From Emticicia sp. BO119 (GTDB lineage: Bacteria > Bacteroidota > Bacteroidia > Cytophagales > Spirosomataceae), in contig NZ_JACETV010000002.1 of NCBI RefSeq assembly GCF_013912375.1, forward strand, positions 558,001-622,000: a stretch of 64,000 nt of DNA. Reading direction: 5' to 3'. The notes below the pieces were generated by a model, which saw only the letters and a list, made by a program, of their open reading frames with translations, did not search any database and was not told where the DNA came from. Of the stretch, positions 1 to 64,000 are shown piece by piece. Made by a program: the position numbers and the translations under genes. Each line of letters starts with the position of its first letter. Position 1 is the stretch's first letter.

Positions 1-54
1 AGGATTTGTTACTTCTTGGGTAAGTGTTCGGCTGTATTTGTTAAGAGCGGTCAT
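1..54 (-). CDS. ilvD: Dihydroxy-acid dehydratase, N-terminus only (runs off left edge)
   Basis: Only the first 18 codons lie in the window; the minus strand reads MTALNKYSRTLTQEVTNP from an ATG at 54. This matches the opening of Bacteroidota IlvD proteins (xLNKYSrTxTQdxTxPAxQAMLYGIGL, from memory). IlvD is the Fe-S dehydratase that makes 2-keto acids in valine and isoleucine synthesis. The identification rests on a short stretch, but it is supported independently by the branched-chain amino-acid leader attenuator directly upstream (about 100-213). It is probably the first gene of an ilv operon continuing to the left. Confidence 0.8.
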   Translation of the reverse strand, partial: MTALNKYSRTLTQEVTNP

Positions 55-99
55 TGTGATTTTGTGTTGTATTTAAGTCGTATAAATGCGTTTGTTCAT

Positions 100-131
100 A
101 AAAAAGCCTTCTCCACTCTGTGAAGAAGGCT
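100..131 (-). terminator. Attenuator terminator hairpin of the ilv leader
   Basis: On the minus strand AGCCTTCTTCAC (131-120) pairs with GTGGAGAAGGCT (116-105) with a single G-U pair, followed directly by a run of six U (105-100). It lies between the leader peptide and ilvD, so it acts inside the transcript as an attenuator rather than as a gene-end terminator. Confidence 0.85.
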
Positions 132-162
132 TAAGCTATGGTCGCGCGTCCTTCTTCACCTA
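100..162 (-). promoter_or_regulatory. Transcription attenuator for branched-chain amino-acid synthesis
   Basis: Just after the leader stop codon, the minus strand has segment 2, GTGAAGAAGG (159-150), perfectly complementary over 10 bases to segment 3, CCTTCTTCAC (129-120). Segment 3 is also the left arm of the terminator hairpin (131-105). The two structures exclude each other. A ribosome stalled at Val/Ile/Leu codons would leave segment 2 free and form the antiterminator; a ribosome reaching the stop codon would cover segment 2 and let the terminator form. The folding is read from the sequence; the regulatory logic is the established trp/ilv attenuation model. Confidence 0.85.
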
Positions 163-213
163 CTTATTTAGCAGGAGAATAATTGGCACGATAATGACTT
201 TATTTGGGCTCAT
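160..213 (-). CDS. ilvL: ilv leader peptide (attenuator peptide)
   Basis: A 17-codon ORF on the minus strand, ATG at 213-211 and TAG at 162-160, encodes MSPNKVIIVPIILLLNK. Nine of 17 residues are Val, Ile or Leu, in two clusters (VIIV and IILLL). It is followed at once by the antiterminator segment and then by the terminator ahead of ilvD. This is the classic layout of a branched-chain amino-acid leader peptide; the peptide itself has no other expected function. The gene symbol is by analogy with the enterobacterial leader. Confidence 0.85.
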   Translation of the reverse strand: MSPNKVIIVPIILLLNK

Positions 214-264
214 GAATAAATTTCTCTATTTGCGAATATTCGCTAAATGCGAATCATTTCTGTA

Positions 265-297
265 CAAATGTAAGCGAAACCATTTTTTAAAACCAAA
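265..297 (-). promoter_or_regulatory. Promoter of the ilv leader/ilvD transcript
   Basis: The minus strand carries TTTG at 297-294 and TACATTTG at 272-265, separated by 21 bases. This fits the Bacteroidota housekeeping promoter (-33 TTTG, -7 TAnnTTTG) exactly. Transcription would begin near 260, about 45 bases before the leader peptide ATG. Confidence 0.7.
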
Positions 298-373
298 CAT
301 TTTAGAATAAAATTTTGAAAATCATACTTTTTTGTACTTTTCTAAGGTTGCTTTATGGCAATTCTAAGACTTT

Positions 374-1273
374 TTATGCTCCCGTTATCTCTTCGTAAGT
401 GGCTTGTACACTTCTGGCAATCCCATCTCCCTGCATTTCTGTCACACCCGGAATAGCCGTCACCTTTAGAATTTCCTCTTTCGACTTGCCCGCTTTCACC
501 TCTCCGTCTACAAAATTCCATAACTTAGAAAGGTAATCCTGAAACACTTTTATATCATCTTTATTACCTGTTATTTTCTCAGGGTCAAAAGCATGACCAA
601 ATACAAATAGGGTCTGATTATCAAAAGTTTTCAATGCTTTATCTAAAACCGTAATCCAGCTTTTAACAGAAGCACCTGCCGAACGATCAACAAACGGGTA
701 GCGACGATTGAAAAGCAAATCGCCCATGTGCACTATATTGGCATTTTCAAAATGGATTAAGCTATCGCCGTTTGTATGGCCTGCACCGAAATAATGTGCT
801 TTAATCGTCTCTTTACCAACCTTTTGCTTCCAGGTATCGGTAAATGTCATGTCAGGGTACAACTGCTTGTCTTCAGTCTTGTTTTTTTCTGCAACGGCCT
901 TCTGGTTTTTTAGAGAGTTTGCATGCGCTACCACGTGTTCAGCAATACCTTTAAAAGAGATATTACCACCCGAATGGTCGCCATGATGGTGGGTGTTAAT
1001 CAATAATTGAATAGGTTTATCAGACTTCTTTTTCAATTCTCCAATCAGGTGAGTAGATTGCTCAGGAAATTGAGAGTCTACCACAGCTATGCCCGAAGGA
1101 GTAATTAAATAGGCAATAGTACCGCCTCTTTCAGTAAAAACACCAACGCCACCGCGCAAATCCTTCAATTTATAAGGGTCTTGTGCAAATAGATTGGCTA
1201 ATAATTCTTTGTTTGATAAAGTGAGGGCACCTAAAGTTAAGCCCGTAGTGTGTACAAAATTTCTACGATTCAT
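374..1273 (-). CDS. MBL-fold metallo-hydrolase, exported
   Basis: This 299-residue protein has the metallo-beta-lactamase zinc motif THHHGDH near residues 94-100 and later family histidines (GHTNGD, FGHAFDP). The N-terminus MNRRNFVHTTGLTLGAL resembles a twin-arginine signal (RRNF followed by a hydrophobic stretch), so export to the periplasm is likely. The substrate is unknown; the closest groups are the subclass B3-like and periplasmic hydrolases rather than RNases or glyoxalase II. It is on the same strand as the next MBL gene, but a 200-base palindromic repeat separates them. A real beta-lactamase activity cannot be claimed from the sequence. Confidence 0.85.
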   Translation of the reverse strand: MNRRNFVHTTGLTLGALTLSNKELLANLFAQDPYKLKDLRGGVGVFTERGGTIAYLITPSGIAVVDSQFPEQSTHLIGELKKKSDKPIQLLINTHHHGDHSGGNISFKGIAEHVVAHANSLKNQKAVAEKNKTEDKQLYPDMTFTDTWKQKVGKETIKAHYFGAGHTNGDSLIHFENANIVHMGDLLFNRRYPFVDRSAGASVKSWITVLDKALKTFDNQTLFVFGHAFDPEKITGNKDDIKVFQDYLSKLWNFVDGEVKAGKSKEEILKVTAIPGVTEMQGDGIARSVQATYEEITGA

Positions 1274-1326
1274 GGTTTTTGAAGATTAAGTTTACAGGGT
1301 GCAATATTTATTTAGTGATTTGAATG

Positions 1327-1529
1327 ATTTTGTCTGAACTTTGATTTAGCGGTCCGCCGCCGCGGCTGATTAAATGATTTCGCTGAAATTCAGCCATTAA
1401 ATCAATATATTAATCGTTATTATGAATATGGGTTTTATCAGTAAATAAATCAGAATTTTAAGTAAAATCAGTGCAATCAGGTCAATCAGCCGCGGCGGCG
1501 GACCGCTAAATCAAAGTTCAAGACAAAAT
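1327..1529. repeat. Long palindromic intergenic element, GC-rich-arm variant
   Basis: The left arm (1327-1371) and right arm (1484-1529) are almost perfect reverse complements over about 45 bases. Each contains a GC-rich core, agcggtccgccgccgcggct in the left arm and its complement in the right. The outer ends, gtctgaactttgattt and aaatcaaagttcaagac, and the inner attaaatgattt / aatcagtgcaatcagg stretches recur at 56772-56885 and 59527-59649, which lack the GC-rich core. It fills the gap between two minus-strand genes. It carries no ORF and looks like a REP/MITE-like element or an RNA-level stem. Confidence 0.85.
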
Positions 1530-1531
1530 AA

Positions 1532-2344
1532 TCACTCAATGCCTATCGCCGCCTCAACCATATATCTCACAGAAACATCATTAGATACCAGTATTCTCAC
1601 CAAATGATTCTCGCGCAAATGCATCGCTTGAATGATTTCCTTTACCGAAAGCCCCTTCTGATGCATATTTCTGACATTCCCGCCAAAGTCTTCAAAATAC
1701 TGCAATTTTGCCTGTAATTGCTGTTTCCCTTCCTTTAGTCTCGGGTGATGCCCGCAAAAAAGCACATCAAAATCATATTGAAGCACCTTTTTTAAAGATT
1801 CTACCTGTTGCCAGAATTTTTCTCCTTTTCTGAATATCCTGATTTTTATGCCTACAAATAAATCGCCCGAGAAAAGCCAGCCTTTTTCAGGTTCTAAAAA
1901 AACGGTGTGGTCGTCGGCATGCCCGGGTGTATAAATGGGCAATAATTTATGGTGTGGAGTCTCAATAATTACCGGAAAATCGTGTATTTGTTTGGTATAT
2001 GGCTTTACCTGCCCGAATAATACCTTCTCATACAAATATAAATCAAACCCCTGCTTTACTTTCTCTTGCGTAAGCGGATGAGCGAAAACCTCAGCCTGAT
2101 GTTCATGCGCCAGCGTAGTTACATTGCCCGAATGGTCTTCATGAAAATGCGTCAGCAAAATCTTTTCAATGTTTTTGTGCTGAAAAGTAACGCTTACTTT
2201 TTCCTTACAATGCGCCTGTGCGGTATCAATTAATACATTATCTAAAATAAAACAGTACACATTAAACCAAGGCTTGCCGATGGGAGCATAACCAAACCGG
2301 AATAGCTCAACATCGGCAAATTTCCTGTATGTAAGATATTGCAT
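1532..2344 (-). CDS. MBL-fold metallo-hydrolase, cytoplasmic
   Basis: A 270-residue protein with the zinc-binding motif THFHEDHSGN around residues 65-74, PGHADDH near 139 and FCGHHPRL near 196, the expected series of metal ligands. There is no signal peptide. The C-terminal part (about 205-270) is a small helical region like the winged-helix tail of LACTB2-like and other MBL hydrolases. The substrate is unknown. It is not closely related to the exported MBL gene downstream. Confidence 0.85.
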   Translation of the reverse strand: MQYLTYRKFADVELFRFGYAPIGKPWFNVYCFILDNVLIDTAQAHCKEKVSVTFQHKNIEKILLTHFHEDHSGNVTTLAHEHQAEVFAHPLTQEKVKQGFDLYLYEKVLFGQVKPYTKQIHDFPVIIETPHHKLLPIYTPGHADDHTVFLEPEKGWLFSGDLFVGIKIRIFRKGEKFWQQVESLKKVLQYDFDVLFCGHHPRLKEGKQQLQAKLQYFEDFGGNVRNMHQKGLSVKEIIQAMHLRENHLVRILVSNDVSVRYMVEAAIGIE

Positions 2345-2395
2345 TTTTCTAAGAAATAAACCCTTACGTATAGCTATACAGCAAGGTCTGCCGCA

Positions 2396-5300
2396 TCATT
2401 TTACTATTTTATAAATCTCGTCGCCTATGGCTGTTCTGATATTCAGCGTACTGATTTTTACATTGTCACGGGTCGGATACACACGGTTCGATAGGAACAC
2501 ATAAGCAAAGTTATACTTAGGGTCGACCCATACAAATGTACCCGTAAAGCCTGAGTGTCCATAGCTTTCAGGAGTTGCCAGCGTAGGGCCATTAGCCACT
2601 TTCGGATTAAAATCTATTTTATCAAAGGCAATGGCTCTGCGGTTTTTCAATTCAGGGAACTGATATCTGGTGCATTCTTCTACTACTTCCGGCTTGATGA
2701 ACTGGGTGCCACCATAGCTTCCTTTTTGCAGATACATTTGCATCAGTTTTAATAAATCATTGGCATTACCAAACAAACCGGCATGGCCTGAAATACCATC
2801 CAACATCCCCGCACCCTCATCATGAACACGTCCATGAATCAAGGTTTTTCTGAATAAGGTATCTCTTTCGGTTGGTACAATCTGCGATTTTGGATAGAAG
2901 CGCAGCGGATTATAAGTAAGAGAATTGGCGCCTAATTGTTTATAGGTTTGTTTCAGATAATCTTCCCAAGGCATACCAGTAATGCGCGACATAAAAGTCG
3001 GATAAGTATAATAATGTAAATCACTATATACATAACCTTGTTCCGGTTTTACAGGAGAATCTTCAATGGCCTGGAAAATCTTCTCTCTCCAATCTTTATG
3101 TAGCCACAAGCTATCGCTTACTTGTACAGGATATTCAGCAGATGGTTTATTAGAAAGTGTATTCTTCTTCAATACCAAAGTGTTAGACGAGAGTGTCTCT
3201 TTCCATAAATTTTTGTCTTCTTTAATTGCTTTCATGAGCAAAGCATTATATTTCTTCCTGCCCATCAAAAACTTTTTCTTGTATTTCTGCGCATACTTCT
3301 CTTTAAATACCGGGCTATTTCGAACGCTCTTTACAGAATCTATGGCATCCATCCAGAAAGGAATCCAGGCCTTTAACCCGGATTTGTGGGTAAGCATATC
3401 TCTGAATCTTAGATTGGCCTTGTTTGAATTATCAAACTCGGCATAATAATCTTTGAAGGTCTTATCCAAATCAAACTTGCCTGCACTCATCAATTGCATC
3501 ACCGCCAGTAATGAAGTACTTACTTTAGTTACCGACGCCAGGTCATACAAATCGGTTAGTTTTACTTTTCCGTTAGATATTTTATTAGCTGGGGTAGTTA
3601 AAACTAAATTAGAACTCGTATTTTTCACCTTTTCGTCCATTACATCATTTTTATTGTCTGCTCTGAGCACTAAATCATTAAAGGTATCGCCACTTGCTTT
3701 ACCTGTTTCATAAGTATGATACCCAAAAGCTTTATGATAAATCACCCGGCCTTCTTTGGCTACTTCTAATACCGCACCCGGATAGGCTTTTTCTTTCAGA
3801 CCTAAATTCACTACCGAATCCATTTTAACATTGAATACCTCACTATTCAAACCAACCATTTCAGGTACACCGTAAGCCAGGCGACCTATTGACTTGGTCT
3901 GAATACTTAATTCCAGTGGATACTTTTCATTAACCGTTACAGGCAACTTGCCTATAAATGGAATAGCTCCAAAAATAGCTTGCGCCGAAGCGTCTTCCAT
4001 ATAATTGGTTAGCTGATAAGCCATCACAATTGCCTTTGCTTTTTCTAATTCTTCAAATTTATCAAGCGCATAAGGGTTGCCAAAAAGCGTAACCACTGCT
4101 TTGCCTGTATTGGTAAAGGCTTTTACGGCTTTTTTGTTGGCATCTGTTACACCGTATTTAGCCGCCGGACGAATATTGTTTAAATGTACACCGACTATTA
4201 TCAAATCATAGTTTTTAGTTTGCTCTACTACTCTGTTAATCGTAGAATCGGCCGCATTAGCAGGTATCAGGAAATTATCAACCGAAGTATAATTCATCGC
4301 CATTTTCTGGAAAGTTGTAATCTGGCTGGCATCTATAGAAACTACCGCAATTTTCTTCGTCAAATCTTTTACTGGTAAAATATTATCTTCATTTTTCACT
4401 AAAGTAACAGAAGCCTCAGCAAACTGACGATTCAATACATCAGAATTAGTCGTATTCAAATCTTTAATCAGGTTCTCAATCTGAATCGGTTTATAATGAT
4501 CAAGGCCTACCCACGATTTCGCCATCAGAATTCTCTTCACTCTGAAGTCAATTTCATCCATTGATATTTCCTTGTTTTGAATAGCAGTTTTAATAGCGGC
4601 TATCGCAGCAGGTACATCTTCAAAAGTTTCTAATATATCATTGCCGGATAAAATAGCTTTCACATTTGCTTGTCCGTTCGGGAAATATTTCACTGCTCCC
4701 TGCATATCCATAGCATCGGTAAATACAAGACCTTTGAAATTTAAATCTTTACGAAGCAAATCTGTAACTATATTTTTCGATAGGGTAGAGGCTAAATTTT
4801 TTGTAGAATCTAATGCTGGAATACTCAAGTGAGCAGTCATTACTCCACTTAAACCGCTATTCATTAAAATGCGGTAGGGATATAGCTCAATGTCATTCAG
4901 ACGTTTTTTATCATGTGTAATCAAAGGTAAATCGTAGTGTGAGTCTACGCCTGTATCACCATGACCAGGGAAGTGCTTGGCAGAGGTAAGAATCCGTTCA
5001 CTATTCATGCCCTGCATATAAGCTAAGGCTTTGCCTGCTACATCATATTTATTTTCACCAAAAGAACGGAAGTTAATAACCGGGTTATTTGGGTTATTAT
5101 TAACATCAACAACAGGGGCATAATTGATATGCACACCCATTCTTCGGCATTGACGACCAATTTCGATCCCCATTTCCCGGATTTCGGATTCTTTTCCGAG
5201 CATAGCCCCTAAAGTCATCTGATAAGGGAAACGGACGGTGCTGTCCAGACGCATCGCTAAACCCCACTCCAGATCCATACCTATAAGCATTGGCACTTTA

Positions 5301-5599
5301 GACATTCCCTGCAACTCGTTTACAATGCGCGCTTGTGTTGTAGGCTGGCCTGCAAAAAATACCAGACCACCCAATTTATAGTCTTTTACCCATTTTTTGA
5401 GTTTATCAAAATTATACCCTTGCCCTGAGGTATTACCCCGTGGCATTAAAAGCTGTCCAATTTTTTCTTCTAATGTAAGCGAAGCGAAAACAGAATCCAC
5501 CCAATGTTGGTTATAATTAGTAAGAAAATCCGGTGTTTTTTGTGCAAATGTGGATAACGTGTTGATAAGTAGAAAAACGAGCAACAATACTTTTTTCAT
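2396..5599 (-). CDS. Fusion of GH3 beta-N-acetylhexosaminidase and class C-type serine hydrolase
   Basis: A 1067-residue exported protein (signal peptide 1-19, MKKVLLLVFLLINTLSTFA). Residues about 35-360 are a glycoside hydrolase family 3 domain of the NagZ type: KHFPGHGDTGVDSH near 208 holds the His-Asp acid/base loop, and the nucleophile Asp lies in FTDAMDM near 295. A GH3 C-terminal-like alpha/beta region follows (about 395-570). Residues about 590-1060 are a penicillin-binding/beta-lactamase-type domain with SVTK near 690 (SxxK) and YSD near 880 (YxN position). The pairing suggests periplasmic turnover of peptidoglycan, with one domain cutting GlcNAc bonds and the other acting on peptide or ester bonds; this is inference. 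Monocistronic, minus strand. Confidence 0.9.
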   Translation of the reverse strand: MKKVLLLVFLLINTLSTFAQKTPDFLTNYNQHWVDSVFASLTLEEKIGQLLMPRGNTSGQGYNFDKLKKWVKDYKLGGLVFFAGQPTTQARIVNELQGMSKVPMLIGMDLEWGLAMRLDSTVRFPYQMTLGAMLGKESEIREMGIEIGRQCRRMGVHINYAPVVDVNNNPNNPVINFRSFGENKYDVAGKALAYMQGMNSERILTSAKHFPGHGDTGVDSHYDLPLITHDKKRLNDIELYPYRILMNSGLSGVMTAHLSIPALDSTKNLASTLSKNIVTDLLRKDLNFKGLVFTDAMDMQGAVKYFPNGQANVKAILSGNDILETFEDVPAAIAAIKTAIQNKEISMDEIDFRVKRILMAKSWVGLDHYKPIQIENLIKDLNTTNSDVLNRQFAEASVTLVKNEDNILPVKDLTKKIAVVSIDASQITTFQKMAMNYTSVDNFLIPANAADSTINRVVEQTKNYDLIIVGVHLNNIRPAAKYGVTDANKKAVKAFTNTGKAVVTLFGNPYALDKFEELEKAKAIVMAYQLTNYMEDASAQAIFGAIPFIGKLPVTVNEKYPLELSIQTKSIGRLAYGVPEMVGLNSEVFNVKMDSVVNLGLKEKAYPGAVLEVAKEGRVIYHKAFGYHTYETGKASGDTFNDLVLRADNKNDVMDEKVKNTSSNLVLTTPANKISNGKVKLTDLYDLASVTKVSTSLLAVMQLMSAGKFDLDKTFKDYYAEFDNSNKANLRFRDMLTHKSGLKAWIPFWMDAIDSVKSVRNSPVFKEKYAQKYKKKFLMGRKKYNALLMKAIKEDKNLWKETLSSNTLVLKKNTLSNKPSAEYPVQVSDSLWLHKDWREKIFQAIEDSPVKPEQGYVYSDLHYYTYPTFMSRITGMPWEDYLKQTYKQLGANSLTYNPLRFYPKSQIVPTERDTLFRKTLIHGRVHDEGAGMLDGISGHAGLFGNANDLLKLMQMYLQKGSYGGTQFIKPEVVEECTRYQFPELKNRRAIAFDKIDFNPKVANGPTLATPESYGHSGFTGTFVWVDPKYNFAYVFLSNRVYPTRDNVKISTLNIRTAIGDEIYKIVK

Positions 5600-5928
5600 G
5601 AGTTTACATTTTTGTCAGAATAGAAATCAAAATAAATCAAAAATAGCCAATAATCCTGCAAGGTTTTCAAAACGAAAGAAGATTTAATGAATTTACCTGC
5701 CACAATGCCATACTACCCGGGTTGGCATCAGGTTTGAGCTATAAAAAAAACGAATAAATTTTTTTATTATTCAAAACGTTTTGTACTTTCACTCTGACAA
5801 TCTGGCAGATGAATTTATTTCATTTATAGCCATTTTTAAAGTATGCAGAGAGATTAGTAGTTTTTAATAATAATATTTGCTGTAATAGGAAATGATTTCT
5901 TCGTATAAAAGAAATCGTATAACGAATC

Positions 5929-5936
5929 TAAATTTG
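5929..5936 (+). promoter_or_regulatory. Probable -7 element for lon
   Basis: TAAATTTG matches the Bacteroidota -7 consensus TAnnTTTG. No good TTTG lies at the expected -33 position. It places the transcript start near 5941, downstream of the farthest upstream ATG (5892), and is the main reason for choosing the later start at 5973. Confidence 0.45.
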
Positions 5937-5972
5937 TGGTACATGAATCGTGAACTAATCTCAAGCCTTGTA

Positions 5973-8429
5973 ATGGCACGCCAAGACGTAGAAAACGTTG
6001 AAATGATTGAAATCGCTTCACCTGATGAAGTGATGGAAAATGAAAATAATTTACCAACAGACCTGGCACTTCTTTCCCTGAGAAATACTGTTTTGTTCCC
6101 CGGTATTGTAATCCCTGTTACAGTTACCCGTGCAAAATTCATTAAAATGGTTAAAAAGGCTTATCGTACTGATAAAACTATCGGTGTTGTAGCACAGATA
6201 CGCCATACACCCAATGAGCCAACTCCTGAAGATTTATATAAAGTAGGTACTATTGCTACTATCTTAAAGATGATAGTGTTGCCAGATGGTAATGTAACTG
6301 TTATTATTCAAGGACGCCGTCGTTTTGAGATATTAAAATACAATCAGACTGAGCCGCATTTAACTGCTTCGGTAAGGTATATCCCTGATAATTTCCCAAG
6401 TGTTCGTAAAAAGGAAATCAAGGCTCTGATTCAGAGCCTGAAAGAGGCTGCCTATAAAATTCTGAATCTGAATCCTGAAATACCGAAAGATGCTCAGATG
6501 GCTATCAGTAATATTGATAGTCCGAGTTTCTTAACCCATTTTTTATCATCAAATCTGAATATTGAAATCAGCGAAAAGCAATTATTGTTAGAGACTTTTG
6601 ATGGTAGCGAGCAAGCACACAAACTGCTTGAACACATGATGAAGGAAATTCAGGTTCTGGAAATCAAGCGTGACATACAAAGTAAAGCCAGTCTCGATAT
6701 AGACCAGCAACAAAGGGAATACTACCTGCGTCAGCAAATAAAGGTATTACAGGAGGAACTGGGTCTGGAAACCCCTGATCAGGAAGTAGAAAAGCTGAGA
6801 GCTAAAGGAGCGAAAAAGAAATGGAGCAAAGAAGCAAATGAGCATTTCAATAAAGAACTGAATAAGATTCTACGTATGAATTCAATGGCACCTGAGTATG
6901 GGGTATCTCTTACTTATGCTGAAACTATGATAGAATTGCCCTGGAGTGAATATACCAAGGATAATTTTGACCTGAAACGTGCCAAGAAAATTTTAGATGC
7001 TGACCATTCAGGACTGGATAAAGTAAAGGAGCGCATCATTGAATATCTGGCCGTGCTGAAATTGCGAAGCGATATGAAAGCACCGATTTTGTGCTTGTAT
7101 GGTCCTCCGGGGGTCGGTAAAACCTCTTTGGGTAAATCAATTGCCAAGTCTCTTGGCCGTAATTATGTACGAATGGCCTTAGGAGGATTGCATGATGAAG
7201 CCGAAATTCGTGGACATAGAAAAACCTATATCGGTGCCATGCCTGGTAAGGTGATTCAGAACCTGCAAAAGGCTAAAGCCTCTAACCCTGTATTTGTATT
7301 GGATGAGATTGACAAAGTTTCCCGCGATTTCCGTGGTGACCCGTCTTCTGCCTTATTGGAGGTATTAGACCCGGAGCAAAACTCATCCTTCAAAGATAAT
7401 TACTTAGAGGTTGACTACGACCTCTCAAAGATATTGTTTATCGCTACTGCCAACTCTTTAGATACCATTCAGCCTCCTTTAAGAGACAGAATGGAAATCA
7501 TTGAGATTTCGGGTTATACTGTAGAAGAAAAAATTGAAATTGCCAAGAAACACCTCGTACCTAAGCAACTCGAGCAACATGGTATTAAAGTAAAAGACTT
7601 GAAAATAGATGATAAGGCAATTCAGAAAGTAATTGAAGGATACACAAGAGAATCAGGTGTAAGACGTTTGGAGCAACAGATAGGAACCCTTGTTAGAAAA
7701 ATAGCTAAAGCAATTGCTATGCAGGAGGAGTATCCTAAACTGGTAAAAGCAGAGCATGTAGAGAAAATGTTAGGTGCTCCGGTATTTGACCATGATTTAT
7801 ATGAAGGTAATGAAACAGCAGGTGTGGTAACAGGTCTGGCCTGGACATCGGTTGGTGGAGATATTCTGTTCATTGAATCAAGCCTGAGCCGTGGCAGGGG
7901 GCAATTGACTTTGTCGGGGCAATTAGGCGATGTAATGAAAGAATCGGCAGTAACAGCCTTGTCTTATCTGAAATCACATGCCGATGAAATTGGTATTGAT
8001 TATCGTATTTTCCAGAACTACGACCTGCACGTACACGTGCCGCAAGGGGCTGTACCAAAAGATGGGCCATCAGCAGGGATTACTATGGTTACCTCAATGG
8101 CTTCTATTTTTACTCAAAGAAAATTGAAACAAAATTTAGCTATGACAGGTGAGATAACGCTGAGAGGAAAGGTATTACCTGTTGGAGGTATTAAAGAGAA
8201 AATTCTGGCGGCTAAACGTGCCGGTATAAAGGAAATTGTCATGTGCTATAAAAACCGAAAAGATGTAGAGGAAGTAGGGGCAGGCTATACTGAAGGATTA
8301 ACTTTTCATTATGTAGATTATGTGCAGGAAGTTTTAGACATAGCTTTATTGCCTGAAAAAGTAGAAAAAGCTATGAATTTTATATTACCAGAAGAAAAGA
8401 AAGAAATCCAACCTGTAGAAATGTTGTAA
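5973..8429 (+). CDS. lon: ATP-dependent Lon protease
   Basis: LonA-type protease, 818 residues from the chosen start. Domains in order: LON substrate-binding domain (about 30-240, with [14 protein letters not shown]), coiled-coil region, AAA+ ATPase with Walker [10 protein letters not shown] near 376 and Walker B VFVLDEID near 440, and the C-terminal protease domain with catalytic Ser in PKDGPSAG near 699 and the Lys about 43 residues later. It degrades misfolded and regulatory proteins in the cytosol. Longer starts at 5892 and 5943 are open, but a -7 element at 5929-5936 argues against them. It is followed by a strong hairpin terminator. Confidence 0.97.
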
Positions 8430-8533
8430 AACAACTAATAATCAGTAACTTTCATAAAAAGCTCAGTTGCGGTTAAGATATAGACAGAAATTTCGATGTT
8501 GTAATTAAACCGTTGAATATAAATTATAGTGCG

Positions 8534-8566
8534 ATAGCAGATGTGTTGGGCATCTGCTATTTTTTT
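8534..8566 (+). terminator. Rho-independent terminator of lon
   Basis: atagcagatg (8534-8543) and catctgctat (8551-8560) form a perfect 10-base stem with a 7-base loop, followed by seven T. It overlaps the last bases of the convergent glycosylase gene. Confidence 0.9.
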
Positions 8567-9449
8567 AACCAAGTAACGAATGCCAGAAGTAAAAAGTAGC
8601 ATATCCTCGCCAACCAATCCACTGTGTCGACATCTGGTGTAAGTCTGCAATGGTTGGTTTAGCCTCCAGACCATATTGATTTTTTATAGCATTATGCAGA
8701 CCCACATCTTCAACCGGAAAAGCGTCATAGCTCTTCAGGCTCTTCATCATTGAATAATTTGCCGTCCAGTTTCCCACCCCTTTTATGGCCGTCAATTGCT
8801 GTTTAATTTCATCATAAGAAAGCAATGACAAATTTTGTTGAGATATTGTACCTTCTGCAAATGCTTTAGATATATTAATGATATACTGTGCCTTACCTTT
8901 GCTGAATTGATAGGGTCGAAAATCTTCAATCTGCAGGCAGGCTAATGTTTCGGGTGTTGGTAAGGCATAGAAGGTTTGTCCTTCAAACGTAATACTTTTA
9001 CCGAATGACTGAACTAATCGCTGTTTTAAAGAATAAGCAAAATTGAGATTAATTTGTTGTCCGATGACAGACCAGATTAATGACTCAAACAGATTGGGCA
9101 TCCCTACCATTCTAAGCCCGTGGTATTTCTGGCAGAGCTGGTGAAGAATTGTATCTTGACGCGCTATTTCATAAAAAGACTTCAGGTCGGCAGTCAAATC
9201 AAACCAATCTTCAATGTAATTCTTAATTATATCATTAACAAAAGGTGATTGATTTTCAGTATGAATCCTAACTACAAGGCCATTATCAAAGGAAACGGAG
9301 AATAAAACTAATTCGTTTTCTATTTCTAAAACTTTATATATCGTATCGTCCTTAATGCGATGCAAGCACTCTTTTTCGTTACGGGATAAGAACTTTATTA
9401 ATTCCTTGTAACTAAACTCCTGAGGGGTGGGTATAAGTATCATTTGCAA
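8565..9449 (-). CDS. AlkA-like DNA-3-methyladenine glycosylase (HhH-GPD)
   Basis: A 294-residue HhH-GPD base-excision glycosylase. The helix-hairpin-helix is seen as IKGVGNWTANYSM near 222-234 and the catalytic Asp in FPVEDVGL near 247, as in E. coli AlkA; the N-terminal AlkA_N-like domain covers about 1-110. It should remove alkylated purines from DNA. It lies convergent to lon and its stop codon overlaps the lon terminator. No ada or other adaptive-response gene is adjacent. Confidence 0.88.
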   Translation of the reverse strand: MQMILIPTPQEFSYKELIKFLSRNEKECLHRIKDDTIYKVLEIENELVLFSVSFDNGLVVRIHTENQSPFVNDIIKNYIEDWFDLTADLKSFYEIARQDTILHQLCQKYHGLRMVGMPNLFESLIWSVIGQQINLNFAYSLKQRLVQSFGKSITFEGQTFYALPTPETLACLQIEDFRPYQFSKGKAQYIINISKAFAEGTISQQNLSLLSYDEIKQQLTAIKGVGNWTANYSMMKSLKSYDAFPVEDVGLHNAIKNQYGLEAKPTIADLHQMSTQWIGWRGYATFYFWHSLLG

Positions 9450-9708
9450 TTGGAAATTTCAGAAAACAATAGACAATAAGTACCTGAAAATAATATTTCA
9501 TAAATTGTTGAAAGAATAAAGTTTATGACTTAACTTGGTGATTCAGAGTGGTTTAAGTACAACGCCATAATAAATCAACGGGTTCATAGTACTGTATTTT
9601 TCTATTATTATTTTCAACAGTATTTCTTTTGTGTATAGTTCATATGGTTTGTTCTTACTAATGAAAGTATTGTGTTTTTTATTCATTTATTTCAACTAAC
9701 CTATTGTC

Positions 9709-11958
9709 ATGAAAAAAGCGGAGTCTTTGTTGATAAGCTTTTTATTCTTTGTTTTTTGTAGTCAGGCACAACATAAAATTTATAAAGAAGTAAATCTGGC
9801 AAAAAAACAATCAACCTCATTAGAATCTTTCCCACTTTTTTATTCACCTAAGCCATCTCTTCATCAAAATAGCCTGGTAGCCAATACTTCAGCCACAGAG
9901 TTTTTGATAAATAAAGCTGAATTAGTCAAGCTTTCGAAGAAACAGGCTCCTTTTCTGAATCTGGCTGTTCCCTCTTCTGATGGAAATGCTTTTGAGTTAG
10001 AATTAATTCCCGTCAATATATATGGCCCACAGTTCAGATTATTAAATGCTGCCAATCAGGAAGTGCCTTTTATTAAACCTATTCATTATAAGGGTATTAT
10101 TAAAGGTGACCCTAATTCTTTAGTAGCTTTAAGCATTAGCGATGGAGTAATAAGCGGCTTTATCTCTAATAAAGACGGCAATTATGTTTTAGGTAAAATC
10201 AGGAAATCGGAAAATTATGTATTGTATAATGATAAAGACCTGCTACAGAAAAATACTTTTGAGTGCGGGGCAAAAGAAGAAAAACTCAGACAAGTAGCTG
10301 ACGTTAATTCCTGTAGTACTGCTCCCGTCCGCGATAGTGCCCAGGCCTGTAATCCGGTATTGATTCATTTAGAAGCCGACTACCAGATATATAAAGATCA
10401 AGATTCCAATATGGTGTCGGCCACTAATTTTGTCACTCATTTATTTACACAAGTGATAGTCTTATATGACCGTGAATTGATAGATGTACAGATTTCGGAA
10501 CTTAAAATCTGGGATACTGATGAGCCTTTTATGACACCATATACAGTTAATTTTTACCAGCTTTATCATGCTTTTGGTACTTATTTAACTGAAAATATAG
10601 GTGGGAATTTTAATGGACATATTGCTCACCTATTGTCAAGTCGGCCCTTAGGGGGTGGCATGGGCGAAATAGATGTATTATGTAGTAAAGGGTGGTCTGT
10701 GGCTACAGGCATAGGTGATACTGTAGTAGAAGTACCTACCTATTCGAGGGCTGTCAAGGTGATTACGCATGAGATAGGGCATAATTTAGGATCACCACAT
10801 ACAAATAGTTGCTTATGGCCCTGTGGTGCGCTTGATAATTACTGGACAATTGAGCAAGGACCAGGAAACGGAGGAGCTTGTAATCTGAACCCATTTCCTG
10901 AATTGGGAGGCACTATCATGAGTTACTATGATATAGGAGGAGATAGTTTTAATTTGTTTAATGGTTTTGGGGTTTTGCCCGGTAATCTGATAAGAAAAAG
11001 AGTACAAGCCTGTATGGGTAGTAAAAAACCTGCTGTTAATCTTTCCGTTATTAATATATATAAAAATAGCGCGCATCTTTTATGGGATCATCCGGTAGGG
11101 AAAGGTGATTATGTGGTCGAATACAAACCTACCTCATCAAGTACCTGGATAACTAAAATAACGAAAGAAGAGGGACTCATTATTACTGGTCTTGTGGCAA
11201 ATACCACATATGATTGGCGTGTAAAGGTCGATTGCTCTATTTTTACTACTTCTACTTTTGTTACTAATAACCAACCTCCCGTTGAATACTGTTCTGTGAG
11301 TTATACTTATCCGTGTGAAAGCTGGCAGGTAAAGATTCAGGCAGTTAATTTTAATAATATTTTTTTTACACTGAATTCAGGTTGCTCCCCTCCAAACGTA
11401 CAAATGCTTTATTTCAAGCCGATTCGTAATTTCAATAAGGGCGAGGTACAAAATTTCACAATTTATCCGGGTCATACAGGAGGTCCTTATATTCACGCCT
11501 CTATCTGGATAGATTTTAATAAGAACGGTATTTTCGAAACAACAGATAGAGTCTTCATGACACAGGATTCAGTGCCTGGAGGGCAAATCTCTGGTTCATT
11601 TATAATTCCTGATACGTTTGTCACACAGACATATACCCGTATGAGAGTAATCCTGAGCATGGAAGAAGAAGCCTCTTTGCCATGCGGACCTTATACAGTG
11701 GGTGAGTCAGAAGATTATCTAATCAGTATTTTAGGAAATTGCCAGCAAAACCTGACACTCAATCATCCGTTCAATGATATAGTAGCCGGAGGGCAAACTA
11801 TACAGACATTTGCCATAGGAGGTAGCATGAATGCTGCTAATTATATAGAAGGTATTGGTACAACGGTAAATTATCAGTCTGCTACCATTAATCTGCTACC
11901 AGGTTTTAAGGCTGAAAAAGGGACGGTGTTTAAGGCCGAGACAGGAGGTTGCAATTAA
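9709..11958 (+). CDS. Secreted zinc metalloprotease with FN3, GEVED and C-terminal sorting domain
   Basis: 749 residues. Signal peptide about 1-20. A reprolysin/M12B-like zincin core carries HEIGHNLGSPH near residue 353, with a Met-turn candidate IMSYYD near 403. A fibronectin type III domain (about 445-520) and a GEVED domain follow (ASIWIDFNKNGIF near 600, GESEDYLI near 664). The last 60 residues (NHPFNDIVAGGQTIQTF ... FKAEKGTVFKAETGGCN) match what I recall as the 3-coathanger stack/GCX C-terminal domain of Cytophagales secreted proteins, ending in Gly-Cys-x. It is probably a surface or extracellular protease. Monocistronic. Confidence 0.88.
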   Translation: MKKAESLLISFLFFVFCSQAQHKIYKEVNLAKKQSTSLESFPLFYSPKPSLHQNSLVANTSATEFLINKAELVKLSKKQAPFLNLAVPSSDGNAFELELIPVNIYGPQFRLLNAANQEVPFIKPIHYKGIIKGDPNSLVALSISDGVISGFISNKDGNYVLGKIRKSENYVLYNDKDLLQKNTFECGAKEEKLRQVADVNSCSTAPVRDSAQACNPVLIHLEADYQIYKDQDSNMVSATNFVTHLFTQVIVLYDRELIDVQISELKIWDTDEPFMTPYTVNFYQLYHAFGTYLTENIGGNFNGHIAHLLSSRPLGGGMGEIDVLCSKGWSVATGIGDTVVEVPTYSRAVKVITHEIGHNLGSPHTNSCLWPCGALDNYWTIEQGPGNGGACNLNPFPELGGTIMSYYDIGGDSFNLFNGFGVLPGNLIRKRVQACMGSKKPAVNLSVINIYKNSAHLLWDHPVGKGDYVVEYKPTSSSTWITKITKEEGLIITGLVANTTYDWRVKVDCSIFTTSTFVTNNQPPVEYCSVSYTYPCESWQVKIQAVNFNNIFFTLNSGCSPPNVQMLYFKPIRNFNKGEVQNFTIYPGHTGGPYIHASIWIDFNKNGIFETTDRVFMTQDSVPGGQISGSFIIPDTFVTQTYTRMRVILSMEEEASLPCGPYTVGESEDYLISILGNCQQNLTLNHPFNDIVAGGQTIQTFAIGGSMNAANYIEGIGTTVNYQSATINLLPGFKAEKGTVFKAETGGCN

Positions 11959-11999
11959 AGAAATAATAATTAAGAAGCATTATTTGAGTTAAGGTACAA

Positions 12000-13271
12000 T
12001 TAAAGTTTAAGAACTTTTGTCTGTTTAATAGCTCCGTTTCCTTTAAAAATAAAGCCTATTTCTTTTAACTCACCTAAAGACCTGGTATAGGTGGTTTTAA
12101 AGATTTCTTTGCCGTTTAGTTTAATAATAATCGTTTGATTCTGATTTGTTACGTGAATATTCTGCCATGTATAGAAATGTGTGCCAAAGGCTGTTAAATC
12201 CATATTTTTACCGTCGAATTTCCTTTCGGCTATGCTCATTTTAATATCACTCTCACAACCTTTTGCTCCGATATTAATGTACATATATTCATATTCGCCT
12301 TTTAATAATAATGCAGTGGTAGGGCAGACTATACCCGTTGAATCTATCTTGAAATCGGAAGAAAAAACAAAATTGTTACCATCAATTTTAAAATCTCTGC
12401 TATCATGGAAAGTCAGGAAGAAAGGCTCAGTAATATCTATTTTATTATTAACCAAAACTTTTTCGCTTACGCCTACAATACCGTTAGGAAGCCAGTCGGC
12501 AGAACGCAGTATTTTATTTTCAGTTTTATTCTGATGTACCGCAATTACCCAATTGGTGGTTTTGATATGCACCGGAATTTCCCTGATAACAGAATCGTCT
12601 GCTATCAGTTTTGCAAGGTAATAACCTGGCAGGTAATAAATATCAGTCAATTGATGATTCCCTTTAAATACTTCTACTCTCCGTCTTGTATCCCACGATT
12701 GCTGAATATAAAATTTCTTAGCGTCAACCGAATCAATATTATAAGTAAAAACAACAGTGTTAGGTACAGTATTATCAACTGAAGTTTTAGCTGAGAACTG
12801 AACAATAGAGGGATTAATGACCTTTTTCAGAAGCCTGTCTTTAAAAGCAAAAAACGTAACTGATATTATTAAAAACAGGCCTGCAATTACCCATAAAAAA
12901 GAAAAATTCCGTCTCGGGGATTCAAACTGAAGTTTAGAGTTAGTAAGGATGCTTTCAGTTAATGGCAACTCACTTGTTTTATCAAGTAATTTTGTTGAGG
13001 CCAGTTTTAAAACTAACCAATCTTTATTATGAACAAGCTGACTGAGGGCATCTAAAGTAGCAATATGTGGCAATCGGTTATATTCATTGCGCCAGATACG
13101 CTTAATAGTTGTAAGACTGATTTTTACACCTGATTTTTCTTCTATAAAAAATACTAAAAACTCATAGTCCTTCTGTGTCCAGTTTTCAGTCTGGCCAAGC
13201 CCTGCTTTTTGGGCTACTTCTTTTTTCAGGATTTCCAGTAATTCTTTGTCTATCAGGTTTATATCGCTCAT
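12000..13271 (-). CDS. Membrane-bound HTH regulator with extracytoplasmic PKD-like and lectin-like domains
   Basis: A 423-residue protein without a recognised name. Residues 1-95 form a helical DNA-binding-like domain (ISLTTIKRIWRN ... LPHIATLDALSQ ... W) of the STLKRLWGY-like type common in Bacteroidota. One transmembrane helix spans about 124-143. The outside part has an Ig/PKD-like domain (about 155-250, VPNTVVFTYNID) and a C-terminal concanavalin-like beta domain (about 285-423). It is a paralogue of the gene at 28715 and, like it, is divergent from a gene for a secreted lectin-like protein (13398), 126 bases away between start codons. I infer a one-component signal receptor that senses a ligand outside the inner membrane. 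Confidence 0.75.
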   Translation of the reverse strand: MSDINLIDKELLEILKKEVAQKAGLGQTENWTQKDYEFLVFFIEEKSGVKISLTTIKRIWRNEYNRLPHIATLDALSQLVHNKDWLVLKLASTKLLDKTSELPLTESILTNSKLQFESPRRNFSFLWVIAGLFLIISVTFFAFKDRLLKKVINPSIVQFSAKTSVDNTVPNTVVFTYNIDSVDAKKFYIQQSWDTRRRVEVFKGNHQLTDIYYLPGYYLAKLIADDSVIREIPVHIKTTNWVIAVHQNKTENKILRSADWLPNGIVGVSEKVLVNNKIDITEPFFLTFHDSRDFKIDGNNFVFSSDFKIDSTGIVCPTTALLLKGEYEYMYINIGAKGCESDIKMSIAERKFDGKNMDLTAFGTHFYTWQNIHVTNQNQTIIIKLNGKEIFKTTYTRSLGELKEIGFIFKGNGAIKQTKVLKL

Positions 13272-13397
13272 AATCAGAATTTTATCAAAACAATCGTAAA
13301 ACAGTTGTAAATCAATTCAATATTGTAGGTATAATTTTTAAGACAGTCCATAATCTTGCAGCGTAAAAAATCTCATTCAAAATTTAATCAATTTATT

Positions 13398-14462
13398 ATG
13401 AAAATGCTCAGACACAAATCATTTTTTATCTGCTCACTCCTTATTTGCTCTTTTAACCTACGCGCTCAGAATACCCTCACAGACTGGCAGGCTTTTTCAG
13501 AAAACAATGAGCCGGTTACTTTAACAGAACAAACATACAAAGAAAAAAAATGTGTAAAATTAGATGGTAAAAAAGAAACCATAGTTATCAACAAGAATAA
13601 AAATTATCGGGATTTCAGAATCGAATTTGACATAGCAGCCAAAGTAATGGCAGGAGTTGGGTTTCACGTAAAAAACGAGCAGAATTATCAGTTTCTGTAT
13701 TTCAGACCTGGTTATGGAGGTACTCAGGAGGCTATTCAGTATATACCTATTTATAACGGAGGCTTAAGCTGGGTATTATATCACTATCCGATTCATGAAG
13801 CCAAAACCGATATTATGGCAATGGAATGGTTTCATGCAGCTATTGAAGTAAGAAACAAAATTATGAGGGTATTTGTGAATAACAAAAAGGAGGCTGATAT
13901 GACACTTACCCTCCTGGACACTGATACACAGAATGGTAACATTTTGTTAAGAACTATGTTTGGTGAGGCTTATTTTGCCAATGTCAGTATTCAGGAGATT
14001 CCTGAATCTCTAACTGATTGGAGTATCTCAGAACAATTGCCGCGTGATAGAACTTATGACTATACAGAGGTGAAAAAAAACAGGAGCTGGACAAAAATTG
14101 ATCAGAAAAATGATGAGATGGTAAATCTGAAACGTTATTTTGAGTATCCGAATGGAACCGTTTTTGCTAAAAGAACGATTGCCTCAGAAACAGATAAACC
14201 ACAATTGTTATATTTTGATTTTACAGGTAAACTCCAGATTTTCCTGAATGGCAAAGAAGTGTTCAACTATGCAAAATACAAATTAGACCGTCTGAATAAT
14301 TATGAGAACTGCATTGTACTGGATATGAAAAAAGGTGAAAATGAACTGACCTTTATTATTGAAGGCGATGCTTTTGTATTTGGTAAAGGATTTAACTCAA
14401 TGGGTAGGTTACAACATCAGAATTGGGGCTTTGTTGCAGCTTTGGCTGAGAAAACAAGATAA
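13398..14462 (+). CDS. Secreted concanavalin/LamG-like protein
   Basis: 354 residues from the ATG at 13398; a longer TTG start at 13356 is less likely because the later ATG gives a clean signal peptide (about 1-25, ending in NLRAQ). Residues about 30-210 resemble the beta-sandwich of DUF1080/LamG-like glycan-related domains (FRIEFDIAAKVMAGVGFHVKNE, WFHAAIEVRNKIMRVFVNN); a second beta domain fills the C-terminus. It is related to the 212-residue protein at 27908. The gene is divergent from its presumed membrane regulator and ends at a strong terminator. Binding or hydrolysis of a carbohydrate is possible, but I see no catalytic motif. Confidence 0.7.
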   Translation: MKMLRHKSFFICSLLICSFNLRAQNTLTDWQAFSENNEPVTLTEQTYKEKKCVKLDGKKETIVINKNKNYRDFRIEFDIAAKVMAGVGFHVKNEQNYQFLYFRPGYGGTQEAIQYIPIYNGGLSWVLYHYPIHEAKTDIMAMEWFHAAIEVRNKIMRVFVNNKKEADMTLTLLDTDTQNGNILLRTMFGEAYFANVSIQEIPESLTDWSISEQLPRDRTYDYTEVKKNRSWTKIDQKNDEMVNLKRYFEYPNGTVFAKRTIASETDKPQLLYFDFTGKLQIFLNGKEVFNYAKYKLDRLNNYENCIVLDMKKGENELTFIIEGDAFVFGKGFNSMGRLQHQNWGFVAALAEKTR

Positions 14463-14482
14463 GTAAATAATTGTTGAGGGCA

Positions 14483-14527
14483 AAGGGTTTGAAAAGCGAA
14501 GATGGTTTTCAAACCTTGGTTTTTTTA
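14483..14527 (+). terminator. Rho-independent terminator
   Basis: aagggtttgaaaa (14483-14495) pairs with ttttcaaacctt (14506-14517) with one bulged G, followed by a run of T. It ends the secreted lectin-like gene. Confidence 0.85.
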
Positions 14528-14624
14528 TAGAACGAATAGTATTAAGGTTATTTTAAGAGGTAGTATCGGATAATTATTTATCTTTGATATTTCCTGGATT
14601 AACCCAAATTTAAAGTTTGTATTA

Positions 14625-16703
14625 ATGAATACTATACGTTTACTTTTACCTATTGTTCTGCTTACTACTTTTACTGCAATTGCTCAGAGAAAAAATCAGC
14701 CAAATATTCCTGTTGTTTTAAATAAGAATAATCTTGTAGAATGCGGCACACCTTTACCACCACTCAAAATATCCCGTCAGAATGAAAAACTGATGCAGCA
14801 ATTTATTCAGAGAGGGTCTAATCTGGCTTCTCCGGTTGTGATTCCTATCAAAGCCCATATTGTTCGGAAAAGTGATGGTTCTGGAGGAATTTCAATTGAT
14901 TCAATCAATTCTGCCATTTCTGTTATGAATACTAAATATGCCAGTATCAACATGAGTTTCACAATATGTAGCAGTGTACATTATATTGATAGTGATGAAC
15001 TTTATACACTTGATGTAGATATTGAAGATAATAAGTTGGTACTTAGCAATGTAAACGATGCCCTTAACATCTATTTTGTAGGCACATTATCAGCAGGTGG
15101 TGCGTTATTAAATGGTATTTCTGCCTTTCCCTCTGCAAACCCTGCCGAAAATCGTATTATTATGTGGAATGATGCTACTAATAACAGAATTACATTGCCG
15201 CATGAAATGGGACATTACTGGAATCTTTACCATACACACGAAACTTATCTGGGAGCAGAGCTGGTAGATGGTAGTAATTGCACAACCAAAGGTGATTTGG
15301 TTTGTGATACACCTGCAGACCCGTGTTGTTATTTCTATGATCCTGAAACCTGTACTTATACAGGCTCTGCAACAGATTCTTTAGGGCAGACCTATAACCC
15401 GATGGTTAATAACCTTATGTCATATTACGGGCTTTGCCGCGATATTTTTACGGCAGGGCAATATACCCGAATGGATGCAGGATATGCCTTGAGAACAAGC
15501 TTTATGAATAGCAGTACTTATAATCTGGCTTGCAATGCTACTATTGCTGCTGCACCCTCTAATGTTACTCTTATACCAAAGGGGTGTAGTATCCAACTCT
15601 CCTGGAATGATAATGCAGATAATGAAATGGGATATATTGTTGAGGTGGCAACAAGTGTTACAGGGCCATTTGTATCAATAGGTAATTTGCCTGCCGGAAG
15701 TACCACTTTTTTAGATAATCGTGTACTCAGCAATGGGATTACTTATTATTATCGTGTAATAGCGGCTAACGCTAATGCTGACTATAGTAATATAGCTCAG
15801 ATAAATTTTACTTCTTCTATTAATTGCTATTGTGTTCCCGCAGCTTTATACTGCGAAGAAGGTGATGCCATTACGAATTTAACAATCAAGAAGGGTGCCG
15901 GAACAATAATGAACTATAATTCTACCTGTAGTAATGGAGGGTATTCTGTTGATAGTACGGCTTTACCTACTCTTGAGAAAGGGGTAACTTATACTTTCTC
16001 TTTGTCTACCGTAAGTTCTTATGCTGAAGGCGCAAGTGCCTGGATTGATTTTAATAAAAACGGGATTTTTGAAAATAATGAACAGATATTAACTAAAACA
16101 AGCAATATATGGACAGATACCTCTGGTTCTTTTACTGTTCCTTTAAGTGCATTAGCAGGACAAATGCGTATGCGTGTAAAGCTAACCTATAATTCGATTC
16201 CAGCGAACCCTTGTGAAAACCCGGCGGAGGCAGAAGGCTATGGAGAAACGGAAGATTACTGGATAAATATTCTTTGTGGACTTGATGAGATCACAGAGGC
16301 GAAAAGATGTGGAACGGGGAGTGTTAATCTCATGGCATCAGGTTGTTTTGGCGGAATAATTAATTGGTATAATTCAGCAACAGGCGGAACTTCTATTGCA
16401 ACAGGTGGAACCTTTACTACTCCAAGCCTTTCATCAAGTATTACTTACTATGTTGGTTGTGAAAACCCTTGTTCGGTTGAGCGAATACCCGTTAAGGCAA
16501 CCATTGTTTTTACTAATATTAGCTTTGCCAATCCATCAGAACCTGCTGGCGTATTTCAAGCATCACAAACCATTACAAGTGCTACCAATGTAGCCACAGG
16601 AACCAGTTACTTTGCCGGGAAATCAATTACGCTTAGCCCGGGTTTTCAAGCTGGGGCAAACGAGGTATTTATGGCGATTATCCAGAGTATTTCATGTCCG
16701 TAG
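14625..16703 (+). CDS. Secreted M43-type (pappalysin-like) metalloprotease with GEVED and sorting domain
   Basis: 692 residues with a signal peptide (about 1-20). The zinc site HEMGHYWNLYH near residue 192 is the extended HExxHxxGxxH-like motif of metzincins; CDTPADP and the Met-turn NLMSYYG near 263 fit peptidase family M43. Then come FN3 (about 307-395), GEVED (ASAWIDFNKNGIF near 478, GETEDYWI near 541), an Ig-like domain rich in Gly/Thr (about 555-625) and a C-terminal 3-coathanger-like domain ending in SISCP. It is probably exported and surface-anchored or released. The C-terminal domain resembles that of the 9709 protease. Confidence 0.88.
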   Translation: MNTIRLLLPIVLLTTFTAIAQRKNQPNIPVVLNKNNLVECGTPLPPLKISRQNEKLMQQFIQRGSNLASPVVIPIKAHIVRKSDGSGGISIDSINSAISVMNTKYASINMSFTICSSVHYIDSDELYTLDVDIEDNKLVLSNVNDALNIYFVGTLSAGGALLNGISAFPSANPAENRIIMWNDATNNRITLPHEMGHYWNLYHTHETYLGAELVDGSNCTTKGDLVCDTPADPCCYFYDPETCTYTGSATDSLGQTYNPMVNNLMSYYGLCRDIFTAGQYTRMDAGYALRTSFMNSSTYNLACNATIAAAPSNVTLIPKGCSIQLSWNDNADNEMGYIVEVATSVTGPFVSIGNLPAGSTTFLDNRVLSNGITYYYRVIAANANADYSNIAQINFTSSINCYCVPAALYCEEGDAITNLTIKKGAGTIMNYNSTCSNGGYSVDSTALPTLEKGVTYTFSLSTVSSYAEGASAWIDFNKNGIFENNEQILTKTSNIWTDTSGSFTVPLSALAGQMRMRVKLTYNSIPANPCENPAEAEGYGETEDYWINILCGLDEITEAKRCGTGSVNLMASGCFGGIINWYNSATGGTSIATGGTFTTPSLSSSITYYVGCENPCSVERIPVKATIVFTNISFANPSEPAGVFQASQTITSATNVATGTSYFAGKSITLSPGFQAGANEVFMAIIQSISCP

Positions 16704-16720
16704 AGATACATTAATACGAA

Positions 16721-16750
16721 AAAGGGTGTACCTTATAAGATACACCCTTT
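16721..16750. terminator. Bidirectional terminator
   Basis: aaagggtgta (16721-16730) and tacacccttt (16741-16750) form a perfect 10-base stem. It sits between convergent genes; the T-run is better on the minus strand (TTTTTC), so it mainly ends the LolA-like gene. Confidence 0.85.
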
Positions 16751-16789
16751 AAGAAATCAGATAACTGATTTATATTTTGTTAATTATCA

Positions 16790-17497
16790 TCAGGGCTTTT
16801 TGAACACCTTCTCATCAACAGAGCTATTGAATTTGATTTTATTGGTAATAAATGCCAGATTACCCATCTGGTTGGCAATATCCATAGTATAGGCAATTTT
16901 AATACCATCAACATCTTTATAATCAGAGAAACTGATTTCTACATCTTGTCCATTGGCTGACGTCTTTGTTTTAGTTATTAAATAAGTAGCAGCATCAATA
17001 TATTGGTCTAACACATCGCCACCGGCAGTTGTTACTTTCAAGTGATAATTATCTTTCTTATCTACTTTTTCGGTGCCTACCAGTTCTACCTTATTTCCCT
17101 TTTCTTTATAATTGAAAAGCGGACCAAATGGGTCAAGTTGCCCTTTTAATTGTTTTAACTGATCAGCAGGCATATCTTCAGGCTCACCGGTACCACCCAT
17201 CATTGTTGGGCGAATCATCCAGGCAGAAGTACCATCAAATGCCTGTACCATTGAGTTTCCCATTACGGTTGATTCAGAACGTACGGCCTTGTTTACTATC
17301 AAAGTGCTTACATTCGGAATATCCATACCTTGTACAGATAATGAGCGTTCTGCAACCATAGTATTAACAGACTTTAGTTTATCAGCTCCGCCTAAAGCAG
17401 CTATGTGTTTGTCTACAATTTCATCTACAGTCTGAGCGAAACCGCTAACCGAAATAAATGCCGCTACTGCGGTAGCAAAAAGTTTGTTCATTTTCAT
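16790..17497 (-). CDS. LolA-like exported protein (outer-membrane lipoprotein-sorting fold)
   Basis: 235 residues, signal peptide about 1-21 (ends SGFAQ). The sequence VDEIVDKHIAALGGADKLKSVNTM and the later beta pattern (YLITKTKTSANGQDVEISFSDYKDVDGIKIAYTM) is typical of Bacteroidota periplasmic proteins annotated as outer membrane lipoprotein-sorting proteins, a LolA/LolB-like half-barrel that binds lipids. The second Met (M3) could also be the start. It is 97 bases downstream of the TonB receptor gene on the same strand, so the two may be co-transcribed. The specific cargo is unknown. Confidence 0.75.
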   Translation of the reverse strand: MKMNKLFATAVAAFISVSGFAQTVDEIVDKHIAALGGADKLKSVNTMVAERSLSVQGMDIPNVSTLIVNKAVRSESTVMGNSMVQAFDGTSAWMIRPTMMGGTGEPEDMPADQLKQLKGQLDPFGPLFNYKEKGNKVELVGTEKVDKKDNYHLKVTTAGGDVLDQYIDAATYLITKTKTSANGQDVEISFSDYKDVDGIKIAYTMDIANQMGNLAFITNKIKFNSSVDEKVFKKP

Positions 17498-17594
17498 TTT
17501 AGATTGAATTAAAGTTTATTCGTAAGTTTATTAAGGTTCTTTTAAAATCAGTATCGCTGAAGTTTTTCAACTATAGTGATGATTCTTTCAGCTA

Positions 17595-20171
17595 TTATCT
17601 TGGTGTACCACTACCTTGCTGACCACCGCCACCTTGTTGTCCGCCACCCTGACCATCGCTCTTCACATCATCATTGTTTACTGAGCGGGCTTTTTTCTTA
17701 GGGGCATCAACAGTCATTTTACCGATTTTATAGCTAAATGTTAAACGTACGCCTCGGTTATACATATAGATATTATTTACCTGATTAAACTGTGCTGATT
17801 TCAATTCTGAATGAATTCTAAATCTGCTGTTAAAGAAGTTTTCTCCGGCAAGACCTATACTACCCTTTTTGTTTTTAAAGTCTTTCTTGACACCTACAGT
17901 ATAGAAGGCAAATCCACCCTGGTTACCTTGTAATTGTACCTGATTCCCCTGCATAAAACCAAAAGCCTGGGCTCCCCAACCATTTTTGAATGTTGCCTGC
18001 GAAAATATTCCGCCACTTACGTTAAAACCAGAGTTGGTAAGGTTTTGCGTTACATTATTTAGACCTAACACCTGTCCGGTTAAGGTATTGTAAATAATGT
18101 TAGCAAATATACCCACATTCATCTTCGAGGTTACTGCAATGTTAGCAAAAATATTGGTACCATAAGCATGCTGACGACCAATGTTTTTGTAAGTAGTAAT
18201 GATAGCTCCTTCTAAAGTATCAGATGGAATCCGAACCTGAGAAATGGCATTGTTAGTAAAACGTCCGAAGAATGAAGCATTGATAAAAGTCTTTTTGATA
18301 TTTTTGCTCAATGTTAACTCAAAGTTGTCAGTAATTTCAGGCTTCAGAGTTGGGTCACCTACAGTAATATTCTGAGGGTTGGCAGAGTTAAAGTTTGGAT
18401 TTAACTGTTGCAAGCCCGGACGTTGAATACGTTTGTTGTAGGCCAGTTTAACTGTTGTACCTTTAATACTTTTTGAAGCATTGATACTTGGCACTAATAC
18501 ACCGTAATCACCTACACCAATAGGGCCACCTTCCTTTGTACTTGCATTAATAAATGTATGCTCATAGCGTAAACCACCTTTAATTGTATAACGTTTTTTG
18601 GTGGTGTAAGTATAAGAACTGTAAGCGGCAGCAATGTTCTGATGATAAGTCAATTCACCCTGAGGCTGATTAATTTCAGTCGAGAAACTACCCGTCGGCC
18701 CTGCAAATAAGAACTTGTAGTCGCTATTTACCTCACGGAAGATACCCTTGCCACCGAACTCTAACATCTGGTTCTTCTTGATAGGTGTCTGATAATCACT
18801 TTGAAATGTAAACTCCTGATTAAGATTGGTATTGATATTGCGTTGACGACTCAAGGTAATACCCTCGGGATCCATTAGGTTTGCATCAAAATTATTGGTC
18901 AGATCGTTACGGCTATACAAGGTAGAAATACTCCATTCTTGCTGCGGTTTTTTGAAGGTATGCAAATAATCCAGGTTTACATCAACTGTTCCTGACAAAT
19001 TATCAGCATTTACGTCTCTTCTTGAACTGGCATCAGAGTTAAGAATACCGTTGCTATAGAGTTTTGTAATAAGGTCTTGTTGGTTAGAAAAGTTACGCAC
19101 ACCATAACGTACACCTGCTGTTAAACTCTGATTCTTGGCCAGATCGTAGTCAAAACCTAAGTTATATTGTCCGAACAATCCATGGCTTGAACCATCTCCG
19201 GTTTGTTTGGTTAAAGTAGAAACCCCATTTACGATACTGGTCTGATCAAGCGAGGTCTTGGTAATAGTATTGTAGATTCCACGCCCGAAACCACCTAAAG
19301 TTACACCACCTTTCCCTCTTCTATAGCTTCCATTCAAGCCTAACATCGAACCTCGGTTACCTAAACCACCGTCTATATTCAGGCTTAATCCTTGTAAATT
19401 GTTCTTTTTAGTGATAATATTAATGATACCACCAGATCCTTCAGCATCATATTTTGCCGACGGGCTGGTAATTACCTCAACTGTTTTAATCTGGTCGGCA
19501 GGAATCTGTTTCAAGGCATCTGCCACACTGCTGGCAATAATAGTACTTGGCTTATTGTTAATTAAAACTTTGATATTCTGGCTGCCTCTTAAGGATACGT
19601 TACCATCAAGATCGACTGTTAATAAAGGTACTTTGCGTAATACATCTGCGGCATCACCACCTTTGGCAGTAATATCTTTATCTGCATTGTAGACTAAGCG
19701 GTCAACCTTTTCTTCAATCAAGGCGGCTTGTCCGGTTACTGTTACTTCATTCAGCATTTTGGCACTGCTGGAAATAACCACATTACCCAGATCTAATTCC
19801 TGACCCTTATCTAAAGTAATATCTAATGACTTGGTATTGTATCCGATAAATGTAATTTGCAGTTTAAATGTGCCTGCGGCAACTTTATTCATAGTAAACT
19901 TGCCTTTCTCGTCAGCCATAGTTCCATCTATTGGCTTATTTGTAGTTTTGTCGAGCAAGGCAATACTTGCAAATTCAACAGTTTTGTTGGATGTTGAATC
20001 TACGATTGTTCCCGTAATTTTACTATTTCCTTTTGGAGTCTGGTCACCTGCTGTACCCGGTAATGCTTTTTGTGTAGTGCTACTACCACCCATAGGGAAC
20101 TGTGCCATAGCAGGGGCAAATGACGTAAAAATAGAGGCAATAAAAATAATACTAAGTGTAACTTTTTTCAT
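17595..20171 (-). CDS. TonB-dependent receptor, outer-membrane beta-barrel family
   Basis: 858 residues with a signal peptide (about 1-23). A carboxypeptidase-regulatory-like domain (about 50-130, ITGTIVDSTSNKTVEFASIALLD) is followed by a plug domain (about 150-235, with DVLRKVPLLTVDLDGNVSLRG and QNIKVLINNKP) and a C-terminal barrel. This is the CarboxypepD_reg plus outer membrane protein beta-barrel architecture of Bacteroidota. The very C-terminus, after the barrel, is a Gly/Gln-rich low-complexity tail of about 20 residues, unusual because these proteins normally end on an aromatic barrel strand. There is no SusD-like partner next to it, so a peptide, metal or siderophore substrate is as likely as a glycan. 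Confidence 0.92.
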   Translation of the reverse strand: MKKVTLSIIFIASIFTSFAPAMAQFPMGGSSTTQKALPGTAGDQTPKGNSKITGTIVDSTSNKTVEFASIALLDKTTNKPIDGTMADEKGKFTMNKVAAGTFKLQITFIGYNTKSLDITLDKGQELDLGNVVISSSAKMLNEVTVTGQAALIEEKVDRLVYNADKDITAKGGDAADVLRKVPLLTVDLDGNVSLRGSQNIKVLINNKPSTIIASSVADALKQIPADQIKTVEVITSPSAKYDAEGSGGIINIITKKNNLQGLSLNIDGGLGNRGSMLGLNGSYRRGKGGVTLGGFGRGIYNTITKTSLDQTSIVNGVSTLTKQTGDGSSHGLFGQYNLGFDYDLAKNQSLTAGVRYGVRNFSNQQDLITKLYSNGILNSDASSRRDVNADNLSGTVDVNLDYLHTFKKPQQEWSISTLYSRNDLTNNFDANLMDPEGITLSRQRNINTNLNQEFTFQSDYQTPIKKNQMLEFGGKGIFREVNSDYKFLFAGPTGSFSTEINQPQGELTYHQNIAAAYSSYTYTTKKRYTIKGGLRYEHTFINASTKEGGPIGVGDYGVLVPSINASKSIKGTTVKLAYNKRIQRPGLQQLNPNFNSANPQNITVGDPTLKPEITDNFELTLSKNIKKTFINASFFGRFTNNAISQVRIPSDTLEGAIITTYKNIGRQHAYGTNIFANIAVTSKMNVGIFANIIYNTLTGQVLGLNNVTQNLTNSGFNVSGGIFSQATFKNGWGAQAFGFMQGNQVQLQGNQGGFAFYTVGVKKDFKNKKGSIGLAGENFFNSRFRIHSELKSAQFNQVNNIYMYNRGVRLTFSYKIGKMTVDAPKKKARSVNNDDVKSDGQGGGQQGGGGQQGSGTPR

Positions 20172-20385
20172 GATTTAGTTTTTAACGATGCAAATTTGCG
20201 TCATAAAGCTAAATCATGAAACGGAAAAAGGATAAGTGTAAGATTTAGACTGATGAACATAGGATATTGCCCGATGAATGTTTGAGCTAATAGGGAGAAT
20301 GGTAAAACTAATTAAATGGGTGGAAATTTACGCTTATTTGGTTATATAACTATTTCGATATTTATTAGAATAATACAATGAGAAA

Positions 20386-21546
20386 TTATTTGGGGCCAAT
20401 AATAGTAAAATGCCAGGTTCCTGACGCCGAAATACTGCTATTGCTTACATTGGTGAACCGTAGGCTACAAGATGTAGCTGTAACGTTGTACGGAACAACT
20501 AAAATTTTATCCCAACTGCCAGCGCCACTCTCTACCTGTGCAACTGAAACCATAGGTACGCCTGAGAAACCAGAATAACCAAGCGTACTAATAATAGTAG
20601 CGCCAGCAGCGAGATTAGAGAATGAATAGCCTTCGGTTTCGTGTCTGATAATATAAGTAGAGGCAGTATTGTTTAGTACAATGCCCTGACCCTCTGCCGT
20701 TACCTTGCCCGAAACCGAAGCTTTGCCATAAATTATTACATCATCACCTATACTTAAGTCTGTACCTATTGCAGCTCCGCCCGAAATGATAGCGTTACCG
20801 TCTGCATAAATGTTTCCTGTTGCCGAAGTATTACCACTACTATTAATCGTGAAAACTGTGCTATTTGCTGAATTTCTGAAAATGAAACTTTCATTAGCCT
20901 GGAAATTTCTGAATTTCATGCCATCAGAATCATGTAAAATTTCGCCATAACCGTTGTCATTTCCGTTTTCCATACGGATATGTTGCCCCCAACCACCATT
21001 GCCATCGGCCTTAATATGTAGTCGGGCAATGGTTTGTGCATAAGTCAGCTGACCCACAGCAAGATTGAAACCGACTTTAGCTTTATTATTAAAATACCCT
21101 GAAAAATCGCTGTTGGCATAGCCAAATACCCCAACGCCAGTATTACTGACACCATAAAGACCAGCATTGCTATCGCTAACGCCATACACACCAGCACCTC
21201 CTGTACTTTCTCCATAGATTGCCCGGTTACTTCCGGTTATTACAGATATGCCTCTCCCTGAGCCACTATTCGTTAATGAAAACAAAGTTGATGAAGTAGA
21301 GCTACTGCCACTGTAAGGCAATGTAAGACTTCCGCCACTGCCACCTGCCATATCTACCCAGCCAGTACCATTACAAAAATACATTTTTCCATCACTCGTA
21401 TTAAACACCTGTACTCCTCTGGTTGTGGAATTACAAGTGCCTAAAGACGTTACATTGCCTATTTTTACAGAATTTGGTAATAGTGTGGTAGATTGTGCGA
21501 AGCTTTTACTTATTATCATGGATAATAAAATAAAGGAATATCTCAT
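20386..21546 (-). CDS. Exported fibre-like hypothetical protein
   Basis: 386 residues with a signal peptide (MRYSFILLSMIISKSFA). Residues about 20-70 resemble the KxYxCNGTxWV module seen near the start of many Bacteroidota exported proteins. The middle has Gly-rich short repeats (IYGEST, GVYGVSDS, GLYGVSNT, GVFGYANS) and pseudorepeats ending in NSSGNTSATGNI, like trimeric tail-fibre or adhesin stalks. There is no catalytic motif and no intramolecular chaperone domain. The role is probably surface structure or adhesion. It stands alone; its right side is a 530-base gene-free stretch. Confidence 0.65.
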   Translation of the reverse strand: MRYSFILLSMIISKSFAQSTTLLPNSVKIGNVTSLGTCNSTTRGVQVFNTSDGKMYFCNGTGWVDMAGGSGGSLTLPYSGSSSTSSTLFSLTNSGSGRGISVITGSNRAIYGESTGGAGVYGVSDSNAGLYGVSNTGVGVFGYANSDFSGYFNNKAKVGFNLAVGQLTYAQTIARLHIKADGNGGWGQHIRMENGNDNGYGEILHDSDGMKFRNFQANESFIFRNSANSTVFTINSSGNTSATGNIYADGNAIISGGAAIGTDLSIGDDVIIYGKASVSGKVTAEGQGIVLNNTASTYIIRHETEGYSFSNLAAGATIISTLGYSGFSGVPMVSVAQVESGAGSWDKILVVPYNVTATSCSLRFTNVSNSSISASGTWHFTIIGPK

Positions 21547-22076
21547 AACTAAAAATTGTGTCTGATGAACCCATAAATGTATCTGTTATCAATGAGCTGG
21601 GCAATCACGGTTTGCCGTGATTTTATAGAGAAAGAGCTAAACAGGCAAAGTTTTAAGCTATCTGATCTTTTTTTTAAAAAGTATAAAATTTTTAAATCCA
21701 GGTCTGCTTAATACTCGTATATACAGATGTAAAAAAAATCGTAAGATAGAATCCTACGATTTTCTGAGTTTAATATAACTTTTGCTTGTCAATCTACATG
21801 CCCTAGATCGACAACAAATTTTACATTTTTTCTTCGTAAAAACCAATAAAAAATCACACAAAACGAAGTTAATAGAGATTTTAGGATAAAAATCCCTCTA
21901 AATGAGGGCTTTTTGTGTTAAAAAACAGGGTTTTAGTGGTTTATTATTATTTAAGCAGGTGCGAGGCAAATTTGGATTCTCATCTGCAAAGATTTTTTGT
22001 GTAAAAATCAACCCAGTAAAACTACATTTTTCTTGTGGCACATCTTTTTTGAAATTATTCTAAAAAATTTAGGATT
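21547..22076. other. Gene-free stretch with two terminator-like hairpins
   Basis: No credible ORF. A hairpin at 21734-21763 (aaaatcgta / tacgatttt) is followed on the minus strand by a run of T, although no minus-strand gene lies to its right. A second small hairpin at 21888-21916 (aaaatccctc / gagggctttt) has A/T runs on both sides. Near the right end TTTG (21996-21999) and TACATTTT (22023-22030) form a weak candidate promoter for the Csp gene. A short minus-strand RNA ending at the first hairpin is possible but no promoter is clear. Confidence 0.5.
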
Positions 22077-22421
22077 ATGGCACATCAAAAATTTCAAGAT
22101 TGTATCGATGAATGTATTGCTTGCGCAATTGCCTGTAGCCACTGTGCAACCGAATGTCTTAAAGAAACAAATGTGAAAGATTTGACACACTGTATCCGAC
22201 TGGATATGGAATGTGCAGTCATTTGTCGTTCTGCTGTAGAACTTATGAGTTTAGGCAGCAAGTATAGCTACGATTATTGTAGGGTTTGCATAGAAATTTG
22301 TAATGTCTGTGCGGAAGAATGTGAAAAACATGGCGCAATGGGTATGGATCACTGCAAAGCTTGTGCTGAAGCGTGTCTCAAATGCGCAACTGCTTGCGAA
22401 GAAATGGTCGCAGTAGCATAG
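22077..22421 (+). CDS. Four-helix-bundle copper storage protein (Csp, DUF326)
   Basis: 114 residues with 19 cysteines arranged as CxxxC, CxxC and CxxxxC along predicted helices (DCIDECIACAIACSHC at the start, CKACAEACLKCATAC at the end). This is the Csp family, whose four-helix bundle binds many Cu(I) ions through cysteines lining the core. There is no signal peptide, so it is the cytosolic Csp3 type rather than the exported Csp1 type. No copper regulator or efflux pump is adjacent. It is followed by a structured, gene-free stretch and a terminator at 22588-22635. Confidence 0.92.
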   Translation: MAHQKFQDCIDECIACAIACSHCATECLKETNVKDLTHCIRLDMECAVICRSAVELMSLGSKYSYDYCRVCIEICNVCAEECEKHGAMGMDHCKACAEACLKCATACEEMVAVA

Positions 22422-22439
22422 ATATGCTATTACAGACAA

Positions 22440-22635
22440 AAGATAATCAAGGAGCGTTACCTCAGAGGGTCATGTCCGTCTAATGATTAAGACTGTTGCT
22501 TTACTGACAGTCTACTATAACAGCAAATGGGTTGGGTCTAATTCGTGCTGTTATATGGTTATCTAATGGCAAAACCGTCAAACTGCTAAACAAAGAAAGA
22601 CGTAAATTCTTCTTTTAAGTCTTTCTTTGTTTTTT
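22440..22635 (+). ncRNA. Candidate structured RNA or 3' UTR with three successive hairpins
   Basis: No ORF. Stem 1: agactgt (22490-22496) / acagtct (22507-22513). Stem 2: tataacagca (22516-22525) / tgctgttata (22546-22555), perfect. Stem 3 is the terminator. No promoter match was found upstream, so it may be the 3' UTR of the copper storage gene rather than a separate RNA. Confidence 0.3.
22588..22635 (+). terminator. Rho-independent terminator after the Csp gene
   Basis: aaacaaagaaagac (22588-22601) pairs perfectly with gtctttctttgttt (22619-22632) and is followed by T residues. Confidence 0.8.
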
Positions 22636-22799
22636 ACAACTTCTTCAATATTAGCCCCTTTTGAAAACTTTCTCTTTTTGCAAAATACTAAATATATGCT
22701 GGTTTCCGTTAATTAAAATTTAAGTCAGGAAAATAAATTGTATAAACTTCAACAACAGATAAGAGTATCAGAAGAAAACTCTTGACTGCGAATTAGCGT

Positions 22800-23093
22800 A
22801 TGAAACTCATTGCCAATATTCCTTTGGAACAGATTCTCTTCCTTCAGGCCGATACTAATTATACCCAGATTTTTTTGAGCTGTGGCCGGACATTGATTTC
22901 AGGATTTAATCTCAAAAAGTACGAAGATTTTTTTGAACATGAAAATTTTCTGAGAGCCAACAGGAGATATCTGATTAACCGCAACCATATTCATTATTAT
23001 GACTCTGCGAGTTCAAATCTATACCTTACAAACGGGATAGTTATTAGCGTTTCTCGTCGTCGTCGCGAAATGATTGAAAGTATGGTTGCCTAA
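22800..23093 (+). CDS. Stand-alone LytTR DNA-binding domain protein
   Basis: 97 residues made up of a single LytTR domain: IPLEQILFLQADTNYTQIFL, FEHENFLRANRRYLINRNHI and GIVISVSRRRREMIE match the domain as it occurs at the C-terminus of AgrA/LytR regulators. No receiver domain precedes it and no sensor is adjacent. It could be a constitutive or metabolite-sensing regulator, or a partner of one of the two LytTR two-component systems in this window. The two LRR lipoprotein genes follow on the same strand after 118 bases. Confidence 0.88.
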   Translation: MKLIANIPLEQILFLQADTNYTQIFLSCGRTLISGFNLKKYEDFFEHENFLRANRRYLINRNHIHYYDSASSNLYLTNGIVISVSRRRREMIESMVA

Positions 23094-23211
23094 GACGATG
23101 GTTACTTTTTTTAAGAAATCTTGCCGTAAAATAATTATTACAGGTTTAGCTATACATAATCGTCCAACTACATAAACTACAGAGCAGTCAGAAGCAGAAA
23201 ATCAAGGGCTG

Positions 23212-24540
23212 ATGAAATCTCTTACTTACCTGCTTATCATTCTTTTTATAGCAAGTGCCTGCCAGTTTGACCAGGAGGTAATTGCTAATAACCCTCCCGG
23301 AAGTTTTATAGTGGACGCTGCTTTACAAAATGATGGCAAGTCTGTTCTTTTAACCTGGACACCCGCACATGACCCCGATAATGATGAGGTAAGTTATACT
23401 GTGGCTTATCAGGGAAAACATATTCAAGGAATCAAGGATACACAATTTTTATTAATTAACTTACCATTTGGCAGTGATATTGAAGGGAGTATTACCGCTG
23501 AAGATGGTAAAGGAGGGAGTACAGCAGCGAAGTTTATTATTCAGACGGCATCGGGCTATGCGAGTATCCCGGATTCTGCTTTTGAAAATGAATTAATCAG
23601 GCAAAGAATAGATGATGAAAAAGATGGACAAATAGCAAGAAATGCTGCATTGAGAGTAACAGAACTTATTATATCCGGTAAACTCATCAGAAACCTGCAA
23701 GGAATAGAGGCTTTCTCTAATCTAACTTATCTTGATTGTCAGGGGAATCTTTTAAAGGAATTGCATCTGAATACTAATAGAGCATTAAAATACCTTGACT
23801 GCCATAGTAATGAAATCAATTCTTTAAAAATAAATAAGTGTGCGGCATTAGAAGAACTTTACTGTCAGATAAATAAACTCAATGATTTAACTATTTCAGA
23901 CAATTTGGCTCTGAAAGAAGTGTGGTGTTTCTACAATCTATTAAGCACGTTAGACGTAAGTAGGAATATAAATCTACAGAAGTTAAGTATAGCTTATAAC
24001 CGATTAACCGAAATAAATCTAAGTAAAAACTTAGCTCTTACTGAATTATCCTGCTCATTTAATGCACTAACCAGATTGGACCTTGGCAAAAATACCTTAT
24101 TACAATATTTATACTGTTCAGATAACCACCTTACCGAACTCGATATAAGCAAGAACTCGATGCTTTATTCGCTCTTCTGTCAGTCTAATCAGTTAAGGCA
24201 ATTAGATGTAAGCAAGAATCTTGAATTGATTCATCTGCAATGTTTCAAAAATAATTTAGAAAGCCTGGATATAAGTAAAAATACAAGTCTACTATATCTC
24301 TATTGTCAATCAAATAATCTGACCTATTTGGATATAGGTAAAAACAAAGATTTATTTTATCTCGATTGCTCCACCAATCGGCTGGAGGCCCTAAGTATCA
24401 GCCGGAATCTTAAATTAGTCTATCTGCTATGCTACAGAAACAGAATTTCAACTATCTGTATCAATGATTACTCCCAGATTCCTGTTTCCGGTTGGGAAAA
24501 GGATAAATGGGTGGGTTATGAAGTTTGTGAGAATAAATAG
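23212..24540 (+). CDS. Leucine-rich-repeat lipoprotein, copy 1
   Basis: 442 residues. A lipoprotein signal with lipobox IASAC puts the mature N-terminus at Cys17. Residues about 30-115 form an FN3/cadherin-like domain (SVLLTWTPAHDPDNDEVSYTV). After a linker (IPDSAFENELI...DDEKDGQI) come about 12 repeats of 21 residues of the form LxxLDISKNxxLxxLxCxxN (about 165-430), an internalin-like LRR with a Cys ladder. It is probably displayed on the cell surface and binds protein. A close paralogue follows after 64 bases on the same strand, likely in the same transcript. Confidence 0.85.
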   Translation: MKSLTYLLIILFIASACQFDQEVIANNPPGSFIVDAALQNDGKSVLLTWTPAHDPDNDEVSYTVAYQGKHIQGIKDTQFLLINLPFGSDIEGSITAEDGKGGSTAAKFIIQTASGYASIPDSAFENELIRQRIDDEKDGQIARNAALRVTELIISGKLIRNLQGIEAFSNLTYLDCQGNLLKELHLNTNRALKYLDCHSNEINSLKINKCAALEELYCQINKLNDLTISDNLALKEVWCFYNLLSTLDVSRNINLQKLSIAYNRLTEINLSKNLALTELSCSFNALTRLDLGKNTLLQYLYCSDNHLTELDISKNSMLYSLFCQSNQLRQLDVSKNLELIHLQCFKNNLESLDISKNTSLLYLYCQSNNLTYLDIGKNKDLFYLDCSTNRLEALSISRNLKLVYLLCYRNRISTICINDYSQIPVSGWEKDKWVGYEVCENK

Positions 24541-24604
24541 TTTAACTGTAGTAAATTGTCTTTAAAAAACAGATATTTGTTTAGTAATCTAAATTACTTT
24601 AAAC

Positions 24605-26125
24605 GTGACTAATTTATTAAAAAACTGCTTTATTCTTTCCATTGGAGTAATCTTACTCGGCTCTTGCAAAAAAAATAAAGAGGCAGAGCCTAATCTTGCA
24701 CCTAAAGGCTTTATTGTTACAGCTAAGTTACAAGCGGATGGACAATCGTTGCTTTTGAACTGGACACGTGCCCAAGACCCTGAAGGGTATAATGTACTGT
24801 ATTCAGTTACTTATAATGGAGTAATAGTAGAAGGAATAAAAGATACAACCTATACTATTAAAAATACTCCTTTTGAAACTGAAATCAAAGGAAATGTGAC
24901 AGCTACAGACAATAAGGGGAATAAGACAGTTATACCTTTTAGCGGTCAAACGGCCTCTAAGTTTATTGATATTCCTGATCCTAATTTTGAATTAGCATTA
25001 ATTGAAAACAAAATAGATGATATAAAAGATGGGAAATTACTCAGAGGAAGCGCACTGGCAGTTGAAAATTTATACATTACCAATAAAAATATTAATAGCC
25101 TGACAGGGATAGAACATTTTACAAATTTAAGAAACTTAGATTGCAAGAGTAACTTTCTCAAAAGTTTGGATTTAAGTAAAAATGGAAAGTTAATCTCGCT
25201 TTCATGTGACAAAAATAAAATTAATGCTTTAGATATTAGTAAGAATATCTATTTATACGCTTTAACCTGCACTTTCAATGAGTTAGGTACTTTAGACATT
25301 AGTAATAACCCACAATTATTAACTGTAATTTGTTCAAACAATCTTCTTGATAAATTAGATATTACTAAAAATGATAACTTATTATTATTTAATCTTAGAA
25401 ATAATAAATTGACGACTTTAGATATAAGCCGGAATAGAAAATTAGAAGAATTAGATTGTTCCGGTAATCAACTAACTAACCTGAATATCGGCCAGATTAT
25501 CTCGTTAAAAAGAGTAACCTGTTCTGGAAATAAATTAGAAGCCTTAGATTTAACTAAAAGTACAAGTTTACTGGAATTATATTGTTCAAGTAATCAATTA
25601 AGTAGTTTGAATTTAAGTAATAATTTCAGAATTGAACGAGCTGACTGTTATAATAATCAATTATCTGAGTTGATTCTCGGGAAACTTCCAGCACTGAAAA
25701 CGCTTGAATGCAATTCTAATAAAATTAAAAGCCTGAATATAGAAGATTGTATAGGATTAGAAATTTTCCATTGTTCTGAAAATCAACTGACTAATATTGA
25801 CCTAAGTAAGAATATAGCTTTAAAAACTTTGGGATTACAGAATAACCAATTAGCAAATATAAATTTATCAGACAATTCATCTTTAGATTTGGTGGCTGTC
25901 AGTAAAAATGAATTAACTACGCTGGATGTTTCAAAAAATGCAGTTTTAGACGTATTAATTTGTGATTATAACCAATTAACGAGTTTAGATATAAGCAAAA
26001 ATCTGAAATTAACTGTTGCGCAATGTAATGATAATAAAATACAAACAATCTGCGTAAATTCGGGTCAGTTAAAATCGGTGAAGGTGTATAAGGATTTTAT
26101 CACTAAAATTGATATTTGTAACTAA
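24605..26125 (+). CDS. Leucine-rich-repeat lipoprotein, copy 2
   Basis: 506 residues from a GTG start, which is needed to include the lipoprotein signal (lipobox LLGSC). The layout matches the preceding gene: FN3-like domain (SLLLNWTRAQDPEGYNVLYSV), the same linker (IPDPNFELALIENKIDDIKDGKL) and about 15 LRRs of 21 residues (LxTLDISKNxxLxxLxCxxNxL). The two genes arose by tandem duplication with gain or loss of repeats. The coding sequence is visibly more AT-rich than neighbouring genes. Surface protein-binding role inferred. Confidence 0.85.
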   Translation: MTNLLKNCFILSIGVILLGSCKKNKEAEPNLAPKGFIVTAKLQADGQSLLLNWTRAQDPEGYNVLYSVTYNGVIVEGIKDTTYTIKNTPFETEIKGNVTATDNKGNKTVIPFSGQTASKFIDIPDPNFELALIENKIDDIKDGKLLRGSALAVENLYITNKNINSLTGIEHFTNLRNLDCKSNFLKSLDLSKNGKLISLSCDKNKINALDISKNIYLYALTCTFNELGTLDISNNPQLLTVICSNNLLDKLDITKNDNLLLFNLRNNKLTTLDISRNRKLEELDCSGNQLTNLNIGQIISLKRVTCSGNKLEALDLTKSTSLLELYCSSNQLSSLNLSNNFRIERADCYNNQLSELILGKLPALKTLECNSNKIKSLNIEDCIGLEIFHCSENQLTNIDLSKNIALKTLGLQNNQLANINLSDNSSLDLVAVSKNELTTLDVSKNAVLDVLICDYNQLTSLDISKNLKLTVAQCNDNKIQTICVNSGQLKSVKVYKDFITKIDICN

Positions 26126-26168
26126 TGTATTGCTATCCATTATTTTACCTGATAATTACCATCAATAG

Positions 26169-27779
26169 CTAATTCTTCTCCAACAACTCCTTCGCCTCAT
26201 TATACTGTCTGTCGCGCCGATCTATATATTCTTTGTATTTCATCAGCCAGCTTAGGTACTTCTTAGCTAAAGTCGGGTCAGTAGGTAAATAATATTTAGC
26301 CAGTTTCATCATCGCATCAAATTTATAGCCTTGCTCCTGATAATTATCGTAATCGGATAGTATCTTAAATTTTATCATCCCCTCAACTTTAGTTAGCTCA
26401 GACTTTTCAAGAATTACCCCGCTATAGAATGATTTTCCAGGGTGCTGCTGCAAACTGCTCCAGTATTTAAGCGCAAGGTCTTTTCCGAAACTTTGTATAG
26501 TCTTATCTTTTGATTTGGCTATTATTTCATAAGCAGTAGGAGTATCCCATTGAGCATTAAAAGGATAATATTTAATTAATAGTTTCAATAATTCATCACT
26601 TGAAGGATAACCATCAGTTAGTGACTGAGGGGCAAAACTCATCACAGTAGCATAAGCAAAAAGTTCTTCAAAATTGAATTTCGATGGAAGCGTTTTTATC
26701 TGGTTTTCAATTGCTGTAATATCTTTATTGAAAGAAATACCTTCTTTTTTATTTAGCACAAAAGTCTTGAGAAAAGCGCAAACCAAAGGTGCATTAAACG
26801 GGTTCCCAAACCCTAATCGGGTAGTAGCCGAAGCCATATCGGTTGAGGACAGCATCACAAAAGTAAGGTTTCTGGAAGGAATTTTCAGTAAGATGGAAGC
26901 ATCAGCCCCATACCCATAGGCCCAATGTATATCAAGCCCGTTAATTTTACTTGTAAACCACCCCATACCCTGTGGACTACCCTTATAAAAGGGGGTAGTT
27001 ATTGTTTTGTAACGTTCTTTTGAGATTATTGTTCCTTTATCAAGAGCCGCACTATATTTTACTAAGTCACGTACGCTGCTCATCATCCCATAAGCAGGCC
27101 CACTTTGCATATTCGGAAAATTAAGTCTCGAATTAGTATAAGCCTTTAGCGAGTCATTATAAGCATACAATCTTGCTACGCTATTAATGAGCTTTTCATG
27201 TTTGGCAGCATTATATTTAGCAATGGTATGGTTGAGGTTCAAAGGCTCAATCAGGCGTTTTTCTACTTCATAAGTAAATGGTCGTGTTATATCATTGGCA
27301 GAATCTATTTTATTAATGCTCCTGATGGCATTAAAGACTGTATTATATTTGCCACCATTGTACACAAAGCCCGTTCCGATAGGTTTGCTTTCAGAGGTAT
27401 GGCTTAAAATATGTGCCAGTGTCGTTTTATCATCCCAACGTTCTTTAGTAAAATACTGGTTAGGGAAATTGTTCAGTAAATCATCTAAACGGAGTTTTCT
27501 TTCTGCCTCCATTTGCTGCATTATTACTGAGGTCATACCCTTGGTAAGCGATGAAATAACAAAAATATGGTCAGCATTCACAGGCTCTTTGGTATCGGGA
27601 TTCGCATAACCTATTCCTTTAAAATAAATCAAGCTATCCCCTTTGGCCACACCAATTGCCATGGCAGGCATTTTTAGTAGTTGGGTATAGGTCTCAATAT
27701 CTTTCGTGAATCTATTGAAATCCTGTGCGCGTAAAAGATGTGTCAAGAGACATAACCCAACTACTAATAGTTTTTTCAT
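26169..27779 (-). CDS. Serine hydrolase of the beta-lactamase/class C penicillin-binding family, exported
   Basis: 536 residues from the ATG that opens a signal peptide (MKKLLVVGLCLLTHLLRAQ); a longer start at 27824 is unlikely. The beta-lactamase-like domain has the SxxK nucleophile motif SLTK near residue 78, a YxN-like VYNGGKYN near 130 and a C-terminal GYG motif near 295. The last 170 residues are helical and unrelated to the catalytic domain. The substrate may be a D-amino-acid peptide or an ester; antibiotic resistance should not be assumed. It is downstream of the small lectin-like gene on the same strand with about 130 bases between. Confidence 0.85.
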   Translation of the reverse strand: MKKLLVVGLCLLTHLLRAQDFNRFTKDIETYTQLLKMPAMAIGVAKGDSLIYFKGIGYANPDTKEPVNADHIFVISSLTKGMTSVIMQQMEAERKLRLDDLLNNFPNQYFTKERWDDKTTLAHILSHTSESKPIGTGFVYNGGKYNTVFNAIRSINKIDSANDITRPFTYEVEKRLIEPLNLNHTIAKYNAAKHEKLINSVARLYAYNDSLKAYTNSRLNFPNMQSGPAYGMMSSVRDLVKYSAALDKGTIISKERYKTITTPFYKGSPQGMGWFTSKINGLDIHWAYGYGADASILLKIPSRNLTFVMLSSTDMASATTRLGFGNPFNAPLVCAFLKTFVLNKKEGISFNKDITAIENQIKTLPSKFNFEELFAYATVMSFAPQSLTDGYPSSDELLKLLIKYYPFNAQWDTPTAYEIIAKSKDKTIQSFGKDLALKYWSSLQQHPGKSFYSGVILEKSELTKVEGMIKFKILSDYDNYQEQGYKFDAMMKLAKYYLPTDPTLAKKYLSWLMKYKEYIDRRDRQYNEAKELLEKN

Positions 27780-27907
27780 AATGTTTGTATTCCTTTCGAA
27801 CAAAGACATTGACCTTGGGTGCAATGTTGCACAAATCTGGTAAATAGTACCTGTTAAAATTTGTTAAAAAGTAGATTAACTGGTCATTGCTATACAAACT
27901 CAAATAA

Positions 27908-28546
27908 TCATTTATCAGTAGGTGAAACCGTCAGATTCGTAAAAGTACCCAGTGTCATCGGCCCTGTCCATAGACCTATTTTACCGGCTGTATTCGCGGC
28001 CAGACTTTCTACTACCAGACAAGGTTCTTTACTGGTATTCACAAATACTTTTACAAGCGGTTTCTCAATCACTATTCTTACATGAAACCAGCCGTCAGGG
28101 TCAGGTACAGGATTTACTCCCTTTTCATATTTACCCGGAGTATCATCCCGCAATTTAAACCAGGGCTGGTTGGGTAGGTTAGCATATTGCACTGCTCGCT
28201 TTTGTCGGGCCGCATCAGGAATCGTAAAATTGAATGGACGAAAATAAACGTGCTCGTAGGTTTTATCATCCTGAATGTTAAAGGCAATCCCGATAAAACT
28301 TTGTTGTACAATATTCTGACCTTTTAAATCACATTCAATTATACCATTACTCATCTGGAAATCATTAAATACCATCATGCCGTCTGTTTCGGTTTTACCA
28401 AGAACAATGGTGTCTTTCCAGACTGGCATTAATCGATTATAGACTGACCACTTAGAGCCGTCTTTCAAATCTATTTTTTGCATTTTATTTTGTCCGAAAG
28501 TATTATTTATAATGACAAAGAGCAGGAGTACTAATAATTTTTTCAT
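27908..28546 (-). CDS. Secreted concanavalin/LamG-like protein, small copy
   Basis: 212 residues, signal peptide about 1-18 (ends NTFGQ). It consists of one DUF1080/LamG-like beta-sandwich (GIIECDLKGQNIVQQSFIGIAFNIQDDKTYEHVYFRPF, WFHVRIVIEKPLVKVFVNT, GKIGLWTGPMTLGTFTNLTV). It is related to the N-terminal half of the 13398 protein. The gene is divergent from the membrane HTH regulator at 28715, just as 13398 is divergent from the regulator at 12000. No catalytic residues are evident; a carbohydrate-binding role is a guess. Confidence 0.75.
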   Translation of the reverse strand: MKKLLVLLLFVIINNTFGQNKMQKIDLKDGSKWSVYNRLMPVWKDTIVLGKTETDGMMVFNDFQMSNGIIECDLKGQNIVQQSFIGIAFNIQDDKTYEHVYFRPFNFTIPDAARQKRAVQYANLPNQPWFKLRDDTPGKYEKGVNPVPDPDGWFHVRIVIEKPLVKVFVNTSKEPCLVVESLAANTAGKIGLWTGPMTLGTFTNLTVSPTDK

Positions 28547-28714
28547 AATGTCTGAGATTTTGGATTAGATTAAAAATGTGAGAATAATCTGTTTGTTAGA
28601 ATTGTATTAGATGGATTTTTTTTGGCAAATTTGTAAGAAAGAAGAAGCTAATACTTGTCCAAATATGTTCCAAAACAGGTTCATTTTCGTTCAAGCGCTA
28701 ATTATGAATTTAAA

Positions 28715-30019
28715 ATGGAGCACTTAGAGGTAGAAAATATTGAAAAATGTAAAAAAGCGATTGAGGATAAACTCAATTGGGGAAGCAGCACTTTATGGCT
28801 GAATTATGATTTTGAGCGACTTAATGACCAGATATTTGTTGAGACTAACGTTCAGATAAGCGTGTCTACGCTTAAAAGGATATTTGGCAAGGCGAGTTAT
28901 CATAGTTCTCCGTCTTTAACTACACTCAATACGTTAGCGCAGTTTATCGGCTTTACAAACTGGAGAGATTTCACCAGGAGTATTGTTGTTCAGCCAACCG
29001 TTCCTGATTCTTCTATTCAGGGAGTACCCGTGGCTTCTCCTGCTGCGCAGGTTGTTAACAAAAATCAGCGAAGATATTTTATCTATGGTATTATCAGTAC
29101 ATTGGTAATTATCAGTCTTATTGCTTTTATGAACAGGAAAGAAGAGCAACAAATAGACTATTCCAAATTCTCTTTTGAAGCAAACAAAGTTGTCACACAA
29201 GGGGTACCTAATTCGGTAATCTTTACCTATGATGCAACAGCCGCCAAACCCAATGATTCGGTATTTATTGTACAGACCTGGGATTTAAGGCGAAGGAAAA
29301 AAGTAGATAGAATCGCACATAATCACTCTGCCATGTACTATTATCCGGGTTTTTTCAGAACAAAACTGATAGTAAACAACCAGATAGTAAAAGAGCATGA
29401 TCTGCAGATTAAAACGGATAACTGGTTGACTTTGGTGGAGTCAAAGAATGATGGACAGATGCCATTATATTTTACCAAACCGGAAGTATTGAAAGACAAT
29501 GAAATAAGGGTAGACAGAGACTTGCTGAAAAAGTATAACCTCTCGCTTCACCCCGAATCTCCAAGAATCAGGTTTTTTAATCAGACAGATTTAGGAGAAT
29601 TGATGAATGATAATTTTACTTTTGAAACTGTACTAAAAAATGATTTTTCAGAGGGAACAGGCACCTGCCAGAAAATACAGATACTAATTCAATGCAAAGA
29701 CGATATTATTATTATACCACTTTCTGCCAGAACCTGTGTCGGCGATATTAATTTATATGCCTGTGGTATCAATGTAGCCAGTACAGATAACGATTTGTCG
29801 GGCTTTGGTTGTGATTTAAACCAATGGACGAAGCTAAGAGTTGAAACCCGCAATAAGCAAATGACTTTTTTTGTCAACGACAAAAAGGCTCATACACTTA
29901 CATTCAAACATAATTCTACCGGAATCGTAGGCCTGCAGTATCGCTTTGATGGAGTTGGGGCAGTAAAAGACACATGGATTGAGGGAGCGGGAGGTAGGCA
30001 TGAGTTTGCGGCAAAATGA
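28715..30019 (+). CDS. Membrane-bound HTH regulator with PKD-like and lectin-like outer domains, second copy
   Basis: 434 residues from the ATG at 28715; the in-frame TTG at 28655 is less likely. Residues 1-90 are the helical DNA-binding-like domain (VSVSTLKRIFGK ... SLTTLNTLAQFIGFTNWRDF), a transmembrane helix lies at about 120-139, then a PKD-like domain (VPNSVIFTYDATAAK, near 165-250) and a C-terminal lectin-like beta domain (about 290-430). It is a paralogue of the 12000 gene with the same domain order. It is divergent from the lectin-like gene at 27908 and is followed after 35 bases by a DUF1330-like gene. A one-component sensor-regulator is inferred. Confidence 0.75.
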   Translation: MEHLEVENIEKCKKAIEDKLNWGSSTLWLNYDFERLNDQIFVETNVQISVSTLKRIFGKASYHSSPSLTTLNTLAQFIGFTNWRDFTRSIVVQPTVPDSSIQGVPVASPAAQVVNKNQRRYFIYGIISTLVIISLIAFMNRKEEQQIDYSKFSFEANKVVTQGVPNSVIFTYDATAAKPNDSVFIVQTWDLRRRKKVDRIAHNHSAMYYYPGFFRTKLIVNNQIVKEHDLQIKTDNWLTLVESKNDGQMPLYFTKPEVLKDNEIRVDRDLLKKYNLSLHPESPRIRFFNQTDLGELMNDNFTFETVLKNDFSEGTGTCQKIQILIQCKDDIIIIPLSARTCVGDINLYACGINVASTDNDLSGFGCDLNQWTKLRVETRNKQMTFFVNDKKAHTLTFKHNSTGIVGLQYRFDGVGAVKDTWIEGAGGRHEFAAK

Positions 30020-30054
30020 GCTTAATAAGCTATTAATAAATAAAATTCTTAACT

Positions 30055-30357
30055 ATGATTTACATTACCCAACTGATTTTTGTAAAAGAAGGCAAAGAAG
30101 CTGTTTTTCATGAATTTGAAGACAATGTGCTACCCTTAATAGAGAAATTTAATGGTAAGTTGCTATACAGGGTCAGACCTGATAATCCAGCTTATATAGT
30201 GGCAGAAGGTGAAAAACCTTATGAAATACATTTTGTGACTTTTGAGTCAGAAAGTGATTTGCAGGCATATATGAAAGATGATGGACGTCTGAAATTTATC
30301 CATTTGAAAAATGATTCTGTTCAATCAATGCTTCTGGTAAAAGGAAATAAAATGTAG
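30055..30357 (+). CDS. DUF1330-like small protein
   Basis: 100 residues with a ferredoxin-like alpha/beta pattern (MIYITQLIFVKEGKEAVFHEFEDNVLPLIEKFNGKLLYRV ... IHFVTFESESDLQAYMKDD). It resembles DUF1330/dimeric alpha-beta barrel proteins, whose function is not established. The next gene starts 2 bases after its stop, so it forms an operon with the FMN reductase. Confidence 0.7.
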   Translation: MIYITQLIFVKEGKEAVFHEFEDNVLPLIEKFNGKLLYRVRPDNPAYIVAEGEKPYEIHFVTFESESDLQAYMKDDGRLKFIHLKNDSVQSMLLVKGNKM

Positions 30358-30359
30358 AT

Positions 30360-30908
30360 ATGGTATTGAAAAAGAAAGTATTAGGCATTTTAGGAAGTAC
30401 TAAAGCCAACTCAAATAATGAACGATTATTAAAAAAAATAGGTGAGTTAATGCAAGAGCATATTGACTTAACCATTTTTGATAAGATAGCAGAATTACCC
30501 CATTTTAATCCTGACTTAGATAATGAAGAAATAGCTCCACTTATAACAGATTTCAGAAATCAAATTGCAGAAGCCGATGGGGTGTTGATTTGCACACCCG
30601 AATACGTTTTCAGTATTCCAGGAAGTTTGAAAAATGCGCTGGAGTGGACAGTCTCAACAGTGGTATTTTCTGATAAACCGCTGGGTATTATTACCGCATC
30701 GGCATCAGGCGAAAAAGGGCATGAGCAATTACAACTAATTCTGCGAACCCTGGGGGCTGATTTTAATGAGGAAACTCTCTTATTAATTAGCGGTATAAAG
30801 GGGAAAATTAATGAACAGGGGGAACTTACTCTCCCTGAAACTGAACAAAAAGTGAAGCGTTTTGCTGAAGCTTTTATAAAACTATTAATGTGGAGATGGG
30901 ACTCATAG
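30360..30908 (+). CDS. NADPH-dependent FMN reductase-family flavoprotein
   Basis: 182 residues with a flavodoxin-like fold: the phosphate-binding start LGILGSTKANSNNERLLKK (about 8-26), the family motif CTPEYVFSIPGSLKNALEW near 79-97 and a third segment KPLGIITASASGEKG. It reduces FMN, quinones or azo compounds at the expense of NADPH. It is translationally close to the DUF1330-like gene upstream, which hints at a shared small-molecule redox role. Confidence 0.88.
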   Translation: MVLKKKVLGILGSTKANSNNERLLKKIGELMQEHIDLTIFDKIAELPHFNPDLDNEEIAPLITDFRNQIAEADGVLICTPEYVFSIPGSLKNALEWTVSTVVFSDKPLGIITASASGEKGHEQLQLILRTLGADFNEETLLLISGIKGKINEQGELTLPETEQKVKRFAEAFIKLLMWRWDS

Positions 30909-30954
30909 TAAAATTTCATATTTGAATATCCTATACACCCCTTGTTCTCTGCCC

Positions 30955-32271
30955 TCATTTAATCTTTGGGCTTTCAAATCCTAATTTCTTCAATCCCTGT
31001 TGAATCTCGGGAATACCCATAAATAATTTCCAGAATAAACCACTTCTGTAATTCTCTATCATCACTACAATAGGCCCCTGATCAATAGCCAGATAAGATT
31101 CTGCCACCCAGTTTTTAGATTCATTCATGGCATCTTTAAAGCCATATTCTCCCCAGAGTTGAGCACCTTTTTCTTCGTAAAAATAACGCAACGCCGCCAT
31201 TGATTCTTTAGGTGTATAAGGAAATGCCGATAGTGCGGCTGTGGGAGTAATAACGCCCAAATCGTTATCAGGGGAATGTGCATTATATCCTTCGTGATTA
31301 TCACTCGCCGTCAATCCCCAGCAATTTGGGCCATAGCCTTTGAATTTATTCGGGTTAATTACGCAATGCTTATAGTTAATCAGAGTATGGTTAAGATTCT
31401 GCTGCCAGTAGTCGGCATATTGGTCTTTCAAGCCTCTCGGGTCTAAACCTAAGAAAGAATATTGTGAGAAAAATAAAGGTCCGCCGTAGTCAAAGCCTAA
31501 GGGCAGTTTTATCCCGTAAAATTCTTTGCCATTTTTAAAATGGTCGCTCTGTGCCCAGCATTTAATATAATGCTCGCGTGTAATAGGATAACGGCGGGAA
31601 GATGCCCCTAAAATATAGGTAATAAGCGTTTCATTCCAACCTCGTAGTTCAAAATTCATTGCCCAACCATTGTTTGGACTCCAATGCCAATATAGCTGAT
31701 TAACTGAACCCTGCGTAAACCAGTCAAATTCGAGTTCATCCCACATCCAGGTGGTTTTCTGGCGTATATCTCTTTCAACGTTATTATCTTTATTGAAATA
31801 TTCTCTGGCGCACAAAAGACCCTGAAAGAGATAAGTGGTCTCTACCAGATCTGCTCCATCATCTTTACGGCCAAACGGAATGGTCTTCCCTGTTTCGCCA
31901 TCCATCCAGTGAGCAAAAGCCCCGTGATAACTCTGGGCTTTAAAAAGGAAATTGACAATTTTCCTGATTCTCTCCGCTCCCTCTTCTCTTTTTATCCAAC
32001 CACGCTCAACGCCTGCTATAATGGCCATTACCCCGAATCCGGTTCCACCAATGGTACAGGTTTCATGTCCATACCCGAAATTGGTATTGCTACGCTCACG
32101 GGCAAGCCCGCTTTTAGGATGTCCGAAATCCCAGAAATAGCGTAAGGTTTGTTTTTGAACAAGGTCTAATAAGGCTTCATCAGAGAGTTTATCTGTAGTT
32201 TTGTTGCTTTTCTGCCCATTAACCAACAACGAAACGCATAATAGACAGAAAATAACCGTATTAGTTTTCAT
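30955..32271 (-). CDS. Exported glucoamylase-family (PF10091-type) hydrolase
   Basis: 438 residues from the ATG at 32271, which opens a signal peptide ending VNGQ; an ATG 9 codons upstream is less likely. The protein has the typical opening LLDLVQKQTLRYFWDFGHPKSGLARER and the middle motifs WSPNNGWAMNFELRGWNETLITYILGASS, CWGLTASDN and SPDNDLGVITPTAALSAFPY of the bacterial glycoamylase-like family, an (alpha/alpha)6 barrel. It is probably a periplasmic glycan hydrolase, perhaps on beta-glucans. Convergent with the FMN reductase gene; no SusCD pair is nearby. Confidence 0.9.
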   Translation of the reverse strand: MKTNTVIFCLLCVSLLVNGQKSNKTTDKLSDEALLDLVQKQTLRYFWDFGHPKSGLARERSNTNFGYGHETCTIGGTGFGVMAIIAGVERGWIKREEGAERIRKIVNFLFKAQSYHGAFAHWMDGETGKTIPFGRKDDGADLVETTYLFQGLLCAREYFNKDNNVERDIRQKTTWMWDELEFDWFTQGSVNQLYWHWSPNNGWAMNFELRGWNETLITYILGASSRRYPITREHYIKCWAQSDHFKNGKEFYGIKLPLGFDYGGPLFFSQYSFLGLDPRGLKDQYADYWQQNLNHTLINYKHCVINPNKFKGYGPNCWGLTASDNHEGYNAHSPDNDLGVITPTAALSAFPYTPKESMAALRYFYEEKGAQLWGEYGFKDAMNESKNWVAESYLAIDQGPIVVMIENYRSGLFWKLFMGIPEIQQGLKKLGFESPKIK

Positions 32272-32436
32272 AAGTAATTCAGGTTGACAATAAGACACGA
32301 TCCGTTTTCAAAAATAGGGTAAAAAAAACAAATTCTGAAAATAGGAAGTAAGAAAATCTCCTCTTAGTTTGTGCTAAGATATTTCTAAGATTGATACAAA
32401 GGTGAGTCTTCTTTACTGTTAAACCTGAAAATAGAT

Positions 32437-33219
32437 TTATTTCTTTTTTCTGGAACGGATAACATTAAGTCGTTCTAAAAGGAGTTTACGCCCCCCCTCA
32501 ATCAGAGGCAATTCATGAGGGCCAACAAATATCTGATTGCTTTCAATCTTATTCAAATGGTCTAAATTAATAGTTATTGAGCGTGAGAGTTTGAAGAAAT
32601 TATCAGGTAGAAAACTCAATAAATGACCGAATCCAACAGAAAAGACATTAGGGATCTGGGCATGATAATTTTTATCAGGATATATCCGTTGGAATTCCTC
32701 CTGAGTCAGGAAAAACTCGGTATAAACCTTATGTGCATTTACGTAGTACATATTTTTGTAATTAATGCGTACTAATTTGTTTTGTCCGTCAGGTATATAA
32801 ATATGATCTGGCATCGAAACTATATCTACCATATTACCCTGATAAAAATTGTGGATGGCCAGTTCAATCTGCATGGTCAGTTCGCTGGGCCTGAATGGTT
32901 TATGGAGGTATGCTAATGGATTCGTCTTTTTTGCCTTTTTGAAAGTTTCAGCTTCTGTAAATGCCGTCAGATAGATAAATGGTATTGATTTGATACGCAT
33001 CAGTTCCTTGGCTGTCTCAATACCATCAGGCTGGCTGCCCCCAAAGTCAATATCAATTAATGCCATATCCGGCAGTTCTTTTTTCATTATCTGAATAGCT
33101 GATGCATAGTCATGAGCCTTACCACACACGATAAAACCTGCCTTAACAAGATTTTCCTCAATCGTAAACTGAGTGAGGGGATCATCTTCCACAATCATAA
33201 TGCGTAATATCTGATTCAT
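32437..33219 (-). CDS. LytTR response regulator (pair 1)
   Basis: 260 residues. Receiver domain about 5-125 with acidic cluster EDD at 11-13, phosphorylation site Asp56 (LIDIDFG) and Lys near 106 (HKPF). A LytTR DNA-binding domain fills about 150-255 (VRINYKNMYYVNAHKVYTEFFL, FFKLSRSITINLDHLNKI). The start codon overlaps the end of the kinase gene by 4 bases, so the two are translationally coupled. It is a paralogue of the regulator at 44573. Confidence 0.93.
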   Translation of the reverse strand: MNQILRIMIVEDDPLTQFTIEENLVKAGFIVCGKAHDYASAIQIMKKELPDMALIDIDFGGSQPDGIETAKELMRIKSIPFIYLTAFTEAETFKKAKKTNPLAYLHKPFRPSELTMQIELAIHNFYQGNMVDIVSMPDHIYIPDGQNKLVRINYKNMYYVNAHKVYTEFFLTQEEFQRIYPDKNYHAQIPNVFSVGFGHLLSFLPDNFFKLSRSITINLDHLNKIESNQIFVGPHELPLIEGGRKLLLERLNVIRSRKKK

Positions 33220-34961
33220 GTGGTGCTAACTTTAGTTGTTGCCAGATTTTTCTTTGTTTTGATAGCCTGTTTCTGAAATGTCAGATAAAATGCTGTACCC
33301 TCATTTTCAAAGCCTGATTTGCCTTTGAGTCTTTCAGTAAATATCTGAATCAGTTTTAGGCCAAATGTTTTTTTCTTGGTGCTTTGTTCAAAACCCAGAC
33401 CATTATCAGAGACTTGCAGAAGAATCTGTCCTTCATTTTCATAGCAATGAATTGTTAAGGCAGGGATTGGATTTTCAGGGAAAGCATATTTACAGGCATT
33501 GGTTACCAATTCATTGATAATGAGTCCCAATGGCAAAGCCTGCTCAACATGCAGCCAGAGAGAAGCTATCTGATAATCAGGTTGCAAATCAGGATAATCA
33601 TAACTTCTTAAAATGCCTTCCGTTAATTCGGGAATAAAACTTGCTAAATCAATTTCAATTAACCTGGCACCATCATACAAACGATGATGGACAATAGAAA
33701 CCGCTTCAATTCTTAACAAAGCATCATTAACAGCCCTCTTGGCATTCTCATCATTTAATCGGTTAGATTGCAGACTGAGTAGATTAGTGACCTGTTGGAG
33801 GTTATTTTTCACCCTATGATTTTGTTCAGAGACCAGAGCCTCATTTTGTTTACTGAGGATTCTGTATTTTCTAAAGAACCAGAAGAAGATAATGCTTGTA
33901 AGCAGGGCAAAAGCCCCGATAGCAATAGCGATTTTAGTAAATTTTTCCTGTTCTTTGAGTTCGGCTTCTTTCTTTTGGGTATCATATTCTATTTTTAAGC
34001 GAGAAACTGCGCCGTCACGGTCACTGCTTATAGCCATTAGTAATAGCTCATGATATTGTTCATAATATTGAAGGGCTTCTTTGTAGTTTTGGGTTTGTTT
34101 GTTTAGATTATAGTAAGTTTTGAATAACCTATTTTTATCATCATAACTACCAGTATTAGAAGTATCAGCTATGTATTTCGCTTTGTCTAGCCAATTTTTA
34201 GCTTCACTAAAATTCTGTAAAAGAAAATAAGTAGTCCCTAAGTCCAGAGATTTCGAAAATAATTCATAAGTAGCTCTCTTTTTTAGAGACAAATTATATG
34301 CTTTTTTTAAAGATTTAATGGAGAGGCTAGCATCATTATGCTCAAAGGTAAAGTCATTACTAAAGGCAATGTTACCTGGATGAGTAAGTTTTTTTAAACT
34401 TTTGCCAATTTTATCGGCTTGGTTACGATAATAATTAGCACTATCTAAAGAATATCTCTTGTACTTTTGAGGTTGTTTTAATCTTGCTTCGTTTCCTAAG
34501 TTGTGAATCCCACATAACATAATATAGGCACTCATTAGACGTTCCTGAGCACCTACAATGCGGAAATTGATTGCTGCTTTTTGTACAACTTCCATCGCCT
34601 CATCATATTTGTCATTCCTTAATAAAAAATTAGTCATAAAAATATATACCCTCCCAAGATTTTCCGAAGGGCCTAAAGGCTCTAAAATGCGGAGTGCCCT
34701 CGTCAACATTTTTTCAGCATTGAAAAAGTCTCCTATGCTAATGTATCTTTTACCCATATTATAACATGCATCGGCAACCTCTAAGGAATCCCCTTTGGCT
34801 ATAGCTTTTTCATAGTCTTTTTTTGTTTCCTCAAGTTGGGCATATATCATTCCTCCGAGTAATTTAGATTTTTCGGCACTTCCCTGCGCCTTTGAAAAAA
34901 GGCTGCAAAATGAAAAAAATACAAATAAAATCAGAAAAGATGGATGGTGTTTGAAGTACAT
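33216..34961 (-). CDS. TPR-containing sensor histidine kinase (HisKA_2 type, pair 1)
   Basis: 581 residues: signal sequence (about 1-25), a periplasmic TPR-like helical region (about 40-330), one transmembrane helix (about 344-364) and a cytoplasmic kinase core. The phospho-acceptor is His382 in EQNHRVKNNLQ, the HisKA_2 motif, and the HATPase N box is LIINELVTNACKYAFP. It phosphorylates the LytTR regulator whose start overlaps its stop. The same architecture is repeated at 42831. The signal is unknown; TPR repeats suggest protein-protein contact in the periplasm. Confidence 0.92.
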   Translation of the reverse strand: MYFKHHPSFLILFVFFSFCSLFSKAQGSAEKSKLLGGMIYAQLEETKKDYEKAIAKGDSLEVADACYNMGKRYISIGDFFNAEKMLTRALRILEPLGPSENLGRVYIFMTNFLLRNDKYDEAMEVVQKAAINFRIVGAQERLMSAYIMLCGIHNLGNEARLKQPQKYKRYSLDSANYYRNQADKIGKSLKKLTHPGNIAFSNDFTFEHNDASLSIKSLKKAYNLSLKKRATYELFSKSLDLGTTYFLLQNFSEAKNWLDKAKYIADTSNTGSYDDKNRLFKTYYNLNKQTQNYKEALQYYEQYHELLLMAISSDRDGAVSRLKIEYDTQKKEAELKEQEKFTKIAIAIGAFALLTSIIFFWFFRKYRILSKQNEALVSEQNHRVKNNLQQVTNLLSLQSNRLNDENAKRAVNDALLRIEAVSIVHHRLYDGARLIEIDLASFIPELTEGILRSYDYPDLQPDYQIASLWLHVEQALPLGLIINELVTNACKYAFPENPIPALTIHCYENEGQILLQVSDNGLGFEQSTKKKTFGLKLIQIFTERLKGKSGFENEGTAFYLTFQKQAIKTKKNLATTKVSTT

Positions 34962-35239
34962 TTAAGTCAGGCAATTGTTGTTGATTTCATTAAAATGATT
35001 GACAAATCTTACTAAAAAAATCCTGAGATCAAACGATGTGATTTCATTTTTTTTATTCGGTTGATATCCTGATTTTTAGTCGGTTTCTTCAATCGCAGCA
35101 ATAGGGTTTTCATTTACATTTTCCCTTCGTTGAGCAGTACTCCAATTCAAATCTTACCTATTGTTTTTCTTTTAAGGAAGAATTCTGTGCATACTTAAGA
35201 ATGCTCTCCCTTGAAACCAATAATAAACACTATTATTAT

Positions 35240-35485
35240 ATGCGATTTTTACTCATCACAATTTTTGCTTTGACGAATTTTTATGCATAGTGGCAAAGTA
35301 TTACTATTAACAATCCCACACCTATTATTATTTGCCCGGGAACAAATGAAATCATTACGGCCTCCAATAAATTAACAGGCACGGCAAATGTTACTTATCG
35401 TTCAAACAAGTCAGTTCAGTTAAATCAGGGTTTTAAGGCTGAAAGCGGCACTGTTTTTAAGGCGGAGATCGGAGGATGTAATTAA
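35240..35485 (+). pseudogene. Signal peptide plus C-terminal sorting domain, interrupted by an amber codon
   Basis: ATG at 35240 opens MRFLLITIFALTNFYA, then TAG at 35288-35290, then 64 in-frame codons to TAA at 35483-35485. The downstream part ends FKAESGTVFKAEIGGCN, nearly identical to the end of the 9709 protease (FKAEKGTVFKAETGGCN). Read through the stop, the product would be a signal peptide joined directly to a 3-coathanger/GCX-type domain with no enzyme between. CAG to TAG is the simplest change. It is probably a decayed remnant of a secreted protein that lost its middle; a tiny functional protein broken recently, or a sequencing error, are alternatives. Confidence 0.8.
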
Positions 35486-35501
35486 TTTAGAATTAATAGA
35501 T

Positions 35502-35543
35502 AATCCTGATTAATTCTGTATCATCGAATTAATCAGGATTTTT
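35502..35543 (+). terminator. Rho-independent terminator
   Basis: aatcctgattaatt (35502-35515) and aattaatcaggatt (35527-35540) form a perfect 14-base stem followed by T residues. It directly follows the sorting-domain pseudogene, showing that this remnant was a complete transcription unit. Confidence 0.85.
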
Positions 35544-35636
35544 GTATTTGTAAAATGTAATTTCCTACTCTAATAAATCCAGCACAAACTACAAATCTGC
35601 AAGAGATTTTAATATCTTTACAAAAAAGATAAGCCC

Positions 35637-36482
35637 ATGACCGCTAAAGATATTCTCTTACACCTGCGTATTCCTTTTTCTTTTTTTCTGATGCCAGTCT
35701 ATTGGTTTGCCATAAGCCAGGCTACCATCGTTGACAAATCCAGGGCCATCTGGGTTTTTGTTATCCTACATTTGCTTATCTATACGGCAAGTAATGCCTA
35801 TAATAGTTATTTCGATAAAGACGAAGGAAGCATCGGAGGCCTTGAAAAACCACCTGCAGTTGATGATAAGCTCTTTTGGGTTGCCTGGGTTATTGATACT
35901 ATTGCCGTTATTTTAGGCTTCCTGTTTGTCAATCCACTTTTTGCTCTACTGATTTTTATTTATAGTATGGTATCAAAAGCCTATAGTGACGATAAAGTAC
36001 GTTTAAAAAAATATGCAGTTTTCAGCTGGTTTATTGTAGGCTTGTTTCAGGGCGCATTTACTTATTATACAATCATACTGGCCGTGAGTAATAACGATGA
36101 GTTTCTGCAACCTCACTTATTACCTGCCATTATCAGCACATTGATGTTATGGGCTATTTATCCTATCACACAGGTATATCAGCATGAAGAAGACCGCAAG
36201 CGTGGAGACCGAACCATGAGTATGCTTTTAGGTATCAAAGGTACTTTTATTTTTACTGCGGCGGTTTTTACTGTGGCATTTAGTCTGTTCTTTTTATATT
36301 TCCCCGAATCAGATTTTATTATCCTGCTCTTATTCAACCTGCCTACTTTAGCTTATTTTAGTTGGTGGTTTTTACAGGTATTAAAAGACAGTGGGCAAGC
36401 CGATTTCCACCATGTGATGTGGCTGAATTTATTAGCCTCTTTGTGTTTGAATGGGTTTTATATCTGGTTGTATATGAGGTAA
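35637..36482 (+). CDS. UbiA-family prenyltransferase-like membrane protein
   Basis: 281 residues with about eight hydrophobic helices. The first Asp-rich motif is NAYNSYFDKDEG near 53-64 (NxxxDxxxD) and the second is YQHEEDRKRGDRTMS near 181-195, as in UbiA-type prenyltransferases, which transfer isoprenoid chains to an acceptor in the membrane. No quinone or heme synthesis genes are adjacent, so the acceptor is unknown. Confidence 0.85.
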   Translation: MTAKDILLHLRIPFSFFLMPVYWFAISQATIVDKSRAIWVFVILHLLIYTASNAYNSYFDKDEGSIGGLEKPPAVDDKLFWVAWVIDTIAVILGFLFVNPLFALLIFIYSMVSKAYSDDKVRLKKYAVFSWFIVGLFQGAFTYYTIILAVSNNDEFLQPHLLPAIISTLMLWAIYPITQVYQHEEDRKRGDRTMSMLLGIKGTFIFTAAVFTVAFSLFFLYFPESDFIILLLFNLPTLAYFSWWFLQVLKDSGQADFHHVMWLNLLASLCLNGFYIWLYMR

Positions 36483-36525
36483 GATTTTCAAATTGCGGAA
36501 CATCTCTTCTCATTGCGCAAACAAA

Positions 36526-36557
36526 AACACCTGCCTCGAAACCGAAGCAGGTGTTTC
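36526..36557. terminator. Bidirectional terminator between UbiA-like gene and fusA
   Basis: aaacacctgc (36526-36535) and gcaggtgttt (36548-36557) form a perfect stem; the minus strand continues with TTTTTG, so it mainly terminates fusA. Confidence 0.85.
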
Positions 36558-36580
36558 TTATATAGATTAATATCTAAATC

Positions 36581-38671
36581 TTATGATTTCGATTTGGCAA
36601 TTACGCCTTCTGCAATATTTTGCGGAACAATCTCATAGTGAGAGAATGTCAGGTTCGCAGTTGCACGACCTGATGACATCGTACGAAGGTCAGTTACATA
36701 ACCGAATAGTTCAGATAGAGGTACATCAGCTTTGATTACCTGCGAACCAGCTTTTGTATCCATCCCTTTCATCATACCACGACGACGGTTAAGGTCACCA
36801 GTGATAGGTCCTGTATATTCGTCAGGAGTAACAACTTCTACTGCCATGATTGGTTCTAATAATTTAGGCCCAGCCTGACGAGCAGCTTCTTTGAAACCTA
36901 AACGACCAGCCATTTCAAACGAAAGTGAGTCAGAATCCACATCATGGTAAGAACCGTGGAACAAGCGGACTTTCATTGAGTCAACAGGGAAACCTGCTAA
37001 CGGGCCATTTACCATTGCTTGTTCGAATCCTTTTTGTACTGATGGGATAAATTCTTTTGGAATAATACCACCCACAATATTATTAACGAATTCTAAGCCT
37101 TGTTTGCCATCTTCACGCGGCCCGATTTCGAATACAATATCAGCAAATTTACCACGACCACCCGATTGTTTCTTGTAAACCTCACGGTGTTCGATAGATT
37201 TAGTGATTGTTTCTTTATAAGCTACCTGTGGTGCTCCCTGATTAACTTCTACTTTGAACTCACGACGCATACGGTCGATGATGATTTCAAGGTGAAGCTC
37301 ACCCATACCACGAATAATGGTTTGTCCTGTTTCTTCGTTTGACTCAACCTGAAGCGTTGGGTCTTCTTCAATCAACTTAGTGATTGCTTTAGAGAAGTTA
37401 TCCTGATCGGCTGTTTTCTTAGGCTCGATTGCATACCCGATAACCGGATCAGGGAATACCATCGATTCAAGAACGATCGGATTTTTCTCATCTGACAGGG
37501 TATCACCAGTTTTAATATCTTTAAAGCCTACTACCGCACCAATATCACCAGCACCTAAACGCTCGATAGAGTTTTGTTTATTGGCGTGCATCTGGAAGAT
37601 ACGAGAGATACGCTCTTTGTTACCTGAACGGTTGTTCAATACATAAGAACCAGCATCTAAGCCACCAGAGTAAGCACGGATGAAGCAAAGACGCCCTACG
37701 TAAGGGTCAGTTGCAATTTTAAACGCAAGGGCAGCGAACGGATCGCTTTCCGTTGGTTTACGGATTACCTCTGCACCAGTGTTAGGGTCTGTTCCTTTAA
37801 TGGCTTCTTTATCTAAAGGTGATGGTAACAATGCCATTACGTAGTCAAGCATGGTTTGTACACCTTTGTTTTTGAAGGATGAGCCGCAAAGCATCGGAAC
37901 GATTTTCATGCTGATAACCGCCTGACGAAGTGCTGCCAGAATTTCATCTTCAGTAATTGAATTCGGATCCTCGAAGTATTTTTCCATCAAAGTATCATCA
38001 AATTCAGCTACTGCTTCTAATAATTTCTCACGGTATTCAGTAGCTTCTTCCATCATATCGTCAGGAATAGGTACTTCAGTGAAAGTCATACCTTTATCGT
38101 GCTCGTTCCAAACGATACCACGGAAGTTAACCAGGTCAACCACACCTTTGAAGTTGTCTTCAGCACCGATTGGCAATTGAAGAGGTACTGCATAGCTACC
38201 TAACATTTCCTTCACTTGTTTACACACGTTAAGGAAATCGGCACCTGAGCGGTCCATTTTATTTACGAAGCCCAAACGAGCCACGTTATAGTTATTGGCT
38301 AAACGCCAGTTAGTTTCTGATTGAGGCTCAACACCATCAACGGCACTAAATAAGAATACTAATCCGTCTAATACACGTAATGAACGGTTTACCTCTACGG
38401 TAAAGTCAACGTGACCAGGGGTATCAATGATATTGATGTGATATTTTTGGTCTCTGTAGTTCCAGCCAACGGTAGTAGCAGCTGACGTGATGGTGATACC
38501 TCTTTCTTGCTCTTGTTCCATCCAGTCCATCGTAGCAGCTCCATCGTGTACCTCACCGATTTTGTGGCTCACGCCAGCATAATAAAGGATACGCTCTGTG
38601 GTAGTTGTCTTACCTGCGTCAATGTGGGCAGCAATACCGATGTTTCTTGTAAATTTTAAATCGCGTGCCAT
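36581..38671 (-). CDS. fusA: Translation elongation factor G
   Basis: 696 residues, full-length EF-G. GTPase motifs: [13 protein letters not shown] (G1, near 15), [11 protein letters not shown] (G2), DTPGHVDF (G3) and NKMD (G4). Domain IV has [13 protein letters not shown] and domain [15 protein letters not shown] precedes the C-terminal RRGMM. It catalyses ribosome translocation. The gene stands alone here, not in the usual rpsL-rpsG-fusA order. A candidate promoter on the minus strand (TTTG 38775-38772, TAATTTAG 38753-38746) lies upstream. Confidence 0.97.
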
Positions 38672-38965
38672 TTTTTTATTTTTTTATCAAAATGTTTTTA
38701 AGGGTCTGATTATCAGACAATTTTGTTTAGAAACTTTTATCCAAGCTAAATTAGGATTCCATTTCGGGGTGCAAAATTAAGAATACTTTTTGATAAAATC
38801 AACGAAGTTTTATTTTTTATCAAGAAATCTCAGGAGTTTAAAGAAGGTGTGTTTTTTATAGTGAACCCCAAAAAGTTTAACGGCCTTTTTTTTTCGTGAA
38901 CAAACAATAAAAATTAACTTTAGTTGAATATTTATTAACGAAGCCTAAAAACGAAAATCAATCAG

Positions 38966-39520
38966 ATGAGAAAGCTAATTTATGGTATCAACTTGACTTT
39001 AGATGGGTGCTGTGATCATACCAAAGGAAACGGCAGCGAAGAAATACATGAGTATTTTACTGACCTCCTGCGACAGACCGACCTGATTATCTATGGACGT
39101 ATCACTTATGAATTAATGGTGCCTTTCTGGCCTGATGTCGCAAAAACTCGGTCAATGAATGAAATTGGAAACGAATTTGCCCGGGTATTTGATTCTATAG
39201 AGAAACTTGTTTTTTCCAGAACTCTGGATAGCGTTGAAGATAAAAATTCGAGGATAGCGCGGGCAGATTTATATGACGAAATAGTGAGATTAAAAAATGA
39301 GCCAGGCAGGGATATTTCGTTAGGTGGCGTGAACCTTCCATCTCAACTAATTGAAATGGGTTTGGTTGATGAGTTTCATTTTGTCTACCAACCTGTTATT
39401 GTAGGAGAAGGAAGACGCTTATTCGATCATACTAATTTACCGGAGAAATTGGATTTGAAATTAGTAGAATCAAAGATTTTCAAGTCAGGAGGCGTGGCGC
39501 TTCATTATATAAAGCAATAA
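38966..39520 (+). CDS. RibD C-terminal/dihydrofolate reductase-family protein
   Basis: 184 residues with the DHFR-like fold of RibD_C proteins: start RKLIYGINLTLDGCCDH, LIIYGRITYELM near 44, EKLVFSRTLD near 78 and ISLGGVNLPSQLIEMGLVDEFHFVYQPVIVGEGRRLF near 113-148. It is an NADPH-dependent reductase of unknown substrate, common as a single gene in Bacteroidota. It is not the essential FolA. A hairpin at about 39562-39585 may end its transcript. Confidence 0.88.
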   Translation: MRKLIYGINLTLDGCCDHTKGNGSEEIHEYFTDLLRQTDLIIYGRITYELMVPFWPDVAKTRSMNEIGNEFARVFDSIEKLVFSRTLDSVEDKNSRIARADLYDEIVRLKNEPGRDISLGGVNLPSQLIEMGLVDEFHFVYQPVIVGEGRRLFDHTNLPEKLDLKLVESKIFKSGGVALHYIKQ

Positions 39521-39754
39521 AGAATCTTTGCAACAGAAGAAATGCGCTTTATACATAAAAGAAGTGGGGGGTTAATCCTCCCACTCTCTGCAAATCAGCA
39601 AATTAAACTCAAACCACATTTTTAGTCACAGCAGTATTTCATTAGTTTTGGTAAAGAGCTAAAGTTGTGTGGAAAGTTCGGCACATAGCTTTATACTCTT
39701 AAAATAAAGCCCAGATACCATTCGTAATTGTCAAACCTATTTATCACAGTCTTA

Positions 39755-40864
39755 TTATCTCTCAATTAGTATTCGTACTGTTGAAATCTCGTTTTCTGCC
39801 AGACTTCTTTCATTTTTATAAACAGCACGGACAATATATGTCCCTATCGGAATATCTCGTACATCCACACTAATCATTCCATCACTTACCTTCGTAAATC
39901 TCTCCTGAAAAATTCTCCCTGAATAATCATAGAGTTGAACACTTGTTATCTCTTGAAACCCATTGTCTCTGAACCATTTTTCGTCGTTTGCACGCTCAAA
40001 AGAATTACCAGTCGAATCTTTCGAAGTCACTAATTCAGGCACTAAAATCAATTCTCCATTTTGCACAGCATTGCCCCGGATATTTATCTTCGTAGCAAAT
40101 TTTTTAAGGGTTGGGAGGTATTCTACATCATTCCTGATACAAATAGCACCAGTTCCTAAAGATACTTTCCCTCTGACAGGAGTATAACCAACGACTGCAA
40201 TCTCACCTAATTTTATTTCAGAGTCCTTCATTTCTATTTTTATTAAGTCATTAGTAGCTGTGGCGTTTTCCTCTGTGGTCTCATATCCAATAGAACTAAA
40301 AACCAGTATATCATTATCAGAGGCTACTATTCTATAATTACCATTCGCATCTGATACCGTTCCCCTTGTTGTACCTTTAATGGCAATAGAAACCCCGGGT
40401 AGCCCTTCTTTACCTTCTGCATCTACTACCTGTCCTGAAATTACCCTGTTTTGCCCCATGCCTTCTTCAATGCACAATAAAGTCAATACCGCCGCTGCCA
40501 TATTACGCACTACTTTCATGTGCTGAATCCAGGGTAATCTTATAGCTTGCTTATACTTCTTTTGAGCGATAACAGCTACCGGAATCTCATATTGTAACTG
40601 GTCATTCTGAATACTCCATGTAGGAAACCACTCTTCAACGACATAGTTTTTCTTTAACTGATCTTCTCTGAAACGACCGCAAAGATTATGAGATGATTTC
40701 AATCTGTCTTTGAAAAAAGCTACCAGCTGGCTTTCAGGCATATTGCTGAAATCTATCACGTTTTTCTGGCAGGAAGCACAGAAACCTCCAGTGCTTGTTG
40801 GCGTAAATGATTCCCAATGTTCATGACAGGGATTCTCAATATTTAGTTGGAAAGATTGTTTCAT
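39755..40864 (-). CDS. Carboxypeptidase-regulatory-like domain protein with N-terminal CxxC module
   Basis: 369 residues. Residues 1-75 carry a Cys-rich module (Cys13, Cys29-x-x-Cys32 in GGFCASCQKNVIDFS, Cys62) that recurs at the N-terminus of Bacteroidota membrane proteins. One transmembrane helix spans about 118-134. Outside lie a carboxypeptidase-regulatory-like domain (about 140-215, ISGQVVDAEGKEGLPGVSIAIKG) and a C-terminal region (about 300-369) with the VDVRDIPIGTYIVRAVY pattern of Por-secretion-like tails. It has no SusC barrel. The function is unknown; the CxxC suggests metal or redox sensing on the cytoplasmic side. Confidence 0.75.
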   Translation of the reverse strand: MKQSFQLNIENPCHEHWESFTPTSTGGFCASCQKNVIDFSNMPESQLVAFFKDRLKSSHNLCGRFREDQLKKNYVVEEWFPTWSIQNDQLQYEIPVAVIAQKKYKQAIRLPWIQHMKVVRNMAAAVLTLLCIEEGMGQNRVISGQVVDAEGKEGLPGVSIAIKGTTRGTVSDANGNYRIVASDNDILVFSSIGYETTEENATATNDLIKIEMKDSEIKLGEIAVVGYTPVRGKVSLGTGAICIRNDVEYLPTLKKFATKINIRGNAVQNGELILVPELVTSKDSTGNSFERANDEKWFRDNGFQEITSVQLYDYSGRIFQERFTKVSDGMISVDVRDIPIGTYIVRAVYKNERSLAENEISTVRILIER

Positions 40865-40993
40865 AAATGAAAAAATTAGGTTTTTGATTGATTGATGCAG
40901 TCATTGAAGATTTTCCATAAAAGATTCTTATTTTTTTTGTAGAGAAAAATAAAATACTCAAATTCGGGTCACGTCCTCAATCTCTTAACCTTT

Positions 40994-42337
40994 ATGCAAA
41001 CCTACGATACCATCATTGTCGGAGCCGGCTATGCCGGGCTTACTGCTACCCGTGAACTAATCAAAGCAGGTAAAAAAGTAATCTTATTAGAAGCCCGAGA
41101 CAGGGTAGGGGGGCGAGTGCACACGCAATACTTTGAAGATGGCAGCTACGTAGATTTAGGAGCCGCATGGGTAGGGCCAACACAGGATAGAATGTATGCT
41201 TTAGCCAAAGAATTTGGCGTGCAGACCTTCCCGACTTATGATGAAGGGAAGAGTTCATTGCTTTATAATAATAAACTGAAGCATTATAAAGGAATCATTC
41301 CGCCATTGCCTATTCCTTCTTTATTGAGTTTAGATATGGCTATCAAGCGCATGAACAAATTATCTAAAACAGTTGATCTGCAAAACCCCTGGAATACGCC
41401 TGATGCTGAATACTATGATTCGATGACATTAGCAAGCTGGATGGATAAACAGATGTCTTTCAAAACGGCTAAGGTTATGTTTAAACTGGCAGCAGAAGCC
41501 ATCTGGGCGGCAGACCCTAATGAAATATCAATGCTACACGCCTTATTTTATACTAAATCGTGCATTGATTTGGATATGCTGATGAACGTGAAAAACGGCG
41601 CACAGGAAGAAAGGCTGGTAGGAGGCGCATCTCAACCAGCTATAAGATTAGCAGAAACGTTTAAAGAACATATCCGGTTGAATAGTGTCGTGCGTTCTAT
41701 CAGTCAGCAGAATAGTCTGGTGACGGTAAAAGGAGATGGTTTTGAACTTAAGGCCAAAAAAGTGATTGTGGCCTTGCCACCTACACTTGCAGGGCGAATT
41801 CATTACTCACCATGTATGCCCGCCAATCGGGAACAATTGACCCAGCGAATGCCGATGGGAACTGTCTGGAAAACCTATGCCATTTATGATAAACCATTCT
41901 GGCGGGAAGCAGGCCTAAACGGTTTATCCGCTACAAATGATGGCCACGTAACCGTTACCTTCGATAACTCACCGAAAGACGGTAGTAAAGGTATTATGAT
42001 GGGCTTCGTATTAGGTAATCAGGCTAAGGCATTTGCACAACTTTTGCCCGAAGCCCGCAAGGCCTCAGCCCTTGATACTCTTTCCAGATTTTATGGAGAA
42101 AAAGCCAGAAACCCTGTTCATTATCTTGATCATAGCTGGGCAGAAGAAGAATTTACCCGTGGCTGTTATGCCGGACTGATGCCCCCTGGTGTCTGGACAT
42201 CAGTGGGTAAGGCACTCCGCGAGCCGGTAGGTAATATTCATTGGGCAGGTACTGAAACCGCCGACATCTGGAATGGTTATATGGAAGGTGCTGTCCTCTC
42301 TGGCGAAAGAGTGGCAAAGGAAGTAATTAATAGTTAA
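40994..42337 (+). CDS. Flavin monoamine oxidase-family FAD protein
   Basis: 447 residues with a Rossmann start IVGAGYAGLTATRELIKAGKKVILLEARDRVGGRVHT (about 6-42: GxGxxG and the family's GGR motif) and the C-terminal FAD-binding segment GNIHWAGTETADIWNGYMEGAVLSGERVA (about 415-443). It oxidises amines to imines with FAD and oxygen. It stands alone; the substrate cannot be told from context. Confidence 0.9.
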   Translation: MQTYDTIIVGAGYAGLTATRELIKAGKKVILLEARDRVGGRVHTQYFEDGSYVDLGAAWVGPTQDRMYALAKEFGVQTFPTYDEGKSSLLYNNKLKHYKGIIPPLPIPSLLSLDMAIKRMNKLSKTVDLQNPWNTPDAEYYDSMTLASWMDKQMSFKTAKVMFKLAAEAIWAADPNEISMLHALFYTKSCIDLDMLMNVKNGAQEERLVGGASQPAIRLAETFKEHIRLNSVVRSISQQNSLVTVKGDGFELKAKKVIVALPPTLAGRIHYSPCMPANREQLTQRMPMGTVWKTYAIYDKPFWREAGLNGLSATNDGHVTVTFDNSPKDGSKGIMMGFVLGNQAKAFAQLLPEARKASALDTLSRFYGEKARNPVHYLDHSWAEEEFTRGCYAGLMPPGVWTSVGKALREPVGNIHWAGTETADIWNGYMEGAVLSGERVAKEVINS

Positions 42338-42830
42338 TATTTGTTAAAAATGCAGAAGCCTTGATACTCTTCAGTATCAAAGCTTCCATAAGAATAAATA
42401 AAGTTTAGTCACCGCAATGAAAGACATACTTTGTGTCTCATTAGCGCAATTTTACCAGCGTTAATTTTAATTAAAAAACAGAGTTATAGTTAGTAACAGG
42501 GTTTTTCTGATCGGGAAATATTTAAACATAGCGATAATACCTGGTAGATTTAGGCTAAAATCCATTAAGTAATATGCTTATGAATACTTCATTACTAAAT
42601 ACACAGTTTTTTATAATCACTTTTATAAAAAGAGTGGGATAAAAGGTACATATAGTGCTGTAACTTTTTGGGTTCTAAAGTATTGCTGTCCTAAAATACA
42701 GGAACAAAAGCATGTCAGTCAACCGACACTTTGTGAAGTCGTTTTTTTACTTTGTCAAGTAAGAGTTTTTCTATACGAAACTATTGCCCGTCATTTTTTT
42801 TCTTTAGTTTTGGCTACTAATTTCTTTTTC
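42338..42830. other. Gene-free stretch, 490 bases
   Basis: Only tiny ORFs. A hairpin at 42355-42386 (gaagccttgatact / agtatcaaagcttc) follows the oxidase gene but lacks a T-run on the plus strand. Near 42733-42751 a short imperfect hairpin is followed by seven T, a weak terminator. The remainder is AT-rich and must hold the promoter of the second kinase gene, but I find no clear TTTG/TAnnTTTG pair. Confidence 0.5.
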
Positions 42831-44576
42831 ATGCTTCCCTATAAAGTCTTTTATTTAGTAACAGCCATAAGTCTGTTCTCAGGGCTTCATATAGTTGTTG
42901 CGCAAAAAACAAATTATTCAGCAGAGCATATTGAAAAGATAGCTTATGCAGATAGCATTTTAAAGGCAGCAATACTCAAAAAAGACTCTCTCCAAATGGC
43001 AGAAGCCTATTATCTGTTAGGCAAAGTTGAGCTAAGTGCCGGAAATCATCTTACTGCTCATGCATGGTTCATGAAATCACTCCGCATTCAGGAAAAATTC
43101 GGAGATTCGTACGAATTAGGACGTTTATACATCAGGCTCAGAGAAAAAGAACAGAGACAAGGGCATTATGATAATGCACTTAATTACTTAAAAGCAGCAA
43201 AAGGTGTTTTTAAGCGTATTGGCTCACCCGTGGGATTGATGCGCGTTTATACAAGCATAGGAGAATTGTATGCCGATGAGATATTAGAAAACAAGGTAAA
43301 TCAGCCCGAGACGATCACGTTTAGTATTGATAGTGCATTTTACTATCATAAAAAGGCTGAAGCTTTAGCAACAGTTTTAAAAGACACTATGGCTTTGGCC
43401 AATATCAGGATATCATCGGGGAAACTACTTTTATTAAAAAAAGACCCTAAATCCATTCTTTATTTCCAACAATCGCTTAACGAATTCACGCAGTTGAAAG
43501 AAGAAAATGAACGGATATCGGCTATGTTATTTCTGGCTTCGGCCTATATAGCTTTTAATCAGACTGAAAAAGTACCTGCTATTTTAGTACAGGTTCAGCA
43601 ATTTTATGAAAAAAATCATCTGCACAATTATACATGGCTCAGAAATTTGGAAACTGCCTATATGAATTATTATAAGGCTACTAAGCAGTGGGATAAAGCT
43701 TTTAAACATTTAGAAAAAGTAAAAGACTTGGAAAGGAAAGAACTATTAGCCAATCAGGAAGGAGCTATTACCCGATTAGAAATAGAATATGAAACACAGA
43801 AAAAAGAAGCATTACTGAAGAAACAAGACGAAGAGTTAATATTGAAAAATGACTATGTGCATACTCAGCAGTTGTTTTTAGGAGCACTTGGGGTTTTATT
43901 TTTACTTACCGGAGGGTTGAGTTTTTTTTATTATAAGTTATATCTTAAGAACCGTCAGATCAGTCAAAGGAATGCTGTTTTAATAAAAGAGCAAAATCAT
44001 CGGGTAAAGAATAATTTGCAATTGGTTTCAAGCCTTTTAAGCTTGCAGGCCAATCAGTTTTCTGATCCGGCCAGTAAACAAGCCACAGAAAACAATCTGT
44101 TGAGAATTGAATCAATGGCTATTCTACACCGGGAATTGTATGATAAAGAAGAATTGGCTGTTATTAACCTGTCAGATTTCATTAAAGAAATAGTAGAGGT
44201 GGTAGTGCAGACCTTTGCCTATGAACATGTCGAATTAGCTTATTCGATTGAACCGGTGAAGTTAAATGCCGATCAGGCTCTGCCTGTTGGTTTAATCATT
44301 ACTGAATTAGTAACTAATTCGTGTAAATATGCTTTTCCTGATAATCCTATGCCCTTATTGGCCATTAATTGCAAAAGAGAGAGAGAAGAACTTATACTAA
44401 ATGTATCGGATAATGGTTCAGGGTTAAAAAACAATTCTTCCGTTGAAGCAGTTAAAACATCATTCGGAATGAAACTTATCCAGATGCAGGTAGCGCAACT
44501 GCGTGGTTCCTATAGTTTTGACTCTTTAAATGGCACAACCTTTACAATGAAATTTAAACCAGATTTTTTGCTATGA
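42831..44576 (+). CDS. TPR-containing sensor histidine kinase (HisKA_2 type, pair 2)
   Basis: 581 residues from the ATG at 42831; the TTG at 42810 is less likely. Signal sequence about 1-25 (ends HIVVAQ), TPR-like helical periplasmic part, a transmembrane helix (about 348-368), and the kinase core with His390 in EQNHRVKNNLQLVSSLLSLQ and N box LIITELVTNSCKYAFP. It has the same length and architecture as the 33216 kinase. It overlaps the next gene by 4 bases (ATGA), so kinase and regulator are coupled. Confidence 0.92.
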   Translation: MLPYKVFYLVTAISLFSGLHIVVAQKTNYSAEHIEKIAYADSILKAAILKKDSLQMAEAYYLLGKVELSAGNHLTAHAWFMKSLRIQEKFGDSYELGRLYIRLREKEQRQGHYDNALNYLKAAKGVFKRIGSPVGLMRVYTSIGELYADEILENKVNQPETITFSIDSAFYYHKKAEALATVLKDTMALANIRISSGKLLLLKKDPKSILYFQQSLNEFTQLKEENERISAMLFLASAYIAFNQTEKVPAILVQVQQFYEKNHLHNYTWLRNLETAYMNYYKATKQWDKAFKHLEKVKDLERKELLANQEGAITRLEIEYETQKKEALLKKQDEELILKNDYVHTQQLFLGALGVLFLLTGGLSFFYYKLYLKNRQISQRNAVLIKEQNHRVKNNLQLVSSLLSLQANQFSDPASKQATENNLLRIESMAILHRELYDKEELAVINLSDFIKEIVEVVVQTFAYEHVELAYSIEPVKLNADQALPVGLIITELVTNSCKYAFPDNPMPLLAINCKREREELILNVSDNGSGLKNNSSVEAVKTSFGMKLIQMQVAQLRGSYSFDSLNGTTFTMKFKPDFLL

Positions 44577-45313
44577 GTGTACTAAAAGTATTGATTATTG
44601 AAGATGAAGTGATGACAGGAATAGATATTAAGGAAACACTTGAAAAAGCCGGCCACACAATTACAGCAATAGCCAGAAATTCAGATGAGGCGATTGGGTC
44701 TTTAAAAAAAGAGCTACCCGATATAGCCATTATTGATATTATGCTCAGGACATCGGCACATGATGGCATACAAACAGCTACAGACTTAATAAAAATGCAC
44801 CCTATGCCAATTATTTATCTGACGGCCAATTCAGAGATGCAGACCTTTCAAAGGGCTAAAGATACTTCTCCGGCAGCTTATCTACTGAAACCATTCAGAC
44901 ATAATGAACTGGCATTGCAAGTAGAATTAGCCTATCATAACTATAAAGCCAACCTCCCTGCAAATACGAACCCTATCGTGGCAGAAGCTATTTTTCTTCC
45001 TTTCGATAAAGGCTTGAAAAAATTGATAAAGCAAGAAGTACTCTATCTGAAAGCCGATGGGTCCTATGTAAAAGTTTATCTGAAAGAAGAAATGAACCCT
45101 TACTTATTTTCAATGAATCTCGGGCATCTGGCACAGTATTTCTCAACACCGAATTTCTATCGCTTATCAAGGTCGTTGCTTATTAACCTTAATTGTATTG
45201 AGCGTATTGAACGAGACCATCTGTATATGAAGAATCAGGAAAATCCGATTCAGATTCCCGAAGGCAATAAAGCAGATTTAATAAAGAAACTGGCAGTAAT
45301 CAGAACACCTTAA
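44573..45313 (+). CDS. LytTR response regulator (pair 2)
   Basis: 246 residues: receiver domain (about 4-120) with acidic residues Glu10/Asp11, phospho-acceptor Asp55 (IIDIML) and KPF motif near 104, then a LytTR domain (about 140-245; LKKLIKQEVLYLKADGSYVKVYL, FYRLSRSLLINLNCIERI). It is a paralogue of the regulator at 32437. It is followed by a terminator. Confidence 0.93.
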   Translation: MSVLKVLIIEDEVMTGIDIKETLEKAGHTITAIARNSDEAIGSLKKELPDIAIIDIMLRTSAHDGIQTATDLIKMHPMPIIYLTANSEMQTFQRAKDTSPAAYLLKPFRHNELALQVELAYHNYKANLPANTNPIVAEAIFLPFDKGLKKLIKQEVLYLKADGSYVKVYLKEEMNPYLFSMNLGHLAQYFSTPNFYRLSRSLLINLNCIERIERDHLYMKNQENPIQIPEGNKADLIKKLAVIRTP

Positions 45314-45422
45314 TATTTGGCAGAAATGCAGTGAAGGAACTAAATAACGACAATAGTTGTTTTAACAATAAACACAACCATATAGTATTCAGATAAAATA
45401 CCTTATTGCCTAAATATACCTC

Positions 45423-45446
45423 AAGCCCCTGTAAAGGGGTTTTTTT
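45423..45446 (+). terminator. Rho-independent terminator of the second two-component operon
   Basis: aagcccct (45423-45430) pairs with aggggttt (45435-45442), loop gtaa, followed by a T-run. Confidence 0.8.
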
Positions 45447-45480
45447 GTTGTTATCACTCTTCCCCGCTTTCTGAAACCTT

Positions 45481-45870
45481 TCATAAATTCAAAGACCTCA
45501 ACCATTCCATCGCCTCTTTCGCCTCTGAAAAACTTTTCATCGGAATCGGCGGAGGTTTCAGGCTGAATAAGATATTCATGATAAACTTAGAAAGACCTGG
45601 TTTGGCTACCATAGCCATAGCTGAGTATATAACGGGTATTTGCTCGGTCGAAAACTTTCGTGTAGCTTTATCTGGTACAGGAGAATCTGATAAGTAAATT
45701 AACAAAGGTACAGGCGAATGGTTGGTAATCTTTTTCACCAAAGCCACATTGCCGCTGATATTCTCCACAGTGCGTTTAGGGCTTTTAGAAAGTGAAACCA
45801 GAATATTATCCTCAAACCAATAGGTGGCAATTTCACCCTCATACACAGGTCTGTCGGTGGGTATAGTCAT
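45481..45870 (-). CDS. STAS/SpoIIAA-like small protein (DUF7793-like)
   Basis: 129 residues from the ATG at 45870; the open frame extends upstream to 45981, but that part is not protein-like. The pattern GEIATYWFEDNILVSLSKSP ... SGNVALVKKITNHSPVPLLIYLSD ... MVAKPGLSKFIMNILFSLKPPPIPMKSFSEAKEAMEWL matches a family of STAS/SpoIIAA-like Bacteroidota proteins that I recall as DUF7793. The function is unknown; the STAS fold suggests a small regulatory or ligand-binding role. Confidence 0.7.
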   Translation of the reverse strand: MTIPTDRPVYEGEIATYWFEDNILVSLSKSPKRTVENISGNVALVKKITNHSPVPLLIYLSDSPVPDKATRKFSTEQIPVIYSAMAMVAKPGLSKFIMNILFSLKPPPIPMKSFSEAKEAMEWLRSLNL

Positions 45871-46121
45871 GCACAATTTTTTCCGGTAAAGATAAAAAAA
45901 ATTGACAGATTTGTTTGCTCTGTTAACTGCAATTATTCTTGTACGTTTTTTTGAATGAGGGACTCTCCCTTTGCAGTTCATACATTTAATACCTTTGAAT
46001 AATAAACCTTAAGATTAACAGTAGATTTATACGCTTTAAGTTGGTTTTTACGATTTTTTATCTACCTTTACTATTAACACGGGGAAGAAACTACCCTCAT
46101 AGCCATTAGAAAACCGTTGTC

Positions 46122-46370
46122 ATGAAAAAAGAAGCAAAAAAAATTACCTTCCAGGCACAGGTATTGGATGCTCTGAAGAAAAGCGAACTCAGTCCGCATG
46201 AAATTGTGGAAAATGATTGCAAGATTTGTTTAATGATTAAAATCTGCGGAGACCTTATACATGATAAACTGAAGCTCCTTGTAGGCCTACTGGATAAGTC
46301 GAAATTAAAGTACAATTCTTCATTTTCACCTAAAGCAGGCATAATAAATATTTCTGTTTTTAAGGAATAA
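46122..46370 (+). CDS. Small hypothetical protein
   Basis: 82 residues, not recognised. It is rich in Lys and helical (TFQAQVLDALKKSELSPHEIVENDCKICLMIKICGDLIHDKLKLLVGLLDKSK), with three cysteines (DCKIC, IC) in the middle. No signal peptide or transmembrane helix. A candidate promoter ahead (TTGG near 46041, TACCTTTA near 46063) and a 35-base gap to the NYN gene support it being real and possibly co-transcribed. Confidence 0.55.
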   Translation: MKKEAKKITFQAQVLDALKKSELSPHEIVENDCKICLMIKICGDLIHDKLKLLVGLLDKSKLKYNSSFSPKAGIINISVFKE

Positions 46371-46405
46371 AATTAAATACCAAAGTTTTATAATATACCA
46401 TTTGG

Positions 46406-47158
46406 ATGGATTTACCAAGTTCTATTAATATCGCCTTACTTATTGACGCTGATAATGCACAACCAAAATTACTAAAACAAATTATTGAAGAAGTTTCAAA
46501 ATATGGTAAAGCTACAATCAGAAGAATTTATGGCGACTGGACAAACACCTCATTAAATAGTTGGAAGACAAGCCTGAATGATTTTTCATTTAATCCTATT
46601 CAGAAATTTTCTTATACAACAGGTAAGAACTCTACGGATAGCTCACTGATTATTGATGCAATGGATATTTTGCATAGTCAAAAAGTAGGAGGTTTCTGTA
46701 TCGTTTCAAGTGATAGTGATTATACAGGACTGGCTAAAAGAATTAGAGAAGAAGGAATTTTTGTGATGGGAATAGGTGAAAAAAAAACTCCTATGGCATT
46801 TGTACAGTCTTGTGAAATATTTACTTATTGCGAGAATATTGCTCTTGAAATAACTGCACCTGTAACAAGTATCAAAGATAAAAGGAGAAAGAAGAGCAAA
46901 AGCCCTGTGCCTGTTGTTCCACCCTTTGCTTCACTCATCGATAAAGCCTTTGATATTACAGTAAACGAAGATACAGAAACACATATCTCAAAGGTTGGAA
47001 TAACCATCAGAAAGATAGACCCTGCTTTTGACCCCAGAGCATTTGGATTCAAAAATCTGACTCAATTGTTTGAAAATCTCCCGAATTATACAGTTATAAA
47101 AAATCAGGTTGGTGGGTTCAATCACCCATTAGTAAGAAGAAATCCCCCATCTTCTTAA
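46406..47158 (+). CDS. NYN-domain (PIN-like) nuclease with C-terminal LOTUS/OST-HTH domain
   Basis: 250 residues. The NYN domain (about 5-150) has the acidic active-site set in LLIDADNAQ (near 11), DSSLIIDAMD (near 77) and IVSSDSDYTGL (near 99), as in LabA/DUF88 and human MARF1-type nucleases. After a basic linker (DKRRKKSKSPVP) a LOTUS/OST-HTH-like winged helix (about 170-250, VGITIRKIDPAFDPRAFGFKNLTQLFENLP) should bind RNA. It is probably an RNase acting on structured RNA; its targets are unknown. Confidence 0.88.
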   Translation: MDLPSSINIALLIDADNAQPKLLKQIIEEVSKYGKATIRRIYGDWTNTSLNSWKTSLNDFSFNPIQKFSYTTGKNSTDSSLIIDAMDILHSQKVGGFCIVSSDSDYTGLAKRIREEGIFVMGIGEKKTPMAFVQSCEIFTYCENIALEITAPVTSIKDKRRKKSKSPVPVVPPFASLIDKAFDITVNEDTETHISKVGITIRKIDPAFDPRAFGFKNLTQLFENLPNYTVIKNQVGGFNHPLVRRNPPSS

Positions 47159-47305
47159 AACACCATTCGCTCAGTCATTTACTGCAATTGGTTGTCTAAT
47201 TCAACATTACTCAATCAAATTAACTCCTTAAAACAGCCTATACTTTTTTGATAGCAATTAGTAAAAATATATTATTGTAAAAAAATCATTAACTACAGCT
47301 AATCT

Positions 47306-47941
47306 ATGAAGCCCAGTATTAAGTTGCTACAAGAGAAATTTACGGGTATATTCGAGTTTGAATTATTGCAGGAGTTATCAGAAGTCGGAAATTACACAAC
47401 CATTGACGAAGGCCATATACTCATGCAAGTAGGCGGTTATATACGTTCTGTACCGATTATTCTTCAAGGTTCTATCAAGATTCTCAGACCAGATAATGAG
47501 GGGAGAGAGGCTTTATTATATTATCTCGGAGGTATGGATTCATGTGCTATGTCTTTAACTTGTTGTTTAGGACAAAAAAGAAGTGAAATAATGGCCGTGG
47601 CCGAAGAAAAAACGACACTTATCAGTGTGCCTGTAGAAAAAGTTGAAGAGTGGATGACCAAATATAATTCATGGAAATATTTTGTTTTTATGACCTATCA
47701 GAAAAGATTTGAAGATTTGCTGAATACGATTGACCAGATAGCTTTTCATAAATTAGATGACCGTTTATTGATGCTCTTAAAAAAGAAAGCAAAAGCTTGT
47801 GACTGTAAAGTATTGGTAACTACCCACGAAGAATTAGCCAATGAGTTAGCTACTTCAAGAGAAGTTGTTTCGCGATTATTAAAGCAATTGGAAAAAATGA
47901 ATAAAGTAAGATTGTCAAGAAATAAAATAGACTTGCTTTAG
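47306..47941 (+). CDS. Crp/Fnr-family regulator with cysteine cluster
   Basis: 211 residues: a cyclic-nucleotide-binding-like beta barrel (about 10-120) and a winged HTH (about 150-205, THEELANELATSREVVSRLLKQLEK). The effector domain has cysteines at 80, 86 and 87 (DSCAMSLTCCLGQKR) and lacks the cAMP phosphate-binding Arg motif. It precedes the persulfide-handling operon, which carries a Crp/Fnr-like operator (48129-48144). I infer a redox or sulfane-sulfur sensor that activates that operon. It has its own terminator. Confidence 0.88.
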   Translation: MKPSIKLLQEKFTGIFEFELLQELSEVGNYTTIDEGHILMQVGGYIRSVPIILQGSIKILRPDNEGREALLYYLGGMDSCAMSLTCCLGQKRSEIMAVAEEKTTLISVPVEKVEEWMTKYNSWKYFVFMTYQKRFEDLLNTIDQIAFHKLDDRLLMLLKKKAKACDCKVLVTTHEELANELATSREVVSRLLKQLEKMNKVRLSRNKIDLL

Positions 47942-47966
47942 CCTTAATTCTCATTGGGTATTTAGT

Positions 47967-48005
47967 AAGAGTGGCTTGCCTGAACGCAAGCCACTCTTGT
48001 TTTTT
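47967..48005 (+). terminator. Rho-independent terminator of the crp/fnr-type gene
   Basis: aagagtggcttgc (47967-47979) and gcaagccactctt (47986-47998) form a perfect 13-base stem followed by a T-run. It shows that the regulator gene is transcribed apart from the sulfur operon. Confidence 0.9.
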
Positions 48006-48128
48006 GTGCCAAGTCAATACGGACAGGTCTTTTAAAATATGATTCTAATCATTATTTCTCTTAAAAAGCCCTCATATCTTTAGGTAAAAGATACTATTTA
48101 CTACAAAACTGTATAGACTTGAGTTGAG

Positions 48129-48144
48129 TGTGAGAAATGTTACA
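48129..48144 (+). promoter_or_regulatory. Crp/Fnr-type operator upstream of the sulfur operon
   Basis: TGTGA-gaaatg-TTACA matches the Crp/Fnr consensus TGTGA-N6-TCACA with one mismatch. Its centre (48136.5) lies about 41 bases before the start site predicted from the -7 element at 48166-48173, the spacing of class II activation. No TTTG is found at -33, as expected for an activator-dependent promoter. Confidence 0.55.
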
Positions 48145-48165
48145 GATGTATATAAGAGCAGGCCA

Positions 48166-48173
48166 TAACTTTG
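48166..48173 (+). promoter_or_regulatory. -7 element of the sulfur operon promoter
   Basis: TAACTTTG matches TAnnTTTG exactly and lies 44 bases before the ATG at 48217. It lacks a good -33 partner. Confidence 0.55.
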
Positions 48174-48216
48174 TTGTAAAGATTATTAAAATTTAAAACC
48201 AGACACATTTAAATTT

Positions 48217-49638
48217 ATGAAAGTTGAACAAATTTATACAGGTTGCTTAGCTGAAGCAGCCTATTATATAGAATCAGACGGTGAAGCAGCCATTATTGAC
48301 CCGCTTCGTGAAAGCAAGCCTTATATTCAAAGAGCTGACAGAGACAATGCCCAGATAAAGTATGTTTTTGAAACGCATTTTCATGCTGATTTTGTATCTG
48401 GCCATATCGAACTGGCAAATAAAACAGGTGCAACAATTATATTTGGGCCAACGGCTAAACCTGCCTATGCAGCACATATTGCCGAAGATGGAGAAGTGTT
48501 TAAGGTTGGGAAGGTATCTATTAAAGTATTGCATACACCCGGACACACAATGGAATCTTCCTGCTATTTATTGAGCGATGAAAACGGAAAAGAAGTAGGG
48601 CTGTTTTCTGGAGATACCTTGTTTATCAATGATGTCGGTCGCCCTGATTTAGCACAACACGTAATTGCCGAATTAACACAGGAAAAATTAGCCGGGCATT
48701 TATACGACTCACTCCGTAATAAAATTATGCCCCTCAGTGATGACATTATTGTCTACCCTAATCATGGAGCAGGCAGTGCCTGTGGTAAAAATATGAGCAA
48801 GGAAACAACAGACACGTTAGGTCATCAGAAAAAAGTTAATTATGCACTTGATGTAAACCTCTCAAAAGAACAGTTCGTAAAAGAAGTACTTACTGGCCTT
48901 GTGCCTCCTCCGGGATATTTCCCTTACAATGTATTAATGAATCTGAAAGGCTATGAGAGTTTAGACAAAGTAATTGACAGAGGCGGCAAGGCTTTGAATG
49001 TAAGAGAATTTGAGGTGGCTTTACATGAAACCAGTGCCTTGTTGCTGGATACACGCAAAGCCGAAGATTTTGCTTTAGGGTTTATTCCGGGTGCAATCAA
49101 TATCGGACTTGACGGCCAGTTTGCATCATGGGTTGGTACTTTGATTCCTGACTTGAAACAGCCTGTTCTATTAATAAGCGATAAAGGAAAAGAAGAAGAG
49201 GCGGTTTTGCGCATGGCAAGAGTAGGCTATGATAATTGCATAGGATTTCTGGAGGGTGGTTTTGATGCATGGAAAAAAGCAGGTAAAGAAACAGAGACAG
49301 TAGAAACAATAACCGCCGAAGCATTTGCCGAACTACATAATACTCAAACCGGCATAGCTGTGATTGACGTAAGGAAAAAAAGTGAATATGACTCAGAACA
49401 CATCATAGATGCCGAAAATATGCCACTTGATTTTCTGAATAATTATATGGCACAGATTAACCCCGACAAAACATATTATATACATTGTGCCGGAGGGTAT
49501 CGTTCTATGGTTGCTATTTCAATTTTAAAGGCACGTGGCTATACTCATCTGATAAATATAACAGGTGGGTTTGAGGCAATCAAAGCTACCAGCAAAGTAA
49601 ATATCAGCCAATATGTTTGTCCAACTACGCTGCTGTAG
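48217..49638 (+). CDS. Persulfide dioxygenase-like MBL protein fused to two rhodanese domains
   Basis: 473 residues. An ETHE1-like metallo-beta-lactamase domain (about 1-230) with THFHADFVSGH at 53-63 (His54, His56, Asp58), HTPGHTMES near 108 and the second-shell SGDTLFINDVGRPDL near 129-143. Rhodanese domain 1 (about 260-350) has VLLISDKG where the catalytic Cys should be, so it is inactive. Rhodanese domain 2 (about 370-473) has Cys424 in HCAGGYRSM. It should oxidise glutathione- or thiol-persulfide to sulfite, with the rhodanese passing sulfur. First gene of a five-gene operon for sulfane sulfur. Confidence 0.92.
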   Translation: MKVEQIYTGCLAEAAYYIESDGEAAIIDPLRESKPYIQRADRDNAQIKYVFETHFHADFVSGHIELANKTGATIIFGPTAKPAYAAHIAEDGEVFKVGKVSIKVLHTPGHTMESSCYLLSDENGKEVGLFSGDTLFINDVGRPDLAQHVIAELTQEKLAGHLYDSLRNKIMPLSDDIIVYPNHGAGSACGKNMSKETTDTLGHQKKVNYALDVNLSKEQFVKEVLTGLVPPPGYFPYNVLMNLKGYESLDKVIDRGGKALNVREFEVALHETSALLLDTRKAEDFALGFIPGAINIGLDGQFASWVGTLIPDLKQPVLLISDKGKEEEAVLRMARVGYDNCIGFLEGGFDAWKKAGKETETVETITAEAFAELHNTQTGIAVIDVRKKSEYDSEHIIDAENMPLDFLNNYMAQINPDKTYYIHCAGGYRSMVAISILKARGYTHLINITGGFEAIKATSKVNISQYVCPTTLL

Positions 49639-49736
49639 AAGCAAAAAAGTTTTTAGACTTATGTAACAAAAATCACAGTAAAAAAAAGAGAGATTGTTGA
49701 AATTTGTAGTATCATTAATTTTAATCATCTAAAAAA

Positions 49737-50063
49737 ATGTTCGATTTTTTTAAAACAAAAAAACAGTATCAGGATTTATCAGGTCAGGCTTTTAAACAAT
49801 TGTTGACAGAAAATACAAATACCGTATTGCTTGATGTCCGTACTGCAGGTGAATATCACCAGGGAGCTATCAAAGGGGCACTAAATGTAGATATAATGGG
49901 AGCAGATTTTCAGAAAAAAGTAGCCGGTTTCGACCCTCTCAAGACCTATCTGATCTATTGCAGAAGTGGTAATCGTAGTGCGCAGGCATGTAATTATATG
50001 GCAGGTTTAGGGTTCAGGAATGTATATAACCTCTCAGGAGGAATAGGAAGTTTTCCACGTTAA
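49737..50063 (+). CDS. Rhodanese-like sulfurtransferase
   Basis: 108 residues, a single rhodanese domain with active-site Cys75 in YCRSGNRSAQA. It takes up sulfane sulfur as a Cys-persulfide. It lies 98 bases after the persulfide dioxygenase gene and 11 bases before the next small membrane-protein gene, so it belongs to the same operon. The YCRSGNRS loop resembles the PspE/YgaP type. Confidence 0.92.
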   Translation: MFDFFKTKKQYQDLSGQAFKQLLTENTNTVLLDVRTAGEYHQGAIKGALNVDIMGADFQKKVAGFDPLKTYLIYCRSGNRSAQACNYMAGLGFRNVYNLSGGIGSFPR

Positions 50064-50074
50064 AAGCTGATAAC

Positions 50075-50281
50075 ATGAATACCTTATTGAAAGACTGGAA
50101 CTTAATACGAATCTTAAGACTGATAGCCGGAGTGACGATTATTTCTATGTCCATAGCAGAAGATCAGCTTATTTTAAGTATCATTGGCTTTTTCTTACTT
50201 GCCCAGGCCATTTTTAATAGTGGATGTGGTGTAAACGGATGCAACATTCCTTCTGACAGACGGAATAGACGGAGGAGCTAA
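50075..50281 (+). CDS. YgaP-like small membrane protein (DUF2892)
   Basis: 68 residues with two hydrophobic helices (about 13-28 and 30-50) and a Cys-rich tail (NSGCGVNGCNI). The first half, LIRILRLIAGVTIISMSI, matches the DUF2892 fold, which forms the membrane part of rhodanese YgaP in other bacteria. Here it is a separate gene next to a soluble rhodanese. It may bring the sulfurtransferase to the membrane; this is inference. Confidence 0.8.
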   Translation: MNTLLKDWNLIRILRLIAGVTIISMSIAEDQLILSIIGFFLLAQAIFNSGCGVNGCNIPSDRRNRRRS

Positions 50282-50293
50282 ACAGATAATTAT

Positions 50294-50497
50294 ATGAAAT
50301 ATGTTAAATTTCTGACTTGGATTGGTACGGGCTTAGGAGCCATAGGAGGATACCTGTATTGGAAAGAAATAGGGTGTATCACAGGTACTTGTCCATTGAA
50401 ATCGCAATGGCAAACAATGATTCCTATAGGTGCCTACTTTGGTTTTGTGGTTGGTGATTTGGTGAAAAGCCTGGTGATGCCTGATAAAAAAAGTTAG
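50294..50497 (+). CDS. Small membrane protein (DUF6132-like)
   Basis: 67 residues with two hydrophobic segments and a conserved Cys pair (GCITGTCPLKSQ). It resembles the small proteins that I recall as DUF6132, found with rhodaneses in Bacteroidota. The Cys pair may carry sulfur or bind metal. The start lies 12 bases after the previous stop. Confidence 0.7.
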   Translation: MKYVKFLTWIGTGLGAIGGYLYWKEIGCITGTCPLKSQWQTMIPIGAYFGFVVGDLVKSLVMPDKKS

Positions 50498-50555
50498 ATT
50501 TTTAAGCCAGAACATTAAGTCAAACAAATAACAATTTACTGTAAATTTCTGAAAT

Positions 50556-50759
50556 ATGAAAAATCTTGGTAAGATTGACCGTATCATTCGGTTGATGGTT
50601 TCTGTTGTGCTGATAGTATTATACTATACTGATGTAGTTTCAGGTACCTGGGGTATTTTAGCTATGGTGGTGGCAAGTATATTTGTCGTTACAAGCCTTG
50701 TTAGCTTTTGCCCGTTATACACAATTTTTGGTATAAATACCTGTAGTGTTAAAAAGTAA
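50556..50759 (+). CDS. YgaP-like small membrane protein (DUF2892), second copy
   Basis: 67 residues with two hydrophobic helices (IIRLMVSVVLIVLYYTDVV, GILAMVVASIFVVTSL) and the DUF2892 signature SFCPLYTIFGINTC. It is the last gene of the sulfur operon and is followed by a strong terminator. It is related to the 50075 protein. Function beyond membrane association of the sulfurtransferase is unknown. Confidence 0.8.
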   Translation: MKNLGKIDRIIRLMVSVVLIVLYYTDVVSGTWGILAMVVASIFVVTSLVSFCPLYTIFGINTCSVKK

Positions 50760-50781
50760 GCAAATAGCATACTTTAACCAG

Positions 50782-50815
50782 AAAATCCTATCGCTTTAAA
50801 CGATAGGATTTTTTG
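50782..50815 (+). terminator. Rho-independent terminator of the sulfur operon
   Basis: aaaatcctatcg (50782-50793) and cgataggatttt (50801-50812) form a perfect stem followed by further T residues. Confidence 0.9.
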
Positions 50816-50865
50816 TTTTCGGGTTAAGCTCAGAGGGCAAAATTAGTAAAAAATCATTCCATCAA

Positions 50866-50904
50866 CGTACGCTATCGGACAAGTCAACTGTACGATTTCG
50901 GACA
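50866..50904 (+). promoter_or_regulatory. Tandem 16-base direct repeat upstream of padR
   Basis: cgtacgctatcggaca (50866-50881) and tgtacgatttcggaca (50889-50904) share 12 of 16 bases and start 23 bases apart, about two helical turns. This suggests two sites bound side by side by one regulator. No protein is assigned. Confidence 0.45.
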
Positions 50905-50969
50905 CTTTATTTTAAGGGAAATAGTCGGAATACCATATTTTAGTGGGTTTTTCGGCTTGGCATATCATT

Positions 50970-51053
50970 TGTTCTACAAAAGTTGATGTAATTTTACCAG
51001 CAAAATCCAGAAGCCCGGTAAATCACTCAATTAATATGTTCTACAAAAGTTGA
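50970..51053 (+). promoter_or_regulatory. Pair of identical 17-base sites before padR (candidate PadR operator)
   Basis: tgttctacaaaagttga occurs at 50970-50986 and again at 51037-51053, 67 bases apart. Each contains an imperfect dyad TTCTAC-aaaa-GTTGA(A). The second copy ends 14 bases before the padR start codon, fitting self-repression; this is inference. Confidence 0.5.
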
Positions 51054-51067
51054 AATAATAGAATTGT

Positions 51068-51403
51068 ATGAAAAGAACGTACTTAGGTGAATTTGAAGAA
51101 ATAGTGTTATTGACCGTTGCGATTTTGGGCGACAAAGCTTATGGAGTGTCAATCACAGAAGAAATAGAACAACAAACAGGACGGTCGGTGAGTGTCAGCG
51201 CAGTACACGCAGCCTTGCATCGCCTGGAAGAAAAATACATGTTATCGTCTTATATGGGAGATGCCACTGCTGAAAGAGGCGGCCGTAGAAAACGCCTGTT
51301 TCAGGTAACAGCTTTAGGTAATCGCACACTTGACGAAATTCGCTTATTACGCAATCGTCTATGGGATAATATACCACTAAGAATTTTTTCAACATCGCGA
51401 TAG
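51068..51403 (+). CDS. PadR-family transcriptional regulator
   Basis: 111 residues: winged HTH with the PadR opening LGEFEEIVLLTVAILGDKAYGVSITEEIE, recognition region VSAVHAALHRLEEKYMLSS and the wing GGRRKRLFQVTALG. PadR proteins are dimeric repressors that often sense toxic small molecules. It is 70 bases upstream of five permease genes; in Cytophagales this order (padR then prefix-domain FtsX permeases) is common. It likely controls them and itself. Confidence 0.93.
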   Translation: MKRTYLGEFEEIVLLTVAILGDKAYGVSITEEIEQQTGRSVSVSAVHAALHRLEEKYMLSSYMGDATAERGGRRKRLFQVTALGNRTLDEIRLLRNRLWDNIPLRIFSTSR

Positions 51404-51418
51404 AGGGCATGAGGCTAA

Positions 51419-51458
51419 GGGCAGAGGTACATAACCCCATGCCCCAAGCCCTCTGCCC
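51419..51458. repeat. Hairpin between padR and the first permease gene
   Basis: GGGCAGAGG (51419-51427) and CCTCTGCCC (51450-51458) form a perfect 9-base stem; the loop holds ccccatgcccc. There is no T-run, so partial attenuation or RNA stability is more likely than full termination. Confidence 0.6.
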
Positions 51459-51473
51459 CATGCAACAGCAGAT

Positions 51474-54083
51474 ATGCAAAAGCCAACACCACCTCACTGG
51501 GCAGACCAATTATTAGTATGGTTTTGTGCGCCCCATTTATTGGAGGAAGTACAGGGGGATTTATATGAAAGATTTCAGAAAAACCTGAGATTATTTGGTG
51601 AGAAAACAGCCCGATGGGAATACATAAAAGGAGTATTAGGGTTTATCAAACCCTTTGCCTTAAAACGAAAAGCAGAAGTATCACCTTCTTTATACATACA
51701 AATTATGATAAGCAATTACTTTAAAATCGCATTCCGAAACCTGCGCCGTTACAAGGGTTATTCATTTATTAATATCTTCGGATTAGCCTCCGGTTTAGCT
51801 GTAGCTATACTTATTGGCTTGTGGATTTATGATGAAGTATCCTACAACAAATATTATCAGAATTACGACCGGATTGCAAAGGTCATGCAGGGTGCTACCA
51901 TTGACGGAGAGTTCGGAGCAGGGGGAGCCCAGCCTATTCCTTTGGGAACTATTTTGAAAACAGATTTCTCAGAAGATTTCAAACATGTAGTGATGTCTTC
52001 CTGGACTGGTGAGCATATTCTGTCGTATGGAAGTATGAAATTTACAAAAAAAGGCAATTACCTGAGCCCGGAAGCACCTGAGATGCTTACACTAAAGATG
52101 CTCAAAGGTACGAGAGGGGGATTAAAAGACCAGAACTCAATTTTATTGTCTGAATCAGTTGCAAAGGCACTTTTTGGATATGCCGACCCAATCGATAAGA
52201 TAGTTAAGATAGACAATAAACTACCAGTAAAAGTGACGGGCATTTATGAAGATTTTCCCTATAACACAGAGTTTAGGGATATGTCTTTCATTGCTCCCTG
52301 GGATTTGTATGTTTCATCAGAACCCTGGATTAAGGCTAATGCGCACTGGGGTAATAATTCCTGGCAAATTCTGGTGCAAATTGCTCCCAAAACTGATTTT
52401 GAGACAGTTTCTAAGAAGATTAAAGACTTAAGGTTGAAAAATGTCCCTGAAACAGCCTATATGAATCCCGAGATTTTTTTACACCCTATGAGCCGTTGGC
52501 ATTTGTATGGAGGATGGGATAAATTACGGAATCCTGAAGGACGGATACAATATGTATGGTTATTCGGAATCATTGGCGTATTCGTACTTCTTTTGGCTTG
52601 TATCAACTTTATGAATCTCTCAACGGCCCGTTCAGAGAAGCGTGCCAAAGAAGTAGGTATCCGTAAGGCGGTTGGTTCTGTTCGCTTACAGCTGATTTAC
52701 CAGTTTTTTAGCGAATCTTTATTAGTAGTTGCCTTTGCCTTCATACTATCATTGATTGTAGTATGGCTTATGCTCCCGTTTTTTAATGAAGTAGCAGATA
52801 AAAAACTCACCTTACTCTGGAAAGAGCCTGTTTTCTGGTTGATGGGCTTAGGTTTTAGTTTGATAACAGGTCTGATAGCCGGTAGCTATCCGGCATTATA
52901 TTTATCCTCCTTTCAACCTGTAAAAGTTCTGAAAGGTACTTTCAAAGCAGGGCGCTTTGCTGCTCTTCCCCGTAAAGTTCTGGTAGTAGTACAATTTACG
53001 GTTTCAGTAACATTAATTATCGGCACAATTATCGTCTTCCGCCAGATTCAGCACGCCAAAAATCGGCCGATTGGCTATGATCGTACTGGTATCATTACCG
53101 TTGATATGAACACACCCGAATTGCATGGTAAATATAATGCATTGCGGAGTGAGTTGAAAAGAACTGGAGCTGTTATAGAAATGGCCACCTCATCAACTGC
53201 AGCCACCCAATTAGGCTCACGTTTAGTCGGGTTTGATTGGCAGGGTAAAGACCCTAATTTCAAAGAACAATTGGGAGTGATGGCCGTAACACATGATTTT
53301 GGTAAAACAGTAGGTTGGCAATTTACGCAGGGACGGGATTTCTCAAGAACTTTTTCCACCGATTCTTCCGGCATAGTCTTGAATGAAACCGCGGTTAAAT
53401 ATATGGGGTTAAAAGATCCCGTCGGGAAAATTATCAAATGGAACGGCAATCCCTTTCAGGTATTAGGTGTAATTAAGGATATGGTGATGGAATCTCCATT
53501 TGAACCTGTCTACCAAACCGTTTTTGTTCTGAATTATAATTGGACACACGTAATCAATATCAAACTGAATCCTCAGTTGAGTGCCAGTGAATCACTGGCT
53601 AAAGTGGAAGGTGTATTCAGGAAATTTAATCCGGGTAGCCCGTTCGATTATAAATTTACAGACCAGCAATATGCTCTGAAGTTTTCTACAGAAGACCGTA
53701 TCGGTAGACTGGCAACTTTCTTTGCCATCCTCGCCATTTTCATTTCCTGTCTGGGCTTATTTGGTTTAGCTTCTTTTGTGGCCGAGCAACGCATCAAAGA
53801 AATCGGTATCCGCAAGGTATTGGGTGCAACAGTATTCAGTTTATGGCGTCTGTTATCAACAGAGTTTGTACTGTTTGTTCTGGCATCTCTGCTATTGGCA
53901 GTTCCGGTTTCCTATTATTTCATGAATAACTGGTTGCAGAAATATACTTATCGCATAGAAATATCCTGGTGGATTTTTGCCCTGTCAGGCTTAGGAGCGA
54001 TACTGATTACTTTACTGACAGTCAGCTATCAGGCTATTAAAGCCGCATTGATGAATCCGGTGAAGACTTTGAAAAGTGAGTGA
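51474..54083 (+). CDS. FtsX/MacB-type ABC permease with permease prefix domain (1 of 5)
   Basis: 869 residues. N-terminal permease prefix domain (about 1-65, PPHWADQLLVWFCAPHLLEEVQGDLYERFQ), then a MacB-like periplasmic core after a first helix (ISNYFKIAFRNLRRYKGYSFINI near 77), an FtsX domain with RSEKRAKEVGIRKAVGSVR near 385, a second helix (RKVLVVVQFTVSVTLIIGTII near 500), a second periplasmic part and the last FtsX domain (EQRIKEIGIRKVLGA near 770). It acts in the inner membrane as the permease of a MacB/LolCDE-like exporter. The ATPase is not encoded nearby. First gene after padR. Confidence 0.92.
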   Translation: MQKPTPPHWADQLLVWFCAPHLLEEVQGDLYERFQKNLRLFGEKTARWEYIKGVLGFIKPFALKRKAEVSPSLYIQIMISNYFKIAFRNLRRYKGYSFINIFGLASGLAVAILIGLWIYDEVSYNKYYQNYDRIAKVMQGATIDGEFGAGGAQPIPLGTILKTDFSEDFKHVVMSSWTGEHILSYGSMKFTKKGNYLSPEAPEMLTLKMLKGTRGGLKDQNSILLSESVAKALFGYADPIDKIVKIDNKLPVKVTGIYEDFPYNTEFRDMSFIAPWDLYVSSEPWIKANAHWGNNSWQILVQIAPKTDFETVSKKIKDLRLKNVPETAYMNPEIFLHPMSRWHLYGGWDKLRNPEGRIQYVWLFGIIGVFVLLLACINFMNLSTARSEKRAKEVGIRKAVGSVRLQLIYQFFSESLLVVAFAFILSLIVVWLMLPFFNEVADKKLTLLWKEPVFWLMGLGFSLITGLIAGSYPALYLSSFQPVKVLKGTFKAGRFAALPRKVLVVVQFTVSVTLIIGTIIVFRQIQHAKNRPIGYDRTGIITVDMNTPELHGKYNALRSELKRTGAVIEMATSSTAATQLGSRLVGFDWQGKDPNFKEQLGVMAVTHDFGKTVGWQFTQGRDFSRTFSTDSSGIVLNETAVKYMGLKDPVGKIIKWNGNPFQVLGVIKDMVMESPFEPVYQTVFVLNYNWTHVINIKLNPQLSASESLAKVEGVFRKFNPGSPFDYKFTDQQYALKFSTEDRIGRLATFFAILAIFISCLGLFGLASFVAEQRIKEIGIRKVLGATVFSLWRLLSTEFVLFVLASLLLAVPVSYYFMNNWLQKYTYRIEISWWIFALSGLGAILITLLTVSYQAIKAALMNPVKTLKSE

Positions 54084-54140
54084 ATGAGTGATTGAGTGAA
54101 TGAGTGATTAGGGTTTATTTTTATCAATCACTCATTCGCT
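54078..54140. repeat. Octamer repeat and stem-loop after permease 1
   Basis: Four 8-base units alternate, gagtgaat and gagtgatt (54078-54109), the first overlapping the stop codon of the permease gene. agtgaatgagtgatt (54095-54109) pairs with aatcactcattcgct (54126-54140) with one mismatch. It has no T-run. This may be a relic of an intergenic repeat. Confidence 0.7.
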
Positions 54141-54172
54141 AAATTACTCAATAAATAAAGACCCAAAATACT

Positions 54173-56770
54173 ATGAGACCCCAACCACCCCACTGGGCAG
54201 ACCAATTGTTAGAATGGTTTTGTGCACCTCACTTAATAGAAGAGGTGCAGGGAGATTTGCAGGAGCGATTTCAGAAGAATCTGAAATTTTTCGGCGAGAA
54301 AACAGCCCGATGGGAATACATCAAAGGAGTACTTGGGTTTATCAAACCCTTTGCCTTGAAGCGTAATGTTAAGTCATCTCAATCGTCTTTATACTTAAAT
54401 ATTATGATAAGCAATTACTTTAAAATCGCATTCAGGAATCTGCTCCGTTATAAGGGCTATTCTTTCATCAACATCTTTGGCCTGGCTACGGGTATGGCTG
54501 TAGTAATGCTGATAGGCTTATGGATTTATGATGAGCTGTCATATAACCGATACCATAAGAATTATGACTCCATCGCTCAGGTAATGGAAAACCAGCACTT
54601 AGGTAATGAAATCAGTACTTTTTCTACATTGCCAATGCCTCTGGCTTCTGAGCTTCGCACTACTTACGGCAGTAGTTTTAAGAATGTAGCCGCCACTATG
54701 ACCTACGAACAGATTATTGCCCATGATGATAAGGTTTTTACAAAACTGGGTTGTTTCTCTGAACCTGCATTTCCGGAAATGTTATCATTAGAAATGTTGA
54801 GTGGGGCCAGAAATGCTCTGACGGACCCTAATGCTATTTTATTGAGCGAATCTCTGGCAAAAACGATTTTCGGACTTGTTGACCCAATCAATCAACCGAT
54901 TAAATTGAATAATGCCTTTCAACAAAGGGTGGTGGGAGTATATAAAGATATGCCTAAAAATAGTCAGTTTAATAACCTGAACTTTATCGCACCGGTTAGC
55001 CTGATTTTTAGTGGTGGAGCAGGAGCAGATAACTGGCTGAGTAGCTCTTTTGATATTTACGTACAATTAAACAAGGATTATGATAAGACTGCTATTGATA
55101 AGAGAATAAGGGATGTATTATATCAACACTCAAAAGACGCCTCCAAACCAGAATTGTTTTTGTTCCCGATGAACCAATGGTATTTGTATGGCGAATTCAA
55201 AAATGGTGTAAATGTAGGCGGACGTATAGAATTTGTCTGGCTGTTTGGCATCATAGGCTTTTTCGTGCTACTATTGGCCTGTATCAATTTTATGAACCTG
55301 AGCACTGCCCGAAGCGAAAAACGTGCCAAAGAGGTAGGTATTCGTAAGGCTATCGGGTCCGTTCGCGGACAGTTGATTGCCCAGTTTTTCAGTGAATCTT
55401 TATTAGTAGTAATGTTTGCATTTATTTTATCAATTGTTCTTGTTATGCTGGCTTTACCATTTTTCAATAAGGTTGCCGATAAAGAAACGTTCCCTTTATG
55501 GCGGGAACCTTTTTTCTGGCTGGCTGGCATAGGCTTTACCATATTCACGGGTTTAATAGCAGGTAGCTATCCTGCCTTATATCTTTCTTCGTTTCAGCCC
55601 GTCAAAGTACTGAAAGGCACACTTCATTCAGGGCGTTTGGCAGCTATGCCTCGTAAGTTCCTGTTAGTGATGCAATTCACGGTTTCAGTTACATTAATTA
55701 TTGGAACAATTGTCATTTTCCGTCAGATAATCTTTGCCAAGAACCGTCCGGTAGGGTATAGCCGGGAGGGCTTACTAATGATACCTCTGACAACCGGAGA
55801 GATTCAGAAAAATTACAGGGCTTTTCATGATGACTTATTACAGACCAATGCCGTAGCAGGTGTAGCACGCTCTTCGAGCCCCATGACAGGTATCTGGTCT
55901 TCGGCTAATAATTTAGAATGGAGAGGCAAAGACCCGAATGTGCAGGCCATGTTTGGTACTATCTGTATTGAGCCGGACTATGGCACAGTAGTAACATGGG
56001 AAATGAAGGAGGGTCGTAATTTCTCTGAAAAATTCTCAACCGATTCATCAGCATTCATATTTAACGAAAGTGCTATCAAACAAATGGGGCTGAAGAATCC
56101 TATTGGCGAAATAGTGAGGTGGCATGATAAAAACTGGAAGATTATTGGTATTACTAAAGATATAGTGATGCGGTCGCCATTTGAGCCTATCGAACCTACG
56201 GTTTTTATGATAGATGACCGCCAGCGACCTTTCAATATCGTAGATATTAAAATCAATCCTGCAATATCAAGCAGAGAGGCTTTGGATATAATCGAGCCTG
56301 TCTACAAAAAATATGCTCCCAATAGCTCCTTTAATTACAAATTCGCCAGTCAGGAATATGAAAACAAATTCAGGGCAGAAGAGCGTATTGGTACTTTGGC
56401 AACTTTCTTTGCCATACTCGCCATTTTCATTTCCTGCTTAGGCTTGTTTGGTCTGGCTTCTTTCGTCGCTGAGCAGCGAACTAAAGAGATAGGTATCCGT
56501 AAAGTATTAGGGGCAAGTGTGGCGAGTCTATGGCGCATGCTATCAAAAGACTTTGTGGTATTAGTGATGATCTCCTGCCTGATAGCCACGCCAATCGCTT
56601 ATTATTTTATGAGTAGTTGGTTGGAAAAATACACTTACAGAACCGAAATCTCCTGGTGGATTTTTGTGATAGTTGGTATGGGTGCAATGGTAATATGCTT
56701 ATTAACCATCAGCTATCAGGCTATTAAGGCGGCATTGATGAATCCGGTAAAGACGTTGAAGAATGAGTGA
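54173..56770 (+). CDS. FtsX/MacB-type ABC permease with prefix domain (2 of 5)
   Basis: 865 residues with the same domain order as permease 1: prefix domain about 1-60 (MRPQPPHWADQLLEWFCAPHLIEEVQGDLQERF), first transmembrane helix near 100, FtsX block RSEKRAKEVGIRKAIGSVRGQL near 380, second half starting near 495 and the C-terminal FtsX block EQRTKEIGIRKVLGASVASL near 765. The last 120 bases are identical to the end of permease 3. The start ATG is clear. Cargo unknown. Confidence 0.92.
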   Translation: MRPQPPHWADQLLEWFCAPHLIEEVQGDLQERFQKNLKFFGEKTARWEYIKGVLGFIKPFALKRNVKSSQSSLYLNIMISNYFKIAFRNLLRYKGYSFINIFGLATGMAVVMLIGLWIYDELSYNRYHKNYDSIAQVMENQHLGNEISTFSTLPMPLASELRTTYGSSFKNVAATMTYEQIIAHDDKVFTKLGCFSEPAFPEMLSLEMLSGARNALTDPNAILLSESLAKTIFGLVDPINQPIKLNNAFQQRVVGVYKDMPKNSQFNNLNFIAPVSLIFSGGAGADNWLSSSFDIYVQLNKDYDKTAIDKRIRDVLYQHSKDASKPELFLFPMNQWYLYGEFKNGVNVGGRIEFVWLFGIIGFFVLLLACINFMNLSTARSEKRAKEVGIRKAIGSVRGQLIAQFFSESLLVVMFAFILSIVLVMLALPFFNKVADKETFPLWREPFFWLAGIGFTIFTGLIAGSYPALYLSSFQPVKVLKGTLHSGRLAAMPRKFLLVMQFTVSVTLIIGTIVIFRQIIFAKNRPVGYSREGLLMIPLTTGEIQKNYRAFHDDLLQTNAVAGVARSSSPMTGIWSSANNLEWRGKDPNVQAMFGTICIEPDYGTVVTWEMKEGRNFSEKFSTDSSAFIFNESAIKQMGLKNPIGEIVRWHDKNWKIIGITKDIVMRSPFEPIEPTVFMIDDRQRPFNIVDIKINPAISSREALDIIEPVYKKYAPNSSFNYKFASQEYENKFRAEERIGTLATFFAILAIFISCLGLFGLASFVAEQRTKEIGIRKVLGASVASLWRMLSKDFVVLVMISCLIATPIAYYFMSSWLEKYTYRTEISWWIFVIVGMGAMVICLLTISYQAIKAALMNPVKTLKNE

Positions 56771-56771
56771 T

Positions 56772-56885
56772 GTCTGAACTTTGATTTACCTGATTAAATG
56801 ATTAGGTAATGAGAGATATTTGACAAGCATTAATAATCATCATTTCAAATAAAATCAGTGTAATCAGGTGAATCAGAGTTCAGAC
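56772..56885. repeat. Palindromic intergenic element, copy 2
   Basis: Begins 2 bases after the stop of permease 2 with gtctgaactttgatttacc and ends with aatcagagttcagac, the two ends being inverted repeats. The middle (aggtaatgagagatatttga...) is shared with copy 3. It extends past the GTG start codon (56868) of permease 3. It lacks the GC-rich core of the copy at 1327. Confidence 0.85.
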
Positions 56886-59525
56886 AATATAACACCACCC
56901 CACTGGGCAGACCGATTGTTAGAATGGTTTTGTGCACCTCATCTATTGGAAGAGGTACAGGGAGATTTGCATGAAAGGTTTCAGAAAAATATAAGATTGT
57001 TTGGCGTGCAAACAGCCCGTATAGAATATATAAAAGGGGTAATGGGTTTTATCAGACCTTTTGCCTTGAAAAGAAAAAAAGAAATGTCACAATCACTATA
57101 TAATAAAATTATGATAAGCAATTATTTTAAAATCGCCCTTCGGAATTTCCTTAAATATAAAGGTTATTCTGCCATCAATCTGTTTGGCTTGGCTATAGGC
57201 ATGGCGGTTGCTATGCTTATAGGTTTGTGGATTTATGATGAAATGACTTTTAATCAAGGCCATGAAAATCATAATAGAATTGGCAGAGTGATGCAACACC
57301 AGACCGTTCGTGGAGAACGAAGTACCCATGAGAATAACCCGATACCCTTAGGAAATGAGTTACGTAATTCCTTTTCTGGTGATTTTAAATATGTAGTAAT
57401 GGCAACTCAGACGAAGAAATATATTATTTCATCGAATGGAGAAAATATCAGACAAAAAGGAAGCTACATGGAGGCCGATGCACCCGAAATGTTAAGCCTG
57501 AAAATGCTGAAAGGCACAAGGGCTGGTCTTTCAGAACTTAATACAATTCTGCTGTCAGAGACATTGGCAAAAACACTCTTTGGTGATGACGAGCCATTGA
57601 ACAAAGTCATAAAAATTGATAATGAATTAAATGTAAAAGTAACAGGGGTTTATGCTGACTTTGCACATAACTCTGAATTTAAAGATATAGCCTTCATTGC
57701 TCCATTTAAATTATTAGTTGCTTCGTATGATTATATAAGAGATCATCAGGATGATTGGGGAAATAATTTCTTGCACATTTATACACAAATTTCTCCTAAT
57801 ACAGATTTCGATAAGGTATCTGCTAAAATAAAAGATATTAAACTGAAACATGTAGATGCTGAGTATGCTTCTCGTAAGCCCGAACTTTTTGTCCAGCCTA
57901 TGAGCGGCTGGCATTTATATTCAGCATGGGAGAACGGTCTGAATACCACCAGCGAACCTCTAAGATTGGTGTGGTTTTATAGTACCATCGGCATTTTTAT
58001 CTTATTATTGGCTTGTATCAATTTTGTTAATCTAAGTACTGCCCGCTCTGAAAAAAGAGCTAAAGAGGTAGGTATCCGTAAAGCTATTGGCTCTGTTCGC
58101 GGACAACTAATCGGGCAGTTTTTCAGCGAGTCTTTTTTAATGGTAACCTTGGCTTTTGCGCTGTCTGTTTTGTTGGTACAAGCAATTTTACCTTGGTTCA
58201 ATAAAGTGGCTGATAAAAGTATTTCTATACTCTGGGGAGAATCATTATTCTGGTTAGCTAATTTTGCCTTTATTGTACTTACTTCAATATTGGCGGGTGT
58301 TTATCCTGCATTATATCTCTCGTCTTTCAAGCCTATCAAAGCATTAAAAGGAACCGGTTCGTCGTCACGATTCCGTTTAGGCCACCTTGCGGCAATCCCG
58401 CGTAAGACCTTGGTCATTGTACAATTCACTGTTTCAGTTACGCTCATAATCGGAACCATTATAGTTTATCAACAAATCCAGTTCGCCAAAAGCCGTCCGG
58501 TTGGTTACACGCGTGACGGCTTATTAATGATCCCTAAAACAACTGATGAACTAAGGGGTAAATATGAAATATTAAGAACCGATTTGAAAAATACAGGTGT
58601 GGTAGTTGAAATGGCTGAATCAGCGAGCTCACTGGCAGATATTGGCTCAATGAACGGAGGTTTTGAATGGAAAGATAAAGATCCTTCGCTACAAATAGAT
58701 TTCGGTACGCTGGGTGTAACCTATGAATATGGTAAAACCATCGGCTGGCAATTTGTTGATGGAAGAGATTTTTCCAGAGATTTCCCAACCGATTCGTCAG
58801 GGTTTATTCTAAACGAAGCTGCCGTTAAATTGATGGGCTTGAAAAATCCGGTGGGAGAAAATATCAGATGGGACACCGATTTTTTTGACGGAGAGCATTT
58901 CAAAATAGTAGGGGTTGTAAAAGATATGGTGATGGCATCTCCTTTTGAGCCTGTCAAACCTACTATTTTTTTCTTGCAAGGCTACAAAAATTATGTAATT
59001 GTAAAGATTAATCCAGAGGTAAGTACAGCTGATGCCCTCCCTAAAATAGAAGCATCTTTTAAAAAAATAGCCCCTAATAGTCCGTTCGATTATCAGTTTG
59101 TAGATGAAGCTTATGCGAAAAAATTTGGTAATGAAGATCGCGTGGCTAATCTGGCTACTTTCTTCGCTATACTCGCCATTTTTATTTCCTGCTTAGGATT
59201 ATTTGGTCTGGCTTCTTTCGTAGCTGAGCAGCGAACTAAAGAGATTGGTATCCGTAAAGTATTAGGAGCCAGTGTGGAGAGTCTATGGCGTATGCTATCA
59301 AAAGACTTTGTGGTATTGGTGATGATCTCCTGCCTTATAGCCACGCCAATCGCATACTATTTCATGAGTAGTTGGTTGCAGAAATATCCGTATCGAGCAG
59401 AAATCTCGTGGTGGATTTTTGTGATAGTTGGTATGGGTGCAATGGTAATATGCTTATTAACCATCAGCTATCAGGCTATTAAGGCGGCATTGATGAATCC
59501 GGTAAAGACGTTGAAGAATGAGTGA
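56868..59525 (+). CDS. FtsX/MacB-type ABC permease with prefix domain (3 of 5)
   Basis: 885 residues from a GTG at 56868. The first six residues (MNQSSD) are encoded inside the right arm of the palindromic element; the conserved prefix domain begins at PPHWADRLLEWFCAPHLLEEVQGDL. No ATG lies between the repeat and the prefix domain, so GTG (or another weak start) must be used. FtsX blocks RSEKRAKEVGIRKAIGSVRGQL (near 393) and EQRTKEIGIRKVLGASVESL (near 788). The C-terminal third is nearly identical to permease 2. Same predicted role. Confidence 0.9.
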   Translation: MNQSSDNITPPHWADRLLEWFCAPHLLEEVQGDLHERFQKNIRLFGVQTARIEYIKGVMGFIRPFALKRKKEMSQSLYNKIMISNYFKIALRNFLKYKGYSAINLFGLAIGMAVAMLIGLWIYDEMTFNQGHENHNRIGRVMQHQTVRGERSTHENNPIPLGNELRNSFSGDFKYVVMATQTKKYIISSNGENIRQKGSYMEADAPEMLSLKMLKGTRAGLSELNTILLSETLAKTLFGDDEPLNKVIKIDNELNVKVTGVYADFAHNSEFKDIAFIAPFKLLVASYDYIRDHQDDWGNNFLHIYTQISPNTDFDKVSAKIKDIKLKHVDAEYASRKPELFVQPMSGWHLYSAWENGLNTTSEPLRLVWFYSTIGIFILLLACINFVNLSTARSEKRAKEVGIRKAIGSVRGQLIGQFFSESFLMVTLAFALSVLLVQAILPWFNKVADKSISILWGESLFWLANFAFIVLTSILAGVYPALYLSSFKPIKALKGTGSSSRFRLGHLAAIPRKTLVIVQFTVSVTLIIGTIIVYQQIQFAKSRPVGYTRDGLLMIPKTTDELRGKYEILRTDLKNTGVVVEMAESASSLADIGSMNGGFEWKDKDPSLQIDFGTLGVTYEYGKTIGWQFVDGRDFSRDFPTDSSGFILNEAAVKLMGLKNPVGENIRWDTDFFDGEHFKIVGVVKDMVMASPFEPVKPTIFFLQGYKNYVIVKINPEVSTADALPKIEASFKKIAPNSPFDYQFVDEAYAKKFGNEDRVANLATFFAILAIFISCLGLFGLASFVAEQRTKEIGIRKVLGASVESLWRMLSKDFVVLVMISCLIATPIAYYFMSSWLQKYPYRAEISWWIFVIVGMGAMVICLLTISYQAIKAALMNPVKTLKNE

Positions 59526-59526
59526 T

Positions 59527-59649
59527 GTCTGAATTTTGATTTACCTGATTAAATGATTTTTATGATTAGGTAATGAGAGATATTTGACAAGCATTAATAA
59601 TCATCATTTCAAATAAAATCAGTGTAATCAGGTGAATCAAAGTTCAGAC
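59527..59649. repeat. Palindromic intergenic element, copy 3
   Basis: Starts 2 bases after the stop of permease 3 and ends with aatcaaagttcagac. Nearly identical to copy 2, with one substitution in the left arm and a short insertion (tttttatg) near the left end of the core. Like copy 2 it covers the GTG start (59632) of the next permease. Confidence 0.85.
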
Positions 59650-62274
59650 AATATAACACCACCCCGCTGGGCAGACCAATTGTTAGAATGGTTTTGTGCG
59701 CCTCATCTATTGGAAGAGGTACAGGGAGATCTATATGAACGGTTCCAGAAGAATTTCAGATTGTTTGGAGAGAGAATAGCACGAAGAGAGTATGCAATAG
59801 GGGTTTTGAGTTTTCTCAGACCCTTTGCCATAAAGCGTAAAAAGCCAATAGAAGTATCAAACTTTTTATTACTACAAATTATGATAAGCAATTATTTTAA
59901 AATCGCATTCAGAAACCTTTTGAAAAATCTGAGGTTTACTACCATTAATATCGTAGGTATGACTTTAGGAATGGCCTGCGCTCTGGTTATTTTCCTGATT
60001 GTCAGGCATGAAACCAGTTATGACCTGGCTCAAAGTAAATTAGACCGCATCTATCGGGTTGAAACACAGAACATCAAAGAAGACCACATTTATCCTGGTA
60101 CTTATACAGGTATGACCAAGGCATTATATGCCGACTTACCGGAGGCAGAAAAAATTGTGCCTATATTGAAACAATGGGGCTTTACTTTTTCGGCAGGCCA
60201 TTCAGACAATCGATTTAAAGAAAGTTTTGTTTTTGCAGATAATAATCTGTTTAAAACCTTAGATTATCAATGGCTGGCGGGTGATGCCAACAGAGCACTT
60301 ACCCAGCCTAATACAATTATTGTAACCCGTAAATATGCTGAAAAATATTTCGGCAAGACTGATATATTAGGTGAAACGATCCGCTTTGATAATAAGCAAG
60401 ACCTGATGGTAACAGGGGTGTTGGAGGATTATCCAACCACCAGTAGTTTCCCTTTCGATATGTTGGTTTCATTTTCCACCTTAAAAGGCACTAATCCTAA
60501 TTTTGAACTTGATAAATGGAATGGTTGGAATGATAATCATCAGGTATATGTATTGTTGAAAAAAGGTGTAAAAGCTGAAGCTCTACAAGGTAGATTTAAG
60601 CATATCGTAGAAAAATACATCGGCAAAGAAGCATTACCTGATAAAAATTTTCTGCTCAGTTCAATAAAAAATATACATTATACAGGCAATTTAGGTGGAC
60701 GCACAGCCAATACTAAATTACTGAAAACCTTATCACTAATAGGTCTTTTAGTATTACTAATCTCTTGTTTCAATTTTATTAATCTGAGCACAGCACAATT
60801 ATTCAAACGTGCCAAGGAGGTGGGAGTCCGTAAGGTGATTGGCAGTAGTCGTCAGTCATTAATTTATCAGTTTCTGACCGAAGCCGGACTTATCACGGGC
60901 ACAGCTATCATGTTGGCAGTATTAACTGCTGAGTTAGCCTTACCTTCTATTGCTGCTGTACTGGATATTCCTATCCGAATGACAGATTTGTTTAGCCTGA
61001 ACAATATGTTGTTTGTGCTTGGCTTATTTGTCATCACAACTTTATTGGCAGGTGTTTATCCTGCTATAAAATTATCGGGCATGACACCTATGTGGGCTTT
61101 GAACAAAAACAAAATGCCGCATATAAGACAGGTGTTTTCTTTACGTCAGGCTTTAGTGGTTGTTCAGTTTACCGTATCGCTGGTTTTAATCAGTTCGGCC
61201 ATACTTATTGATAAGCAATTAAGTTTCTTCCAGAAAGCTGACTTAGGTTTTAACAAAGATGCCATTATTACCATAAATCTGCCTGATAATAGCCCTGCTA
61301 AATTACAGTCATTCCGTAATCAGTTAGTTAGCTCGGCACAAATAAAGGATGTAAGTTTCTCTATGAATAGTGCTTCGTCTGAAGGTAACTGGATGCAGTT
61401 AACAGAAATAAGAGACATCGAGAGTCCTGTTCAGATTAAAACACAGATGAAAATGGGAGATTCTCATTTCTTAGATACGTATGGTATTCAGTTATTGGCA
61501 GGGCGGGCTTTGAAAGACAATGATACTACATTGGTAGCACTTGCCAACGAGATATATCTGGATAGAATGGGCATTAAAAAACCAGAAAAGGCTATTGGTA
61601 GAAAATTTTACTATGGTAATGGTGAAGAATATGGAACAATTGTAGGGGTTGTGAAAAACTTCAATGTTAACTCTTTGCATCAGAAAATAGACCCAACCTT
61701 AATACAGGTAGTTCCTAAACACTATTATCAGGGAGGTATAAAGTTGAGTAATACTCACTTAAGTGCAGATGATATAGAGGCAACAGTAGCGCATATTGAA
61801 AAACTCTGGACAGCCACTTTTCCAGGGCAAGTATTTGAATACAATTTCCTTAATGAAGAATTAGAGAAAGCATATCAGTCAGAAATGCGCACCGCTCGTT
61901 TGATTGAAACCGCTACTTTTATGGCAGTACTTATTGCCTGTCTTGGCTTGTTAGGTTTAGCTACTTTCATTGCTGAGCAACGCACCAAAGAGATAGGCGT
62001 AAGAAAGGTTCTGGGTGCTTCTGTAAGTAGTATTCTCGTATTGCTCTCAAAAGACTTTTTGAAATTGGTTCTGGTTGCTATCATTATAGCCACACCGGTA
62101 GCCTGGTGGGCAATAGATAACTGGCTACAGAATTTTGAATTCAAGATTCATATCAATGGGTGGATATTTATTGCTACGGGGCTTTTTATGGCTTTATTAG
62201 CCATTTTAACAGTTTCGTTCCAAAGCCTGAAAGCTGCCCTGATTAATCCGGTGAAATCGTTAAAGACAGAATAA
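59632..62274 (+). CDS. FtsX/MacB-type ABC permease with prefix domain, divergent body (4 of 5)
   Basis: 880 residues from GTG, again inside a palindromic element. The prefix domain (PPRWADQLLEWFCAPHLLEEVQGDLYERF) is nearly identical to the other copies, but the body belongs to a different FtsX subgroup: NLLKNLRFTTINIVGMTLGMACALVIFLIVRHETSYD near 94, CFNFINLSTAQLFKRAKEVGVRKVIGSSR near 378 and EQRTKEIGVRKVLGASVSSI near 783. It therefore looks like a recombinant of the shared N-terminus with another permease. Role as for the others; cargo may differ. Confidence 0.9.
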   Translation: MNQSSDNITPPRWADQLLEWFCAPHLLEEVQGDLYERFQKNFRLFGERIARREYAIGVLSFLRPFAIKRKKPIEVSNFLLLQIMISNYFKIAFRNLLKNLRFTTINIVGMTLGMACALVIFLIVRHETSYDLAQSKLDRIYRVETQNIKEDHIYPGTYTGMTKALYADLPEAEKIVPILKQWGFTFSAGHSDNRFKESFVFADNNLFKTLDYQWLAGDANRALTQPNTIIVTRKYAEKYFGKTDILGETIRFDNKQDLMVTGVLEDYPTTSSFPFDMLVSFSTLKGTNPNFELDKWNGWNDNHQVYVLLKKGVKAEALQGRFKHIVEKYIGKEALPDKNFLLSSIKNIHYTGNLGGRTANTKLLKTLSLIGLLVLLISCFNFINLSTAQLFKRAKEVGVRKVIGSSRQSLIYQFLTEAGLITGTAIMLAVLTAELALPSIAAVLDIPIRMTDLFSLNNMLFVLGLFVITTLLAGVYPAIKLSGMTPMWALNKNKMPHIRQVFSLRQALVVVQFTVSLVLISSAILIDKQLSFFQKADLGFNKDAIITINLPDNSPAKLQSFRNQLVSSAQIKDVSFSMNSASSEGNWMQLTEIRDIESPVQIKTQMKMGDSHFLDTYGIQLLAGRALKDNDTTLVALANEIYLDRMGIKKPEKAIGRKFYYGNGEEYGTIVGVVKNFNVNSLHQKIDPTLIQVVPKHYYQGGIKLSNTHLSADDIEATVAHIEKLWTATFPGQVFEYNFLNEELEKAYQSEMRTARLIETATFMAVLIACLGLLGLATFIAEQRTKEIGVRKVLGASVSSILVLLSKDFLKLVLVAIIIATPVAWWAIDNWLQNFEFKIHINGWIFIATGLFMALLAILTVSFQSLKAALINPVKSLKTE

Positions 62275-62294
62275 GCCCTGCGCTGCGTCCGCTC

Positions 62295-62380
62295 AGCCCC
62301 TAAAGGGGAGTTGCTTATGCATGAGGAATAGGATTAAATGAAAATAGTGTCAACTTTTAAAAAAATCCCCTTTAGGGGTT
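62295..62380. repeat. Pair of short cccctaaagggg palindromes between permeases 4 and 5
   Basis: agcccctaaaggggag at 62295-62310 and aatcccctttaggggtt at 62364-62380 are each near-perfect palindromes and are in inverted orientation to each other. They fill the 120-base gap. They look like a common Bacteroidota intergenic repeat; no T-run for termination is present. Confidence 0.65.
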
Positions 62381-62397
62381 AGTGACGAAATTATCTT

Positions 62398-64000
62398 ATG
62401 AAATCTCAACCTCCCCAATGGGCAGATAAGTTACTGGAATGGTTCTGCGCACCTCATCTGCTGGAAGAGGTACAGGGAGATTTGCATGAGCGATTTCTGA
62501 AGAATGCACGGGTATTCGGAGAAAAATCAGCCCGTCGAGATTATGTAATTAGCGTTTTGGGTTTTATCAAACCCTTTGCTTTACGACGAAAAACAGAACT
62601 AACACCCTCCATATATAACAAAATTATGATTAGCAATTATTTTAAAATCGCATTCCGAAATATCCTTAAATACAAGGGATATTCCTTCATTAACATTCTG
62701 GGGTTGGCTACTGGTATGGCTGTAGCAATGCTTATTGGCCTATGGATTTATGATGAACTGAGCTTCAACAAGAATCATCAGAACCATGACAAAATTGCCC
62801 AGATAAGAATCAGAGAGGTTGGTGAGCACGGTGTAGGTATCAGCAATTCTGTGCAATATCCTCTTTTGACAGACTTGCAAATCAACCATCATGATAATTT
62901 CAAACATATTGTGGCTACCTCATGGAATGTAGATAATGTCTTAAGCGCAGGAGAAAATAAAGTTGGTAGGAAAGGATTATTCATGAGTCCGGGAGCACCT
63001 GAAATGTTAACGTTGAAAATGCAATATGGCTCACGGAATGGCCTGAAGGACCCTAATTCAATTATGCTTTCAGCATCTACTTCACAAGCACTTTTTGGCG
63101 ATACGAATCCCGTCAATCAGATTGTAAAAATAAGTAATGAAACAAATGTAAAAGTAACAGGAGTATATGAAGATCTACCCTTGAATTCTCAATTTAATGA
63201 GCTCAAATTTATATGCCCTTTTGATTTATGGGTAGCTCAGAACAAATGGTTAAAAGAAAAAGCTATGAACGACTGGGATAACCATTTTCTTAAAATTTAC
63301 GCTCAGCTAAATGATAAAATAGACTTTGCCAGGGCAACTACCAATATTAAGGATGCTATTTTAAATAACCTGGGTGATGGCTATAAAGATCAGGCTAAAC
63401 TTAATCCGCAGGTATTTCTATTGCCGATGAATGACTGGCATCTGCATAATTATAATCGCAGTGGAGAATTGGATACCGAGGCCATGAGAATGGTGTGGCT
63501 CATTAGCATTATAGGGGCTTTTGTACTACTATTAGCTTGTATCAATTTTATGAACCTAAGCACAGCCCGTTCTGAAAAACGTGCCAAAGAAGTAGGCGTG
63601 CGCAAAGCAATAGGCTCTATGCGGGCACAACTTATCTGGCAATTTTTTAGTGAATCATTTTTAGTAGTTGCTTTTGCCTTCATATTATCACTTTTGTTTG
63701 TAGCACTTAGCCTTAGCTGGTTCAATCAATTGGCAGCAAAAGAAATGATAATTCCGTTTGCTAATCCTTACTTCTGGTTTATATGTCTTGGATTTATTGT
63801 AATGACTGGTCTTTTAGCAGGTAGTTATCCCGCCCTTTATCTCTCTTCATTTCAACCTGTAAAAGTATTGAAAGGCGCTTTCAGAGTAGGGCGTTTTGCA
63901 TCAGTTCCCCGTAAAGTTTTAGTAGTAGTGCAATTCACGGTTTCAGTTACCCTGATTATAGGCACTATCATTGTCTTCAAACAAATTCAGTTTGCCAAAA
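62398..64000 (+). CDS. FtsX/MacB-type ABC permease with prefix domain (5 of 5, cut by window edge)
   Basis: 534 codons without a stop to the window end, ATG at 62398. Prefix domain MKSQPPQWADKLLEWFCAPHL, first helix block ISNYFKIAFRNILKYKGYSFINILGLATGMAVAML, FtsX block RSEKRAKEVGVRKAIGSMRAQL near 395, and the second-half start VPRKVLVVVQFTVSVTLIIGTII near 500. It is of the same subgroup as permeases 1-3. About 330 residues lie beyond the edge. The cluster may continue to the right. Confidence 0.92.
   Translation, partial: MKSQPPQWADKLLEWFCAPHLLEEVQGDLHERFLKNARVFGEKSARRDYVISVLGFIKPFALRRKTELTPSIYNKIMISNYFKIAFRNILKYKGYSFINILGLATGMAVAMLIGLWIYDELSFNKNHQNHDKIAQIRIREVGEHGVGISNSVQYPLLTDLQINHHDNFKHIVATSWNVDNVLSAGENKVGRKGLFMSPGAPEMLTLKMQYGSRNGLKDPNSIMLSASTSQALFGDTNPVNQIVKISNETNVKVTGVYEDLPLNSQFNELKFICPFDLWVAQNKWLKEKAMNDWDNHFLKIYAQLNDKIDFARATTNIKDAILNNLGDGYKDQAKLNPQVFLLPMNDWHLHNYNRSGELDTEAMRMVWLISIIGAFVLLLACINFMNLSTARSEKRAKEVGVRKAIGSMRAQLIWQFFSESFLVVAFAFILSLLFVALSLSWFNQLAAKEMIIPFANPYFWFICLGFIVMTGLLAGSYPALYLSSFQPVKVLKGAFRVGRFASVPRKVLVVVQFTVSVTLIIGTIIVFKQIQFAK

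Follow-up and report, generated by a model that had tools for sequence, protein, structure and literature searches.

A predicted ribosome-mediated attenuator upstream of ilvD in Emticicia, with similar candidate leaders in other Bacteroidota

Is expression of the ilvD gene of Emticicia sp. BO119 governed by the translation of a short peptide encoded just ahead of it? We addressed this question in a 64,000-nt stretch of the genome (hereafter the window), whose first 297 nt hold the start of ilvD and its leader on the minus strand (Table 1). Inspection of these bases bore out each of the parts that an earlier sequence-only reading had proposed, namely a promoter of the Bacteroidota type at 297–265 (TTTG-N21-TACATTTG on the minus strand), a 17-residue leader peptide with nine Val/Ile/Leu codons, which was confirmed base by base, a perfect 10-base pairing of 159–150 with 129–120 (GTGAAGAAGG against CCTTCTTCAC), and a competing terminator with its T-run (132–104, Ts at 105–100). 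Its coordinates were correct to within 1–2 bases, as was its placing of the ilvD start, with ATG at 54. Nine of the 17 residues of the peptide MSPNKVIIVPIILLLNK are Ile, Leu or Val, the 10-base antiterminator strand begins directly 3′ of the leader stop codon, and the order of promoter, leader ORF, antiterminator, terminator and ilvD fits the spacing of an attenuator. From this arrangement and the comparisons below, the ilvD leader very probably controls branched-chain amino-acid synthesis as a ribosome-mediated transcription attenuator.

Table 1. Coordinates of the ilvD leader in the window, the leuA leader, the serial leader pairs and the palindrome sites
Feature	Position	Strand	Details
Predicted promoter	265..297	-	−33 TTTG, N21 spacer, −7 TACATTTG; Bacteroidota type; read from sequence
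Dyad TTCGCATTTAGCGAA, overlapping the palindrome	239..253	-	could fold as a small 5′ hairpin in the transcript
Palindrome AGCGAATATTCGCA	231..244	-	candidate operator
Leader ORF MSPNKVIIVPIILLLNK (then stop), Val/Ile/Leu control codons	160..213	-	ATG 213-211, TAG 162-160
Antiterminator strand GTGAAGAAGG (region 2)	150..159	-	perfectly complementary to 129-120
Shared strand CCTTCTTCAC (region 3)	120..129	-	terminator 5′ arm and antiterminator 3′ side
Intrinsic terminator, regions 3 and 4	100..132	-	hairpin AAGCCTTCTTCAC-AGA-GTGGAGAAGGCTT 132-104; six Ts 105-100
ilvD start	1..54	-	ATG at 54; 559 aa, extends beyond window; heads ilv cluster
leuA leader	L174:1325-1445 (G000:C23 near 209,100)		ORF, antiterminator, strong terminator
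Serial pairs	L051:1620-1880, L054:1628-1905, L074:2711-2970, L083:2531-2790, L093:1683-1950		upstream of ilvD or ilvE-ilvD
Palindrome TAGCGAAWWTTCGCTA sites	window 244-231		minus strand
Palindrome TAGCGAAWWTTCGCTA sites, others	G000:C1:1566442, G000:C1:118210, L147, L167, L168		

We infer leader translation, ribosome stalling, termination and the response to amino acids from this layout, and the switch would work as follows. Transcription starts are spaced a few nt from the −7 box; here transcription would begin a few nt past it, and a ribosome would then translate the leader of 17 codons. A scarcity of charged tRNA for Ile, Leu or Val would stall the ribosome at codons 6–15, leaving GTGAAGAAGG (159–150) free to pair with CCTTCTTCAC (129–120), and this pairing would block the terminator and let RNA polymerase proceed into ilvD. 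If charged tRNAs were plentiful, the ribosome would reach the stop codon, where its front edge would cover just 159–150, the 132–104 hairpin would fold, and transcription would stop. The front edge of the E. coli ribosome lies about 10 nt past the stop codon, and a ribosome holding that codon in its A site would lie over the antiterminator strand. A regulator bound at 244–231 would likely add a second layer of control.

The leader DNA was matched in all 11 genomes of the genus that were examined, the window's own included, and in every one of them the leader ORF, terminator and antiterminator are present, with 8–11 Ile, Leu or Val within 12 residues. Loss of both the ORF and the pairing in relatives, which the sequence-only reading had named as grounds for giving it up, is not what we find, as all 11 genomes keep both. 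The constraint follows the reading frame: across codons 6–16 of the 11 genomes, Ile, Leu and Val account for 98 of 121 residues in frame 0, compared with 23 in frame +1 and 9 in frame +2. All 11 leaders have Leu at codons 14 and 15, and codons 2–5 drift. Upstream, the −33 TTTG is invariant across the alignment of the 11 leaders, and the promoter motif TTTG-N-TAnnTTTG is found in its strict form in four of 11 rows and in a looser form in 10 of 11.

To gauge how often such a combination arises by chance, we used a scanner that calls an ORF of 8–45 codons with at least eight Ile, Leu or Val in 12 residues and a terminator no more than 70 nt past its stop. It fires at the ilvD leader and on only one of 631 other 400-nt tiles of the window, that one lacking an antiterminator. 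When the 400 nt preceding ilvD were shuffled 1000 times with dinucleotides preserved, it made no call. The 176-nt leader is also more stable than expected (folding z = −4.9), with none of 200 shuffles equally stable.

Folding models were computed for leaders with a ribosome placed either at a stall or at the stop codon. With the ribosome stalled, the model has at least 8 nt of the terminator 5′ arm paired upstream ahead of synthesis of the 3′ arm at all 26 loci modelled. For the window, 10 of 13 arm nt were paired at −17.3 kcal/mol in the stalled state, compared with 0 of 13 at −1.1 kcal/mol once the ribosome is at the stop codon. In the latter state the predicted upstream pairing is lost or weakened across the loci, although 10 of the 26 still pair 6–10 arm nt upstream, at −2.4 to −9.2 kcal/mol. 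Folding without a ribosome also pairs the window arm upstream (10 of 13 nt). Once the RNA is complete, 46 of 52 stalled states, both window states included, have the terminator as their predicted minimum, and because the complete RNA thus favours the terminator, antitermination would have to be kinetic. A possible protector (1:2) pairing of the leader ORF with the antiterminator strand can be drawn at 23 of 23 loci, but with a mean of 0.77 versus 0.66 in shuffles. At seven of the 23 loci no more than three of 60 shuffles scored as high; the window, with 25 of 60, is not among them.

An ilvD match was found in 192 of 200 genomes of the family, and we hand-picked 40 loci from its other genera. 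Fifteen of these carry the ORF and terminator, and 11 of the 15 also have the antiterminator by the script's rule. The scanner made no call at 25 of the 40, nor at the nine named loci closest to the window's family (L019–L026 and L046), which means that even near relatives do not all have the device. In the family loci that possess it, strand order is constant and the antiterminator strand begins from −6 to +5 nt of the end of the stop codon. The antiterminator sequence itself varies, with CCTTCTTCAC, CCTTTCTCAC and CCTCACTCAC types that have matching partners on both sides, and the terminator 3′ arm changes at the same columns as the antiterminator pairs.

We measured this covariation on 21 distinct rows, obtained from 28 after dropping six duplicates and L015, whose register was shifted by one; L122, with its ORF set by hand, and L132 are among the 28 though outside the 15 family positives. 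Changes on both sides of a pair were seen in 32 cells compared with 10.4 in shuffles, and the covariation score was 0.357 compared with 0.187, none of 500 shuffles scoring as high in either case. The register used for each antiterminator strand was the one that paired best, a choice that favours pairing; the paired cells came to 83.7%, compared with 74.9% in shuffles, a share that none of 500 reached. Seven of 12 pairs had a both-sided change (4.8 in shuffles, 8 of 500 as high), and sliding the register yields no more than nine both-sided cells. The number of further pair types did not exceed that of shuffles in the 21 rows (149 of 500), and two columns are unpaired in nine of the 21. When shuffles could likewise be set at their best register, no more than five of 500 paired as well at 22 of the 28 loci and 9 to 46 of 500 at the other six; for the window antiterminator none of 500 did. 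Judged from these alignments, the predicted antiterminator and terminator, which are mutually exclusive helices, covary, and the attenuator interpretation of the sequence-only reading gains from both observations, that the 11 genus genomes keep ORF and pairing and that pairs change on both sides elsewhere. The comparisons show the parts, their conservation, the covariation of the exclusive helices and the geometry.

Four loci of the family genus g13 (L102–L105) have ilvD with neither an attenuator call nor the palindrome described below, and with a promoter motif beginning 54–64 nt before the start codon. Their genomes are small, about 2–3 Mb, and therefore a loss of attenuator and palindrome is possible.

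We then considered ilvD loci from further afield, taking the 80 best matches to the window's IlvD in named records, among which the closest relatives come from a Cytophagaceae MAG, Runella, Lacihabitans, Fibrella, Spirosoma and Dyadobacter, which puts the organism in the Spirosomaceae or a neighbouring family. At least one leader lies upstream on the ilvD strand in 42 of the 80, of which two are doubtful (L027, with the terminator 1 nt past the stop, and L067, where a DUF1697 gene intervenes); one call fell elsewhere in the same DNA. The antiterminator rule holds at 25 of the 42. These leaders stand directly before ilvD or, nearly always where a gene intervenes, before a gene for a class-IV aminotransferase, which is ilvE in L035 (TIGR01122), has an Aminotran_4 match in L035 and L051, and was assigned in the others by sequence likeness only. 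Going by record titles, some of which look doubtful for MAGs, the positive loci belong to Flavobacterium, Chryseobacterium, Elizabethkingia, Tenacibaculum, Lutibacter, Pedobacter, Chitinophaga, Sediminibacterium, Chryseolinea, Saprospiraceae and an Ignavibacteriae MAG. Because the 80 loci are the best matches to the window's own protein, we also drew an even sample of the phylum, in which 75 of 99 genomes have an ilvD match and 41 places outside the window's own genome, in 40 genomes, score above 590 bits. Within the 2 kb upstream of each of these 41 places (places below 450 bits being left out), leaders were found at 15, seven of them with an antiterminator by the rule, and no leader was called on the opposite strand of the 41. 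The attenuator interpretation of the sequence-only reading is supported, though not as an isolated example; the leader appears instead as one of a phylum-wide set.

At eight loci, two leader-terminator units stand in series, about 127–165 nt apart: L051, L054, L074, L083 and L093, and L209, L217 and L229. Both units have an antiterminator by the rule in L054, L093 and L229. Among the first five loci, only L051 and L054 show a promoter motif ahead of the first unit, and no such motif turned up between the two units at any of them. Separately, several leader peptides have Gly-rich tails (PGG, GGG and similar; L060, L064, L078, L079, L035, L036, L085 and L098), the loci being from Chitinophaga, Segetibacter, Sediminibacterium, Chitinophagaceae and unplaced MAGs. 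In L060, L078 and L079 the antiterminator strand starts within the leader ORF.

A twin of the ilvD leader was found in the same genome before leuA (NF002086, above cut-off). It has a TTG start, five Leu codons (...AISLLLLLSFTV) and a strong terminator, and its TGA stop sits within the antiterminator strand. ORF and terminator are kept in all 11 genus genomes, and the script places an antiterminator at the stop codon in 10, L185 being the exception; 10 of the 11 have an unbroken run of five Leu, and L188 has Ile plus four Leu. Before the other amino-acid genes scanned in this genome, hisG, trpE and two other HMGL-family genes, the scanner made no call. Neither this leader nor the palindrome at 244–231 was part of the sequence-only reading.

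The palindrome, AGCGAAWWTTCGCT, sits about 20–35 nt past the −7 box and is probably an operator. Within two mismatches it is present in 11 of 11 genus loci, 29 of 40 family loci and eight of the 80 named ilvD loci, whose records are all of Spirosoma, Fibrella, Dyadobacter, Runella or Lacihabitans, and the copy at 244–231 is the only match in the 64-kb window. The form TAGCGAAWWTTCGC was found in nine of 10 genomes searched, and all nine have a copy ahead of ilvD. Its places in a genome are few, compared with 0 or 1 per strand for the reversed control. In the window's own genome (G000) and in G002 such sites precede a gltB-like glutamine-amidotransferase gene and a POT peptide transporter gene, both assigned in G002 by sequence likeness only, and in G059, G011 and G015 palindrome sites lie between malate synthase and an HTH/IrrE-like regulator with a distant RamB match, far below cut-off. 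The gene for this regulator, divergent from malate synthase, is a first candidate for the protein that binds the palindrome. Some further sites have no assigned gene, among them one in the window's own genome at G000:C1:464083. The TAGCGAAWWTTCGCTA sites together form a candidate regulon, and from the genes beside them it looks as if the palindrome's regulator governs the supply of nitrogen and carbon, while the attenuator would be a second layer specific to amino acids. The leaders of the gltB-like and peptide-transporter genes, considered as further attenuators, contain no hairpin scoring above 14. As for the dyad that overlaps the palindrome, TTCGCATTTAGCGAA is present in 11 of 11 genus leaders; TTCGCN5GCGAA was rejected as a genome-wide operator, its three places in the genome equalling the reversed control.

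The presence of this site raises the possibility that a regulator bound at 244–231 is the sole control of ilvD and that the leader is a relic. The palindrome is indeed more widespread in the family sample than the ORF with terminator (29 versus 15 of 40 loci), and several ilvD loci that have no attenuator carry promoter and palindrome immediately before the gene. A relic, however, would not be expected to show the clear codon and pairing constraint seen here, and the two elements are compatible, both being present in 11 of 11 genus genomes; we consider sole control by the palindrome very unlikely. Attenuation at the leader is also to be preferred over the notion that the hairpin is a mere terminator of the upstream metallo-beta-lactamase-fold gene (1273–374), with the ORF and the complementary strand accidental. 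That gene has the same orientation, and its end lies about 240 nt before the hairpin, but a conserved promoter-like stretch separates the two. All 11 genus genomes keep the ORF, antiterminator and terminator jointly, with conserved codons and pairs, and 42 of the 80 named loci again have an ORF and terminator ahead of ilvD or ilvE-ilvD; these observations leave the explanation with very little to recommend it. Equally hard to credit is control of the terminator by an RNA that binds a metabolite or a tRNA (a riboswitch or T-box), which would fit the terminator and antiterminator taken alone, but the conserved part preceding the antiterminator is a reading frame, and Rfam gave nothing at threshold in the window or in 12 related loci. 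For the families of Rfam 15, which include leaders, T-boxes and riboswitches, the count above gathering score was 0 in the window and 0 in the 12 loci, and the best matches in window 1–400 were two weak ones to unrelated families (E = 2.1 and 4.9); a riboswitch or known RNA family at the leader was rejected on this absence.

The putative attenuator precedes its cognate biosynthetic operon. On the same strand the order is ilvD (PF00920; TIGR00110 above cut-off), a gene for an FkbM-type methyltransferase, ilvB (an acetolactate-synthase-type TPP enzyme), ilvN (its small subunit), a PDDEXK_3 gene, ilvC (ketol-acid reductoisomerase) and ilvA (threonine dehydratase), the names ilvB, ilvN, ilvC and ilvA being inferred from family matches. 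In E. coli, the ilvBN, ilvGMEDA, leu and trp operons have leader attenuators. Like these, the window has a short control-codon ORF, mutually exclusive antiterminator and terminator and a cognate operon downstream; unlike them, it has a different sequence, a Bacteroidota promoter, a palindrome in the initially transcribed region and a protector hairpin that is at most tentative. Within Bacteroidota, the Bacteroid-trp motif (RF01692), which by its name we take to be linked to tryptophan, has no Rfam match in the window. That motif is listed for Bacteroidetes, with 'y' for RNA and 'y' for cis-regulatory (PMC2864571). The Corynebacterium ilvB-II uORF, ilvB-OMG and Leptospira ilvB motifs each have a uORF rich in branched-chain codons before an ilv gene, with a terminator and antiterminator predicted for ilvB-II; they appear to be independent motifs of the same logic, their first gene being ilvB where here it is ilvD, and the term 'bacteroid' does not occur in the main text of that source (PMC10272879). 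Short ORFs in long 5′ UTRs are reported for Bacteroides thetaiotaomicron, where the example given precedes a hypothetical protein gene, in contrast to the branched-chain operon here (PMC7366714). By title and opening abstract, the open-licence literature yielded no paper on branched-chain leader attenuators in Bacteroidota, and we do not claim their absence from print. Vitreschak 2004 and Lopatovskaya 2010 may include such attenuators.

The mechanism as predicted is thus classical, and what is new is its apparent spread across the phylum, lacking an Rfam match where tested, and the putative serial pairs; this spread, the serial pairs and the palindrome add interest beyond a classical attenuator. 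On balance we lean towards a phylum-wide set of ribosome-stalling attenuators before ilvD, ilvE-ilvD and leuA in Bacteroidota, serial pairs included, together with, in the window's family, an undescribed TAGCGAAWWTTCGCTA regulon comprising ilvD, a gltB-like gene, a peptide transporter and malate synthase. The leader ORFs are probably missing from most annotations, since they are short and the 13 sources searched (the window and 12 related loci) gave no Rfam match, and serial attenuator pairs would, as far as we know, be an uncommon architecture. Ribosome-mediated attenuation needs the leading ribosome to keep pace with RNA polymerase; such transcription-translation coupling is established in E. 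coli and has been reported absent in Bacillus subtilis, and Bacteroidota hardly use Shine-Dalgarno sites. If attenuation is truly phylum-wide, tight coupling would be required in Bacteroidota, and the set would offer a ready test of that coupling and a handle on amino-acid control.

Two further observations concern the surroundings of the leader. The genes for the FkbM methyltransferase (L003:15365-14634) and the PDDEXK_3 protein (L003:11882-11487) both lie within the ilv cluster. Upstream of the metallo-beta-lactamase-fold gene, the window contains an inverted repeat, CGCCGCCGCGGCTGATT ... AATCAGCCGCGGCGGCG (1500-1484 with 1371-1355), that is GC-rich amid AT-rich sequence.
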